DNA from: Arthonia radiata
Taxonomy: Eukaryota > Ascomycota > Arthoniomycetes > Arthoniales > Arthoniaceae
Length of the DNA: 64,000 bases
Assembly: GCA_002989075.1 (NCBI GenBank)
Contig: PSQN01000002.1
Span: 512,097 to 576,096, forward strand
Direction of reading: 5' to 3'
In this document: piece by piece, positions 1 through 64,000 of the stretch
How positions within the stretch are numbered: the first letter of the stretch is position 1
How the letters are laid out: each line of letters begins with the position of its first letter
The notes under the pieces: generated by a model
What the model saw: the letters and a program-made list of their open reading frames with translations, nothing else
What the model was told of the DNA's origin: nothing
Database searches by the model: none
Made by a program: the position numbers and the translations under genes

Positions 1-187
1 AAGATTCGGCTCGCGAGCTACCTCGTCCGCCGCCCCTGCTTCTGCCGAAGCTGCCACGCTGACTGGTGCTGCCACGCTGACTGGTGCTGCCACGCTGACT
101 GGTGCTGCCACGCTGACTGGTGCTGCCACGCTGGCTGATGTCGCCACGTCCGCGGCCTCTGCCGAAAGAACCGAAGGAACCAGACAT
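1..187 (-). CDS. N-terminal part of a Gly/Arg/Ser-rich repeat protein
   Basis: The reading frame starts at an ATG at 187 on the minus strand and runs off the left edge without a stop, so only the first 62 residues are visible. It begins MSGSFGSFGRGRGRGD, continues as a hexapeptide repeat QRGSTS (four identical copies and a partial one), and returns to Gly/Arg-rich sequence (GRSRGGGRG). SFG and RGG-like motifs of this kind are typical of disordered tails in RNA-binding or nucleoporin-type proteins. No folded domain is visible, so the family cannot be named. The call as a gene rests on the clean ATG, the uninterrupted frame and the in-frame repeat. Introns further left cannot be excluded. Confidence 0.55.
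   Translation of the reverse strand, partial: MSGSFGSFGRGRGRGDISQRGSTSQRGSTSQRGSTSQRGSTSQRGSFGRSRGGGRGSSRAES
50..121 (+). repeat. 18-bp tandem repeat, four perfect units
   Basis: The unit GCTGCCACGCTGACTGGT occurs four times without a mismatch, followed by a diverged fifth unit at 122-139. Eighteen is a multiple of three, so on the minus strand it adds hexapeptides (QRGSTS) without shifting the frame. The absence of any silent differences suggests recent expansion or homogenisation. Confidence 0.95.
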
Positions 188-446
188 GTTGATGCTAGAT
201 TTGTGTTCGTTGAGTGATAGGTGATCGAGCGTCGAGGAAGATGATCAGGAGCAGGAAGAACAAGAGAAACCCTCCGCAAGGGCTCAAGTAGCTGCGAATC
301 CGAACGCTCTTCCAACGTTTGCGTCTACGCTCGTTAGTCGAAGCTCTCGGAAGAAGACTGGGCGCTGCAGACTGCCTCCCATCCGCAGCCTGACTATCGA
401 AACAGTAGATGATCCACTCCGCGACGATTACTGATGTCAGCCAAAT

Positions 447-746
447 TTACTGAATCCCCAAACGGTCCCTGCTATCGGCGACGAGCTGAGATACCATGAT
501 ACCCCAGCTTCGGCCATTCGATGTCCAGCCGTTTGGGGCCTCTTCGTCTTCGCACCAAACGCGATGAACGTCTCCATCTAGCAACTCTAGCGGCGCCGCC
601 ATCATCTCAGCGCGCGATTTGTAAACTTCCGCGCGGCGGTGTCCCCCGGAGTCCAGATGTATCAGAAAGGCAAGAGAACGTTGAAACCTGCGCGCAAGAT
701 TCTCAAATACTTGTTGTAAACACAAGAGGCTGGCGTCTGCTTTCAT
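447..746 (-). CDS. small hypothetical protein (99 aa)
   Basis: An ATG-started open frame of 99 codons beginning MKADASLLCLQQVFENLARR. I recognise no family. The first half could form an amphipathic helix, and a W-containing segment (WCEDEEAPNGW) lies near the C-terminus. There is no signal peptide or membrane segment. It lies 270 bp downstream of another small minus-strand frame (1018-1449). The two could be exons of one gene, but I found no convincing splice pair to join them. It may equally be a chance frame. Confidence 0.3.
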   Translation of the reverse strand: MKADASLLCLQQVFENLARRFQRSLAFLIHLDSGGHRRAEVYKSRAEMMAAPLELLDGDVHRVWCEDEEAPNGWTSNGRSWGIMVSQLVADSRDRLGIQ

Positions 747-1017
747 CTTCGCTGCGTCATTCAGCAGACATCTAGGGTAGGATACTACGTTATGCTAACG
801 GTTCGTTTGTCTCGGCAATGGACCCAGCATCCCCACAACGGAAGTGCGGATGCGACTGCATCGACGCTCACTCCATCACTGGCCACCTTCAACGCCTCCA
901 GAAGCTGCCAGTGTTTCCCTCAGCCCCGTCCACCCCAAACGCCATGGTCCAGGCGATAGATGCTGTCTGGCCATCTTCCGACGGCTGTCCGTCTCGAGGA
1001 AGCTCGGTGATCCTCGA

Positions 1018-1449
1018 TCAAGTCTCCGCGTCTGCTGCTGTTTTCTTCTTCAAAATATCCTGAGTCATGGAGATGATGGCCTTTGCCATAGCGATTACGT
1101 GATCAATCGTCTCGACAGTATCGTACGCGTTCGGTGGATAGATACTCTTCGACACCTTTTCTAAAATCTTCAGAGTGTATTTCAGATTCTCCTCGGCAAT
1201 ATTGAGACGCAGCGTGCTTCTCCCAGGGATGTCGTAGTCGGGGGACCCTGAGCGGGATCGGGGGCTCATTGCTGGTATGTTTGATGTAGACATGTGGTAT
1301 TTGAGTGTTGTTTCAAGGCTATCTGATTCCAAGTCGAAGTTTGCGTAGATTGCTGAGGAGAGGTCTCGAGAGAATGAAGCGCAGCTCAGGTTGCTGAAAT
1401 AGCCATGAACAGCAAACACAGCGTCGGTTTCGTTTGCGCGCTCGAACAT
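1018..1449 (-). CDS. hypothetical helical protein (143 aa)
   Basis: An ATG-started frame of 143 codons. The N-terminal part is Ser-rich, with a basic PRSRSGSP segment near residue 62. The last 60 residues look like two or three amphipathic helices ending in Lys-rich DILKKK. The composition is balanced like that of a real protein, but I recognise no family or catalytic motif. The opposite strand holds overlapping frames of low complexity. It could be a lineage-specific gene. Confidence 0.4.
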   Translation of the reverse strand: MFERANETDAVFAVHGYFSNLSCASFSRDLSSAIYANFDLESDSLETTLKYHMSTSNIPAMSPRSRSGSPDYDIPGRSTLRLNIAEENLKYTLKILEKVSKSIYPPNAYDTVETIDHVIAMAKAIISMTQDILKKKTAADAET

Positions 1450-2074
1450 TCGGTAGCTCTAGCAGCCGCGAAGACGCCGCCAAACGGGCCACTTGGCAAT
1501 CAGCCCGACATAATTACATCAACACCATTTGCTTGCACGTGCTACTCACACCGACCTCTTTTCCGGTGAATCTGGCGGTCTCCTTCGGCAGAAGAAGCGA
1601 ACCGCGTAAACCAACCACATGAAATCGGCTACCGCACGCTACCCAGCCCATACGAGCTTCCCAATATCTTCAGTCCTGCTCACTACGTCCTGACCTTCTC
1701 TAGCAAAGCGCCATTACGCCTGGATCACCTTCACTTACCAACCCCACTCCCAATACCTGTGAGGCTTTGACATCGAACGCACCACCTCGGTTTACTAGAC
1801 TAGCTAGTATAGTCGTAATTTATACTTAGCAGCCGTCTTCCTATGACGAAGTAGAAGAGCTAAAGTACAATAACAATCAAAGCAAGTAAGCGCTCTTCAC
1901 CACCGGCAAACTACCTCAATTCATGACTACACTTGCCCGCTTCGGTCTTCTCCCTTGCTGCGACTACGCTACATTTCCTGCCCTCACAACACCGCTCCAC
2001 ATCTCCCAGCACCTGCTACATCACTACCATCATCCCACCCCACCATGCCTCACCTCACTCCCAACCTGCGCATA
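1450..2074. other. intergenic, no gene seen
   Basis: No convincing frame. A stretch at about 1795-1890 is AT-rich and poor in CA/TG, resembling the RIP-altered sequence further along the window, and could be a short repeat scar. From 1,980 onward the sequence is pyrimidine-rich on the plus strand, which is the antisense of the Pro/Ser-rich gene that follows. Confidence 0.5.
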
Positions 2075-2794
2075 TCAACCTCCCAACTCCCCCACCGCCC
2101 TCCTCGCCCTCCTCAACACTCCATCCTCCCTCTCGCTTCTCCTCCTCCTCCCTCCCCCCTCACTCTCAACAACAGCCCAATGCACCATCCTCCCCACAAT
2201 CTCCCCCAACTCCCCCATCACCTCCACCTCCTCGCCCATCGTAGCCGTCTTATACCAATTCTCCGTCCCCATCCCCAGCCGCCCATTCAACTGGTCCGCC
2301 GAGGACGCAGGGTCAGCACTAGCAGTCACAACACCATAGATATTATCCTGTCCACGGTGGGGTGTACGGCCGATAGCCCAATTTATATTACGGCCGTGGG
2401 AAACGGTGAGGGATTCGCACTGCGCGTTGAGGAGGAGGGCTGTGTCTGCGATGGTTGGAGTGGCTGAAGTGGTGTGAGGGGGTTGCGCCTGCCCAGAGGT
2501 CGTTGGTCTACGATGACCCAAGGAGGCGAGATACGCTTCCCAGTAGTAGTTCCCGGGGGCTTGGAGCGGCGTGGCGTTCGGGCGCTGTGGGAGGGTGCTA
2601 GGGGCGCGGCGGGGAGGAGTTTGTGGAGCTGGATGCAAGGGGTTGGTGCGGTAGGGCGCGGGGCGTGGGACGGGCGATGGTGGTGCGGAAGGCAGCGGAG
2701 AGGAGGTGGGCGGCATTAGGTCGAAGCTGGAGCCTGAGGTGGAGCGGGGAGGCGTGGAGCGGGGAGGGGAGGGCGAGGGTTTGATGCGCGTCAT
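2075..2794 (-). CDS. hypothetical Pro/Ser-rich protein (239 aa)
   Basis: I take the ATG at 2794 (MTRIKPSPSPP) as the start. The frame is open further upstream, but only from a non-ATG codon and through unlikely low-complexity sequence. Residues 1-90 are Pro/Ser/Thr-rich and disordered. A more ordered segment follows from GNYYWEAYLASLGHRR, with a conserved-looking stretch around GRNINWAIGRTPHRGQDNIYG and a C-terminal WYKTATMGEEVEV region. The tail is very basic (GGGRRRRSERE). I do not recognise the family. The GC-rich, codon-like composition and length support a gene, and an intron near the 3' end is possible. Confidence 0.5.
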   Translation of the reverse strand: MTRIKPSPSPPRSTPPRSTSGSSFDLMPPTSSPLPSAPPSPVPRPAPYRTNPLHPAPQTPPRRAPSTLPQRPNATPLQAPGNYYWEAYLASLGHRRPTTSGQAQPPHTTSATPTIADTALLLNAQCESLTVSHGRNINWAIGRTPHRGQDNIYGVVTASADPASSADQLNGRLGMGTENWYKTATMGEEVEVMGELGEIVGRMVHWAVVESEGGGRRRRSEREDGVLRRARRAVGELGG

Positions 2795-3230
2795 TGTTGG
2801 GGTACTGTGTTGATTGTTTTCCTGGGTGGGTGTAAAGTTTTGTGTGATGTGGTTTTTATGATGAGACTTGTGGTGAGTATTTGCGGTGGAGGAGAAAGGA
2901 AAGAAGAGCAGGAGCAGAAGGAAAAGTAGGGTCTTAAGAAGGGGTTGAGTGCAAACGCGATGGGGAGCTAGGGTGCTTACGTTGGTATGCAAACGAGCGG
3001 GTTGGGTTGTTTGACGTGCGGTGATCCTAGGGTGTTCGTTGCCGTCATGGTGGCGCCATCAAATGTATGTGCTTCAACACCGGCGTTGAATAAGCTACTG
3101 CGGTTCACTTTACACTTAACAAACTGATGCGAAGAAGGCCGAAAGAGTCGATAGTCGCGTATGAGATAGGCCATTGACCTTCATTTCTTAAGATGGCAAC
3201 CAGATGATGGCTTCATGATGTCCTTGATAC

Positions 3231-5017
3231 TCACGACTTCCGCGGCTTGAAGACCAGCTTCATCGGCTTGAGCGTCAACGTGAAATGGTCTCTTGACTCA
3301 TGCATGAGGCTCTCGCCATTCTCACCCGGCGCAAAGGTCACATCAAAGTGGGTCAAGACCTTCGCGGCAGCGTGGCGAACTTCCATGAGAGCAAGTAGCT
3401 TGCCGATGCATCCGTAGGGACCGAGTGAGAAAGGGGCGAACGACTCTGGATGTGTGTCAGCAAGACTCACGAGCAAAGCGTGCGAGAAGATCCACTCACT
3501 GCCACCATTCGTGATCATGTCAGGCTGGCTGAACCAGCGTTCAGGTACGAAGGAGTCCGCGTTCTTGTAGATGTGCTCGTCGTGGCCGATGACGCCTTGC
3601 GGAGCCCATAGAGTCATACCACCTGGAATGTCGGCATCTCCGATGGTGATACCTTCAGGTGGCGTCATGCGCTGCACCATGGTCGGCACAGGCTGGAATC
3701 GATCAGTCAGTACTATATCAATAGATTGAAGCTGGCATCACATACCGGGTTCAAACGCAGCGCCTCATTGATGCATCCGTTCAGTAAGGGAAGGTTCTGA
3801 ATATCAGTGTTGGAGACATCGCCGTCCGTATTGGTGAATGGCGCAAGCTCCTCCCGCAGCCTGATGATGTAGTCCGGGTTCCTGCAAAGATTGCAGAACA
3901 AGTACGACATCGTGGCGGCAGTAGTGTCACTTCCCGCAACGATGATTAGACGCGACTCGGCAGTGAGGTAGTCCTTCTCAACACCTTGAGGCGCACGCTT
4001 CTGGTACGGTGCTATGAGGGTCGTCATAATGTCTGGGATTTCCGGATCCTGCTTGCTTCGCTTTTCGGCAGCGTTGTACGAGAATTGAGAGAATTCATGG
4101 AACTCCTTCGCGGCACCCGGAGTGTGGAAGAGTATGCGGACAAACCATGTCGGAAAGTAGAAGTCTGAATTGTACGATTAGAAAGGGCACTCAGAACAAA
4201 AACGTTGCCGGCACGTACGGAAAGGGTCCATGGAAGCTTGCAGCAGCTTAATGATCCAGTGAGTCTCTCCCTTCTCAAGCATTTGAAACGACTCATTGAA
4301 AGCCAGATCACCCATAACATCAAACGACAAGAAGTTGAACCACTCGCTCGCGTTCACGGGCTGACCTTGGAAACAACTCAGCTGTCGGACAAGCTGGTCA
4401 ATGTATGGCTTCATGCGCTGTTCGTAGCCGCGTAACGCTTTGTCAGAGAATGCCGGGCTCCATGTTCTTCGAAGTTTGTCGTGAAGAGCGCGCGAACGGC
4501 AGCCGTGTAGCGAAACCTCGGGCCAGGTCATTTCGTACCAAGAGCCCTTGTAGCATTTGCTTCCAGGACCATAGATAGCTTGCGGTCCATCGGCGTGGGC
4601 AACTGAGAGACTGGAGGATCCTATCCGGACGAACTTTCCATACTTTTGGTGCAGCTTGGTGAGGCGAGCTGGGGCGTCTGCGTTGGCGATGTGGATAGAG
4701 TACCACAGATCAGACACCCGGGCCATCATCGGACCATCGAACTTATTCAGTGGGTGCATGAATAACCTATACACAAGGAGAGAGGTGTAAAGACCCGCAA
4801 GAAGGGTGCCAAAGACTCCATACTTGAATAGTGAGGGCGCATACGAGATCGCGGAGCTGCCCGCTGCGCTGTTGCCAATTTGAAGAGGGAGGAGGACGAC
4901 TACAGCAACGGAAAGCTGCAGATAGCGCAGCGCTTGAAGGTGATGTTCGCCCTGTTTGAAGTACAGCTGGTGCGAAAGGACCCCTGCCACGAAGGCAGCT
5001 CCTAACAAGAACGACAT
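3231..5017 (-). CDS. cytochrome P450 monooxygenase (541 aa, four exons)
   Basis: A haem-thiolate monooxygenase, presumably ER-anchored and fed by P450 reductase. I read exons 5017-4219, 4164-3746, 3692-3500 and 3445-3231, joined at GT/AG introns. The start at 5017 (MSFLLGAAFVAG) gives two or three N-terminal hydrophobic segments and then the hinge FMHPLNKFDGP. The I-helix oxygen-binding motif AGSDTT is near residues 343-348, the K-helix ExxR (EALR) near 400-403, and the haem loop FSLGPYGCIGK with the ligand Cys near 483. All key residues are present, so it should be active. The overall pattern resembles the fungal benzoate-4-hydroxylase/tryprostatin-hydroxylase-like P450s. The substrate cannot be read from sequence, and no secondary-metabolite backbone enzyme lies nearby. 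The third intron is 54 bp and stop-free. Confidence 0.92.
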
Positions 5018-6265
5018 CACTGTCTTAAAGATCCGAAGAAGAGTAGTAGGAGAGACCAAGAACGAAGAAAATACGCGATGGCGCTGGCTGGGGTTGGTCC
5101 GCCTTTTGTAGCACTGTGGTGGGGTGAGCACTTACCGGCACGTGGCTGGAGAGAGCAAGCCTGTGAGATTGACTGGTAGAGGGCCGTGTATGTAAGACGT
5201 AAAGGTACAAGAGTACTCGTCGCAACGGCTGGAAGGGACGCGCCACGGCTAAGTCGGGACCGGTTCAGGTAAAAGGACGGGAAGGTGTAAGATTACTTGC
5301 GTCTCACTTGGGGGCTGTAGTCTCTCATGCGAGCACCGCCTCCGCATCTTTCTTTCCAGTGAACTTTTTGCGCACACTCTGAACAATGCATCTTGCTGCA
5401 GCAGTGACATATCGATCGGCAGTCTGTGCGATCATGCTTCAGGCGAGCTATGGGAAGTGATGTATCACATCTCGGCCTCGCTCAGGAGCTGCGCGGTAAA
5501 GCTGACTGGGAAGCTGACCATGATCCACGAGTTGTAAGAATCTAGAGTCGCGGACGCGCCGGAGCCAGGACTTGTGGACTTTGATGGCTTTCCACAGCCG
5601 GAATATCCGCTGACGAGCTAGTGGAGCAGTCACTTGGAAGACATCTTGAGATGGCTGGAGGCTGCTGATCAAGTTGGAGTGGGTGAAGCGGCTGCGACGA
5701 GCAGAGGTTGCACCGGCTCGCGACATGTCCCCAATGACACGGGATGGGTGAGCTGCATTTTCCCGTGTGGTGCAAAAGTTCCTTCGGCGCACTTAGGAAA
5801 GACAGCCAGTCATCTAAGGTAAGAAGTCGCTCCTATCGTCTTCCTCCTGTATCCCACGCATGCCAAGAGCAGACTGTCTAAGATGCCTGTAAAGTAAGGC
5901 ATCCGGCTAAAATCCCGATTAGGCGTAGGCGCTGCAGGTGACAATCGTATGGCAGTTGCACAGAATGTTTGTTCTGAACAAGCGAGCTTTCGTTTTGATG
6001 CGAAGAGTCGAGCGACCAGTTTCAAGCCTACATAATACGCCGGAAGCGGTGTTTGGTTCTCCCGAACTCAGATAAGCACGAGCATTGATTTGCTCTTGAG
6101 GACCTATCCACAAGAACTCTAACCTCTTACGAGCAACTGACTCCTTTGTTGCTAGCGAAAGCTTGTACCGAGACCATCGAGGCAAGCCACTCTGCTCTTC
6201 CCTATATCAATTATTTGATCTACGTGAGCGACCTTGTTTCATCGTGAACACTCCATCTCATCAAG
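5018..6265. other. intergenic between P450 and KH-like gene
   Basis: This 1.25 kb is the shared upstream region of two divergent genes. Several short overlapping frames exist on both strands, but none has domain-like sequence or convincing splice context. I see no RNA gene and no repeat. Confidence 0.5.
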
Positions 6266-8432
6266 ATGGACGACTACGAACGTGAAGCTGCCAAAGAGTG
6301 GCAAGTCGTAGGCCCGCAGAAAGACCGTGGTCCTCGTCTTCGACCCTTCATCGCACGTGCCGAGTTTGAGCCCGACACACAAGCACGCATCCAGTGGCGT
6401 GAGCGAGCTCAGCCCACTAGATCAACCACGCTTCCTAGAGACTTTGTCCCAAATGACAAGGGCCAGCAGAGAGGCAGAGGTCTTGGGCGTACCGACAGTC
6501 CTGCTACTGCCATCCCAGAGCTTGTCAAGATCGCCAGGGATACCGAGACGGAGATCAATCAGCATGTCGCTTACGACAGACAGACCCGCAAGCAGAGTGT
6601 TGTGAGTAGTGCGATGCCAAGCACAACGCACGGCAAGGACTAAACCACGTGTAGATTGTCCACATCTACGGGCCCTTAGCTGCCGCCATTAAAGCTGAGG
6701 AAGCCATAGATAGGTGGGTCAAGGCGTATGTGCCCGAAAAGCCCAATCGCTCGGCCGGCTGGGCAAAGGTCAATAGTGTGGGAACGCCCGAGCAGCGTGA
6801 TCGCTACTACGCCAAAGTGAAAGAAGACGAGGAGAAAGAACAGTACAGACGCGATCCTCCGGTGAATGCCTTCTTTCCTGCTATGGTAAGCTCCTACAGC
6901 CTCAACGTAAGGTATGCGTGCTCGCTGATCATTCACAGGGCAAGTTCGAATGGGATACATCTTACAGCAGCCCTGGCGACATTCTGGGAACTCGCCTTGA
7001 GGCTTGTGATCCGCTTCGCACCGAGCTGGAGTGCTTCGTTATGCCTGACAAGCGTCAAGCCGCTACGCTCAGAGTGCAAGGCAGGGATCCAGAAAAGGTC
7101 AAGCAAGCACTGAACCGACTTCGAGGCTCATTCTTCCAAGCCGTCTCACGCGATAATGCCGGCCACACCGAGCCCGTGTATCTATTTACTCCCGTACCGA
7201 AGACAGTGAGAAGATCGAGAATCACATACGAGCCCTACTACCCACCGGGTTGCCAGGTAATGGACACAACCACTGTCTTGGGCGACAGAATCCGCCTCGA
7301 ACCAGACGAGATCGATGAAGACGTATACAGAGAGCGAACGCAGCGAGCAGAAGATCTGCCGGCGGAGAACGCGAAGAAGCTCAAAAAGGCAATGGTGAAA
7401 GCTTTGAAGACGGCCAAGTACTTCCGCGGTAACCTCCGCATGCGAGCGACGTTCGGCGTCTTCCTGCTCAAGCGATACAAGAAAGACATCAATGATTTTG
7501 AGAGCTTTGAAGACATGATGAGCGATGGACAAGTCGACGGAGACGTTGATGCCAACAGCGCTCAACTCAGTGGTGACATCGTTAGCGCGTTCATCGCCAA
7601 TCCCGGCATCTGGGATCCTAGTGAGCGAGAAGACCCCACCATGATCCCCAAACCAACCTACTCTGCGAAGTTTCTGCTGAAGCACAAACATGACGTGCCC
7701 GACTTGAAGTTCGAAGCGGAGTTCGAGTACGACAAGGAAGGCGACTACGTTCACAATCTGGCCAAGAGATGGTCGCGTAACATCCACGCCCCAGGCCATA
7801 GCGTGAAGCTGCTGGATGTATGCCTTGTCGATATTCATAAGTATGTATCGTAGTAGAGCTGACGACAAGCATGGCTAACTATACGCAGTGGCTCGGACGC
7901 GTGGAGCATCGACATTGATGCCATGGAGTCCATCCCCACCAACCGTGCCCCCGAGCTTACCGATTTCGCGGAAGGCGTCGATCTCAACCCTAGCATTGCG
8001 ACTTCTGTCCTCGCAGATGACTCCCGCTCAGCTGGCCGCTACATCGACTTCGCTGCCGTTCCTGGCGTCGTCGTTCATTGGCTGGTGCAGAAGAAGCACT
8101 GGACGTTCGAATACGCCCGCACTGAGTATCTGGTCGACGTCGTTAAAGCGGAGGAGTTCCGTCTGCGCAATCCGAGTTCCAGCAAACCCGACCAGAAGGA
8201 TCTGGTCCAAGGCGATCCGATGTGGCGTGTGTCCATCTATCGCAAGTCCTGGGACGTGGATCTGGCTGAGAATGCTCATCTCCAGCTTGGCGAGGGAATG
8301 CGCAGCAATAAGAATGTTGCGGACTTCTTCCCCACCAATAGCGAAGTGAAGACGGCACGCTCGGATGTGGGACATTTCTTGCACGTCTTGAATGACGTGA
8401 GGAGTATGATTCGTGGTGGTCTGATAGAGTGA
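6266..8432 (+). CDS. conserved fungal protein with KH-like segment (670 aa, four exons)
   Basis: Exons 6266-6601, 6655-6885, 6939-7840 and 7889-8432 join at introns of 53, 53 and 48 bp with standard borders. All junctions keep the frame. The first intron lies just before VHIYGPLAAAIKAEEAIDRW, which resembles the helix-turn-helix core of a KH RNA-binding module. A long central region has a well-mixed, globular composition (for example LEACDPLRTELECFVMPDKR), with a Lys-rich helix around AKKLKKAMVKALKTAKYFRG. There is no signal peptide or membrane segment. I believe it belongs to a fungal family known only as a domain of unknown function (possibly DUF7905), but that name is from memory. RNA binding is an inference from the KH-like stretch. 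Confidence 0.8.
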
Positions 8433-8631
8433 TGGGCTATCGAGACGTGGCGGTCTGATAGGACGAGGAGATATGGAGACTCGAGCGGGTCGCAACAGGA
8501 TTGCCATGCGGATCTTTCAAAGTCCGCGAGTCCGCCAATGAATCTGATGGCTGGACTCAGATGATGACCAAAGTGTAATAGCGCTGCCTCGCTGCAGGCT
8601 TTTATCTTGATGGGTCTCGTAATCCATCGAC

Positions 8632-9165
8632 TCATCGAGTAGCCTGCTGGCTATTTTGCCCCGCCACCATCTTCTGCCTCAACACTAGCATATTCGTCAG
8701 CACCGCTCAAACACCCAGCCCAACCACTCAGCACAACTCACCCTCCTCCACCACCCGCAAATTCCCGCTCTTCCCCCTCAACACATCCTCCAGCTCCCCC
8801 AGACTTCCCCCCAACTCCTTGACCTTCCCCTCATAAAACACTTTCGCATCCCCCACCGTCTTCTCCACGAAGAACCCCGTCCCCACATCCACCAGCACGC
8901 TCTCCGTGCTTGCCAGCGTGCCCGGCACGTACAGGCTCGTCGTGAGCGGGACGAGTATGCTCTTGCCCTGGGGAATGGCGATGATACCGGCGTCGATGCA
9001 TTTCTGGCATTCGGAGAAACGCGTTTGGGCGCCGCGGAGGGAGGTGAAGGAGGTGTTGAGGGTTTCGAGCTCGTCGTCGAGTTGCTTTTTTAGTTGGAGG
9101 AGTTGTTGCGGGGTTAGGGTTGAGAGGTCGATTGATTGGCCTTCGGTGGGTGGTTTGGGCGGCAT
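8632..9165 (-). CDS. GIM5: prefoldin subunit 5 (158 aa, two exons)
   Basis: An alpha-type prefoldin subunit. Prefoldin is a cytosolic hexamer that hands unfolded actin and tubulin to the chaperonin CCT. The N-terminal helix contains LTPQQLLQLKKQLDDELE, followed by the beta-hairpin region with ILVPLTTSLYVPG and VDVGTGFFVEK, and a C-terminal coiled-coil helix. The single open frame would stop after VVEEGEL. A GTGAGT donor at 8741 and an AG ending at 8685 instead splice out 57 bp and restore the canonical ending VVEEVLRQKM plus an 11-residue tail, stop at 8632-8634. I therefore annotate two exons (9165-8742, 8684-8632). It shares a 333-bp promoter region with the divergent P5CDH gene. Confidence 0.9.
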
Positions 9166-9498
9166 TGTGAGAGGGCGATATGGTGTGGAAAGAGGAATAC
9201 TTAGAGGCGCGCAACACTGTTGGAGCTGTATTTACTTGGCGGACTTTTCGACCTAATCTTATCTGATCTACTGACTCGCTAGCGTGCAAGGTTATACATG
9301 CGGCACAGCAGCTCCGACGCTTCGGAGTGGGACATGGGAGGTCAGATGTTCAACGCGTTGGGAATAGAAATGATTGAGCTTTTCTTACTCAAAGTCGCGA
9401 TTCTTAAAGCTTGGAGAATTCTTTGAAAATTAGAAGTAGAAGAACAACAGCAAGAGATCAATTAGAGTTACAGCCATTGGAACGACCACCGGACTGCC
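9166..9498. promoter_or_regulatory. shared divergent promoter region of prefoldin 5 and P5CDH genes
   Basis: These 333 bp separate the two start codons, so both promoters and 5' UTRs must lie here. The stretch 9,400-9,480 next to the P5CDH start is A-rich. I see no specific factor site I would defend. Confidence 0.5.
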
Positions 9499-11357
9499 AT
9501 GGCTTCCATCGCGTCTTTCAAGATACCCAAAATCAACAATGAGCCAAACGTAAGATGCAGTATGCGAAGCTACGTCAGAAGGCTAATCACGAATACAGAA
9601 ACACTATACAAAAGGCTCGCCAGATCGACAGGCCCTGGAGAGCGCCCTGAAAGCTCAAAGCGAGCGAGGTCCTGTTCATCCCCCAATAGTTGTAGCTGGC
9701 AAGGAAGTAGGTCAGTCGTTCTTTAACTAGCAGGCTGACGCTGACAGAGGCTAGGTCGACACTCAAAAGACATCCAAACAACTCAATCCATCCAAGCACA
9801 GCGAGGTTGTCGCTAACTACTCCAACGCCAGTGCGGCCCAAGTCAACGATGCCATTCATTCCGCCTTGGAAGCGAAACATGCATGGGAGTCGATGCCCTT
9901 CGCTGACCGCGCTGCTGTCTTTCTTAAGGCCGCTGATTTGATCAGCTCGAAGTATCGGTATGAGCTGATGGCCTACACGATGCGTGGACAGGGAAAGAAC
10001 GCATGGCAAGCGGAGATTGATGCAGCTGCCGAACTATGCGACTTTCTGAGGTGAGAATGCGAAAGCATGGCATGAGGTGGGTGAAGCTGACAGAGACAGG
10101 TTCAATGTCCAGTATGCAGAGGACCTGTATGCACATCAGCCCGTGCATAATGCACCTGGCGTGTGGAAGTAAGCAGTCTCGACAAGACGAGCATGCAGTG
10201 GAAGCTAACGAAAGGCCAGCCGCGTTGAGTACCGACCTCTGGAAGGCTTCGTATACGCCATCACACCCTTTAACTTCTCGGCCATTGCAGGCAACTTACC
10301 CGCAGCACCTGCCTTGATGGGCAACGTGGTGATCTGGAAACCCTCACCTTCCGCTATCGCTTCCAACTGGCTGATCTACAAGATACTCCTGGAAGCTGGT
10401 CTACCTCGTAGTGTCATCCAATTTGTACCTGGCGACGCGGAGGAGGTCACCAAAGCCGTGCTCGACCATCCGAAGTTCTCCGCTCTCCATTACACAGGCA
10501 GTACCGCTGTATTCCGCTCTCTATACGGTAAGATAGCAATGGGTGTCGCAGACTCCAAGTACGAAGGTTATCCCCGCATTGTCGGCGAGACCGGCGGCAA
10601 GAACTTCCATCTCGTCCACCAAAGCGCCACCATCGCCAACGCAGCCATCAACACCGTCCGCGGCGCCTTCGAGTACCAAGGCCAGAAATGCAGCGCGTGC
10701 TCACGCCTCTACGTCGCCAGCTCAATTTGGTCCGAGTTCAAGAAGCAGCTCATCGAACACACGAAGAAGCTCAAAGTCGGACCACCCGAGAACTTCTCAA
10801 ACTTCGTTGGGCCGGTCATCCACGAAGCCGCGTTCAAGCGTCTGTCATCCGCCATCGACAGCGCGGAGAGAGACTCCGACCTCGAACTCCTCGCCGGCGG
10901 TACCCACGACGACAGATTCGGCTACTTCGTCCATCCCACGATCTATGTCACGAAGAACCCACATCATGACCTCATGACGCGCGAGCTCTTCGGACCGATC
11001 CTCTGCGTGTATGTGTACGAAGATGCTAAGCCTACACCGAAGGCGGCGCACGAGTCCATCTGCGAGATCATCAGCAACACCACACCCTACGCTCTCACGG
11101 GCGCAGTCTTTGCGCAGGACCGCAAGATTATCCGGGCGGCCGAGGAGGGTCTGCGCAATGCGGCGGGCAACTTCTACGTCAATGTGAAATGCACCGGCGC
11201 TGTGGTAGGCCAGCAGCCCTTCGGTGGTGCCAGGGCTAGCGGCACGAACGACAAGGCGGGGAGTGCGAACTTGTTGAGCAGGTTCGTGAGCATGCGAGCG
11301 ATCAAGGAGCAGTTCGTGGATGATACAAAGGTGGAGTACCCGAGTAATGAGGTGTGA
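9499..11357 (+). CDS. PUT2: delta-1-pyrroline-5-carboxylate dehydrogenase (553 aa, five exons)
   Basis: A mitochondrial ALDH4-family enzyme. It oxidises glutamate semialdehyde/P5C to glutamate with NAD+, the second step of proline catabolism. Exons 9499-9549, 9599-9706, 9755-10050, 10100-10168 and 10220-11357 join in frame at introns of 48-51 bp. Landmarks are the NAD-binding segment ITPFNFSAIAGNLPAAPALM...WKPS, the glutamate motif GETGGKN, the catalytic Cys in YQGQKCSACSR, and the C-terminal QQPFGGARASGTNDKAG of this subfamily. The length fits the family. Mitochondrial location is known for the family; the short basic N-terminus is compatible with it but weak. No proline oxidase or regulator lies next to it, unlike the Aspergillus prn cluster. 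Confidence 0.96.
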
Positions 11358-11953
11358 GGCGAGCCACTGGCATCACATTCGGCATCGATAATCCCTACAT
11401 ACTACGAGTTCAGACAAAACATGGCGCACGGCGCATGGCATGGGCATCACGATAAAATCTTCTGCACAATAGGGAGCTTTCGAGTATGTGTGGGGACCAC
11501 GACATATTGGGGGCAAGCATGCTGGATTGATGAGGGCAATCAATTCTCCACATGGTTTGCGTGTTGTGTGGACGGAGGAGAGCGCGTTCAGGTCTGGGGT
11601 TCGCCGTACAGGCATCGAGCGGTTACGAAATAAAAGCGTTGAATCGTTTGCTCACGAATACACAATCTATGAGCTTTTGCACTTTTGCGCATCGTATCTA
11701 TCGCAAGTCGCTTGTATTGCTCAGACGCAGGCTCGACATCAAGGTCGCCCCTGAAAGACCCCTGATTCAGTCCGAAAAGTTCGCCAAGACATGACGTGCA
11801 GACGATCGAGGACGCCAATGGTAGAGCTGGTTGTTCAAAGACTGAACAGGATATCAATCTACCAAACGCTCCTCGCTTCTCAGCTTCATATCACAGCGCC
11901 TTCTACATCACAACTCGCAAAAGCGCACGACATTCACTATATTAATCGCGAAT
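11358..11953. other. intergenic, no gene seen
   Basis: This 596-bp stretch lies between P5CDH and the cytochrome b5-like gene. Several overlapping short frames exist in different phases, none with recognisable sequence. The last 80 bp before 11954 are the likely 5' UTR of the downstream gene. Confidence 0.45.
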
Positions 11954-12536
11954 ATGGCGGAGACACAATCCACCGGCGAGCAAGTCGCACCCTCAACCGA
12001 GCAGAAGAAAGGCCGTTTCGAGCCCAAGGTGCCCGTCCAGCTTAAAGAGCCCGTTTACGATCCCATCAGTTCGGAGAAGCTCGCGCAATGTAATGGTGTG
12101 TCCCTCCCGTCACGCCATCTTCTCCCCTTCACCCTATGCATAGTCCTTCGACCCCACCACCCCACCATCCACCTCCCACAAAACCGTACCACCACCACCA
12201 CACCCACCCACCCACCACTCCCACTAACAAACCACACCAGGACTCAACCCCGAAACACCCACCTACGTCGCAATCAAAGGCCTCATTTACGACGTGACAG
12301 GCAATAAAGCCTACGGGCCCGAGGGACCCTACAAGATGTTCGCGGGCAAGGACGCAAGCAGAGCGCTCGGCAAGACGAGCACGAAAGAAGAGGACGTGCT
12401 GCCGGAGTGGGAGGACCTGCCGGAGACGGAGAAGAAGACACTAGACGATTGGGTGATCTTCTTTGGGAAGCGGTACAGTGTTGTGGGTGTGGTGGAGGGG
12501 GCGGGGAATAGAGCGGAGGGTGGGGAAGGGGCTTGA
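11954..12536 (+). CDS. cytochrome b5-like / MAPR-family haem-binding protein (145 aa)
   Basis: Two exons (11954-12095 and 12241-12536) flank a 145-bp intron, the longest in the left part. The product carries the MAPR-type cytochrome b5-like fold: YVAIKGLIYDVTGNKAYGP, then GPYKMFAGKDASRALGKTS, with Tyr rather than paired His residues as expected haem ligands. This matches the Dap1/PGRMC group, which binds haem and supports sterol-synthesis P450s. Yeast Dap1 has an N-terminal membrane segment. Here the first 30 residues are polar (QKKGRFEPKVPVQLKEP), so it is probably a soluble version. That makes a simple Dap1 name uncertain, so I leave the symbol empty. Confidence 0.88.
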
Positions 12537-12809
12537 GGGAGTCCGGGTTGAGTGGCTTGAGCGTAGTGACTCGGAGCGGCGCTTGGATGGGCATGGCGAT
12601 GATTTTATGATACGATTTGGTCCATGAGGAGCGCATATGAGAATGCATGCAAGTGTATATCGAGCAATATCACGAACCCGTCAAAGATGACTGAAGACGT
12701 CAGAAGACTGTTCTTTGATCGTCGCTATGAGCTCGATAAAGTCAAGCTATGCACCATGCTATATCTAGCGCGTCTTGCTGCTCATTTCCCCATTGGAGGG
12801 TAAAACCGC

Positions 12810-13383
12810 TCACAACCCATGCTTGTCACGGAGTTGATCCTGCGGCAAGTTCTCCTCGCCCGGTGGAGGGACCATCTCGTGCGTCGGTGCAGCGCCCTTG
12901 TCCAGCGTGCTCTCGTTGTCACGGGTGTGCTTGTCGTATCGCTGGCTGCCCTTGGCAAGCGAGTTGCCGCCAGAGTAGTGTGTGTGTTTTGCAGAGGTCT
13001 GGCCAGGCATCTGGTCACCAGTGCCGGTGATGACGTCGGAGTTGCCGGCGGGCATGTCGCGTGGGTTGCGGGGCATGTCGGTGGGGTTGTCGGCGACGGC
13101 GGCGGCTGTGATGCATCATTATCAGTATGGGTTCGAGTTTGAATGGATGCGAGCAGGAAGAGAGGGTGACCTACCGTCAGGGCCGCCCATGCCGTCTGCT
13201 GTCTGCTGCGCTTGGTGGGGGTTCGGCACGGATTTGATGGTGTTCATCTTGCCGGCGTCACCGGGGATGGAGGTGCCTTCAGCGGCCATGTCGTTAAGCT
13301 GTGCACTGTCAGCGTTGTTCTTCTGGGAGGCATGATCCACTGGACCGAATACTCACGTCGCCACCTTGCTTTGCGTTAGACAT
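12810..13383 (-). CDS. small hydrophilic disordered protein (148 aa, three exons)
   Basis: Exons 13383-13357, 13298-13175 and 13105-12810 splice cleanly. The first exon encodes only MSNAKQGGD. The protein is rich in Gly, Asp, Asn, Pro and Lys with almost no hydrophobic core, for example RNPRDMPAGNSDVITGTGDQ and KGSQRYDKHTRDNESTLDKG. Such composition recalls stress- or conidiation-related hydrophilic proteins of filamentous fungi, but I do not recognise a named family and assign no function. The splice phases and the conservation-like composition make it a real gene. It is divergent from NOP4, with 316 bp between start codons. Confidence 0.75.
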
Positions 13384-13699
13384 CCTGATGGTGAGTATTA
13401 CGATTGAGTTGGTTCGGACAAGAATGTCAGGGAGGTTTTGGAGCTGGGAAAATATCTCAAAGGCGGCAATGTACTGGTGAGCTGGAAGAACCCGATATTG
13501 GAGAGCACAAGACCGCTTCACTGCAGAATGGCAAGCTGTACAAACGTGGGATGCACATCAGCGTCATTGGAGAGCTTGGGCCTCTTCCGCTGAGCACGAC
13601 GAGTCATTGGACGCTAGCGGCGCGAAATCTTGGCGGAAAGATCTTGACGAAGGGCGTAGGCAGGACGACAACTCCCGTCTTCAACAACTGTACACGATC
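13384..13699. promoter_or_regulatory. shared divergent promoter region (small hydrophilic protein / NOP4)
   Basis: The 316 bp between the two start codons must hold both promoters. The plus-strand frame stays open upstream of the NOP4 ATG as far as 13607, but only from an implausible N-terminus, so I treat that part as 5' UTR. Confidence 0.5.
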
Positions 13700-15967
13700 A
13701 TGGCCAGACGTGGGAAGAGAAAGCTCTCGGAAGCTGCCACTGATCCGCAGCCTATCACGAATGGCACTCGGAATGACGACGATGCGATAGAACCGCCAGC
13801 AAAGCGGACACAAACTCGACGCGAAGTCTTCGTACGTAACCTCGCGTCCACTGTCACAAGCGATGCACTGGTAGATCATTTTTCCGAATCATATCCAATC
13901 AAGCGCGGTTTTGTTGTCACCGATCCGAGCACCAACCAGTGCAAAGGCTATGGCTTCGTCACCTTTGCAGACTCAGATGATGCAGCTCAAGCAGTCACGA
14001 AGTTCCAGAACAGCGCACTGGCTGGACGCAAGATCAAGCTAGAGGTCGCAGAGCCGAGACATCGGGATGTGGATGACACTCTACCTGCTGAGGTCGCTGC
14101 TGCGTCCGGCAGGAATAGAAGCGTGCTAGCACCTGAGGCTGTGGCCGCGAAAGAGAAGAGAAAGGCGCAGTTGGATGCGGAGAAGAACAAGAATGTGGCA
14201 CCACGCCTCATTGTGAGAAACCTGCCTTGGAGTGTCAAGGATGAGAAGGACCTTGAAAGGCTGTTTCTTAGCTTTGGGAAGGTGAAGCAGGTCATCTTGC
14301 CGAAGACAGGGCCGGGCCGGCTGAAGGGCTTTGGGTTCGTGTTGCTGAGAGGTCGCAAGAATGCAGAGAAAGCTGTGCAAGATATGAATGGGAAAGAGAT
14401 TGACGGACGGCAGGTTGCAGTAGATTTCGCAGTCGATAAGGATACCTGGGCGGCTCAAGCTCAGAAAGCGGAGATTGTCGGCGAGGAGAAACAGGACAGC
14501 CCCGCTTTGAATGGCGATGAGGGTGCAATAGACAGTGATGACGCAGAGGACGAAGATGCGTTAGACGGATCAGATATCAGCGAAGCCGAAGGTGGTGGAG
14601 CAGTCGACGGTGCAACGGGCGAGGCCACCGCGGACGGCCACCAATCAGGAGACGATGATGAAGAGGAAGAAGACGAGGACTTGGAAGGCGAGTCCGAAGA
14701 CGCAGCACAAGCAGAAACTTCACCAAATACTTTGTTTGTCCGCAACCTTCCATTCTCTACTACGGACGATCAGCTCAGATCACAATTCTCACAATTTGGA
14801 CCTCTTCGATACGCCCGTACGGTGCTCGATGCCCAGACAGAGCGGCCACGAGGCACAGGCTTCGTTTACTTTTACAAGCCTGACGACGCCAAAGCCTGCC
14901 TCAAGAATGCACCGAAAAACGCCCTGGCTCAGAACACCCAGACAGGATCAAATGCCTTACCGACAGGTCAATCCGTGCTTCAAGATGACAACGCTGACCC
15001 TCTTGGGAAATACACCCTAGATGGCAGAGTTCTCCAGCTAGCGAGAGCAGTCGGCAAGTCTCAAGCCGCACATCTCGCGGATGCGGGGAGGGTCGCTCAC
15101 GAACAGCGTATGAAAGACAAGCGCCGGCTGTATCTACTCAATGAGGGCACCATCTCAACGAAGAGCGCCCTGTACGAATCTCTCACGCCTGCTGAGAAGG
15201 GCATACGCGAAGCCAGCTTCAAGCAACGTAAAGCTCTCATACAGAGCAATCCCTCGTTACACGTCAGCTTGACTCGACTGTCTGTCCGCAACATACCTCG
15301 GACAATCACGTCAAAGTCGCTCAAAGAGCTAGCACGCCAAGCTGTCGTCGGCTTCGCAACCGACGTCAAGCAAGGCAAGCGCGAGAGGCTCTCGAAAGAG
15401 GAGCTCAATCGCGGTGGCGATGAGATGTATCAAGCTGAAAAGCAACGCAAGCTCAGGAAGAGTGGTATCGTCAAGCAAGCCAAGGTCGTTTTCGAGACCG
15501 TGCAAGGTAGCAAAGCGGACGAGAAGGAGGGTGGTGGTCGGAGCAGAGGGTACGGCTTCATCGAGTACTACACGCATAGGTCGGCGCTTATGGGGCTGCG
15601 ATATCTCAACGGTCACGCCGTGGGTTACACTGCAAAGGAACCAGCAACGAAGGGTAAGAGCTTATCTCGCGAAGATCTGCAGGACCGTAAGAAAAGGCTG
15701 ATCGTCGAGTTCGCTATCGACAACGCGCAGGTTGTGCATCGCAGGGCTGATAGAGAGGACAAAGCTAGAGAGCGTGCTCAAGAGCCGGCTACAGGCGCGA
15801 ATGGCACTGCTCCAGTTGAGAAGGTTGAGAAGGGCGCAAAGCCGACTTTGCCTGCTGAATCATCAGAGAAAGCAGAAGCGCCTGATAAAGACCTCGAGAA
15901 GCTGAAGCGACGACAGCAAACCATCGCGCGCAAACGAGCGAAAAGGCGAGGCAAGATCGGACCTTGA
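13700..15967 (+). CDS. NOP4: nucleolar RNA-binding protein Nop4/RBM28 (755 aa, intronless)
   Basis: A 60S ribosome-biogenesis factor that binds pre-rRNA in the nucleolus. The start at 13700 (MARRGKRKLSEAA) fits the basic N-terminus of the family. RRM1 lies at about 42-120 (VFVRNLASTV...KGYGFVTF) and RRM2 at about 169-246 (LIVRNLPWSV...KGFGFVLL). An acidic linker at 270-340 follows (runs of D/E). RRM3 begins near 344 (LFVRNLPFST, GTGFVYF), and a less typical RRM4 begins near 540 (LSVRNIPRTI, GYGFIEY). A very basic tail ends in RRQQTIARKRAKRRGKIGP. Four RRMs with an acidic centre and a basic tail are diagnostic. It is convergent with no gene; a Cys-rich gene follows on the same strand. Confidence 0.95.
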   Translation: MARRGKRKLSEAATDPQPITNGTRNDDDAIEPPAKRTQTRREVFVRNLASTVTSDALVDHFSESYPIKRGFVVTDPSTNQCKGYGFVTFADSDDAAQAVTKFQNSALAGRKIKLEVAEPRHRDVDDTLPAEVAAASGRNRSVLAPEAVAAKEKRKAQLDAEKNKNVAPRLIVRNLPWSVKDEKDLERLFLSFGKVKQVILPKTGPGRLKGFGFVLLRGRKNAEKAVQDMNGKEIDGRQVAVDFAVDKDTWAAQAQKAEIVGEEKQDSPALNGDEGAIDSDDAEDEDALDGSDISEAEGGGAVDGATGEATADGHQSGDDDEEEEDEDLEGESEDAAQAETSPNTLFVRNLPFSTTDDQLRSQFSQFGPLRYARTVLDAQTERPRGTGFVYFYKPDDAKACLKNAPKNALAQNTQTGSNALPTGQSVLQDDNADPLGKYTLDGRVLQLARAVGKSQAAHLADAGRVAHEQRMKDKRRLYLLNEGTISTKSALYESLTPAEKGIREASFKQRKALIQSNPSLHVSLTRLSVRNIPRTITSKSLKELARQAVVGFATDVKQGKRERLSKEELNRGGDEMYQAEKQRKLRKSGIVKQAKVVFETVQGSKADEKEGGGRSRGYGFIEYYTHRSALMGLRYLNGHAVGYTAKEPATKGKSLSREDLQDRKKRLIVEFAIDNAQVVHRRADREDKARERAQEPATGANGTAPVEKVEKGAKPTLPAESSEKAEAPDKDLEKLKRRQQTIARKRAKRRGKIGP

Positions 15968-16198
15968 GCAATCGTCTTGATAGTGCCGAGATAGTGGGTA
16001 AGAGAGAGCAAAACTCATGAGGTGGTGGCAAATACGCAAACGCTGAAACGCAACCCCTCTTTATCATTTCCCATGATCAAAGTGAACCAAACAAATCTCG
16101 CAACAAACTTCCTCTCACTAGCCCACATTCTTCTTCTCTCCCAAAGACTCGTCTCGAACCGCGCAATCTCCAGCCCACGCCCCACCGTCATCACCATC

Positions 16199-16878
16199 AT
16201 GTGCCTCATGAAGGAAGTGACGTACACCGACTGCGGCCATATCGAACAAGAATTCATCTCTTTCTGCCAGCACTACATCGACACCGGCCAACGCTGCAGA
16301 GCCGAGCGGCTGAAGATCAGCGAGGACGACGGGTGTGTTCCCAGACCATATCCTCTCACATAAGTCATGCCTACTGACGGACCTCAAGTGAATGGTGCGG
16401 CGGCCTCTGCGGCGGCTGCGACTCCGACAGGCCGTACAGCAGTCTCAAGGAGCGCACACACAAAGCGAAAGCGAGTCGTACGGCCGCGGCGGCGCTTTCG
16501 GCGGTGGACAAAAAGCAGGAAGAGCAGAGTGAGGACTGTATGAAGTTCAATCTTACGGAAGACTTTTGCGCGGGCGACGAAAATGAAGGCGTGGAGGAAG
16601 AGCTTCCGAGCTCCTACTTGAGGAGAAGGCCGCAGAACGAGTTGGCGAGTGGTGTGCCATGGCATGATGGGAAGGAAGATCGTGATGAAGGGAAGGCGAA
16701 GGAAGCGGCGGCGCAGAGCGGACAGTATCCTGGAAGGCGTGGAGGTGAGGCTGGGGGAAGCGCGTCGGGCAGTGGATTCTTCTCGGAAGAGGATGAGAAG
16801 GGTATGTATGAGTCGTGGGTGCCGGGAGCGAGTAGGAAGGCGGAGGAAGAGAAAGAAGAGAGACGATGGAAAGCCTAG
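16199..16878 (+). CDS. Cys/His-rich small protein, copy A (207 aa, two exons)
   Basis: I start at the ATG at 16199 (MCLMKEVTYTDCGH). Upstream in-frame sequence has only a GTG. A 56-bp intron (16333-16388) separates the Cys-rich N-terminus from EWCGGLCGGCDSD. The N-terminal pattern CGH-x(9)-C-x(9)-C, followed by C-x3-C-x2-C, suggests a small zinc-binding module. The remainder is charged and disordered (Lys/Glu-rich). The pattern T-x-C-G/S-H near the N-terminus is shared with the genes at 16997-17371 and 47153-47635, so I treat it as a diverged member of that family. Function unknown. It has no signal peptide. Confidence 0.65.
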
Positions 16879-16996
16879 TGGCGAGGAATGCGACTGTCAG
16901 TGCAAAGTGTTGATGAACATGCACGCTAATCTCTACTCTCAATATCACTGCAGAACATCCTCCGTCTCTCCCTCTCACTCCAACCCCGCAGCTTTC

Positions 16997-17371
16997 CTAC
17001 AACGGCCTGGCCGGCGGTTCGATACGCCGAAACGTGAACACCGCAATCTCATCAAACCACCCTACCGTATCCGGCCACTCATCGACAGCGTTTCGCTCCT
17101 CTTGAGAAAGCAGCATCCAACCGAAGCGCTTCCGAGGCGAGTGTTTGACCACATTGCGGCATTCAGGACATGCATCTTCCCAATGAGTCTTGGTGTCTGC
17201 GGTCCACGCTTCTTGGTTGCTAGCCGCAGTCAGTCGATGGTCGTTTGTCTGGAAAGGAATCAATTACGGGCAAGATTGAGTGAGAGCCCAGCGCTCCTCG
17301 AGACAGCTGTGAGAGAGCCGTCTGTAGCCGTGGCCGCACCGTGTGAAGGTTGCTACGTCGTAGCCGCACAT
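16997..17371 (-). CDS. Cys-rich small protein, copy B (108 aa, two exons)
   Basis: The start is at 17371 (MCGYDVATFTRCGHGYRRL). A 48-bp intron (17220-17267; donor GTAATT, acceptor CTAG) interrupts a Pro codon in SCP. Exon 2 encodes NQEAWTADTKTHWEDACPEC and then the family core KRFGWMLLSQEERNAVDEW...GWFDE. The Cys residues (CGH...C...C, then C-x2-C) look like a zinc-ribbon arrangement. The core KRFG-[WF]-M-x-L-[ST] and the intron position are shared with the copy at 47153-47635, on the other side of the transposon block. Function unknown. A 340-codon plus-strand frame running across it is a shadow. Confidence 0.7.
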
Positions 17372-18595
17372 TTTGGTGATGGTTGTTGTAGACTTTTGTC
17401 TGGCTCTCTTGATTTTGGGAGGGAGTTGCGGAGCTCTTATATTGTTCAATCTGCGCAATGGGGCGTCGAAGGCTTGACAAACACCAGCCTCAGCCGGAGC
17501 GGCCGCGACTACAGCCTTGACACGACATACGCATTTCCTTTTTCAAAGATACAAGCAGGGCGGTGCCAGGGCACCGAGAGCGATGTGCATCGATTCTATC
17601 AAGCTATTTGGCGTTTGACTAAGGTTCATTCAACTGGTGAGCATTACGCGCGCCGGCTCCAATACTCTTGAGGGCTCAGCCCCTACTAACATACCTGCGT
17701 TGGTTGAAGTTTCACCGCGCCTCGCTATGCGACAGACCTCGCTACTGCTGTGCAAGACGTGCATCTCAGCTTTCGCCTCGCTTCGCAAACCGGAATGGTC
17801 TGGGCGCCCGGCTTGTTTTGCTGAACCTTCATGACGATGTCTTGTATTCGTTGACGATTGCGTGAACCCGCTCAAGGTGTGGATGCCAGATCATCAGGCG
17901 CAGAATGTGTGCCAAAAGCCCGTCATCAGTCCCCAAGCCTTCCTGTCTTGCGAGACCTTGGTTTTCTACAAGCTACCGCGAAGTGAGCTGTAATCAGCAC
18001 GTTTCTTCTCCAGCACAGGAGGCATCGCCGTCAGAACAGGGTGAAGAGAGGTTCTCAATGCTCGAGAGGCGAGATTTTCTGCAATCTCATCTCTGTTGCC
18101 CTTTTGTGGAATGTTTCAGTAACGGTCAGCTCACGTATATGAGGAAGATTGGCATACTGATAAGAGGCAGCTATGAAGCGGTCACAGCACTTCAGCACCA
18201 TTGTCAGGATAGCTAGCGACCCGGAAGGGCACGCTCACAACCAAGGCAGTGTTATGGGCCCACGATACGACCGATGTCCGAAATTCCGAGCACACACGCA
18301 ATGCCAGTGATATCTTCGAAAAAGTCGGATAGACAACGAAAGCTAGCGCAGCAGGTATTTGTAAAGATGAAAACAATTCTCGTTCTTAGCAGAGTCTCTT
18401 CTGTGGTCCTAGCGCGGACGGTAAATAGCAGACTTCATCCTAGTTCTCTTTCGTTGATTGCTACCGCCTACCTATAAAAGGCTTCTCTGCGCTCCATCCT
18501 TCACAAACGAATTCAGAGGTGGTGTAGTATCACTCGAGCTGGAATCCCAGAACTGAATCAGTGAGTCTCGAGAGGAACAATCTAAGCTTGACTGT
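17372..18595. other. intergenic left flank of the transposon block
   Basis: This 1.2 kb has no convincing gene. Short frames on both strands lack domain-like sequence. A TATA-box-like CCTATAAAAGGC lies at about 18,471-18,482, roughly 120 bp before the hAT insertion point. If it is a promoter, its transcript start and any gene would now be cut off by the insertion. GC content is normal up to the target duplication. Confidence 0.45.
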
Positions 18596-18622
18596 GTATA
18601 GAGCAGGGTTCCGATCAAATCA
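18596..18622 (+). repeat. left hAT target duplication (8 bp) plus terminal inverted repeat (19 bp)
   Basis: GTATAGAG at 18596-18603 is followed directly by CAGGGTTCCGATCAAATCA at 18604-18622. Both match the right end perfectly (the repeat in inverted orientation), despite heavy RIP inside the block. Confidence 0.92.
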
Positions 18623-19098
18623 GTGGTAATTAAATCGCTTTAAATTAAAGCCTAAATTAAGTTGATTAAGGCAGCCCCTACTTTAGCCTTAGAGGGATTA
18701 AATTAAGGGGTCGATTTAATTTAAAGGCCTTAAAGTAGAAATATAGGGTAGCTTAAACGTAGCTAGATTATTTTAACAATAGTACTAGTAGATCTGTCTT
18801 ATCTTTCTAATTATAAATATAGTAGTATAGTGTTCTAGAACCTAATATTTATAATATTATTATCGCTATTGGTAATACTTTTAAAACGTACTAATTAGAG
18901 GCTAGGTAGGGTAGACTACTATTTTAAGCTTATCTCTAACTATCTATTAAGTCTAAAACTACCTATTGTTATTGCTAATTACCTACTATCTCTATACTAT
19001 CGATTAGCGCTGTTACGATCTTACTACATCTAGCTAGTATAAGGCTGAGCGCAGCCAGCCTCATTAGAGCATTATATAGAATACCCGATAACTCCAAC

Positions 19099-19123
19099 AT
19101 AGCGACGTCGGCGACGTCGCTAT
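19099..19123. repeat. perfect 12-bp-arm palindrome with one central base
   Basis: The arms ATAGCGACGTCG and CGACGTCGCTAT flank a single G at 19111. The sequence is GC-rich and lies in the left hAT remnant just before the first LTR, contrasting with the AT-rich surroundings. It could be a subterminal transposase-binding palindrome or part of another small element. No function can be shown. Confidence 0.8.
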
Positions 19124-19159
19124 ATCGCAATAGGATCCCGATAGTGCGACAGAGAAGCT

Positions 19160-20841
19160 ATCGCAACCGTTAGACACAGAGGAATCTATCTATATACCTT
19201 AAACTATATAGTTAGACTAATAGCCGACCTTAAGATAAACTTTAGTCTATTAACTTAATATCTAAATACAAGTTTTTTAACTATATTTAAATATCGTACT
19301 TTACCTTCTGTCTACTTTAGTTAAGCTCCTCTTACCTTTTATAATCTGTCTTATCTCTCTTACCTTTTAGTTTCTAGTATACAAGACACCTACTACTAAG
19401 GTTAATAAGTATATAAAGTAAGTAAGCCTTAGTTTAGTTTTCCTAGCGATTGGCGCTATACTTTAATAGACTTGCTACAAAAGTGAAGAAAGTAGATTAA
19501 TTATATTTACTACTTCGGTACTCAATAGCCGCAACGCTATAAATAGGTTAGCTAATAGAATAGCTAGTACGAGTAAGATATCGAACGTTAACACTAAAAT
19601 AAGAAAAAGCTTTTTAAATAAACGTTCTAAAGTTACTTTATTCTTAATACGCCTAGCCGTATACTTTAAAACTTATAAAAACTAGTTTCTAAACGATACT
19701 ACTATAATTCTATTTACTACCTTTTATATAGACGGGGACGCTTATAAGTAAGTTAAGTACTACTTCGACGATTTTTTATTTACCTTGATAAAGAGTAGGT
19801 ACGAAGATACCGACGAATTCTTCGCTAGCTTTATCTTCTTTTAGAAAAAGCTCCGAAAGATTTTTAGTTAGACTAATGTTAGGCGCGTCGCTACCAAAAA
19901 GCTCTAGAATCTAAAATAAATAGAACTAGCAAGTAGGTATACCGTTGAATTTATATAATATACTAATTAAATAGAATAGAACAAGAAACCCCTTATTAAG
20001 ACCTTTTATAAGGGACTTAAGAATTATATTAAGAAAATAATCTATATTTATAAAGAGAAGTTTAATAATCTCGACAGCTTTATATAACAAGCAAAGAAGA
20101 TCGATCATAGTAACTTTAAAAGACAGATAGAAAAAAAGAGTAACCTTACTAATAGGTTCTATAGAACAAAGAATCGAGCAAACTTAAGACAAGACCGAGG
20201 TAATTTAATAGAGTTAGATTTTATAAAGCTTCGAGAAAAACTAAACAATCAGAAAAGAAAATAAAGAATAAAGAATAAGCTATACTTATATTACAGAAAA
20301 CTAGAGCATTAAGTTAAAGAATACCGTTCTAAAAAATAATAGTTTAACAGCACTAGACAGAGCAGGGGTAACAACAATCGATGTTAGAAGACGTATTCGC
20401 TACGACAACAGTTTAATATAACTATTTTAGTTACTATAGCTAGAGAACGACTTAACTAACGCCTAAATTAGATAAGCTTACCTATATATATAGGAGACTT
20501 TTAGCTAAAATATCTTACTAGCCTAAATTCTATATAGAAACAAGCGTTCGACTATTTAGAATTAGAAACAGATTTATCTTAACTAATCTTAGAGGATTTA
20601 AGAGAGAAGAACCGACTAAATTTATATAAACTTTACTAGAATTAGGATACCGACAATAAGTTATAGGAAGAAACAAGAAAACGACAAACAAAATAGAAAC
20701 AATAGAATTTATAGGACTGAAATAACATTAACCGCACTATTCCGAGGTATTAGATATAGAGTACCGTTATACTATACGAAACACTATTCTAGACCGCGTA
20801 TTATAATAATAACTATACGATCTATAAATCTAATAAACTAG
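19160..20841 (+). mobile_element. Ty3/Gypsy fossil fragment A: 301-bp LTR plus gag region
   Basis: A 301-bp LTR (about 19160-19460) is followed by a decayed gag-like region in plus orientation, ending at 20841 where the LTR of fragment B begins. The same LTR occurs at 20842-21142 (minus), 39897-40197 (plus) and 41790-42090 (minus). The internal sequence after the LTR matches, in inverted orientation, the sequence left of 41790. Broken by many RIP-type changes. An old copy, inserted in the hAT. Confidence 0.75.
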
Positions 20842-22593
20842 TGTAACGCCGGTTGCTAGGAGAACCGAACTAAGGCTTACTTACCTTGTGTACTTATTAA
20901 CCTTGGTAGTAGATATCTTGTGTACTAGAGACTAAAAGACAGGAGAGGCGAGATAAATTATAGAAGGTAAGAGAGGCTTAACTAAAGTAAATTGAAGGTA
21001 AAGTACGTTATCTAAATATAGTTAAGAAACTTATATTTAAATATTAAGTTAATAGACTAAAGTTTATTCTAAGGTCGGCTATTAGTTTAGCTATATAGTT
21101 TAAGGTATATAAGAAAATTCCTCTATATATACTAACCTAATAATATCTATATTAGGTTTATAAAGAATATAAGCTTTTATAGCCGTCTTATTCGATAATA
21201 TCTACGTCGGATTTATAGGCTTAGTCGAAAATAATACTAATAAGGCTAAGATAACTAGCGGTAGTTAATACTTAGATATACGTTAGACCGTTTAGAGCTA
21301 GTATTTGTAATACAATTTCCCCTCTTTTAGTTAAATTGTTCTTAATTAACTCTTAGCTTTTTAAATACTTATAAGTTACGTATCGTCCCTTCTTTTGTAA
21401 CTAATTTATAAGTTGCTATACCTCGTATAAAGTCCGTTACTGCGGGTTCTAACAAAAAGTATAGCTAATACCTACTAATTAAAGCCTACGGTATTAAAAT
21501 ACCTTCTTGTTCTAAATATATATTAACTAAGAAAAGGTATATAATTTAGTTTAGAAAGGCGACGTATTTAGTATATACTTGGAACAGAAAGAGTTATAAT
21601 TTATAAGTATTAATAGCAGATAGTATACCTTATTACTGTCTTTCTATAATACTTAGAACTAATTTAGTTGTAGTACTTTCAATTTATTTTAATATTCCTC
21701 TTAATTAGCTGCCCTTTAGCGTACAAAGCGCCAATTACGTGCGTTAAAGGCTTAAATAGTAGCGTTGATTGCAGCTGTATAGCATAACTAATCTAAGATT
21801 TAAAAGTTAAAAGAGAAGGTTAAGAAGACTTATATACGGATAGCAGCGAAGTTAGCTTAAAATAAGTTATTGAAGTAAGAGAAGTTTACTATATTAATAG
21901 CTAGTAGCAATATATTTAAATATTTAAGCGGGTTATTTATTAACTTTCGAAGTAACCTCTATTTAAAGTTAGGTAGTAGTTCTATAACGTAGTAGACTGG
22001 TTCGTTTAAGAGTAACCTAGGTGCTAGCGAGGCGCACTAGATAGTAAATTAGAGTATTAGTGCTGCTACGACCGATTAATATTCTAGTTCTAATATTGTT
22101 AAATAGTGTCTTTATAGTCAATTAGATTTTGTTTCGATTTCTATTAATTTTTATGTTTAGAATATCCTTTTTATTTTATAAGATACTATTGTTTACCTCG
22201 ATATTGTCTATAAGCTTAAATTATTTTAACCTTATACTCGGGTTCTTAGTTATTAAAAAGGATTTCTAGATTGGATCGTTCTGCTTCTTAGACGTAGACT
22301 AGTTTTAACAGCGCTATATAGAATATAGAATATATTCTTATTGCCTTCGGAAGTTTAAGTTTAAAGGTTATAAGTTCTAATTGCTATAGAATTTTAAATA
22401 GTTTTATCTTAGTATAGTTGAGTTCCTTACTTAGTTTAATAGTTTTTAAGTTTCTTATAAGCAAGTAAGCTCTTCTCCCCTCTTTTATGCTTATATTTAG
22501 GATAGTTCTTAACTTATTATACTATTTTCTTGTTCGTTCGTTAATAAACTCGCTGTCTAATTTTAATTGCTAATATAGAGTTTTTATGCTTAC

Positions 22594-22651
22594 TGTTATA
22601 AACCCGTTCTAGGCCCTCCGAGCGCTAGGTCTCCGAGCGCTTGGCGCATTA
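22594..22651 (+). repeat. left 58-bp terminal inverted repeat of the gag/protease element
   Basis: A GC-rich repeat containing the 11-mer CTCCGAGCGCT twice (inner and outer copy). It pairs with 25350-25407. The surrounding sequence is strongly AT-rich. Confidence 0.92.
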
Positions 22652-25349
22652 TTGCAATTTCCGACCAACGTTCCTAATACATTCTAACCGTACCATTGCC
22701 CCTAGCTTTCCTATTTCTAGTTCAGCGCATTTGTTAGGTAATTTAGATCCTCTTAATATATATAAGGGCATCGCCCGACCTCTTGTTCTTGTTCTATATC
22801 TAATCCTCTTTATATCTATAATTAAATAGAGCTCTTAACATTGCGTCCCTGCTGTTATTAGTTTACCCTCTTATACTAAGATTAGATTAAAATTACCGTA
22901 GCGGCCACTACAGTCTGTTATATACAATCTTAACAGCAATTAGTCCTTCTTGTTATTTATTGTTTAGTCGTTCTTAATCCTTAGCTCTAGTCTATACCTA
23001 TAGTGTAGAACTATTATATTAACCCTCCTTTTAAGGCTATAATAGGTTATATAGGCCTTCTAGTCTTGTTAAGTACTTTTAAGTTGTGCTTCCTTTACCT
23101 AAGTTCTATAGAGTGCTTTGTACGCCTATTTATAAGGGTTCTAAGTTCTAGTCCTGCGTTTTAAATCTTAGTTATACTATAGTATAAATTATTCTCTACT
23201 ATACCTCTCCCCTTTGAACAGTCCTCTAAAGAAGCTATTTATGTTAATACGCTTTAAAGCGCTAAAGACTATCTCTAATCTCTAGGCGGCAATACTACGG
23301 CAGCCGCGCAAGAGTTAAGATATTAGTTTAACACAGCCCTCCAACAATATACACAGTCCGAGATATACTAGATCGAGACTAGACTAAGGGAGCTTATAGA
23401 GGCTGTTAGTCAGCTCCAAGCAACCCGTTTAAGTTCTATAGACCGAGAATCTTTCCGCTCTAAATAGAAAACTGTCGTAGATATACCTTAGACCAATCTT
23501 CCTTATAGTCCCTACGGAACGCATAATTCTTCCTCTTCTATGCCTGTAAACGATACTTACGCCCGAGAGTCAACCCCTTTCAATGTTACTAACCAAGCCT
23601 CTAATACAGCTACACGTTCGTAGTTGCCACCCGCTGCACCTCAACTACCTACCTCTAAGTCCGAGCGCGCAGCTAATCCCAAGAAATTCGATGGTCGCCA
23701 GCCTTAGAAGCACCAAGAGTTTGTTAATACTCTTTAAATTAAGCTTATCACTAATTATAATCGATACCCTTCTAAAGAATTTCGCATTAGTTACGGGCTG
23801 TTGATGCTGGAAGGTCCTGCCCTTTTATATTTCCAACAGTTTATCTCTAATCTTGTTAACCGTGTCTAAGCTAGTTACCTTCGTACCTTCAATAACTTCT
23901 TTAGCCTCTTGTATCGACGTTTCGACGATCTAACGCGTACTTAGGACGCGCGTTAATCCCTTATATCTCTCCGCTAGAAGAATAAATCTATTATTGAACA
24001 CCTTTCTACTTTCTAGGAGCTTGTTAACGATAGCTAAATTGTTAATTAAGACCTACTTAAACAACTATTTATAAACAGCCTAAGCAACGAAGCTTTTAAG
24101 GACGTTTGCTACCTCATCTACTATTCTTATAAGCTTAAGCAGCTTATACAAGAACTTACTACTATTATCTACTAAGCTAGCGCAGGTCGTCGTTACCGTG
24201 CTATGCAGTCTAACGGAAATAACTCCTCTGGTCCTAGATTAGCTTCTATTTACTATCCGAATTCTAATGTTTTCCGTCCAAGTAACGGTAACTAAGCTAA
24301 TAAGAGCCGTACCGTTTGTTAGGTCCAGTCAACCCCCGCCAAAGCTAACCAGAATAATAGTATATACGATTACTACGGTTCTACTTCTATGCATCTTAAC
24401 GACAAAAGTCGATATACCCCCGCTAAGCGAACGCGTCGACAAGAACAAGGCCTCTGCCTTGTTTATAGTTCCGACCATTACTACCGCAATAAGTGTCTCT
24501 GTACTCGCTCTACCAACCTTGGTTAATTAGACGAGCTTAATAGTCAAGAGATCTCTGTTCCTTAGCTAGAGCCTAAAAACGAGTTACCTTCTAACTTAGA
24601 AAATATCTAGTCTCTGCACAAAGGCGCGTATAGAGACGTCCTCTACTTATTTCTTTAAATTTACTTTTTCGAGTTCTATTAACTAAAGCTAAAAACATTC
24701 TTTTAGATAATAAGAGAAGTTTTAACCTCGCTTATACTAATATTTAGGCCCGCATTAACTGTTAGGTTTAAATAAAGAATACACTTTATTCTATTTCTAT
24801 CTTTCTTAATTCTAAATGTTTATCCGTTAGATTTATTAATTTGAAGTTTGCGCAACGTTAAGGCTTCTTAATCCGCCGTCTCTATAAGTTCTATATATTA
24901 ACAAACTTTAAGGATAATGCTTGGACCTATACTTAGGTTACCTATACTGTCTGCATTACCTTGTAGGTAGGCTCTTATGTCGAAAGGTCTTGCTACCTTA
25001 TTATTACCAACCTCCCTAATGAACCTATTTTTCTTGGCCTTCTATAGCTAAGAAACTACAACGTTACCTAGCAGTTTGGCTAGAATACCCTTCGTTTCGA
25101 TTCTAATTTCTGTTTCCAGCATTGCGGTATTCTATCTACCGGTACTGCAATTTATGTTATTCCCGATAGTCCCTATAGCTATAAAGAAGAGCCATACGCC
25201 CCTAGTCCTGCTAATTTAAAGCAGATTGACTCTATTGTAAAGAAGCATGGGTTAAGAGTTCGAAAGACGTTAGAGCCCAAACTTAAGAAAAAGGAAGCTA
25301 AGCGGTAAAAGCTTACCTCAGCCCCTTTACCTCCAACCGCCAGCAATCC

Positions 25350-25407
25350 TAATGCGCCAAGCGCTCGGAGGCCCAGCGCTCGGAGGGCCTGGAACGGGTT
25401 TATAACA
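25350..25407 (-). repeat. right 58-bp terminal inverted repeat of the gag/protease element
   Basis: The inverted copy of 22594-22651 with three transition differences. It again contains the doubled 11-mer (as AGCGCTCGGAG) and ends TTATAACA before the target duplication CTTAC. Confidence 0.92.
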
Positions 25408-27900
25408 CTTACAGCTATTCGCGTAGCTGTCTCGTTTTCTATAGTATTTTGTAGTTATCTTCTTTAAAAAGGGTAATAGCTGTATAAGATATAAAACAGA
25501 GTCGTTTTAGTTATATTGTTTTTTGTATTATTGTACGCGGCTTGCGCTACTAGTAGTAATTATACTTAGTCGTTTTACTAGTAGTTAATATATACCCAGA
25601 GATACTATTTTAATGTTTAATTTGTCTGTTCCGTCTATTTGTCTGTTTATAAATAGAATAACGTAGATATCTTCTGTTTTGTTTCTAGTTGTTGTATTAG
25701 AAATATTTAAAATTATAAGACAAATTTTTAGTCTCTGTCTAAGACAATTCTTTGTAGTTAACCGTAGTTTACTAAGATAATCTAAAGAAATATATATACT
25801 AATTGTTCTAAATTGCTAGCTTTCTTATAAGATACAAAATACGCGTACTTTGTTAGTTTGTCGTATATTACTAGAATAGCGTTGTAAGCTACTTCTATAA
25901 GTAAATTCTTAGATATTAGTAGTTTAGTAATAAAGTCTAGTAAGACCGTATACTATAGTCTCTTAAGTATCTCTAGTAATTATAGTTTACTATATAGTAA
26001 ACACTGTAGGTGTTTAATTCTTATATATACATTGTATTCTTAAATATAATTCTCGACGTAGTGTCGGATTCTTAAGATATAATAGATTTGTATAATCTTT
26101 TTAATAGTATTATTAATACTCTTATGTTTCTTTGTTAGGTTATTATAGAAGTTACTAATAATATATTAGATTAGATTTCTTGGAACATAGATTTTACCTT
26201 AAAATTTATAATAGCTCTTATTATTCTTAGTTAGTTTTAGATATTGTTTCTTGTTCTTCTAATAGGTTTTAGAGTTGTTTAGAATATCTAGGATTTAGCT
26301 GTCTGGTTCGATAACAAACTTAATTGTTATTGCTAATTAATTGTATCTAATCTCGTTATTGTATTCTTAGAATATTGTGTGTTCGACGTGTTCCTTGTTA
26401 TTAAGGTAATCGGAACGTTAGCTTAGAGCGTTAGCTTTATTGTTCTTAAAACCCTTCTTATAGATAATAATAAAGTTGTATAGAATTATAGTTTTTAACT
26501 ATCTAACTTGTCTGCAATTAAGTTTCTTTATTATTATAAAGTAAGTTAGATTCTTATAGTTTATATATACTATAATTATATAGTTTGCTTCTTCTAGATA
26601 AGCTTGCTATATCTCGAATACTACTATAATAGCTAAAAGCTTTTTATTGTAAATATTATAGTTCTGTTCTATAAATAATATTTTTTTTAAGTAGAAGGCT
26701 ACTGGTTTAAGCTTTCTTTCCTTGTTATTTTAACTTATATATACTTTAATAGTATAGTCTAATACGTCTGTTTTTATAATAATTAGTAGGTTAGGGTTAA
26801 ATATTGCTAGTACAAGCTCGATCTTAAAAGCTTTCTTAAGCTCTTTAAATACTAACTATTCTTTTTACGTTTAAAAGAATTCTATCGATTGTTTTGTCTA
26901 TTAAGACAGCGGTGCTATAATTTGGCTAAAGTTAGATATCTATCGCCTATAGTAGTTAGCAAAACTAAGAAACTATTGCAATTATTTTATATTCTTTAGT
27001 ATAGGCTAAGTTAGAATAAATTAGATCTTTAAATCTTCTATTTAGAGACCGTACTCGGTAATTATAAATCTAAGAAATTCAACAAATTGTTAGTAAAACT
27101 AGGTTTTTTTGATATTAATTTATAAATCGGTACGTACTAATCTTTCTAATACCTTTTTAATATGTTTTTTATATTCTTTTAGTATACGGCTGTATACTAG
27201 AATATTGTCTAAATAAGTAGTTATAAATATATCTAGGTGATTACTAAGTATATTATTAATTAGTTTCTAAAATAATGCTAATACGTTTATTAGCTTAAAG
27301 AGTATAACGTAATACTTAAAAAGTCTGTATCTAGTATAGAAGGCTGTTTTTTATTCTTTATCTTTCTTTATATAAATTAAGTTATAGGCTCCTTGTAGAT
27401 TAAACTTAGTAAACTATTGCGCGTTATATAATTAATCTATAATTTTGTCGATATATAGTAGCAGATATCGGTTTTTAATAGTTATTCCGTTTAATTGTCT
27501 ATAATCTATATAGAGTCGTAGTTTGTTATTCTTCTTTAGTACAAAGAGTATCGGGTATTCGGCTAGTAATATTAATTTTTAGATAAATCCTTTCTTAAGG
27601 TTTTTATTAAAATAGTTGTAGAGCGCTTAATTTTTTACTTCTAATAGAGAGTATATTAAACTAAATATTAGCGTCTTACCTTTCTATAAAGGTATTATAT
27701 AATCTTATAGTTTATATTTTAAAAGAGCTAAGTTTAGCTTAGGTTTCTTAAATAGATATTAAAATTAATTGTATTCTTTAGGTATCTTAGTAATTAACTA
27801 AGTACTTATCGTTATATAGAATTATTAATATACAGTCGTCTCTTATTTATACTTGTGTATAGTTAGCTATAGATAAAATACTACGTTAGACTTCTCTTAT

Positions 27901-27934
27901 AGAATATCTAAGTATTAGAGTATAGTAGTACTAA
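27901..27934. repeat. centre of a 23-kb quasi-palindrome
   Basis: The left arm ends in GTTAGACTTCTCTTA near 27,900 and the right arm begins with its near-complement GTAAGAGTCTAAC near 27,940. About 35 bp of unpaired spacer lies between. From here outward both arms read pol, LTR, antisense gag, antisense LTR for roughly 6 kb each, once the two nested elements are discounted. Confidence 0.8.
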
Positions 27935-29716
27935 TCTACGTAAGAGTCTAACGCAGTATCTTATCTATAGCTAACTATATATAGATATAAATAAAAAACA
28001 ATTGTACGTTAATAATTCTATACAATAACAAGTACTTAGTTAATTACTAAGATACTAGAGAAATACAATTAATTTTAATATCTATTTAAGAAAGCTAAGC
28101 CAGACTTAGCTCTCTTAGAATACAAACCGTAGAATTATATAATACCTTTATAGAAAAGTAAGACGCTAATATTTAGTTTAATATACTTTTTATTAGAGGT
28201 AGAAGATTAAGCGCTCTACGACTATCTTAATAAAAATCTTAAGAAAAGATTTATTTAGAAATTAACATTACTTACCGAATACCTAATACTCTTCGTACTA
28301 AAGAAGAATAGTAAACTACGACTCTACGTAAATTATAGACAATTAAATAGAGTAACTATTAAAAACTAATACCCTTTACTATATATTAACGAAATAACAG
28401 ACCGATTATATAACGCGTAATAGTTTACTAAGTTTAATTTATAAGAAGCTTATAACCTAATTTATATAAAGAAAGGTAAAGAATAGAAAACAGCCTTCTG
28501 TACTAGATACAGACTTTTTAAGTATTGTGTTATACCCTTTAGACTAATAAACGTACTAGTATTATTCTAGAAACTAATTAACAATATACTTAGTAATTAT
28601 CTAGATATATTTATAACTGCTTATTTAAACGATATTCTAGTATATAGCTATATACTAGAAGAATATAAAAAATATATTAAGAAGGTATTAGAAAGATTAG
28701 CGCGTACCGATTTATAAATTAATATCGAGAAAACCTAGTTTTATTAATAATCTATTAAATTTCTTAGATTTATAATTACTAAGTATAGTCTCTAAATAGA
28801 AGATTTAAAGATTTAATTTGTTTTAACTTAGCTTATACTAAATAATATAAAATAATTATAATAGTTTCTTAGTTTTATTAATTATTATAGACGATAGATA
28901 TTTAACTTTAGCCGAATTATAGTACCGCTGTCTTAATAGATAAAACAATCGATAAGATTTTTCTAGACGTAAAAAGAACAATTAGTATTTAAAGAGCTTA
29001 AGAAAGCTTTTAAGATTAAACCTATATTAGCAATATTTAACCTTAACCTACCAATTATTATAGAAATAGACGCGTTAGACTATACAATTAGAGTATATAT
29101 AAGTTAAAATAACAAGAAAAGAAAGCTTAGATTAGTAGCTTTCTACTTAAGAAAAATATTACTTACAGAACAAAATTATAATATTTATAATAAAGAGCTC
29201 TTAGCTATTATAGCAGTATTTAAGATATAGCGAGCTTACTTAGAAGAAGCAAACTATATAATTATAGTATATACAGACTATAAGAATCTAACCTACTTTA
29301 CGATAATAAAAAAAACTTAATTGCAGACAAGTTAGATAGTTAGAAACTATAGCTCTATACAACTTTATTATTACTTACAAGAAAGGTTCTAAGAACGTTA
29401 GAGCCGACGCTCTAAGCTAACGTTCTAATTACCTTAATAATAAGGAATACGTCGAGCACGTAATATTCTAAGAGCACAATAACGAGATTAAATACAATTA
29501 GTTAGCTATAACAACTAAGTTTGTTATCGAACTAGACAACCGAGTCTTAGACATTCTAAACGACCCTAAGACCTACTAGAAAAATAAGAAACAATATCTA
29601 GAACTAACTAAGAGTAATAAAGGCTATTACGAATTTTAAAACAAAATCTATGTTTCAAAAAATCTAATTCAATATATTATTAGTAACTTCTATAATAATT
29701 CAATAAAGAGACATAA

Positions 29717-29912
29717 TGTAATGCATAAACGTTCCGATAGCGAATTAGAACAGAATGTTGTCTATTTAGGAAGGCTACGATTCTAGAAGAATATCTTTCC
29801 TCTAGTAAATACATTCCTTTCTAGTCTCCTTAATAATTAGCTTAAACACTAGTAGGGCCTATTTAGGTCCTTTTTGCTATCTAACTGCTTTCTGCCTTAT
29901 ACCTAGATTATA
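29717..29912 (+). repeat. 5' LTR (196 bp) of the nested Gypsy element
   Basis: Begins TGTAATGCATAAACG and ends CTAGATTATA. It matches 37534-37729 over its full length, with differences that are mainly C/T or G/A. Confidence 0.88.
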
Positions 29913-32900
29913 TTCTAATTATTCTAAATCTACGAGGAGGGCGGCCGGTAGTTAGGTACCTTATTAACGTCGCTTAGGGGTTAACCCGGTATAATCGAGT
30001 ATAGCCGAGACTCCGTATACACGTTAAAATAAATAATATTAAAATTAATTGATAGTCGGTACTAGTAAGTACCGTATTCGAAGAGAACAAGCAAGAAACT
30101 AAGCACGCGACGGTAGTCGCTTTATATCCGCTACACAAGTAGAATACAGAGCGTAGCAAAATGTAGCCAACGTCGAAGAAGACTAGAACCCTTATATAAG
30201 ATTTAGCGACAACGATAAGCAAGAGAGCTTATAAGCTAGTAAATAGACGTCGAGCAGATCGCAAACTAAGAAGAACGATAGTCTAAACTAAAACAATAAC
30301 AACGACAAAGAGGCTTATTAAGGCTCTAACCGCAAAGAATTCCTCTTTAGCGCCTTCTTAAGCGTTAAGATACGAAAGCTGAGATAAGAACTACTAGTAT
30401 AGCAGTAGCAGTACACTATTAAGAAGCTTAAGCTTAAAAAGGGAATACTCGAAGTTAAGCTTCAGTCTACCTATAATTTAAAAGCTAGTAGCAAGTAGTT
30501 ATAAAGCGATTTAAGCCTTTAAAGCTAGATTAACAAGCTTCTTAAGAAAAAGACGTCTAAGCTTAAGAGAGTTATAGACTCTATAGGCACTTAATAAACT
30601 TAAACTATTAAGAAATGATTTTAGATAGCTAATATATTAGACTTCGACAACGTTTATATTATTACTTAGTACGTTTAAAGACTCTCTAGAGACCTAGTAG
30701 ATAGGTAGTAAACTTATACTAAAGAGAATAAAGAGAAGACGTCGCTCTACATATAAGCGTACTTTAAAGAATAAGTAATAGAATATATTATCGACCTAGC
30801 TACAACTACTACAGCTAACGCAGAAAAGTTCTTTACGTCGATATAGAGTTCGATACAGAAGCTCAAGGACTTTCTAAGCTTTCTATAGAACGAAGAAACT
30901 AAGTTGCTAGGTAGCAAGATACCGGACCTAAATTGAGTCGCATTCTACTACACGCGCTTACCTTTATAGATTAAGGCGAAGCTAATTAAGCAAAGTCTCT
31001 TAAAAAGCCTACTTAAAGACACAAATAAGCTTCTAAAGAAAGTTTATTAATATATAAATATTAATCGTAGTGTATTGCAGGACGCCCGCAACATCAATAT
31101 AAACCGAGATCGCTTTAGTAGCAGATCGAATATAAACTATGACGGTTATAACGCTAGAGCATCTCTACAGAGATTGGGCCGCGGACGAGGCGGTTTATAC
31201 CAAAAATAAGGCAACTTGCCGGTCCGACAAAAAGACAATAGCTCTGCCGCATAAGGGCAACTAGGGTCGATATACAGTAAGGCAAACATTACCTGCTTTA
31301 TATACAATTAGAAAGAGCATTATACTACTAAATGTACTACGCCCCAAACTAGTATCAATTCGACGCTAGTTAAGTAGAGAAACGATAGGCCTCGAGGGTA
31401 AGCTTCGCATTTCTAAAGCTTAAGACTATCGATTAACGGCGAGGACGAATTAAAGTCTCGGTACAGCTAAGTAGGTCGCCGCAAGAGATCCTCGCGCTAA
31501 TAGATTTCAGTACAAAGATTAACCTTATTAATTATTGTATTGTGCTTAAAAGAGGATAGCAAAAATTGTATAGAGTAAAGCTTCTGTATACTAAGTTCTT
31601 TAATAAAAATAAGTTGTAGCTCTACAACGCTTATAACGTAAACGTAACTATAAGAAACGTATATAGAGAGAAACAGTATTACTAACTTTATCTATATTCA
31701 ACTAACTTTATAGAATACAGCCTCGTCTTAGAATACCTATAGCTTAAGTAAGTTGAGCCCTAGATTAGCTAAACAATAAGAACAATCGCTTAGAGAAATC
31801 TTCCTACGCCCGAAGAACGAGTAGTAGGAGCTAAATCTATTGAGATCGTTAATAAAGACGTAATTTTAGTATATTTATAAAGAGACGAACAGTACTACTC
31901 TGCAATCTTATAGATAAGAGCGGATAAACGTTATAAGTATTAAATAGCGGTTCTATTAGACGTTAGTTTGCTACTAGACCGAACCCCGAATAGCGAGCCT
32001 AAGAAAGTAGAGAAGCGAGATAAGCTTCCTTCTTAGTACGCTAAATATAAAAATATCTTTTCTAAAGAACTGTCGAGTAAGCTTGCGCCGCTTAATAAGC
32101 ATACTTATAAAATTAAGCTTAAAGATAGCATAGAACCTCTATATAAGCTAATCTACCCTATATCGTAAGATAAGCTAAAGACGCTCTAAGAGTACCTAAA
32201 TGCTATAATTAAGAAAGGATAAATACAACCCTCTACTAGTTCGGTAGGTGTCTCAGTTCTATTTATACCCAAGACAGACAGATCGTTGAGACTGTATGTT
32301 AACTACCGCGTTTTAAATAATGTAACTATAAAGAATTGCTACGCATTGCCGCTAGTCTCTAAGATTCTTAATCGCCTACAAGGCTTAAAGGTGTTTACAA
32401 AGCTTAATCTTTGTAATGCCTATTACTGTATCTATATCCGTAAAGGAAATAAGTAGAAGACAGCGTTTTATACCCAATATAGGTACTATAAATACCTAGT
32501 GATGCCTTTTAGACTAATAAACGCCTCTGCTACGTTTTAGATATATATCTATAAAGCTATAGGCAATCTTATTAATACTATATATATCGTTTATATAGAC
32601 AATATCTTAATTTTCTCTAAAGACGAGGAAAGCTATAAAGGCTATATTAAAGAAGTCCTACAAAGGCTTTATAAATAGAGTTTATTTATAAAGCTGTTTA
32701 AGTGTTAATTTTATATTACTAAGGTTTCTTTCCTAGAGTTTACCGTAGAAGTTAATAGTATCGAAATAGACTTAGAAAGGGTACAAACTATAGCCAAATA
32801 GCTAGTTTTTACTACCGTAAAGCAGATCCTGTCCTTCTTAGAATTCGTAAACTTCTATTAGCGATTTATCTATAGATTTAGCTGCATTATAGTGTCAATA

Positions 32901-35900
32901 AACGTACTAACGAAAGACATTAAGTTTGTCTAGGGCAAAGTCTAACAAGAAGCTTTTAAAGCGCTAAAGCAAGCCTTTATAAATATACTAGTACTAACGT
33001 ACTTTTACTCGGTACTGTCGATCGTTTTAATAACTAACGTATTAGACTTTATAATAGTAGGTATCTTACTTTAGCTAAGGGAAGATAGCCGATTACTATT
33101 GCCGTTAAATATTAACTTAGACTTGCCTACACTAAATATAGCGGACACCGCCTAAACTAGCATCGATAATAAGGTAGATATATATTTATATTCGATAGCG
33201 TTCTTTTTAAAGAAATTTGTAGACGCTAAGCTAAGATATAATACCTATAATAAAGAGCTTATAACAATATAGACTAGCTTTAAGTACTAGCGCTATTATC
33301 TTATTAATATATAGTACTTAGTAAAGGTCGTAACAGACTACAACAATCTACAGTATTTTATAACAATAAAAGTATTGTCTCGCTAATAGGCGCGCTAAGC
33401 AGAAGATCTGTTAGTATTTAACTTTAAAATACTATACTATACGGATAGTAAGAACCTAGCAGACGCGCCGTCGCGCCGTCTAAATTACAAGAATTTGCGT
33501 AAAGTAAAGAAAGACAACGCTAATAAGATATTGCCGAGCCTATAGTAGAAGCTTAGGAGAGGTATTACTTTGCCTAATGCTAGAGAAGAGCCCTCTAGCC
33601 TAGAAGAAGGTATAATTGCTACCTTAATTATATTGCTTAAAAATTAGTTTGAACACTGTTAGCGGTTTAGCTACCGACTTAAAATACTGAATACGACTAT
33701 AACCTAAATCGGAGGTAGATCGGAGTTAAATACAGACCTTATATAGAACGCCTAGGAGCGAGAAACGTGTCTGTCTTTCTCTACTAATACAGAGCCTTTT
33801 TCGGTAGCTCTTGTATTACGAGTTAAGGTAGTTGTAGCTACCGCTCTTAAAATAGCTTACAATAATACTTCTTAGGGTCTTGCGACCCTAATTCTTAAAG
33901 CTTAGTAGAGAGACGTCTTTATAAAGTAGAAAGTATCGGAGTTAAAATTATTAGCTAGGACTAAAGGTCAGCAGAGTAATAAAACAGCAATAAATCGCCG
34001 TCAAGCTGGTACAAGAAAGCGCTATACGAGTCGAATCGACTTAAATACTTTAATAGGGCTTAACTTAGACTCTAAGTCTCTAAAGTACGTAAAATAGTTA
34101 TTTAATAGCTATAAGTTATTGCGTCAAGGTAGTAAAATTTAGATATTAGAATACTCTACGTTAAAGCTTAAAATTATAAGCAGAAATTATAATAATAAGC
34201 TTGCTGGCTACTTTAAGGTTAAGAAGACCTTTAAAATTCTAAAATACAAATATACTTAGGAAAAGATAGCAACGTATATTAAAAACTTTATTACTAAATA
34301 CAATATATATTAACGAACAGTTATAAAGAGGTATAAGCTATACAGCGAAATAGCGACAATACTAGTCTTAGTTGGCCCCTTTAAGGACCTATCCTTAGAC
34401 TTTATTGTTAAACTACCGATAGTTCTTTTAAAGAATAGAGACATTATTAATTTAATTCTTATAGTTATAGACCGCTTCTCTAAGTTTGTAACCTATATTC
34501 TAGTTAGTAAAACTATAAATGCTATAGAGCTAGTAGAAGTGCTTTATAAACACTAGACAAAAACGTTAGAATTCTTAAGAAGCCTCTTGTCTAATAGAGA
34601 ATCTATGTTTACTAGCTTATATTAGACCACCTTCTGCCAGTATTTAACCGTAAAACGAAGGTTAAGCACAGCATTTTACCCTCAAACTAATAACTAAACC
34701 GAGCGCTAGAACTAGAAGCTTAAAAACTACCTATGTATCTATATCTCTTAGAATTAAGATAATTAGTATAAGTATCTAAAAGAAGCTACTTTTGCGTACA
34801 ATTTAAAAGTTTATTTATTAACAAAAATTTTGTCGATTAAATATACGTTTAGTCGCGTTATAGACGTATTAGACGGCGCGCCGCCGCTAGATCGGTACCG
34901 TACTGTAGTTAAGTTAAACAACCTTTCTATCGGTAAGGATACCTTTCGTTAAGAGGAAAGGTAGCCTAAATTAGAACATTCTATAGCAGTTAAGTATATA
35001 AAAGAACGTTTTCTCTGCTAACAAGAAATAAAGCAGCAGCTAAAAAAAGCTTAGCGTTTATAGACAGAATAGTACAACACTAAGTACACACCAAAATACT
35101 TTGCAGTAGGTAACTTAGTGCTACTGTTGTTAAAGAACCTTAAAACAAAGAGGCCAATAAAGAAGCTCAACGATCGAAGCTTAGGACTATTTAGAATCCT
35201 TAAGAAAGTAGGTAAATAAGCTTACTAGCTGGCACTACTAGACTCCTACCGTATCTACTCTATCTTCTATGTATTCTTACTGGAGCTATATTGCCGTCGG
35301 CCCGGTATAGAACCGCCTGGTCCGATTAAAGTCAATAGTAGTAAAGAATAGCTCGTTAAGGCGATTTACTTTAAGATTAAGAATAAAGACTAGTATTAGA
35401 CTAAGTAGCAGGGGTAGTCGAAGGTAAATAATATAATAGAGCCGCGGACATATCTTAAAGACTCTAACGCTCTTAAGAAATTTAAGAAGCGTAGAGACGC
35501 TGAGCCGAGAGGTAAGCGTCTAAGATAAACTAGGCAACATAGATAAAAAAGAAGTATAAGTCTACGTAATTAGTCTACAATATAACGCTAAAGAGAAGGT
35601 AGATTATCTAAAGTATAGTTTAGAATATAGAATTAGTATAGTATTAAACTTTAAGACTATTTATATATAGTTATAAAGCTTAAGCTATAAGAAAGCTAAA
35701 ATAAGACTTGTATAGAGAGAAAATGTAGAACTATTCCAATAGGCTAAGGAAACCTACTTATACAAACTAAAACTCTAGCCAAATAAAAGATAGAAAACTA
35801 CGAGAAGACTATCTAAACTAGTACCAAAGTTAGTACGGATCGGCGGTATAATACTACTTAACCTAGCCGCAATTATCGTTGACGCGGTTCTAAATTTAAT

Positions 35901-37533
35901 TAATTAGATCTACTATAGCTAGCTTGTAAGGAGCTTTATTCGTAGGTAGCTAAGGGCCGTACAACCCTATACTAGAATCGAAGCTCTAGCGTAGCGCCTT
36001 AATATACTTAAAATCGTTAGTATCGGTCTACTCGACCGACTTAGTACTTAGACCACGCTACTAGGCCTACAGCTAAACGTAAAAGGCGCGAAGCAGAGTA
36101 AGATAGTCGTCGTAGAAAGACTCTTTGTTATCTTAGACGTCCTTACTAGAGGTTAAGAAGAAGTTAGCGCGTACGAGAAGGTTGTAGGTACGTCTCTATC
36201 GAGCGAGAACCTAGTATACGTTAATATAGGGTTAATTAGTATCTAAGACGAAAGAGTATTAGACTTACTATCTTATACTTGTCTTTTCACCTCTTACTAC
36301 TAGTACAGCGAGTATACTTGGCGTACTGTCTCTTAGGCTACTCGCAGGTCTAGTTCTTATAATACTTAAAATTAGAGTTTATAGAAGAACTACTACGTAC
36401 AGCTATATTGCTAAATAAGGCCTTTATACAACGGCAGCATACTAAGACGTAAGTCTCTAGCTAAGGCTAAATTAACGCAGATACGGCGCAAAAAGCAGGA
36501 TTCGAGGAGATAGACCGGCAAAACTTTATAGACGACTTAGACTTATAAGTAGTACCGCAGTAATAGAAAGAACAGACAATCTTATTATTATTAGAGTCGT
36601 CTTTACAGACGTAACGCTTTTAACGAGCTAAAATGCTAATATTTAGACTAAAATAAAGTAATAAGAGATAGTAAACTTACAAGGAGTCGTAAAAGTTAGA
36701 GACACGCTACTTAGTTTAAGAGAGCGTAAACTAAGAGAAGCTATAGATAATTTAGAAATTAGTAAAGCAATCTTAAGAGCTTTCTTCTTGCGGACATTAT
36801 AAAAAAAAGCTTTAAGATTAACGGCGGCTTTAGAGTCCTTAATACCGTAAGTTAAGCGGCGAGTTAGCGCTTTAGAAGAGCTCGCTCTAGCAGCGGGTTT
36901 GTTAACAGGGTTAAAACTCGATATAGTAGAGATTATAAAGATAAATTAGAGGCAATCTGACACTAGATTAGCTACAAACTTATTACTTAAGAAGAGAAGT
37001 AAAGGCCTATTAGAAAAGAAAAGCTTGTAGACTAAGTAGAAGAGTATAATAATATTAAAGAAAGAAAGAGAAAGTTTAAAAGAGCAAGAGCCTTATTTTA
37101 TATCTATCGTTAGGTACCGATAACAAAGCTTCCGCCTACAGATACTAATATAGAAGCAAAGAAGCCTATTTACGTAGGTTGCTACTACCTATAGGGGCAA
37201 TTAATTGGTAAAAGCGTATATAAGAGTATACAAAAGAATATAAAATTAGGTAAAAATAATATATAACCTTACTACCGAGCTTATAACTTAGACTTAAGAG
37301 CTTTAAATTAAAAGTAAAGCTTAGCACTATAACTTAGTACTACAGAAAATTAGCACTAAACGACGTATAGAATGATAGTAAGCAATATTACTCTTTTTCT
37401 AACTAAACGTAGATATAAGTCAGCAGGTTTTTAATAAGGTTATTGCTCTACGTAAGACAATAAATAGAAGGTACGATAGAGATAGCGGATTGCACTCAGA
37501 TCAAGAACAATCCTTCTTAAGAGGGAAGGCAGT

Positions 37534-37729
37534 TATAATGTATAAACGTCTCGATAACGAATTAAGACAGAATATTGTCTATTTAAGAAGGCTGCGATCC
37601 TAGAAGAATATCTTTTCTCTAGTAAACGCATTCCTTTCTAGTCTCCTTAATAATTAGCTTGAACACTAGTAGGGCCTATTTAGGCCCTTTTTGCCACCTA
37701 ACTGCTTTCTGTCCTACACCTAGATTATA
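37534..37729 (+). repeat. 3' LTR (196 bp) of the nested Gypsy element
   Basis: Begins TATAATGTATAAACG (TG end altered to TA, a RIP-type change) and ends CTAGATTATA, followed by the duplication TATAA. Confidence 0.88.
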
Positions 37730-40197
37730 TATAAGAGCATTAATAACACTATAGAAAAGATTATAAGAACCTACTATATTCCGAGAATCTAACATTATAT
37801 CGAGAATTATATCTAAGAATGCAACGTATATGTAAGAACTAAGTACTTAAAATATTTACTATATAGTAAATTATAGCTACTAAAGATATCTAAAAGGCTA
37901 TAATATACAGTCTTACTAAACTTTATTACTAAATTACTAACGTCTAAGGACCTACTAACAGAAGTAGCTTACAATGCTATTCTAGTTATATACAACAAAC
38001 TAACAAAGTACGCGTACTTCGTACCTTACAAGAAAGCTAGCAACTTAGAATAATTAGTATATATCTTCCTTTATATTATCTTAGCTAACTATAAATAACC
38101 TCAAAGAATTATCTTAGACAGAGACTAAAAATTTATCTTACGATTTTAAATATTTCTAATACAACAACTAAGAACGAAACAGAAAATATTTACGTTGTTT
38201 TACCTGCAAACAGACAGACAAACAGAACGAATAAATTAAACACTAGAATAGTATCTCTAAGTATATATTAACTATTAGTAAAATAACTAGATATAGTTAC
38301 TACTAGTTGCGCAAGCCGCGTATAATAATACAAAGAACGATACAACAAAAACAACTCCGTTCTATATACTGTATAGCTACCACCCTCTTTAGAGCAGACA
38401 ACTATAGAGTACTATAGAAAATAAAATAGCTACGCGAATAGCTATTAACATAAAAACTCTATATCAGTAGTTAAAGTCTAACAGCGAGTTTATTAACAAA
38501 CGAACTAGAAGTTAGTATAATAAGTTAAGAATAACTCTAAATGCAAGCATAAAGGAAAGAAGAAGAGCTTACTTATTTATAAGAAACTTAAAAACTATTA
38601 GACTAAGCAAGAAACTTAACTATATTAAAATAAAACTGTTTAAAATCTTATAGCAATTAAGATCTATAATATTTAAGCTTAAACTCCTAAAGACAATAAA
38701 AATATATTCTGTATTCTACGTAGCGCTGTTAAAACTAGCCTACTCTTAAGAAGTAGAACGACTCAACCTAGAAATCCTTTCAGACAACTAAGAACCCGAG
38801 TATAAGGTCGAAATAATTCGAGCTTATAGACAATACCGAGGTAAACAACAGTATCTTATAAAATGAAAAGGATACTCTAAATACAAAAATTAATGGAAAT
38901 CGGAATAAAACCTAACTAACTATAAGAACACTATTTAACAGTATTAGAACTAGAATATTAATTAGTTGTAGTAGCACTAATACTTTAATTTACTATCTAA
39001 TATACCTTGCTAGTATTTAAATTACCCTTAAACGAACTAGCTTACTACGTTATAGAACTACTATTTAACTCTAAATAGAGGTTACTCTAAAAGTTAATAG
39101 ATAACCTACTCGAACATTTAAATATATCGCTATTAGCTATTAACGTAGTAAACTTCTCTTGCTTCAATAACTTATTTTAAGTTAACTTCGCTGCTATCTA
39201 TATATAAGTCTTCTTAACCTTCTCTTTTAACTTCTAGATCTTAAATTGGTTACGCTGCATAGCTGCAACTAACGCTGCTATCTAAGCCTTTAACGTATAT
39301 AATTAGTGCTTTGTACGCTAAAGAGCAGCCGACTAAAAGAAATATTGAGAATAAACCGAACGCGCTGCAACTAAGTTAGTCTTAGATATTATAGAGAGAC
39401 AGCAATAAGGCATACTATCTACTATTAATACTTATAAATTATAACTCTTCCCGTCCCGAGTATATACTAAATACGTCGTCTTTCTAAACTAAACTATATA
39501 CCTTTTCTTAGTCGATATATATCTAAAATAAGAAGGTATTTTAATAACGTAAGCTTTAATTAGCAGGTATTAACTATACTTTTTGTTAAGACCTATAGTA
39601 ACGGACTTTATACGAGGTATAGCGACTTATAGATTAGTTACAAAAAAGAGGAACGATATATAACTTATAGGTGTTTAAAAAGCTAAGAGTCAATTAAGAA
39701 CAATTTAACTAGAAAAGAAGAGATTGTATTATAAATACTAGCTTTAGACGGTCTAGCGCGTATCTAAGTATTAACTACCGCTAGTTATTTTAGTCCTACT
39801 AGTATTATTTCCGACTAAGCCTATAAACCCGTTGTAAGCATTATTAAATAAAATAGCTATAAAAGTCTATATTTCTTATAAACCTAATATAAATATTGTT
39901 AAATTAGCGGATACAGAGGAATTTCTCTATATACCTTAGACTATATAGCTAAACTAATAGCTGACCTTAAAATAGACTTTAGTCTATTAACTTAATATTT
40001 AAATATAAGTTTCTTAACTATATTTAAGTAACGTACTTTACCTTCTATCTACTTTAGTTAAGCCCCTCTTACTCTTTATAATCTATTTCGCCTCTCCTGC
40101 CTTTTAGTCTCTAGCATACAAGACAACTACTACTAAGGTCGATAAGTATATAAGGTAAGTAAGCCTTAGTTCGGTTCTCTCAGCGACCGGCGTTACA

Positions 40198-42262
40198 GTA
40201 TCGTAGTTACTATCTTGCTTAGCTTCTATAGTCTATTCTTTCTTAAATTCCCCTTGAATTTCTAAATAAAATAATCTAAGTCGTTCTTGAGTAAGGCCTA
40301 GTTCTTATATTAAACCTTATTTTAAAGATATTGGTTTTCTTAGCTATTATTCTGATTTTAATTTATTAAATTTATAAATTGTACAATCGTTATTATAGTA
40401 TACAGTTTAGAATAGTGTTTTGTATAGTGCAACAGTATCTTATATCTACTACCTTAGAATAGTGCGGTTAATATTTTTTCAGTTCTATAGATTTTATTGT
40501 TTCTATTTTATTTATTGTTTCTTTGTTTCTTTTTATAACTTACTGTCTGTATTCTAGTTCTTATACAAATTAAACAAGTTTTATTTGTTATACTTCTCGT
40601 TAGAAGTGACCTAGTAAGTATTTTTCTAGTCGCAGAAGGCACCTTAGTAGATACTCTTCTGCTTTTTAGTTAATTTAGTAACATACTTATACCAGTTCTA
40701 GTTATTCTTAAGTAAAAGTTTTAACGCTTAAAGAAGACGACCCTTAGTTAAGTTTATATATCAGCGGTCGGAGAAGGCTGCTAGCAATTCTATTGTCTTA
40801 TTGCGACCGTCGTTCTCCTATATTTAAGTAGTTATATTAAACTATTGTCGTAGAAAATAGAGTTTCTAAGATCGATTGTTGTATCTGTTTCTACTAGTAC
40901 TATTAAACTATTATTGTTTAGAACGGTATTCTTTAACTTAATGCCCTAGTTTTCCGTAATATAAGTATAGCTTGTTCTTTATTTTATGTTCTCGTTTCTA
41001 GTTGTTTAGTTTTCTATAAGGCTTTATAAAATTTAATTTTATTAGATTACCCCGGTCTTATTGTAAGTTATACTTACTCTAAGTTTAAACTAACTTACCT
41101 AGGTTAGCCTCTTTCTTCTCTAACTGTCGTTTAAAGTTGCTGTTATCGATTTTCTTAGCTTGTTTTATAAACTTTTCTAGTTTAGTAAACTTCTCTTTAT
41201 AAATATAGATAATTTCCTTAATACAGTTCTTTAAGCCTTTATAAAAGATATTAACTAAGGGTTCTTTATTCTATCTAGTTTAATTAGCATATTATAGAAA
41301 CTTAGCGGCGTATCGGCTAGCTGGTTCTATCTAACAGAGTATCTTAAGTTTACGTATAGCGGTACATTTAGAATCGATATTCCTATACATCTATCGAAGC
41401 TTTTACTAAAACGTAGTAAAGCTAAAGAAGAGTTTGTCGGTCTTCTTATATTGTTTGTTAGGTGTCTTATAGAGATAGTCTTTAAAGTAAAAGTTAAACT
41501 ATTTATATACCTCACTATTTATATAGAATATAGTAAATAAAACTATAGTACTATTATTTAGAAACTAATCTTTATAAGTTTTAAAGTATATAGCTAAGCG
41601 TATTAAAAATAAAGTAAGTTTAAAACGTTTATCTAAAAAGCTTTTATTTATCTTAGTATTAACATTTAATATCTTATTTATAGTAGCTATCTTATTAGCT
41701 AGCCTATTTATAGCGTTGCGGCTATTAAGTACTAAAGTAGTAGATATAATTAATCTACTTTCTCTACTTTTATAGCAAGTCTGTTAAAGTATAATGCCGG
41801 TCGCTAAAAGAACTAAACTAAGGCTTACTTACCTTATATACTTATCGACCTTAGTAGTAGGTATCTTATATACTAAAGACTAAAAGATAGAAGAGGCGAG
41901 ATAGATTATAAAAGGTAAGAGAAGCTTAACTAAAGTAGATAAAAGATAAAGTACGTTACTTAAATATAGTTAAGAAACTTATATTTAAATGTTAAGTTAA
42001 TAGACTAAAGTCTATTCTAAGGTCGGTTATTAGTTTAGCTATATAGTCTAAGGTATACAAAAAAGTTTCTCTATATCTGCTAACTCGACAATACCTATAT
42101 TAGGTTTATAGAGAATATAGGCCTTTATAGCCGTCTTGTTCGATAATGCCTACAGCGGGTTTATAGGCTTAGTCGGGAATAATGCTAATAGAGCTAAGAT
42201 AACTAGCGGTGGTTAATACTTAAATGTACGCTAGGCCGTCTAGAGCTGGTACCCGTAATACT
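40198..42262 (-). mobile_element. Ty3/Gypsy fossil fragment D: pol 3' end, 301-bp LTR, gag (inverted)
   Basis: Read on the minus strand, about 170 bp of pol 3' region (42,262-42,091) leads into a 301-bp LTR (42090-41790) and then gag-like sequence down to 40198, where it abuts the LTR of fragment C. A single LTR between a pol end and a gag start is the arrangement of a tandem array or one-LTR circle. Mirror image of fragment A over the gag and LTR parts. Broken. Confidence 0.72.
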
Positions 42263-42289
42263 ACTCTAAGAGTTAATACTTAAACTATA

Positions 42290-43030
42290 AGGCTATATAT
42301 ACTAGAGCTTTAATAGCGTACTTTAGAAGATTATTCTAGAGATTTAAAAGCTACTAGAGTACTTTAAGACCCTTAAATACTATACTAATTATTATACTAA
42401 CTATCTCTATATAGAGTCTAAAGGACTATATAATCTTTTTACTAAAAGTATAACGATATATACTAATTTAGCCTAGTAGAAGCTTAATAAGTACTTTATA
42501 AAGCTTAATTACTTTTATATCTATATTGCTGCTATCTTTCTATATCTTATATATTATAAGAAATAGTTTAGAAACAATTAGAATAACTATAAGAGCTAGA
42601 TTACTAACGCTCTTAAAGACTTTTAAGCTACCTAGCAAGAATTTAAAATTCTTCTAGTACTAGATAATCTACTACTAGAGTAAGTAAGCTTTACTATATA
42701 CTTTATTAATAGCTAGAGTAAGTTTAATAAGCTTTTAGACTACCTTTAGAATTACTATCTATAAATATTTAAAGGTAATAGTATTATTGTATAGTAAAAG
42801 AGCTATTATAATAAATATTCTATTCTTATATAGTAGACTCTAATTCTATACTCTATATCGCTAATATTAACTAATACTAAAAGGGCTTTTAGTAGTATAG
42901 ACTATATAATTACCTCTATACGTAATTAGCTAAATATTTAGATAGTAAAAGTACTGAAGTATCTATGGTCCTAGCAGCGTACTAATAAGAAGGTAGAAGA
43001 GATAAAAGTAGTAAAATAACAGTAATAGTA
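42290..43030 (+). pseudogene. hAT transposase C-terminal remnant
   Basis: On the plus strand the segment 42876-42926 reads TKRAFSSIDYIITSIRN. It fits the hAT dimerisation-domain pattern of a small-residue FSS followed by an I-x-x-R-N/R-x-L block, and is followed by LN, IVKVLKYLWS interrupted by stops (TAG at 42927-42929 and others). The upstream 0.6 kb is AT-rich with many stops and only a faint helical pattern. The decay is consistent with RIP. Position and orientation next to the right inverted repeat agree with a hAT. Confidence 0.7.
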
Positions 43031-43412
43031 AGAGTAGATAGAGTATATCTAGAAGGTATAGTAGTAAGAGTAAGACGCTCTTGCCGCTTAGGCTTAAATT
43101 AAGACTTAAGATAGCTAAATAACGCTAGCGCTAATAAGGTTTATATACGCTAGAAGTACTATATTGTAGCTATAAATAATAGACTAGATTAGGTAAATAA
43201 GAGCTTTTAATTAATCTATATTATATATAAGATTTTATAACTTTTACTTACTACCCTTTCTTACCGCTAACGTTAGTAATAGTAGCGAGGTAGCAAATCT
43301 ACCTAATCTAGTATATACCGCCGTACTAAGGCCTTAAAGGCTCTAAGCTCGATCAAACTATACCAAATTTGGCTCTAAATCGATTAAGGGCAAGGCTAGG
43401 ATTTGATCGATT

Positions 43413-43439
43413 TGATTTGATCGGAACCCTGGTATAGAG
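43413..43439 (-). repeat. right hAT terminal inverted repeat (19 bp) plus target duplication (8 bp)
   Basis: The complement of the left 19-mer ends at 43431 and is followed directly by GTATAGAG at 43432-43439. Base composition returns to normal at this point. Confidence 0.92.
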
Positions 43440-43642
43440 ACGTACTGTTCACAAGAGGCAACAGAACATTCAGTCACCAGACGCGAACGGAGGTCGAGGA
43501 TGCACCCGAGAAGATCAGACGTGATAGAAATAGGAGCGAATTTAATCAACGAACGCTGTCGTGCAAGCAGTAAGAGGTAGACAACTTCAGGAACAGGTAA
43601 AGAGTCAATGAGGTTTCGAGGGCCAAGCTTGCAGGCGGTCAT
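43440..43642 (-). pseudogene. possible ankyrin-like gene fragment cut by the hAT insertion
   Basis: A minus-strand frame, open from about 43,708 and with an ATG at 43642, contains GGAPLMTACKLG followed by VVYLLLLARQ. This resembles the G-x-TPL-x-x-A-x-x-G and V-x-x-LL elements of an ankyrin repeat. It runs straight into the hAT target duplication, and across the empty site the frame would stop within a few codons. It may be the 3' part of a host gene or a chance frame; one ankyrin-like match is weak evidence. Confidence 0.3.
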
Positions 43643-43844
43643 CAGCGGCGCGCCACCAGAGTCCAGACAAAGTGCAATCTCTGCATGCGACCAGGCTACG
43701 CCTAACGTGCGGTCGTCTAGACGCTCGTCATCTCAGCTCGGTCGCTTACCACGGTCGCTCTACCTCTTTTTCTCTTCGCTCTGTCTCTTCTCATACTCTC
43801 TGTACGTCTTTGTCGCCCTGACTGCCTTCTGTACTGGAATTGAG

Positions 43845-43916
43845 CGTCTCGTTTTGTTTACGTCTCGTTTTGTTTACGTCTCGTTTTGTTTACGTCTCGT
43901 TTTGTTTACGTCTCGT
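43845..43916 (+). repeat. 16-bp minisatellite, 4.5 units
   Basis: The unit CGTCTCGTTTTGTTTA is repeated four times perfectly from 43845 to 43908, plus a half unit to 43916. Sixteen is not a multiple of three, so units cycle through the frames. In the minus-strand coiled-coil gene the array supplies the C-terminal residues and the stop codon. Confidence 0.95.
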
Positions 43917-44471
43917 ACTACTTGGTGGAATACCCCTGCCGCTTCGGCAACTGGACCTTTTGCAGACGTGTCAGATACGTAAATATCGTTCGCTTGCTGG
44001 ATCTTTTGCCATTCTATTGTGAGCATGGTGTCATCCCATGCTTTGTGGCCAGCCGCCAACAGCTTCGTCCAGTTCTCAAACGCTTTTCGATCTTGAGCAT
44101 ATATCAGCATGGGCATCAAACATGGTCTCGGTGTCTGAGAGGTGCTTCTGAAGGGAAGATAAAAGGGATGGATGATTCAACGTACTTTCTTTCTCGTGCG
44201 CCAGCTCTTCCCTCAACTCTTCGATCTGTTGTTCGCGGTCCGCTTTCTCGTGCGCTGCCTTTCGCTGTACTTCCGCAACACGCTCCTCGGTGCTTTGCTG
44301 TATCTCTGCGACGCGCTCCTCGGAGCCTTGTTTTGCTTGCGCTAGCGCTCCCTCTAGGTCCTTGACCCGCTGATTGAGAATACGTGTCTGTTCACTATTC
44401 TGTGTATCTTCTCGATCGCGTCCAGTCTGTGCGAGACCGTCCGATGATTTTGCACGATCCGGCATAGACAT
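43874..44471 (-). CDS. coiled-coil protein (about 190 aa), exon structure uncertain
   Basis: The start is at 44471 (MSMPDRAKSSDGLAQTGRD). From residue about 25 to 110 the sequence is a long heptad-like helix (LNQRVKDLEGALAQAKQGSE, then repeated EERVAEIQ/EERVAEVQ). The first frame ends at 44076. A second minus frame (43874-44119) continues with KAFENWTKLLAAGHKAWDD and looks coding, so an intron probably lies near 44,190-44,140, although no ideal splice pair is present. The stop lies in the 16-bp minisatellite. Coiled-coil proteins cannot be given a function from this. It sits 440 bp from the transposon block. Confidence 0.5.
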
Positions 44472-45220
44472 GATGGTTGTACGCGTTTCTCGCGGGAATA
44501 ATCGAAACTCCGCACGGAACGATGACGATGTGTTCGTAGTTGTAACATCTGCGTCATGCCCCGTCTTAGGCTTTTCTCGACGGTGCTCATCTCCTAGTCG
44601 CGTCAGCTATTGAACCAAAGACGTGGCCACCTTGCGCGCTCTGCGCTCTCCTGTGTTTGCAACGGGAGATGCCAAAGGTTTAGTTGCTGCCGCGCCGCTG
44701 CTGCCGTCTGGAAGCACCAAAATTGCCTATCCGGAATGTATAGCGTCGATTCGAGATTGGCTGGGGTCTTGCCCGATATGGTCCCTCGAGTGTGAACTAA
44801 GAGAGTTAGAACAAGGCTCAATCGATCCGTGACACCCCAAAACGACATCTGGCTTACTTTTTAGTGGTCCCATGCTTCCGTTCAGGCTGGGTTATACAGG
44901 CCCAGATTTGTAATCCTCATATGGAGTTTGGGGTTGCAAGAAAAATAACCTGAAACTCTTTTGGCGGATGTTAATAGTAGAAGAGCTTGCAAATGAAGGA
45001 AGAGGAGTAGATGAAGGAAGACGAAGAAAGATAAGGAATGGAAGTTGCTGGAGAAGATTATAAGGCGACATGAGACTTGAAGTCATCGACAGAGGTTACT
45101 TTCAAAGAGTGAAGAGATGAAGGGTACCTGCAGGCGAGATGGTTGTGGTAAGACTTGCCAAATTGGGTGACGGCGGTGGGTTAGCTTCTGCAACGTCAGC
45201 ATGACCTATTCAATTCAGCG

Positions 45221-45289
45221 ATGTAGCTTTGACCGTCATGGGTTGATCTATGCGATCGTACTGTACGTGCTGCTACGTCGAGTCCAGTT
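45221..45289 (+). repeat. diverged direct repeat, copy 1
   Basis: AGCGATGTAGCTTTGACCGT and the following 50 bp resemble 46674-46742, with shared blocks GTAGCTTTGACCGTCA, ATGCGATCGT and GTACGTGCT. Spacing and orientation are the same in both copies, so this is an old duplication of at least 70 bp. Confidence 0.7.
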
Positions 45290-46673
45290 CGTCACTTTTA
45301 AGTCATTGACGACCGAAACAGTGCCAAGGCTGTCGGGACAGCCTGTCCAGTAGAGAGCTAGTTCCACCTTGTACTTGATACATGCGTTTGGCAAATTGTC
45401 GGCCTGGTCGAACAAACGATGATTGCTTGCTCCAGAGTCCGAGAGTCCAACGAGGAACTCACGCCCATCGTCTTTGAGGTACTGTCCGGATTGCTGAAGA
45501 ACGTTCCGATACCTGTTGGGAAGCTCAATATTCGCCGATTCGGCGTTGAGAAGAACGCCACGCCAGAAGCCGGAGATGGAGCCTAGAAAGAATTAAAAGC
45601 GAATCAGTGTGTTTGCATGCAATGTCCAATGCAAGTGCTGTCTTGAATCTTGAGGCGAGTAACAATGAGAAAGGAGCTGTTAAGCATCTGGATCACCCCC
45701 CAAGCGGCCCTATTAGGGAGGGTCTGAGCGGGTAGATAGTGTGCTTAGGTCGCCTAGAGCAGTAGACTAGTACCACCAATTACCCACACCGGATGGTATA
45801 GACTCTGTGCAAATGTACGAGGTCCATCCGGCTCAAGGTGCTGTATTTTGCATGTCGTGCCCCCGAGTCCCTAAGAGTTCGTGTCTGTCTAAACAAATTC
45901 CTACTGAACTGTATTTAAAAACTATTAGACAAATTCCCGTTCAGACACGCTGGCCCAGGGCTTCACATGCCCTGCGCAACATTATTGTCATGAGATTGAA
46001 AGTGTGATGAACCAGAATGCAGTCCAGACAACGTTGAGCATGGACTCGCCAAGGCCGTGTAGACCGCTTCGTAGGGCAGTGTTGATGAGTTGAATAAGGA
46101 TGGTTTGGGTGAGATGTATCGCTTGCGGTCGCGACTGCCAACAGCCGTTTGGCAACCCATCTTGGCAGGGGCCCGGACTGAACACCTGCGATTGCAAGTC
46201 GAACTGTGTCATATTGGACGCTTGCTTTTTCTTGTAATGCATACCTCGCTACACACTGCGAGAGCTTTCGCGAGTAGTGTCCCACAGCATTCACACCTCT
46301 CCTCTCATGACCTTTAAGGCGTCCCTTGACTTTCGAAAGCCCGGCGCCGGCTCAAATATGCATTTTCTAGGTTGTAAGCTGCTAGTCAAACTGCTGCGTT
46401 ATTAGCCTCGATTGGGAAGTACCGCTTGCAGATACAGCAGCAGGATCATGATGTTGTCGTTGCTTTGGAATATCGCGCGTTGCAGCTATTGTGCTCGCGT
46501 AGCTTCGAAGCGCTTTGGCCGAGACCTCGATAGAGTCAGCAAAACGCTCTAATAAATAGATTGTAGATTAAATAGAAGACAAAGGATTGTATGACGGATG
46601 GAGGCCACGTATATGCAGCTCCTTTCTCGTGCCAAAGGGGCCCTTCTCAGAGCCAGCAAGCCTGCTTGGGTTA

Positions 46674-46742
46674 GCGACGTAGCTTTGACCGTCAAGGATA
46701 GATATATGCGATCGTGCCGTACGTGCTCCTACCTCTACGTCC
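46674..46742 (+). repeat. diverged direct repeat, copy 2
   Basis: Second copy of the repeat at 45221-45289, about 1.45 kb away, similar over about 70 bp at roughly 75-80 percent by eye. Confidence 0.7.
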
Positions 46743-47152
46743 TCATTCAGTCTAGGAGGGCAAAAGAAATTGCAGTCTACCGAATGAGGATGGTTGATAA
46801 TATTTGCAAAGATCATTCTCCTCAACGTCTCCTTCTTCATACAGTACGGTGCGGTTGACATTCAAACAGTCGATATCAAATGGATTGTGTCATATCGTTG
46901 TAGTGTGATAAGGGCCAGAACAGTGCTGGAAAATGGACAACATGTCAAAGAGGGCTGAGTGTGGGGTGTGTGTGGTATATATAATTAGCAATGCGTCGTC
47001 GAACATGAACAGAATGGCGATTGCTTGCTCCGGTATGCGTCAGACGGACAGCTGAAGCTTAACTTGAAGCGTGGGGACCAACCTGCATTCAACTCAACCC
47101 CCGTGTATTACACATTACCTGCCAATTTCTCCCCGACGGACGGCCTCACTAT

Positions 47153-47635
47153 TCAACAGTGAAAATCGTATCTGAATCGCGCGCTGAGCGGCTCGCCAGA
47201 ATCACTCCCCAGAGGAGCGTTCCCGCGACCTGGCGATCCCACAGTAGTCCCACCCGCTGCATCTCCCTCCAGATCTTCCGCCTGCTGGATAACTCCAAAA
47301 TCATAAACCGCCTCCTCCCTCGGCCACCCTTCAGATATTGACCGCTTGTCCACAGTCTTCTTGTCCGCATGGGTGAGTCGCATGAATCCGAAACGTTTCA
47401 TCGGCTTGCCTTTGTTGTCGTCAACGCATGAAGGGCATGGGCCCGTTATGGTAGATCGCCAGTCGATCGTCCAATTCTCGGGTGTTCTATTGGCAGTCAC
47501 TCTGCGTCTAAGTCCAACACTTGGAGGCGCATACGGGCACGAAGGTATGTCTTGCTCTTCGAAACATGGATGAGAGAATCGCTTGTACGTGTGGGAGCAT
47601 TCATAGCAGCACAACGTCGTTCGGCAAGTAACCTC
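47153..47635 (-). CDS. Cys-rich small protein, copy C; start codon not visible, possibly decaying
   Basis: This paralogue of the gene at 16997-17371 has the N-terminal YECSHTYKRFSHPCFEEQ, then SCP, a 48-bp intron (47487-47534) at exactly the same codon as in copy B, then PENWTIDW...CPSC and the core MKRFGFMRLTHADKKTVDK...GWPREEAVYDF. The intron is stop-free and in frame. No ATG lies in frame before the Cys-rich part. The codon aligning with copy B's ATG reads GTT, and the frame opens immediately after the stop of the upstream gene (47641). Either a first exon lies further upstream or the gene has lost its start. The tail from DLEGDAAGG on is low-complexity. Function unknown. Confidence 0.5.
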   Translation of the reverse strand, partial: EVTCRTTLCCYECSHTYKRFSHPCFEEQDIPSCPYAPPSVGLRRRVTANRTPENWTIDWRSTITGPCPSCVDDNKGKPMKRFGFMRLTHADKKTVDKRSISEGWPREEAVYDFGVIQQAEDLEGDAAGGTTVGSPGRGNAPLGSDSGEPLSARFRYDFHC

Positions 47636-47640
47636 GGTCC

Positions 47641-48125
47641 TCAAGCCTTCCTGTCGTCGCGCTCACTGTCCCACTCGAGGTTTGAAAGTTCCCATATCAG
47701 CTGCTTCTTGAGTGTTTGGTCTTCACCACGGTGCTTTGAGATAAAGTCAGTAGCCGCCGTAAGCCTCGACACAAGCTATGAATGACCTCAGCAATCTCCA
47801 GGCTCTCCATCTCAGTCCGCATCTCCTTGACCATTTCGAATATGGCCAGCCTCAGCGGTTGGGCACAGAGTCTTCTCTGCTCCCAATTTTCCATCGTCAT
47901 GTCGTAAACGAGTTTCCGCTCGTTCCGTCTCCATTCAGACATTGATTGAATATCGCTGTTCGGAGCGTATTGGGCATTGTTGGTTCCGTTCCAGTAGCGT
48001 TCGGAGGGCTCGTCATATCGATGCGGGCGATCAGTGAAGCGCACCCACACCGTGAAATAGTTGAAGATCTCAAGGAAGGTCTTGAGTTTCATCGCGTTCG
48101 CGTTATCAGACGCGTCGGTCGCCAT
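47641..48125 (-). CDS. hypothetical helical protein with probable short intron or frameshift
   Basis: The start is at 48125 (MATDASDNANAMKLKTFLEI). The frame contains FTDRPHRYDEPSERYWNG and a helical region ending around EIAEVIHS, then would stop at 47697. A different minus frame carries on with a strongly protein-like ending, AATDFISKHRGEDQTLKKQL then WELSNLEWDSERDDRKA, stop at 47641. Two readings are possible. One is a 56-bp intron from GTCAAG to CATAG, which removes part of the helix. The other is a one-base loss near 47,780. The helix continuity favours a frameshift; the intact splice frame favours an intron. No family recognised. Confidence 0.5.
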
Positions 48126-48612
48126 CCTAAAGACAAGGAGTCAGCGCAACGTCTTTTGGGGCGCATTCAGGTTCCAAATAATGCGTTTCGAGACAACGCC
48201 AGCGCAATGGCTGCCACGTGGTAATACTTGCGTGACGAATCAAGGTGTTTTGGTGGTCTGGCAGTTGTCGTTGCGATCAATGCGATGTTTTACAGAAGTC
48301 AGAAAAGTTTGACGGATGAACTGATAGAAGCGAGATGCTGGAAAGGTTTATAACCGATAAACACGGGACCGTGCTTGTTATCCGGAAAATGAGCGTCGTT
48401 TCTCCCAGGTAAAAGCGCCGGATTGAGGTGTTCTTATCAAACCACATGAACAATGCACGCAAGAAGTCACCAGCACATGAACGCGTGCTCTTGAGAAGGG
48501 TATTTGGAATGCAAACCCTTACGGTCAACTGCGAGCTCGTGTGAACCGCAATTGACGATTCTCCTTGACAATCGACTGGATGATGAGGATCAACAAGCGC
48601 TCTTACTTACTC
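48126..48612. other. intergenic, no gene seen
   Basis: This 487-bp stretch lies between the 3' end of GPI11 and the start of the hypothetical gene on the same strand. It presumably holds the latter's promoter. Frames here are short and mutually overlapping. Confidence 0.45.
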
Positions 48613-49440
48613 TCACTCAAAGTCCACGATGCGCCCCCAAAGGAGTGTCCCACCGAGCAGCTTCCCCGCCGTCCATCCCAAATACGCGCCGGTACCTACC
48701 GTCACAGGCCACTTCTGCCAATCTCGATCCCAGTCGAGCGGTATCGGTATTGCACCAAGCCAGCAGCCCAACAGCGCGCCCAAAGCAGCGCCCAGACACT
48801 CGTCCATGGGCGCGCTTATGCTGATGATCTGTCGCCAGTTCTGCGCCCGCAGGCCTCGTGTGTAGAAGAGCGCTGGTGTTGCCAGAAGGGAGACGTGCAA
48901 AGCGAGTAAAGCGGTGTGCGAGTGGTGTGTGGTGAGCGGCGCCCCGTGAGCGACGAGAAGGGCGAAGAGAATGGGAGGAGCGAGAAGCAGCGCAGAAGTG
49001 ATTGAGATGAGTGTGGGCTATCAGGCCTTGGGATTAGCACTGAGCTCCCATGTACGAGCACTTTAGTGGAAACATACAGCTACACGGCTCGTCCAATGGG
49101 CACCCTTGGCTGCTTGTGTGCCTTGCTTCTTCTTCCCTTTCTCAGCAGATGCTGTCCCGCTACTAGGTGGCAAACACAGCGCGCAATATGCACCTTGCAA
49201 TATCCCAATGGGTATGAGGAGCGCGGTCAATGCGGAGACTGGGTCAGACACGATGGACCGGAAGCCAGCGATGTAGATCAAGGGGACAAGAGCACTGTGT
49301 ACGTGTGTGAACGTTTGTGAGGTCTGCTCCTGTAGGATGGTGATCGGCTGTATGGCAGGAAGCAGTCCAGAGGATGCATCTGGACTTGCTGGTTGTTCTT
49401 CAGATGTCGGTGGCCTCTGCGGGCCAGCTTGAGGCGCCAT
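48613..49440 (-). CDS. GPI11: GPI-anchor biosynthesis protein Pig-F/Gpi11 (255 aa, two exons)
   Basis: An ER membrane protein that partners the ethanolamine-phosphate transferases adding EtN-P to the GPI glycan. Exons 49440-49078 and 49017-48613 flank a 60-bp intron and join in phase 0 (SRVA|PTLIS). Hydrophobic segments include LVPLIYIAGF, ALTALLIPIGILQGAYCALC and SALLLAPPILFALLVAHGAP. The C-terminal signature DWDRDWQKWPVTVGTGAYLG with a Gly-rich last helix is diagnostic for Pig-F. The length matches fungal homologues. It is divergent from the FAM32A-like gene, with 268 bp between starts. Confidence 0.92.
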
Positions 49441-49708
49441 GCTGTAACCGGCTTCAAATACGGATATGCATGCAATTGCACCTTCTCGACCAACGCTATC
49501 GCTCTGTGTTCATGCTGGACATAGCTGGCATGCAACGTGGGAGACTTCATTTCCGATTTTGAAGTTCAAGGCGACAGCAGTTTTGTCATCGAGCTAGTCA
49601 GCCACTTAACTCTTGGCGCATCTTATCGAATTGCCGTCACATTACCTCGACTTGCTTTTCTCACAACAAACAAATGAGACTGCAAAAGCCTGACAGCCAC
49701 AAGTCACA
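49441..49708. promoter_or_regulatory. shared divergent promoter region (GPI11 / FAM32A-like)
   Basis: A 268-bp gap between the two start codons must contain both promoters. No defined factor site is evident. Confidence 0.5.
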
Positions 49709-50181
49709 ATGGCCAAAGACGACTACAGCGGTGTCGTCAAAGGCGGGCTGAAGTTCAAAGGTCAGGGTGTTAAGAAAAAGAAGAAGAAGCCTTCCTCCAA
49801 ACCTAAAGACGTCGAGAAGAGGGAAGATCTCTCCAAGGCCATTACAGAAGCAAGTGATGAGGGTGCCCCAGGCAGTCCTGCAGCCGAAGCAGACTCCGAA
49901 AGCGCGAAGGAGATGACTGCAGAGGAGCTGCGTGAACTTCGCGAGTCACGCATGACGGAGTCAGAGAGAGCGTTTGCAAGGGCGAAGCGAGAGCGAGTAA
50001 GTTAACAGATTGTGGAAGAACTATAGGTCTACTGTTATAATGATTACTGACGCTGCGGTAGATGCTCAAGGGCGACAGCAGTGCAGCCCTGAAAAGCTAC
50101 GAGGAGAGGAAGCAGCAGTTTGCCAAAGCACTGGCAGAAGCACCAGAGCACAACGATATGCCAAAGGTCGGACCTGGCTAA
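49709..50181 (+). CDS. FAM32A-family protein (135 aa, two exons)
   Basis: Exons 49709-49996 and 50062-50181 flank a 65-bp intron. The N-terminus YSGVVKGGLKFKG followed by a Lys run (KKKKKK) and the Thr/Glu helix MTAEELRELRESRMTESERAF match the FAM32A (DUF1754) pattern. The C-terminal SYEERKQQFAKALAEAPEHNDMPKVGPG ends in the family's D-x-PKV motif. FAM32A is a nuclear protein associated with the spliceosome in its catalytic stage in animals; a similar role here is inference. The family's last residues often include W and are slightly shorter here. Confidence 0.85.
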
Positions 50182-50679
50182 GTTCTGTTTCGCCTATTTC
50201 AATTTGGATCCATTGTTGACGAGATACTGGAACGAGCTCGCATCAAAACCACCCCATATTACATCGTACATGCTTGACTCTACGTCCTTACTAACAATTG
50301 CGCGCATCTTATCCTCCAACTCGCACTCTGTATCGGCTCGAGGACTCTCATATCGAAGAGCATGTTCCTGACGCCCATGCTCATACCAATGCTTTCCTCA
50401 TCAAACTCATACTTCAGCCTCACGATCCCAAACCATCTCGCACGGGCGTCGGCCATCTGGTGTGTTATCGTCCTCACGTGGACCCGTTCGCCTTCTGCGG
50501 CAGCATTCGTAAATCAGGCAGTGAGACGTGTGAGCAAGTTGCCGGGCTCTCTGCTTCCCGCCGTGTTTCTTCTCTTCTCAACTCAAACCTCCCAGTGTGA
50601 GGATCTTGTAGATCTGATGGGCTCACATCGCTTTGGTTAGGCGTGTCAGACTCTTTGCATAATTTCGACCTGGGTCAAT
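50182..50679. other. convergent intergenic region
   Basis: About 0.5 kb between the 3' ends of the FAM32A-like gene and PEX16. Overlapping frames of 60-100 codons exist on both strands, but none has a recognisable pattern. Both terminators must be here. Confidence 0.45.
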
Positions 50680-51975
50680 CTACATCGTGGCGGTTGGGAA
50701 ATAGTATTGATCCCACAAGAACTCGTAATCCTCAATAATGACGCCGACCATGTCAATGAGCATCTTTCCTCTGAGCTTCTCAGCAAAGCCGTGCACCCAG
50801 TGCCGGGTAATGTTCTCGTAGAAAGCTCCACGCATCATCCACCATCCCATGGACCAGCCACGCTTGCTGAGCTCATCCCGCTCAAGCGCCGTCAAGCTGC
50901 GAAGCCCGCCAGTCACCCGTTGTTGGAAGTCCTGTTTTGCCAGCTGTCGGGCGCCATATTCGAGACCAAAGCCGATCAACCAGGGCCGCCAGTTCTTCTT
51001 GTCTTTTGCGTAATGCTGCATCACAAGCGCGGTGATGACAGGTCGTAGAATGTACATCCATTCTGCGACTTCGCCCTTGCCAGTCACGCGGTGCAGGAGC
51101 GCTTTTGGTGGTTTGACATCATCCGCGGTGAGGACTTTCGACAAGAGATAATTGGACACATCGTGCGAGTCCGGCAGGCTGGGCAATGGCAACCCAGTAC
51201 GCGGCATCGTCCACTTGACGTCGTCCGAACTCTCACTAGGAGTACTTGCGGCGCCATCCTGGTCGAGCTGTTCGGTCGGGTCTTGGTGTTCAAGCTTGCT
51301 TGGGTCGACTTCTCGTTGCGGAAGTGGCGGCGACAAAAGCGGGCGGGAGTTGGTAAGACGCAGCAGTAGAAGTCTGCAAACCGCCTTCACCACCTCCAAG
51401 AGCACGACTACCCGCCATCTGACCTTCTCTCCTTTCCGCTTCGCCGCCATCTCCCACAGCAGCTCCGTGTATTGAGTCATTTGCAGTAACAAGGCAATGC
51501 GACGATATATTGACGACTTGCGCGTCCAAAACTTAGTATATCGGTTGTGCGGAGAGGGGTGAGGACGTTGCGCCTTGGGCAGTCGTGCGACAGCTTTGGC
51601 AAGGAGGGAGTCATGGTACATCGACAGTAGTTGGACGCCGCTATGTAATGATTCTGAGGCGATCTCGGATTCTCTGAAGCGTCCAGGGATGAAATAGGTG
51701 AGTTGTCGCAAGCCGGATTCAATGTTGGTCACCATTCCGGCATTCTTGAGGATGAGCTCGTCGTACTTGGTGCGCCATTCAGTCGGCAGTGAGATTGATC
51801 GCGGTATGCTTGCAGCGGATTCTTGCATGTCTTTGAAAGCGCCTTTAGCGCTTTTCTGGCCGTCCATGGTGGCTGTCGAAGTTATAAGAGGACGGACGCG
51901 ATCAGAGGAAGGAAGGGCCGAGGCAGTGCTTGTTGGAGAGATCGTGGTACTCAGCCCGCGGTCTGATCCGATCAT
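50680..51975 (-). CDS. PEX16: peroxisomal membrane protein Pex16 (431 aa or 395 aa)
   Basis: A peroxin needed for membrane-protein import or early peroxisome formation. A single open frame. The first ATG at 51975 gives 431 residues; a second ATG at 51867 (MDGQKSAKG) gives 395 and may be the true start, because the first 36 residues are Ser/Thr-rich and atypical. The family pattern is visible: TEWRTKYDELILKNAG, LRQLTYFIPGRF, QYTELLWEMAAKRKG, LLEVVKAVCRLLLLRLTNSR, then WMYILRPVITALVMQHY and WRPWLIGFGLEYGARQLAK. It ends with a helical segment before YEFLWDQYYFPTATM. It is divergent from RPN8 with about 300 bp between. Confidence 0.93.
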   Translation of the reverse strand: MIGSDRGLSTTISPTSTASALPSSDRVRPLITSTATMDGQKSAKGAFKDMQESAASIPRSISLPTEWRTKYDELILKNAGMVTNIESGLRQLTYFIPGRFRESEIASESLHSGVQLLSMYHDSLLAKAVARLPKAQRPHPSPHNRYTKFWTRKSSIYRRIALLLQMTQYTELLWEMAAKRKGEKVRWRVVVLLEVVKAVCRLLLLRLTNSRPLLSPPLPQREVDPSKLEHQDPTEQLDQDGAASTPSESSDDVKWTMPRTGLPLPSLPDSHDVSNYLLSKVLTADDVKPPKALLHRVTGKGEVAEWMYILRPVITALVMQHYAKDKKNWRPWLIGFGLEYGARQLAKQDFQQRVTGGLRSLTALERDELSKRGWSMGWWMMRGAFYENITRHWVHGFAEKLRGKMLIDMVGVIIEDYEFLWDQYYFPTATM

Positions 51976-52273
51976 TTAATATCACGCTTATTTCGACTGA
52001 TACCGCGTCGGAGCTCAAGATGAGATATCTAGTTTATACATTGCTCTGCAACTCTCACATAATCCTTGAGCCCCGTTAAGACTCTCGAAACGAGCCTTCA
52101 ATCTTTCCCGCCGTGAAACACTCTCGAGACAATTCTCATCGCTACAACACTCTTGTAATCCCGCTCGGTCATCAACCCAGGTCGTTGCAAGCCTATCCGA
52201 TCGAACGCATCAATCTGCGGTCCATTTCATTCCATCGCTGCGCAGACCGCTCCTGTCTTCTGCGGCATACAAC

Positions 52274-53465
52274 ATGCCTGCCACAACAGCAGAGACGCTG
52301 TCATTAGTCAACCGAACCGTCACAGTTGCACCCCTCGTTCTTCTATCAGCAGCAGACCACTTTGGGCGAATAACCAAAGGCGCCAAGAAGCGCGTCGTCG
52401 GCGTGCTGCTGGGTCAAAATGATGGCAAAGATGTGCGCGTATCAAATTGCTTCGCAGGTGTGTCTAGTAAATATCCTACCGATCCTGTTTTCATATTGAC
52501 GAGTGATGCCAGTACCTTTCGAAGAAGACGAGCGAGACCCCAGCGTTTGGTTCCTTGATCACAATTACATCGAATCGATGGGCGACATGTTCAAGAAGGT
52601 CAACGCGCGGGAGAAGCTGATAGGATGGTATCACACCGGTCCGAAGCTGCGAGCGAGTGACTTGGAGATCAACGAGTTGTTTAAGCGATACAGCCCGAAC
52701 CCACTACTAGTCATCATCAATGTACAGCCCATAGAAGTCGGCATACCAACAGACGCTTATTTTGCGGTGGAAGAGATCAAAGACGATGGCACAGAGAGCC
52801 GGAAAACGTTCGTACATACACCAAGTACGATTATGGCGGAGGAAGCGGAAGAGATCGGCGTGGAGCACCTGCTACGAGACATTCGGGATGTAGCGGTTGG
52901 TACACTCAGCACACGCATCACCGGCCAGCTACAGAGTTTACAAGGTCTACACATGCGATTACGAGAGATTGGTGAGTATCTCGCTAAGGTGGAGAAGGGC
53001 GAGCTACCTGTGAATCACGCCATCCTGGGCAATCTGCAAGATGTCTTCAACCTACTGCCAGGTCTGAACGCCCCTGGTGGCGGCAAGAAAGCTATACCTA
53101 ATTTGGGCGGCCAAGCAGCCCATGTCAACGGCGCAGGACATCTTGCAAATGGCAGCGCGCTGAAAGAAGAGAGCTCATTCGGCAGTGGACAGAACAACGA
53201 GCTCACCAGAGCGATGAGTGTCAAGACGAACGATCAGCTGATGAGCATCTACCTCAGCAGCCTCATCAGAGCCATCACAGCTTTCCACGACCTCATCGAG
53301 AACAAGATCCAGAACAAGCAGCAAGCGGAGGAGGCGGATGGCACTGGCAAGGACAAGGACGAGAAGAAGGAGACGAACGGCGTGGATAGTGAGAAGAAAG
53401 ACGAGGAGAAGAAAGATGATGAGAAGTCGAAAGATAAGGAGAAAGAAGGCGCGAAGAAGAAGTAG
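52274..53465 (+). CDS. RPN8: 26S proteasome regulatory subunit Rpn8 (378 aa, two exons)
   Basis: An MPN-domain subunit of the 19S lid. It pairs with the deubiquitinase Rpn11 and is itself catalytically inert. Exons 52274-52457 and 52513-53465 flank a 55-bp intron and join as [13 protein letters not shown]. The MPN domain covers about residues 15-150 ([35 protein letters not shown]). It lacks the metal-binding JAMM histidines, as expected for Rpn8. Two long helices follow ([40 protein letters not shown]). The tail is a KEKE-type repeat of Lys and Glu, about 45 residues, common in fungal Rpn8. Confidence 0.95.
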
Positions 53466-53644
53466 AAGTGCACGGGTGACATGCATTGGGCGGCGTTGCG
53501 CAATGGCTGTGAAAACCAAAAGCCCAATGAGTGGGCTCTGTAATTATACACGGCAGCCGTCGAAAACAATCTCAGCTGCTTTGCAGGACATGACGTCTCT
53601 TGCCTCCACCTCACCACGTACCCTTCCATTCGCGACCATTGCTC

Positions 53645-54775
53645 TCAAAGCCCAAATCCGGCACCAGCAGCCCATCCAGCAGCCTCCTCGACATCAACCC
53701 ACTTCTGCACCACACCCTTCACATCCCTCGCACCTCCACCGTCATCACCGCCCACACAAAACACCCCCGCCATCGCCTCCGCCAACACACAAGCAAGCAA
53801 ATGCTTACAACACGCCGGCAACCCTTCCCTTCCCTGCTTCACACCCACCATGCCCTCCTTTGCCTCCTCACGTCCATCAACACCGCCACCACCAACAGCC
53901 TCAAAAACATCCAACCCCCCAAAACCCCACCGCAATCCCTCAGGTAAACCCCTCCTCACTCCCCCGTCTAACACACGCCCACCCCCGTCCACACCTTCCC
54001 CACCACTTCCACCACCTCCACGATCCTGACCTCCCATCACACTCACAAGCCTCAACCTCGCCTCCTCGCTCACACCCCGGCCATCCATGAACCGCGCAAA
54101 CGCAAACGAAGGACAAGAACAATTCCACGCGGACAGGTGGATCGTATACCCTTTACTCGCCGCATACGGGTTCTCAGAGGCGCTGGTTGCGGAGAAGCGG
54201 GAGGGCGGCGGTTGCGCGGAGCGGACGTGGTGGGTTGTGTAGGTTTTGTTCGCTGCGTTGGGGGGGATTGTTCGGTCAGGGGGAGGTGGTTCTGGTTCTG
54301 GTTCCGCTTGTGGTTTGAGTAGTTTCTGTGGGGCTTGTGGTCGTAATTGGGCCTCGGGTTGGTTAGAAGAGGAGGGCTCGTCAGGCATAGGCGTGTCATT
54401 ATCATCAGCGACGGTCATTTCATTGACGATGTCATGGCGTTGTTGCGTTAGTGTTCCGTGGATTCCGTGACTTGTTTTTCTAACGTCGTCGTCTTTGCTG
54501 TGGTCTTCTTTTGGTGGCTTGTCGCCGGCTGCTTCATGTCGTGCAGCGACGTTGAGCTTGATGACGCATTGGCGGTCTAAGAGGTCGAGTGCGTCAAGCA
54601 GAATGTGGGGGTATATTAGATGCAGTGTCAGTAGGGCTGGATGTGCGGCGTCGGGGATGCCGGCACCCGGTGTGGCATTTTGTGATGCCTTGAAGAGTGT
54701 GGCAATTAGGCGGGTTAGTAGCAGTGGGAGGCATGGGTGTAGTTGTGATGGATTGGTGGGATGAGTGTTGGACAT
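53645..54775 (-). CDS. SWIM-type zinc-finger protein, possible Shu2/Sws1 homologue (376 aa)
   Basis: A single open frame from an ATG at 54775. A SWIM module can be read as WNCSCPSFAFA near residues 215-225 and CCKHLLACVLAEA near 318-330, giving C-x-C-x(n)-C-x-H with an unusually long, Gly-rich insert (RGGGGSGGEGVDGGG) between the two halves. The N-terminal helix LHPCLPLLLTRLIATLFKAS and an acidic/Pro-rich middle complete it. In yeasts the SWIM protein Sws1/Shu2 promotes Rad51-dependent recombination, and this may be the counterpart, but SWIM domains occur elsewhere. The insert could hide an in-frame intron. A 250-codon plus-strand frame across the 3' part is an antisense shadow. Confidence 0.7.
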   Translation of the reverse strand: MSNTHPTNPSQLHPCLPLLLTRLIATLFKASQNATPGAGIPDAAHPALLTLHLIYPHILLDALDLLDRQCVIKLNVAARHEAAGDKPPKEDHSKDDDVRKTSHGIHGTLTQQRHDIVNEMTVADDNDTPMPDEPSSSNQPEAQLRPQAPQKLLKPQAEPEPEPPPPDRTIPPNAANKTYTTHHVRSAQPPPSRFSATSASENPYAASKGYTIHLSAWNCSCPSFAFARFMDGRGVSEEARLRLVSVMGGQDRGGGGSGGEGVDGGGRVLDGGVRRGLPEGLRWGFGGLDVFEAVGGGGVDGREEAKEGMVGVKQGREGLPACCKHLLACVLAEAMAGVFCVGGDDGGGARDVKGVVQKWVDVEEAAGWAAGAGFGL

Positions 54776-55203
54776 ATGAAGTGATCATTGGCAAGCGTGA
54801 TGGCGTGGGGGTGGGCAGGGGAGGCGATAGGGTGGCAAATTCGGCTTCAACGAAAGCGTGTCGCGCAGGACCGATTTAGGGGACTATCGAGGCGAGGATT
54901 ACACCTATAGCCATATTTAAGGTTCGGCAATGTCACTCCACTCGAAGGTTGGAGAGCAGTACGCAGAGCGAGAGACTATGCTTGCTTAACCATAGCGATT
55001 CGATGGCTGATCCATCATGCAAAGGATGCATTAACTAAGCCTCCGCGTTGGAGACATGTATATCTTTGTTGCCAATCATGCAGCGACCATATCACACTTC
55101 TATCTCCCTCACATAGACCCTCTTGTAAATCTGCACGTATTTTGGTCCACGTTCCCGAGCTCCTTCAGCCTCCGCTACTGCCCATGCCTCATTTCCGCAT
55201 CGT
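54776..55203. other. intergenic, no gene seen
   Basis: This 428-bp stretch includes the upstream region of the SWIM gene and the 3' end of the kinase gene, both on the minus strand. No other feature recognised. Confidence 0.45.
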
Positions 55204-57766
55204 TCATATCGAGCGATGCAGGACCACATTCATCACCGGCTCACTCGAGGGGCCCGTGAATGCCTCTTCAGATCTAGTCATCCCCCGCTTCTTTGGTGCA
55301 TTCTGCAGGTGTTTATCTGGAGACGGACGCTTGGCGGGCTAACCAGTTGTGTCAGTCAAATTTAGATACGCAGATGCTCCACAAGGTCATTCTTACTGAT
55401 GTTGCAAGCATGATAGTCCCATCATCAGAAACGGTAGTTTTGACTGAGCAATGAGGACCCTCCAAAGACGATGAGTCAACTGGCGGGCGCCATGTGTCCG
55501 GAGCATAGTTTGAGTCGAGTTCGGCAGCATTCATGTTGGCTTGAATGGCTCGCAGCAGGGACGGTGACTTCTCAGAGTCTCTTGCACGGTCAAAATTCCA
55601 AGCTGAACGATTTCGATCCCATGCTGCATACTGCGCTGCAGGATTCGCTGAGTAGCGCTGCTCGAGTACCGCGACGGAGTCTGTGGACACCGACTCTGAC
55701 ACCGAAATCTGACTGTCGATGACATACGGACCCTGGCCACACTGGTCCTCAGCGATATGAATAGGTGGCTGCTGCTGCTGCGTGACGGCTTTCTTGGATA
55801 TGAGTGTATCAAGATCGTCTAGGTACTCCTCACGCGGAGGTGGAAGGATCGGGTGCACGACTGCGCTCAAATGATTGCTGCTCTCGACCTGGATGAAAGG
55901 TTCGGGTAGCCGCTGTATGAGCTTGCCCATGGTCGGGCGAGGGTACCAATACTTCAAAGCATCCTTCTCAAGAGCCTTGAAGTCTTTGAGCAGCGAGCCT
56001 GACGTGAACCAAGGGTGACGCAGCGCTTCAGTGGCCGTTGGTCGCTTCGCAGGGTCGATGCTGAGGAGCTTGAGCATGAGATCCCTGGGTCTGCCACTGA
56101 CCGGTCGTGACATCAAGTCGATCAGTGCTTCTGCGCTGTTGAACTCGATGAAGCGCAGTAGTGTTGGCTTGATACCCTTCACCAAACCATGTTCCATGGG
56201 TGGATGATGAGTACCACCGAGGAGCGTATAGGTCACGATACCAATCGAGAACATGTCTACCGGAGTCGTGTAACCCTCGCCGGTAGGTTTCTTCGATTCG
56301 TACTCATATACTTCACTTCACAAGGTCAGTATGGCCAAGCTCCGATAGTGGATGGAGGACTGACGGTGCAACGTAGTTGATTGTGCCTGCAAAAGTCCGT
56401 ATCCTCTGAAGCCACTGCATTCCATCTTTACCTTGTACTGTCTTAATGCTCGCAGCTGAACCGAAGTCTGAGATGACAACGCGAGCTCCCGGAGTGAGCG
56501 AGGTCATGAGGATGTTCTCAAGCTTCAGGTCGCGATGGACAATATTCCGTGCGTGCAAATACTCGACGCCCTGGACGTCAAAGTTTTAGCGCAATACTTA
56601 CCAAAGAGCTCAAATGCACTGAGCCCAAAGTATGATGTGACACGGCCTTCCAGCCACGGAAAAGAAGTTCAAACGGCGGCATATCTCCACACTCACCTGC
56701 AACACCTGGCGAATAATGACTGCGGTCTCGGTGTCTGACATCATTCCATCATTGCGCACAAAGTAGGAGAATAGGTCTCCTGCCGTCAAAAGCTCCTGAA
56801 AGATGTAAATGGTCTCACTGCTGACGTACGCTTGCTTAATCTGCACGATGTTTGGCTGAAGTTGTTAGTGCGGTTTCAACATCGTGGCGCATATCGAGGG
56901 CTTGAAACCCGAAAGAAAAAAGCACGGCAAAGGAGACCAAACTTGATTTGCTTGGACGGCTTACATGAGATATGTTTTGCAGCAGCTCGACCTCACGCAT
57001 CTGCTTCGATACTTCACCTGCCTTCTTGTTGCGTCTGTCAACGATTTTGCACGCGACTTGAGTTCCAGCAACACGATCATGCGCGAGATGCAGAGTACCG
57101 AACGTCCCAGGACCGATGACACGACTCGAGACGACGTAAGACCGACTGAAACACTAGAAGCCCTCAGCGTAGTAGAGGCAGACATGAGCGGCGCGCTTAT
57201 ACCTTCATCTCGTCTTGCTGCTTGCGAGTCCGCGAAACGGCGAGGTTCTCAGCTCGAGCATAGCACGACTCATACCTCAGCCTAAAGCTGCGGCCGATGC
57301 GGAGCACATCACCATGTTCAAGCAGAAGTGGAGGATCGCTGCTGCGTAGCAGACGACGTCTCGAAGCGTTGGCCGGCTTTGTGGACGCTGATGCTCGCGT
57401 TACAAAGGTGCCATTCGAAGACAAATCTTTCACGTAGACGAGCGGCTCAGTATCTTCAATATCGATGCGGTAGACTCTGAGATGCAGATTCGATGCAAGA
57501 CGATCCTTCACCATGACGGGTGTCGCTTTTGAAGTTGAGCTGTGAGTAAGTCATGAGCAGCTATCGGTCAAAGTCATAACCAAAGCCTTGCCAGTGCTCT
57601 TCATTTCTTCCGACAAGATATTCCGAGTCTGTGTGAATTGGATATGAAGCTAGAGACTGTTATGATACGGAAGCAAGAGGTTTCTTTTTGGACCTTTCCT
57701 TGACGGACCTATACATCGCTGCTCGTCGTCAGTTTGTTGCAGGTATCCTACAGGTTCGTAACCCAT
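55204..57766 (-). CDS. FHA-domain Ser/Thr kinase, Mek1/Cds1 (Chk2)-like (683 aa, eight exons)
   Basis: I read exons 57766-57715, 57649-57581, 57525-57203, 57153-56965, 56855-56697, 56570-56365, 56315-55397 and 55338-55204. The sum is divisible by three. The N-terminus has YLQQTDDEQ, then a split FHA domain (YLVGRNEEHW, DLSSNGTFV, LLEHGDVLRIG) at about 20-130. The kinase domain starts near 158: GPGTFG loop, ACKIVD lysine, HRDLKLENI (catalytic Asp near 278), DFGSA, then GTINYVAPE. The C-terminus is long, and its last exon is basic (PAKRPSPDKH, APKKRG), like a nuclear signal. One FHA and one kinase fit Cds1/Chk2 or the meiotic kinase Mek1. I lean to Mek1 but cannot decide. The exon 2-3 junction is the least certain. 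It lies beside the SWIM gene, on the same strand. Confidence 0.85.
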
Positions 57767-58041
57767 CGAGACCTAGGCGAGCCTTCTGTGACCCACCAGA
57801 GGCCGTATAAGTAGCCGAGACGCTGATCTTGCAATGCACCTAATACACAGGGGACGGTGAGGATGGATGAGGAGGAAAAAATGTGTTGGAGAGACGAGAT
57901 GATCTGATCACGTGCTGATCTAGCCTCTCTTGCTTTAGCGCGCACACAGTCTTGGCAGACGGAGCTCAAATGGTTCTCCGCACTCTCGCACTATTCTCTC
58001 CTTACTCAGCCCTCGTTCAACTCATCAACTGCGACTACCAG

Positions 58042-58137
58042 GTACGCTGCTATCTCTCTCAACCTACAGCAGACTCTACTGAGTTTGAGAGTACTGTCAA
58101 TGTCCTTGCGGAGCTTCTGCTGATAATCTTGCTACAG
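58042..58137 (+). other. probable 5' UTR intron of RPL41
   Basis: ACTACCAG|GTACGC at 58041/58042 and GCTACAG|TCCC at 58137/58138 form a good splice pair, ending seven bases before the RPL41 ATG. Ribosomal-protein genes often carry such leader introns. The pyrimidine-rich stretch at 57,980-58,030 is then the likely first exon. Confidence 0.55.
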
Positions 58138-58144
58138 TCCCAAC

Positions 58145-58275
58145 ATGAGAGCTAAGTGGAGGAAGAAGCGCGTGCGCCGTCTCAAGCGCAAGAGGAGGAA
58201 GACGAGAGCCAGAAGGTATGATGAATATTGAAGCAGATTTTTTTGAGCTTGTACTGACCACCCTCCAGCAAATAA
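58145..58275 (+). CDS. RPL41: 60S ribosomal protein eL41 (25 aa, two exons)
   Basis: The smallest ribosomal protein, a single very basic helix bridging the two subunits. Exon 1 (58145-58215) encodes MRAKWRKKRVRRLKRKRRKT plus RAR and two bases of the next codon. A 53-bp intron with GTATGA donor and CTCCAG acceptor follows. Exon 2 is only seven bases (58269-58275), completing Ser and adding Lys and the stop. The 25-residue length and the ending RSK match eL41 exactly. Too short for ordinary frame searches. Its promoter lies between it and the divergent FHA kinase gene. Confidence 0.95.
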
Positions 58276-58733
58276 ACGCTCAACCCAGCCTGAGCCGCCG
58301 ACCACACATCAAGCACACCCCTCACATCAACAAACCCCACCTACGCCTGTCACCGCGAGCTTGCGAATACTCGCTTCTGCATCCCGACGCGATGCTTCGC
58401 AGACGACAAGATGCCGATCAACTGCCACGGAGTTGTCAAGGAGAAGGCGGTCAAGCATAAGGGCACGTGTGGATTACAAGGCTATCAGCAAGCGTTTCAG
58501 AATTTGCGCACACTACTACGATCGACCTCAACCAGTGTCAGCTCTAATACCGATCATTCGATAGTGATCTTTGAGCATCGGCATGTGAGATAGCGGACGT
58601 CAAATGAAAGAAGACAAGTCAAATTGTTATGCCGATGTTCCTTCTTGCCCTAAATTCTGCGTGTCTTCTTGTGACCGTCGTATATCATGTCCCATTCCTT
58701 CGTACGCGACGTTGTCCGCTTTCAAATCCACAG
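58276..58733. other. convergent intergenic region
   Basis: About 460 bp between the 3' ends of RPL41 and GCN2. A 60-codon plus-strand frame (58411-58593) has no recognisable features. The terminators of both genes must be here. Confidence 0.45.
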
Positions 58734-61700
58734 CTATATCCAGAGATCATAGTCTATGCAATAGCCTGTTCGAAAGTTGTAGATGAAGCACTTCCGTGAC
58801 GACTCCCCATACTGCGTTTTGAAGCTTTCGATCAGATCCAGCAACTCATGACAATATTGCCGTTCAGAGACTGGAATGCTCTGGATCACCCTGCGCCACG
58901 AGTCGGGATCGGAAAGCTTAGTGTCACGAAGCTTTTCAAGTACCTCATCCCGAACTTCGATTGCAGCGATGGGGCCTGCGGTGTAGCTCGCGAGCAGCTC
59001 CTTAACTCGATCTTGCGCATCTTGAATCACCCGCGCCTTGTTCGTTTTTTTGCTCTTGTGACTGGCGATGAGAACATGTACGTCGCCCTTTCGCTCATCA
59101 TCTGGTCCTTCAGGCTGACTCGCCTGTCTCAACAGCCTTGCACGATCACTGGTTCCTCGCTTCTCGTCTCGCTCCCTAATCTCACCTCGAATATAATTGG
59201 CCAACTCGGACCTTTGTATGTCTGCAGACTCTCCTTTTGTCTCCATCAGTCTTACCTTTAGGTCTGGCTTGCCACTTGTGAAGCCCTCATGCTTGATGGT
59301 GACCAGCCAGCTATGCCTATCGTTGCCATAGTGGATGAGCAGCTCATCGGTGCTGCGTGCATCAACAGCTAGTTCTGCTTTGATGTCAGAAGCTCGCAGC
59401 TCCGCCACTAGCCTGATGCCAGTGGACCTCAGGACTACTGCATCGAAGCTGGCAACCAATACATCGCAACGCCTTGCAGTCCATTGGCCGAGATCTACTG
59501 CGGGTGCCTCCCTCTTCTTTAGATAAGCAGTACCAGACTGCTTGTGTAAGCGTGCCATAGACGTCACAAGACGGTCCCAGGCAATATTCGTACCGACTGC
59601 ATGGGGGATCTTCGAGCTCGATCCCAGATGCTGTGGCGACAGAGCTTGTATCAATGAATCGTATCTACCGCCAGCCGCGAAGATGTCGCGCTTCTTCGTA
59701 TCGAACAGACATTGAAACATGACGCTTGATCGGTAGAACTTATCGTTCAGGCTACTCAAAGGGCTTAGATAGACCTTCCGGCGCACCCCGAAGCGCTTCA
59801 GGTACTCGTTCAGGCCACTGATATGCGTGAAGACTTTGTGGATAGTCGGAAGATGCTTCGTGTCCTTAAATAATGCTTGAAGCCGCTTGAGAGCCTTTTC
59901 TGGCGTGTCACGAAAATCGAACCGCGTCAAATCGTCGATGGAAGATGCACTCACGCCAATCGCAGGCGCTCTCAGCTCACTACGAATCTTTTGCCACGTC
60001 CATGTACCAATGTGGAGCTTACCGAGTATGTCTTTGGTGACTGCATGCTGCGCGGTGGGAACTCTGCAGAAGTCAAGAATGGCGTCAAGGAGGCTCGAGT
60101 GCGATATGTGAAAGCACATTGGAGTCGCGTTGAAACAAGGAAACTCTTGAACGAGGTCATCCAAACACTTGATGACTTCGGCTTCTGCGAGCGTTGTGTC
60201 ATCACCAACACGAGAGATGATGTCGAAGTCTGCTTCACGGTTACTTCTGGGAGCTCCACCGACCGGCGATGCCCTGGAGACAGTGCCAAACGCAAAGCTA
60301 CGTAGCAGGACGTTAGCCTGGCTAGCAATTGCGCGCGCATGCGGGAATATCAAGTCGTAGGGCAGCTGCACCGTCGTGCCGCTGATATCGAGGAAGTGAG
60401 CGCAGTCAGCGTTCGAATAGTATTCAGACTTCGGAAATAGCCCTTGACGAGATGACTCCATTGCCCCGTAGCGTCTGAACACATCCGTCATTCGGTTTTT
60501 CACAAGCGTTTGCAGGAGGACGAACTCAGTTGCGTCTGTGGCAGCCAAGCCGTTTCGGCCTTGATCCCAGAGCCGGTCTTGAAGCTGGCTGTTAGATGAT
60601 TGCGCAAACAGTGCTTCCATCATACGGGTGAAGTAAGGAGAAGCGGGGTCTGCAAGGCTTGAGAGCGTCTGCCATATTTGCTCGTCTTCGATGCGAACTG
60701 GGATCTTACCACTGCGCAGGAGTTCGGTACTGCTGGGTCGCTCACTGGGCTTGTGCTTGACCAATGACAGGATGACATCGCCTTGCCCTTGCTTCTCGTT
60801 ACTCTGAAAAGCAGCTGGTAGACTGTGCTCTCTCTGACGCAGCTGAGCCAGAACGTGGCCACGTTCCATAGCTGTAGGAAGCGGACAGCACATCTCAAAG
60901 AAGATGATGCCCAACGAATACATGTCCACCTTTTCGCTGTAGTTCCCACTGCCGCTGGACTGTACCTCCGGTGCAACGTAAAGGGCGGTGCCCACGCTCA
61001 AGGTCATATCACCGCTTGGCCCAGCTGTAGAGCCGGATTGGTTCTGTTTGACTCGTGTCTGCCCAGTAGTGGCAAGGCCAAAGTCGCCAATTTTCGGGTT
61101 GTTGCCGTAGTCAATGAAAATGTTCTCAGGTTTGAGATCTCGGTGTATGATACCATGGCTATGAACGTGTGCTAGACCTTCAACGACTTGCCGCAAAATC
61201 CTCCAAGTCTCGTCTACGTTGTCTTGAACGTTTCTGCGGATGATGTCTCGCAGAGTCAACTTCTCACAGAATTCCATCTGAATATAGAGTGTCGCTTTCG
61301 GCGCTACTCTAGGTGAAGAGTACTGCGGGATAGTGCGCGCCGCCTTTGGACTCCTGTGTGGGGATGCCGGATCTCGCTCAAAAAGGCTGTCATCGTCATC
61401 GCTGTCACTGCCATCCACTTGTTGTTCAGCGTCAGAGTCGCTGCCCTCACTCTCGTCGAACTCGATCTTCGGGTATCCGCTAGAGCTGATGAAGTCAAGA
61501 CCGCCCCTGCTAAAGTCGAAATTGGCCTGTCCATTGATGCCAGGGACAGAAGAGCTCTCGTCTGTATCGCTAGACGGTGTACAAGGGGGCTCGACGTCGT
61601 CACCCAATGATTTCTGCATGGTTTCTTCCTCCGGCCAAGCACCGTAGTAACGAACGACGTAGGGATGGTTGAGTGTCGCAAGTAGATACACCTCTGAAAG

Positions 61701-63664
61701 CACCTGAAAGCAAGCGTCAGCATCGCTCGAGGTGCATGTGAATTATTGTTTTGGATCACCGTGAGATGATCTTCTTGCGCTTTTTTGAACCATGAAGCTT
61801 TGCAGAAAAAAGCGCGCGGAGACGATTGACTCACCTCGCTAAGCTGCGCCTGAGTCTTACTCGTGATCTTCTTGATTGCGTAGACTCTCCCATCAAGTTT
61901 ATTCCTTGCTTTTACTACTTCTCCATACCCGCCTTTACCGAGACGGCCCGCCTCAAACCACTCATTCGCGTACCGCGAGGTGCTAAGTGGCTGTCTCGGT
62001 TCATCACCAGAAGCTCCTTGGTTGGAAGAGCGGCGTCGAGTTGCGAGACTTGTGTTCATACTGGCTGTTGCTCGTTGAATGGCGTCGCAGTCAGTCCGAA
62101 GAAACTCGTAAGGAGTCAAGTCGAACGCACTAGGGCGCTTGCGAGGGTCGCTGCGTAGGGCGTCACGAAGCAGATCACGAAGCGGCTCACTCAACATACC
62201 GCTTGTCAGCAGTGATTGAGGTTGATACTTATTGAGTACGTCTGCTCCTAGAAGCATTTGCGCAAGTATGACGCCAAAATCCCAGATGTCTCGCTTGCGC
62301 GTCTGAGCCTCGCTGTAACCTTCGCCCAGCGTTTCCGGTGCCTCCCATGCTTTTGGGCGGGCGGATTTCGCTTGAGCGCTTGTCAGCTTTTTGTCTTCTC
62401 TCGCAATCTGATAGAATCTCTGCTGAAAGCACGCATCTGCTAGCTTCGCGGCCCTGCTATTGCCCGCACTACAGATGAAGATGTTGTGTGTGTGTAAGGC
62501 ACCGTGCATCAGTCCATTCTTGTGAAGGTAGTCCAGTGCTTGCAGAATGTTTGTAGCATACGCACGGCCATTGGTTGCAGGGACGGACTCAACAATGTGA
62601 AGCACATCGTTTATTGAGGAGCCCAAAGCCTCTTCTAAAAGCACGTCAAACTGCCACAAGTTATCCGTGTGGGTCATCTTGAAGTCGTACACACTCAACA
62701 AGTTCTCGTGCGATAGCGTCCTTAGCTTTTCAAGATCATCTTCCAGATCAAGGATCGACTTCCTTGCCCGATTCTGGTGGACCTGAAAGCGCTTGAGAGT
62801 CATGCACGGTAGGGTGCTGCCCGTCGAATCCGAGTTTGGGAAAATACCGCGAACCTCCATTGCCTCAGCTACCGGGCCCTTGCCAATCGACTTCACGATC
62901 GCTACAGATTGAAACGCGATGGGATTGCCGTCAGCTCTTGCGACTTGGATTGGCTGATCAAATACGATGTCTGAGGGGCTCACGCTAAGTAGCTGAGAAC
63001 TTCTTGAAGGTCGCTGTTTTTGCCGCAGTGCGTCTCTCCTCCTCACCTCGTCTTCTACAAGTTGCTGCATTGCACGCTCTTCTTCAGCTTTCTCCCTCTC
63101 TATGCGCACTAATTCGCGTTCCTCCTCTTCCCGAGCGAGCCGCTCTACTTCCGCCTCTTGAGAAGCTCTTTGCTCTTCTAAGCTCGGTACCGCGCGGCCA
63201 GCCGCCAACGCTTGTGCGGCATCCTCGAGGGTGTCACGCACATCATTGGATAGTTCAAGAATCATTACCTCGCCGGCCAATTCACGAGGGCGAGTGTCAA
63301 CAACATACTGTACCTTTTCCCTCGTCTTTGCTGGAACGCTTTCGCTACATTGTAGAGAAAGTAATGGTAGGGTTTTTGGATATGTTGCCGTGAAAGTGAC
63401 GGTCAGATCAACATAGAGAGCCGAATCCGAGTCTGCGATCAACTTCAGCCGAAACGACTTCTCAGATTTCTTAGACCAGGCAGCCTTCGTCTCAAGCTGC
63501 TCGAAGTCTTCAGGGAAGATGCTTTGAAGCACCTCGATTTCATCATGTTGCTGCTCATCATACCGAGACGTGTGAGCGCCATCGGATGCTGAGCGCTTTG
63601 GCTCATCGGTGATTGCATTGGCTTGTGGTGGCTTTTCTGGTGATTTCTTCTTTGCCTTCGGCAT
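58734..63664 (-). CDS. GCN2: eIF2-alpha kinase Gcn2 (1,599 aa, two exons)
   Basis: The general amino-acid control kinase (CPC-3 in Neurospora). It senses uncharged tRNA and phosphorylates eIF2-alpha. Exon 1 is 63664-61835 and exon 2 is 61703-58734. The 131-bp intron sits just after the ATP-binding lysine region and joins QLSE|VLSEVY. Domains in order: RWD (about 38-150, [13 protein letters not shown]); a charged helix (160-220); a pseudokinase (about 240-540, with [10 protein letters not shown] in place of a catalytic HRD); the active kinase (GKGGYGEV near 576, AIKK near 598, an acidic insert at 645-740, HRDLKPEN near 797, DFGLA near 817); a histidyl-tRNA-synthetase-like domain (about 1000-1430); and a C-terminal dimerisation/ribosome-binding region. 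Every domain of the family is present and the length is typical. Confidence 0.97.
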
Positions 63665-64000
63665 TGTTTTAGAACATGGTGTGCCTGTGCTTCGGCAAAT
63701 AAAGTTTTTCAGGCGACAGCATGAGCTGCCGCAATCACCTTGACGTGTACATGAAAGCGGACATGTCGATTACCATCGAACGGTGCAAATTACTCCTTTT
63801 CCAAGTTCACAAGTTGATGCCGCTGGTGACTCAGATGGAGGGTTAGCAACCCTGGGAACCTGGTTGTCATGACAATTCTGGCGTAAACAGACGCGTCTTG
63901 AAAAACCCCGCACGAGATCTCGATATCAGCATCGTTTTCCTTGCATCTCATATAACACGACCAACATGTTTCCCTGGCAGTCAAATAGCTCTACGCGCGA
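63665..64000. promoter_or_regulatory. GCN2 upstream region
   Basis: The last 336 bp of the window lie upstream of GCN2 and should carry its promoter and leader. A short minus frame (63790-63984) has no recognisable features, but could be an upstream frame in the leader, which I cannot establish. Confidence 0.4.

Follow-up and report, generated by a model that had tools for sequence, protein, structure and literature searches.

A 2,814-bp insertion with a Gypsy-type gag and integrase-like inverted ends in Arthonia radiata

A single, bounded insertion of 2,814 bp, with inverted ends and a Gypsy-type gag as cargo, was found in a 64-kb window of Arthonia radiata DNA (the window being the whole stretch of 64,000 nucleotides that was analysed); its structure is sound and unusual. 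We suggest, with a probability of roughly 45%, that it is non-autonomous mobile DNA whose two U3-like ends are nearly alike and are acted on in trans by a retroviral-type integrase, from a Gypsy or a Ginger2/Tdd-like element. The integrase in trans, the repeated family to which the element would belong and its protease are all things that we infer; the features themselves are listed in Table 1.

Table 1. Features of the insertion and of its target, in positions of the window.
Feature	Position	Strand	Basis
Target duplication CTTAC, left copy	22589..22593		sequence and empty site
Left 58-bp terminal inverted repeat, TGTTA start	22594..22651	+	arm comparison
Leader, TATA-like stretch at 22757, LTR-like TTAACA ending 22840	22652..23203	+	by-eye reading
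Gag frame: capsid, knuckle-like stretch near 24450-24500, 22 in-frame TAA/TAG	23204..24628	+	start inferred
Second frame, -1 step relative to gag, protease-like by motif only	24649..25308	+	TAA 25306-25308
Right 58-bp terminal inverted repeat, ATAACA end, 15-bp unit twice	25350..25407	-	arm comparison
Target duplication CTTAC, right copy	25408..25412		sequence
Empty site, inverted Gypsy paralogue	38438..38450	-	flank alignment

The two arms are complementary, in inverted orientation, at 55 of 58 positions, which at fixed ends has a chance probability of about 6e-28 (simple binomial), and the complementarity stops abruptly after position 58. Two of the three mismatches are of the RIP type (CpA or TpG to TpA), and one is a change of CpC to TpC. 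The element begins with TG and ends with CA, and CTTAC flanks it on the left and on the right as a 5-bp target duplication; the near-perfect 58-bp inverted repeats, the TG...CA ends and the CTTAC duplication had all been claimed by the initial annotation and are borne out. The 15-bp unit that is tandemly repeated in the right arm is also present in the left arm, where it carries the arm's few differences. Folding of the right arm was not unusual (z -0.37), and no direct copy of either end was found in the element or the window. When 18.0-43.5 kb was scanned for sequences that start with TG, have inverted ends matching perfectly over 12 nt and are flanked by identical 5-bp duplications, the insertion was the sole match.

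Elsewhere in the window lies an inverted paralogue of the flanking Gypsy (21691-22588 corresponds to 39346-38449, and 25413-26125 to 38443-37731), to which the joined flanks align without an internal gap, indicating that the insertion is real and its ends exact. The paralogue bears no trace of ever having carried the insertion. Its five bases at the empty site, TTAAT, differ from CTTAC at three of five positions, and the single site is therefore fixed by the flank alignment and not by those letters. The target is the integrase gene of a decayed, older Gypsy: on the minus strand, the right flank matched Integrase_H2C2 (Pfam, E=3.4e-6) and the left flank matched SH3_Tf2-1, a Tf2-type SH3 domain, under the Pfam cut-off (E=2.4e-4). 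Ends, duplication and gapless paralogue together confirm the proposal of a genuine bounded insertion, and the two flank matches, one of them below cut-off, agree with the proposal that Gypsy integrase sequence lies on either side.

Between 18000 and 44000 the surrounding DNA is AT-rich, with a GC of 0.23-0.43 per kb, and bears RIP marks (TpA/ApT reaches 2.43); this block is sharply bounded, and the DNA around it is gene-rich, with a GC of 0.49-0.60. One Gypsy family makes up a giant palindrome at 19172-42262, centred at about 27919, with inner arms 52 nt apart and aligned blocks 78-86% alike. As read, its order is truncated 5' LTR and gag, inverted 3' LTR-IN-RT, centre, RT-IN-3' LTR, and inverted gag and 5' LTR, with outward-facing 5' LTRs on both sides; it could have originated from duplicated nested opposite insertions or from an autointegration-type inversion. 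LTR copies of about 475 bp lie in inverted orientation, 1.6 kb apart, at 39725-40200 and 41788-42262, the 3' LTR end directly adjoining the putative gag; the gag-like frame of this palindromic Gypsy had no Pfam match. The left palindrome arm has the same order and is about 158 bp shorter at the 3' LTR/gag junction. Inserted in the right palindrome arm is an 8-kb Gypsy (29717-37729) with LTRs of about 196 bp and with RT and RNase H by Pfam; it is flanked by CATAA and TATAA, and the other arm shows the site without the insertion.

To analyse the cargo, the decayed frames were searched against Pfam with X at stops. The gag frame then matched Retrotrans_gag (E=4e-5, 24.2 bits, cut-off 24.1) and, below cut-off, Ty3_capsid (E=3.4e-4); with its TAA and TAG codons translated as Q, the frame gave 6.9e-8 for Retrotrans_gag and 8.3e-7 for Ty3_capsid (29.0 bits, cut-off 29.1). 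A Gypsy-type gag is thus supported by Pfam. All 22 in-frame stops of this gag are TAA or TAG, as expected from RIP. The second frame has nine in-frame stops besides its terminal TAA, which is a possible natural stop about 40 bp upstream of the right arm. By motif we read this frame as a putative retropepsin; neither profiles (Pfam, NCBIfam) nor PDB sequences nor fold comparison supported the reading, and the control, the protease frame of the 8-kb Gypsy, was equally silent. The knuckle-like stretch had no Pfam match and deviates from what we take to be canonical zinc-knuckle spacing. Of the three remnants proposed earlier, gag therefore stands, the knuckle is not upheld, and the protease is kept as a motif-level reading for which the control was missed too. 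The accompanying proposal that the element packages itself would depend on a gag with 22 stops and a putative protease.

Relatives of these frames were sought in several ways. The best blastp matches to the Gypsies of the window (E=0.71 for gag, E=0.10 for the protease frame) were not taken as real, nor was the best tblastx match (E=0.038), and phmmer returned none. The gag frame had no relative in PDB sequences or in plasmids, and in viral_contigs the frames gave 2 and 17 peptide-pattern stretches, 0 of them confirmed; the results for plasmids and viral_contigs are uninformative on fungi. AlphaFold models made without relatives had a mean pLDDT of 46.0 for the second frame and 38.5 for gag and were set aside; Foldseek with the second frame gave 979 matches at E<=10, 0 at E<=0.001, the top one being unrelated. 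Matches of gag to DUF5930 and of the second frame to a VEGFR-type Ig model were below cut-off, at chance level, and were rejected. Rfam had no match in the element.

No RT or RNase H was detected by Pfam across the six frames of the element, scanned piecewise. RT was found, with X at stops, in the two decayed Gypsies of the window (2e-19 in the 8-kb Gypsy and 7.4e-15 in the palindromic one), so the missing RT is a sound negative. An integrase domain had no Pfam match in the element either; the known integrase core of the neighbouring 8-kb Gypsy was, however, missed too, and in that Gypsy protease, integrase core and gag were all without a true match, so that little can be read from the missing protease and integrase matches of the element. 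The argument from space is stronger: gag and the second frame fill all but a 552-bp leader and about 40 bp at the right, and therefore leave no room for an integrase. The leader had no domain in the frames scanned, and no transposase domain was found in the scanned frames of the element. The undetected RT, with its positive controls, and the lack of room for an integrase agree with the initial annotation, which had placed neither polymerase nor integrase inside.

Within the 64-kb window one copy only was found. When the window was searched by BLAST with the ends and with the complete element, just the two arms came back, apart from short matches at chance level, and a 16-nt end pattern, allowing up to 4 mismatches, occurred at 8 places, namely the 2 arms with 0 mismatches and 6 others with 4. 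An 18-nt resemblance at 39822 and 42165 falls inside the LTRs of the flanking Gypsy and was taken for chance, as were 34 prokaryote loci found with an 18-nt pattern, whose longest match to the 58-bp right end was 22 nt. Exact end patterns were absent from viral_contigs, which was expected and is uninformative on fungi. A helper of the element would have TGTTATAAACCCG ends; the two Gypsy families of the window start with TGTAATGC and TGTATTAC, and the suggested partner family with matching terminal bases was not found there. In the openly accessible literature consulted, no title or opening of an abstract describes a gag element with inverted ends.

The history of the element as a repeat was approached through RIP, using as an index CA+TG as the share of CA+TG+TA. 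In the host genes to either side this index was 0.81; inside the element it was 0.36 for gag, 0.30 for the second frame and 0.22 for the leader, and the two flanks had 0.19 and 0.24. The outer 200 bp of each end were less RIPped than the middle (31/65 versus 143/465, p=0.011, one of two comparisons), and the arms alone did not differ significantly from the rest of the element (p=0.18). Lesser change in the outer 200 bp argues against leakage of RIP from the flanks, which would give the opposite slope, and suggests that relatives of the inside, sister copies or a parental Gypsy, probably existed elsewhere in the genome. A parental Gypsy with the same gag would explain RIP of the inside equally well.

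Retroviral-type integrases leave TG...CA ends and a 5-bp duplication, and the ends of the element therefore fit such an enzyme, which was most likely supplied in trans because none is apparent inside. An integrase made elsewhere, by a Gypsy element or a Ginger2/Tdd-like transposon, would bind both 58-bp ends, where the tandem 15-bp units may be its binding sites, and would join the two ends to staggered target strands, producing the CTTAC duplication in the older Gypsy integrase gene. The cargo, a Gypsy-type gag and a probable protease frame, was probably taken from a retrotransposon, and RIP would have broken the genes of the element after insertion. The earlier proposal of a Gypsy integrase in trans is thus supported as to the type of enzyme, by ends and duplication length, and the helper would be either Gypsy or Ginger2/Tdd-like. 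More specifically, a repeated fungal gag or gag-protease family with inverted U3-like ends, packaged into particles by its own gag, moving as DNA or cDNA by means of a Gypsy integrase in trans and standing as an intermediate between Gypsy and Ginger, seems to us doubtful.

The same structure may have arisen only once, from an aberrant Gypsy cDNA that had acquired U3 sequence at each of its ends, perhaps when reverse transcription switched templates, and that integrated a single time. The layout would then be a 5' LTR at 22594-22840, followed by gag and protease and, on the right, by 58 bp of reversed U3. We hold this to be possible, if on balance unlikely. By eye, the left 247 bp are LTR-like (TG start, TATA-like stretch, TTAACA at the end), and an LTR of 247 bp is plausible beside neighbours of about 196 and 475 bp; the gag cargo is in the usual order, and just one copy was found in the window. 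The possibility that the leftmost ~250 bp are simply an LTR of the usual kind counts against the explanation that we favour. Beyond the 58 bp, however, there is no second LTR copy in either orientation, no TGG-type primer site follows TTAACA (by eye, none was seen in the neighbouring Gypsies either), and a stop near the right arm would be coincidental. A self-priming complement was not found in the leader, a test that was uninformative on known Gypsies as well. A family history would fit the tandem 15-bp unit and the possible stop that lies about 40 bp from the right arm. A single aberrant Gypsy cDNA fits the evidence nearly as well as a class of elements does, and we lean slightly towards a repeated non-autonomous family.

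Other origins appear less probable. Capture of a gag fragment by an ordinary cut-and-paste DNA transposon, one of the known superfamilies, would account for inverted repeats and a target duplication, yet no transposase domain was detected, and TG...CA ends with 5 bp are off the pattern of the usual fungal superfamilies (Tc1/mariner, TA; hAT, 8 bp; piggyBac, TTAA; MULE, about 9 bp); we regard it as improbable. Less far-fetched, though still rather unlikely, is an origin by internal deletion from something larger with inverted ends, which could be an autonomous transposon of the Ginger type or, as in the palindrome, a Gypsy composite in inverted arrangement whose 5' LTRs face outward on both sides. 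The window itself contains such a composite, and the TGTNR ends and the length of the inverted repeats agree with Ginger as described in PMC2836005; against this, the element has no trace of integrase, the window holds no larger relative, and the LTR ends of the palindrome differ from those of the element. Chance or an assembly artefact, for which we found no supporting point, can be practically dismissed given the match between the arms at fixed ends and the empty paralogue.

The integrases of LTR retrotransposons and the transposases of Ginger elements are related, and the element touches on the question of how elements shift between RNA copying and DNA movement. If a true family exists, class I cargo would be joined to class II ends, the combination of gag with inverted ends of the integrase type would make the element a direct intermediate, and inverted-repeat DNA would seem to be mobilised in trans by Gypsy integrases in nature. 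If the element is a single accident, it would suggest that two U3-like ends suffice for paired 5-bp integration in a fungal cell.

Among known systems, Gypsy (Ty3) LTR retrotransposons share with the element the gag capsid, the TG...CA ends, the 5-bp duplication and a protease-like frame after gag; in contrast to them, its ends are inverted, and it has no direct LTRs and no detected RT. TR-GAG and LARD elements of plants have direct terminal repeats and gag-type cargo or none, without a polymerase; the element resembles them in carrying gag without polymerase and differs in that its terminal repeats are inverted. DIRS elements have inverted termini and a tyrosine recombinase and make no target duplication, whereas the element, likewise with inverted termini, duplicates 5 bp. 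The misfit to LTR elements, TR-GAG and DIRS that the initial annotation had asserted is accordingly confirmed by the absence of direct repeats and of a detected RT and by the 5-bp duplication.

The misfit that it asserted to Ginger was too strong. Gypsy, Ginger1 and Ginger2 share the terminal pattern TGTNR, and Ginger2 has inverted repeats of about 50-180 bp (PMC2836005); the TGTTA of the element fits the former, its 58 bp fall within the latter, and its joining is of the integrase type. Its 5-bp duplication is as in TDD-4/5, Ginger2/Tdd otherwise making 4-bp duplications at an RTATAY-like target, from which CTTAC, the only site available, departs (PMC2836005). Non-autonomous Ginger1 copies and a vestige of Ginger2/Tdd in the fungus Malassezia globosa are reported there as well (PMC2836005). 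What does set the element apart from Ginger2/Tdd, besides its target, is that it carries gag and has no integrase inside (there being no room for one; the Pfam scan alone is weak on this point), and from Ginger1 it differs in its CTTAC target, that of Ginger1 being CCGG/CCGT (PMC2836005). The element thus works like an integrase substrate, and we file it under none of the groups compared.
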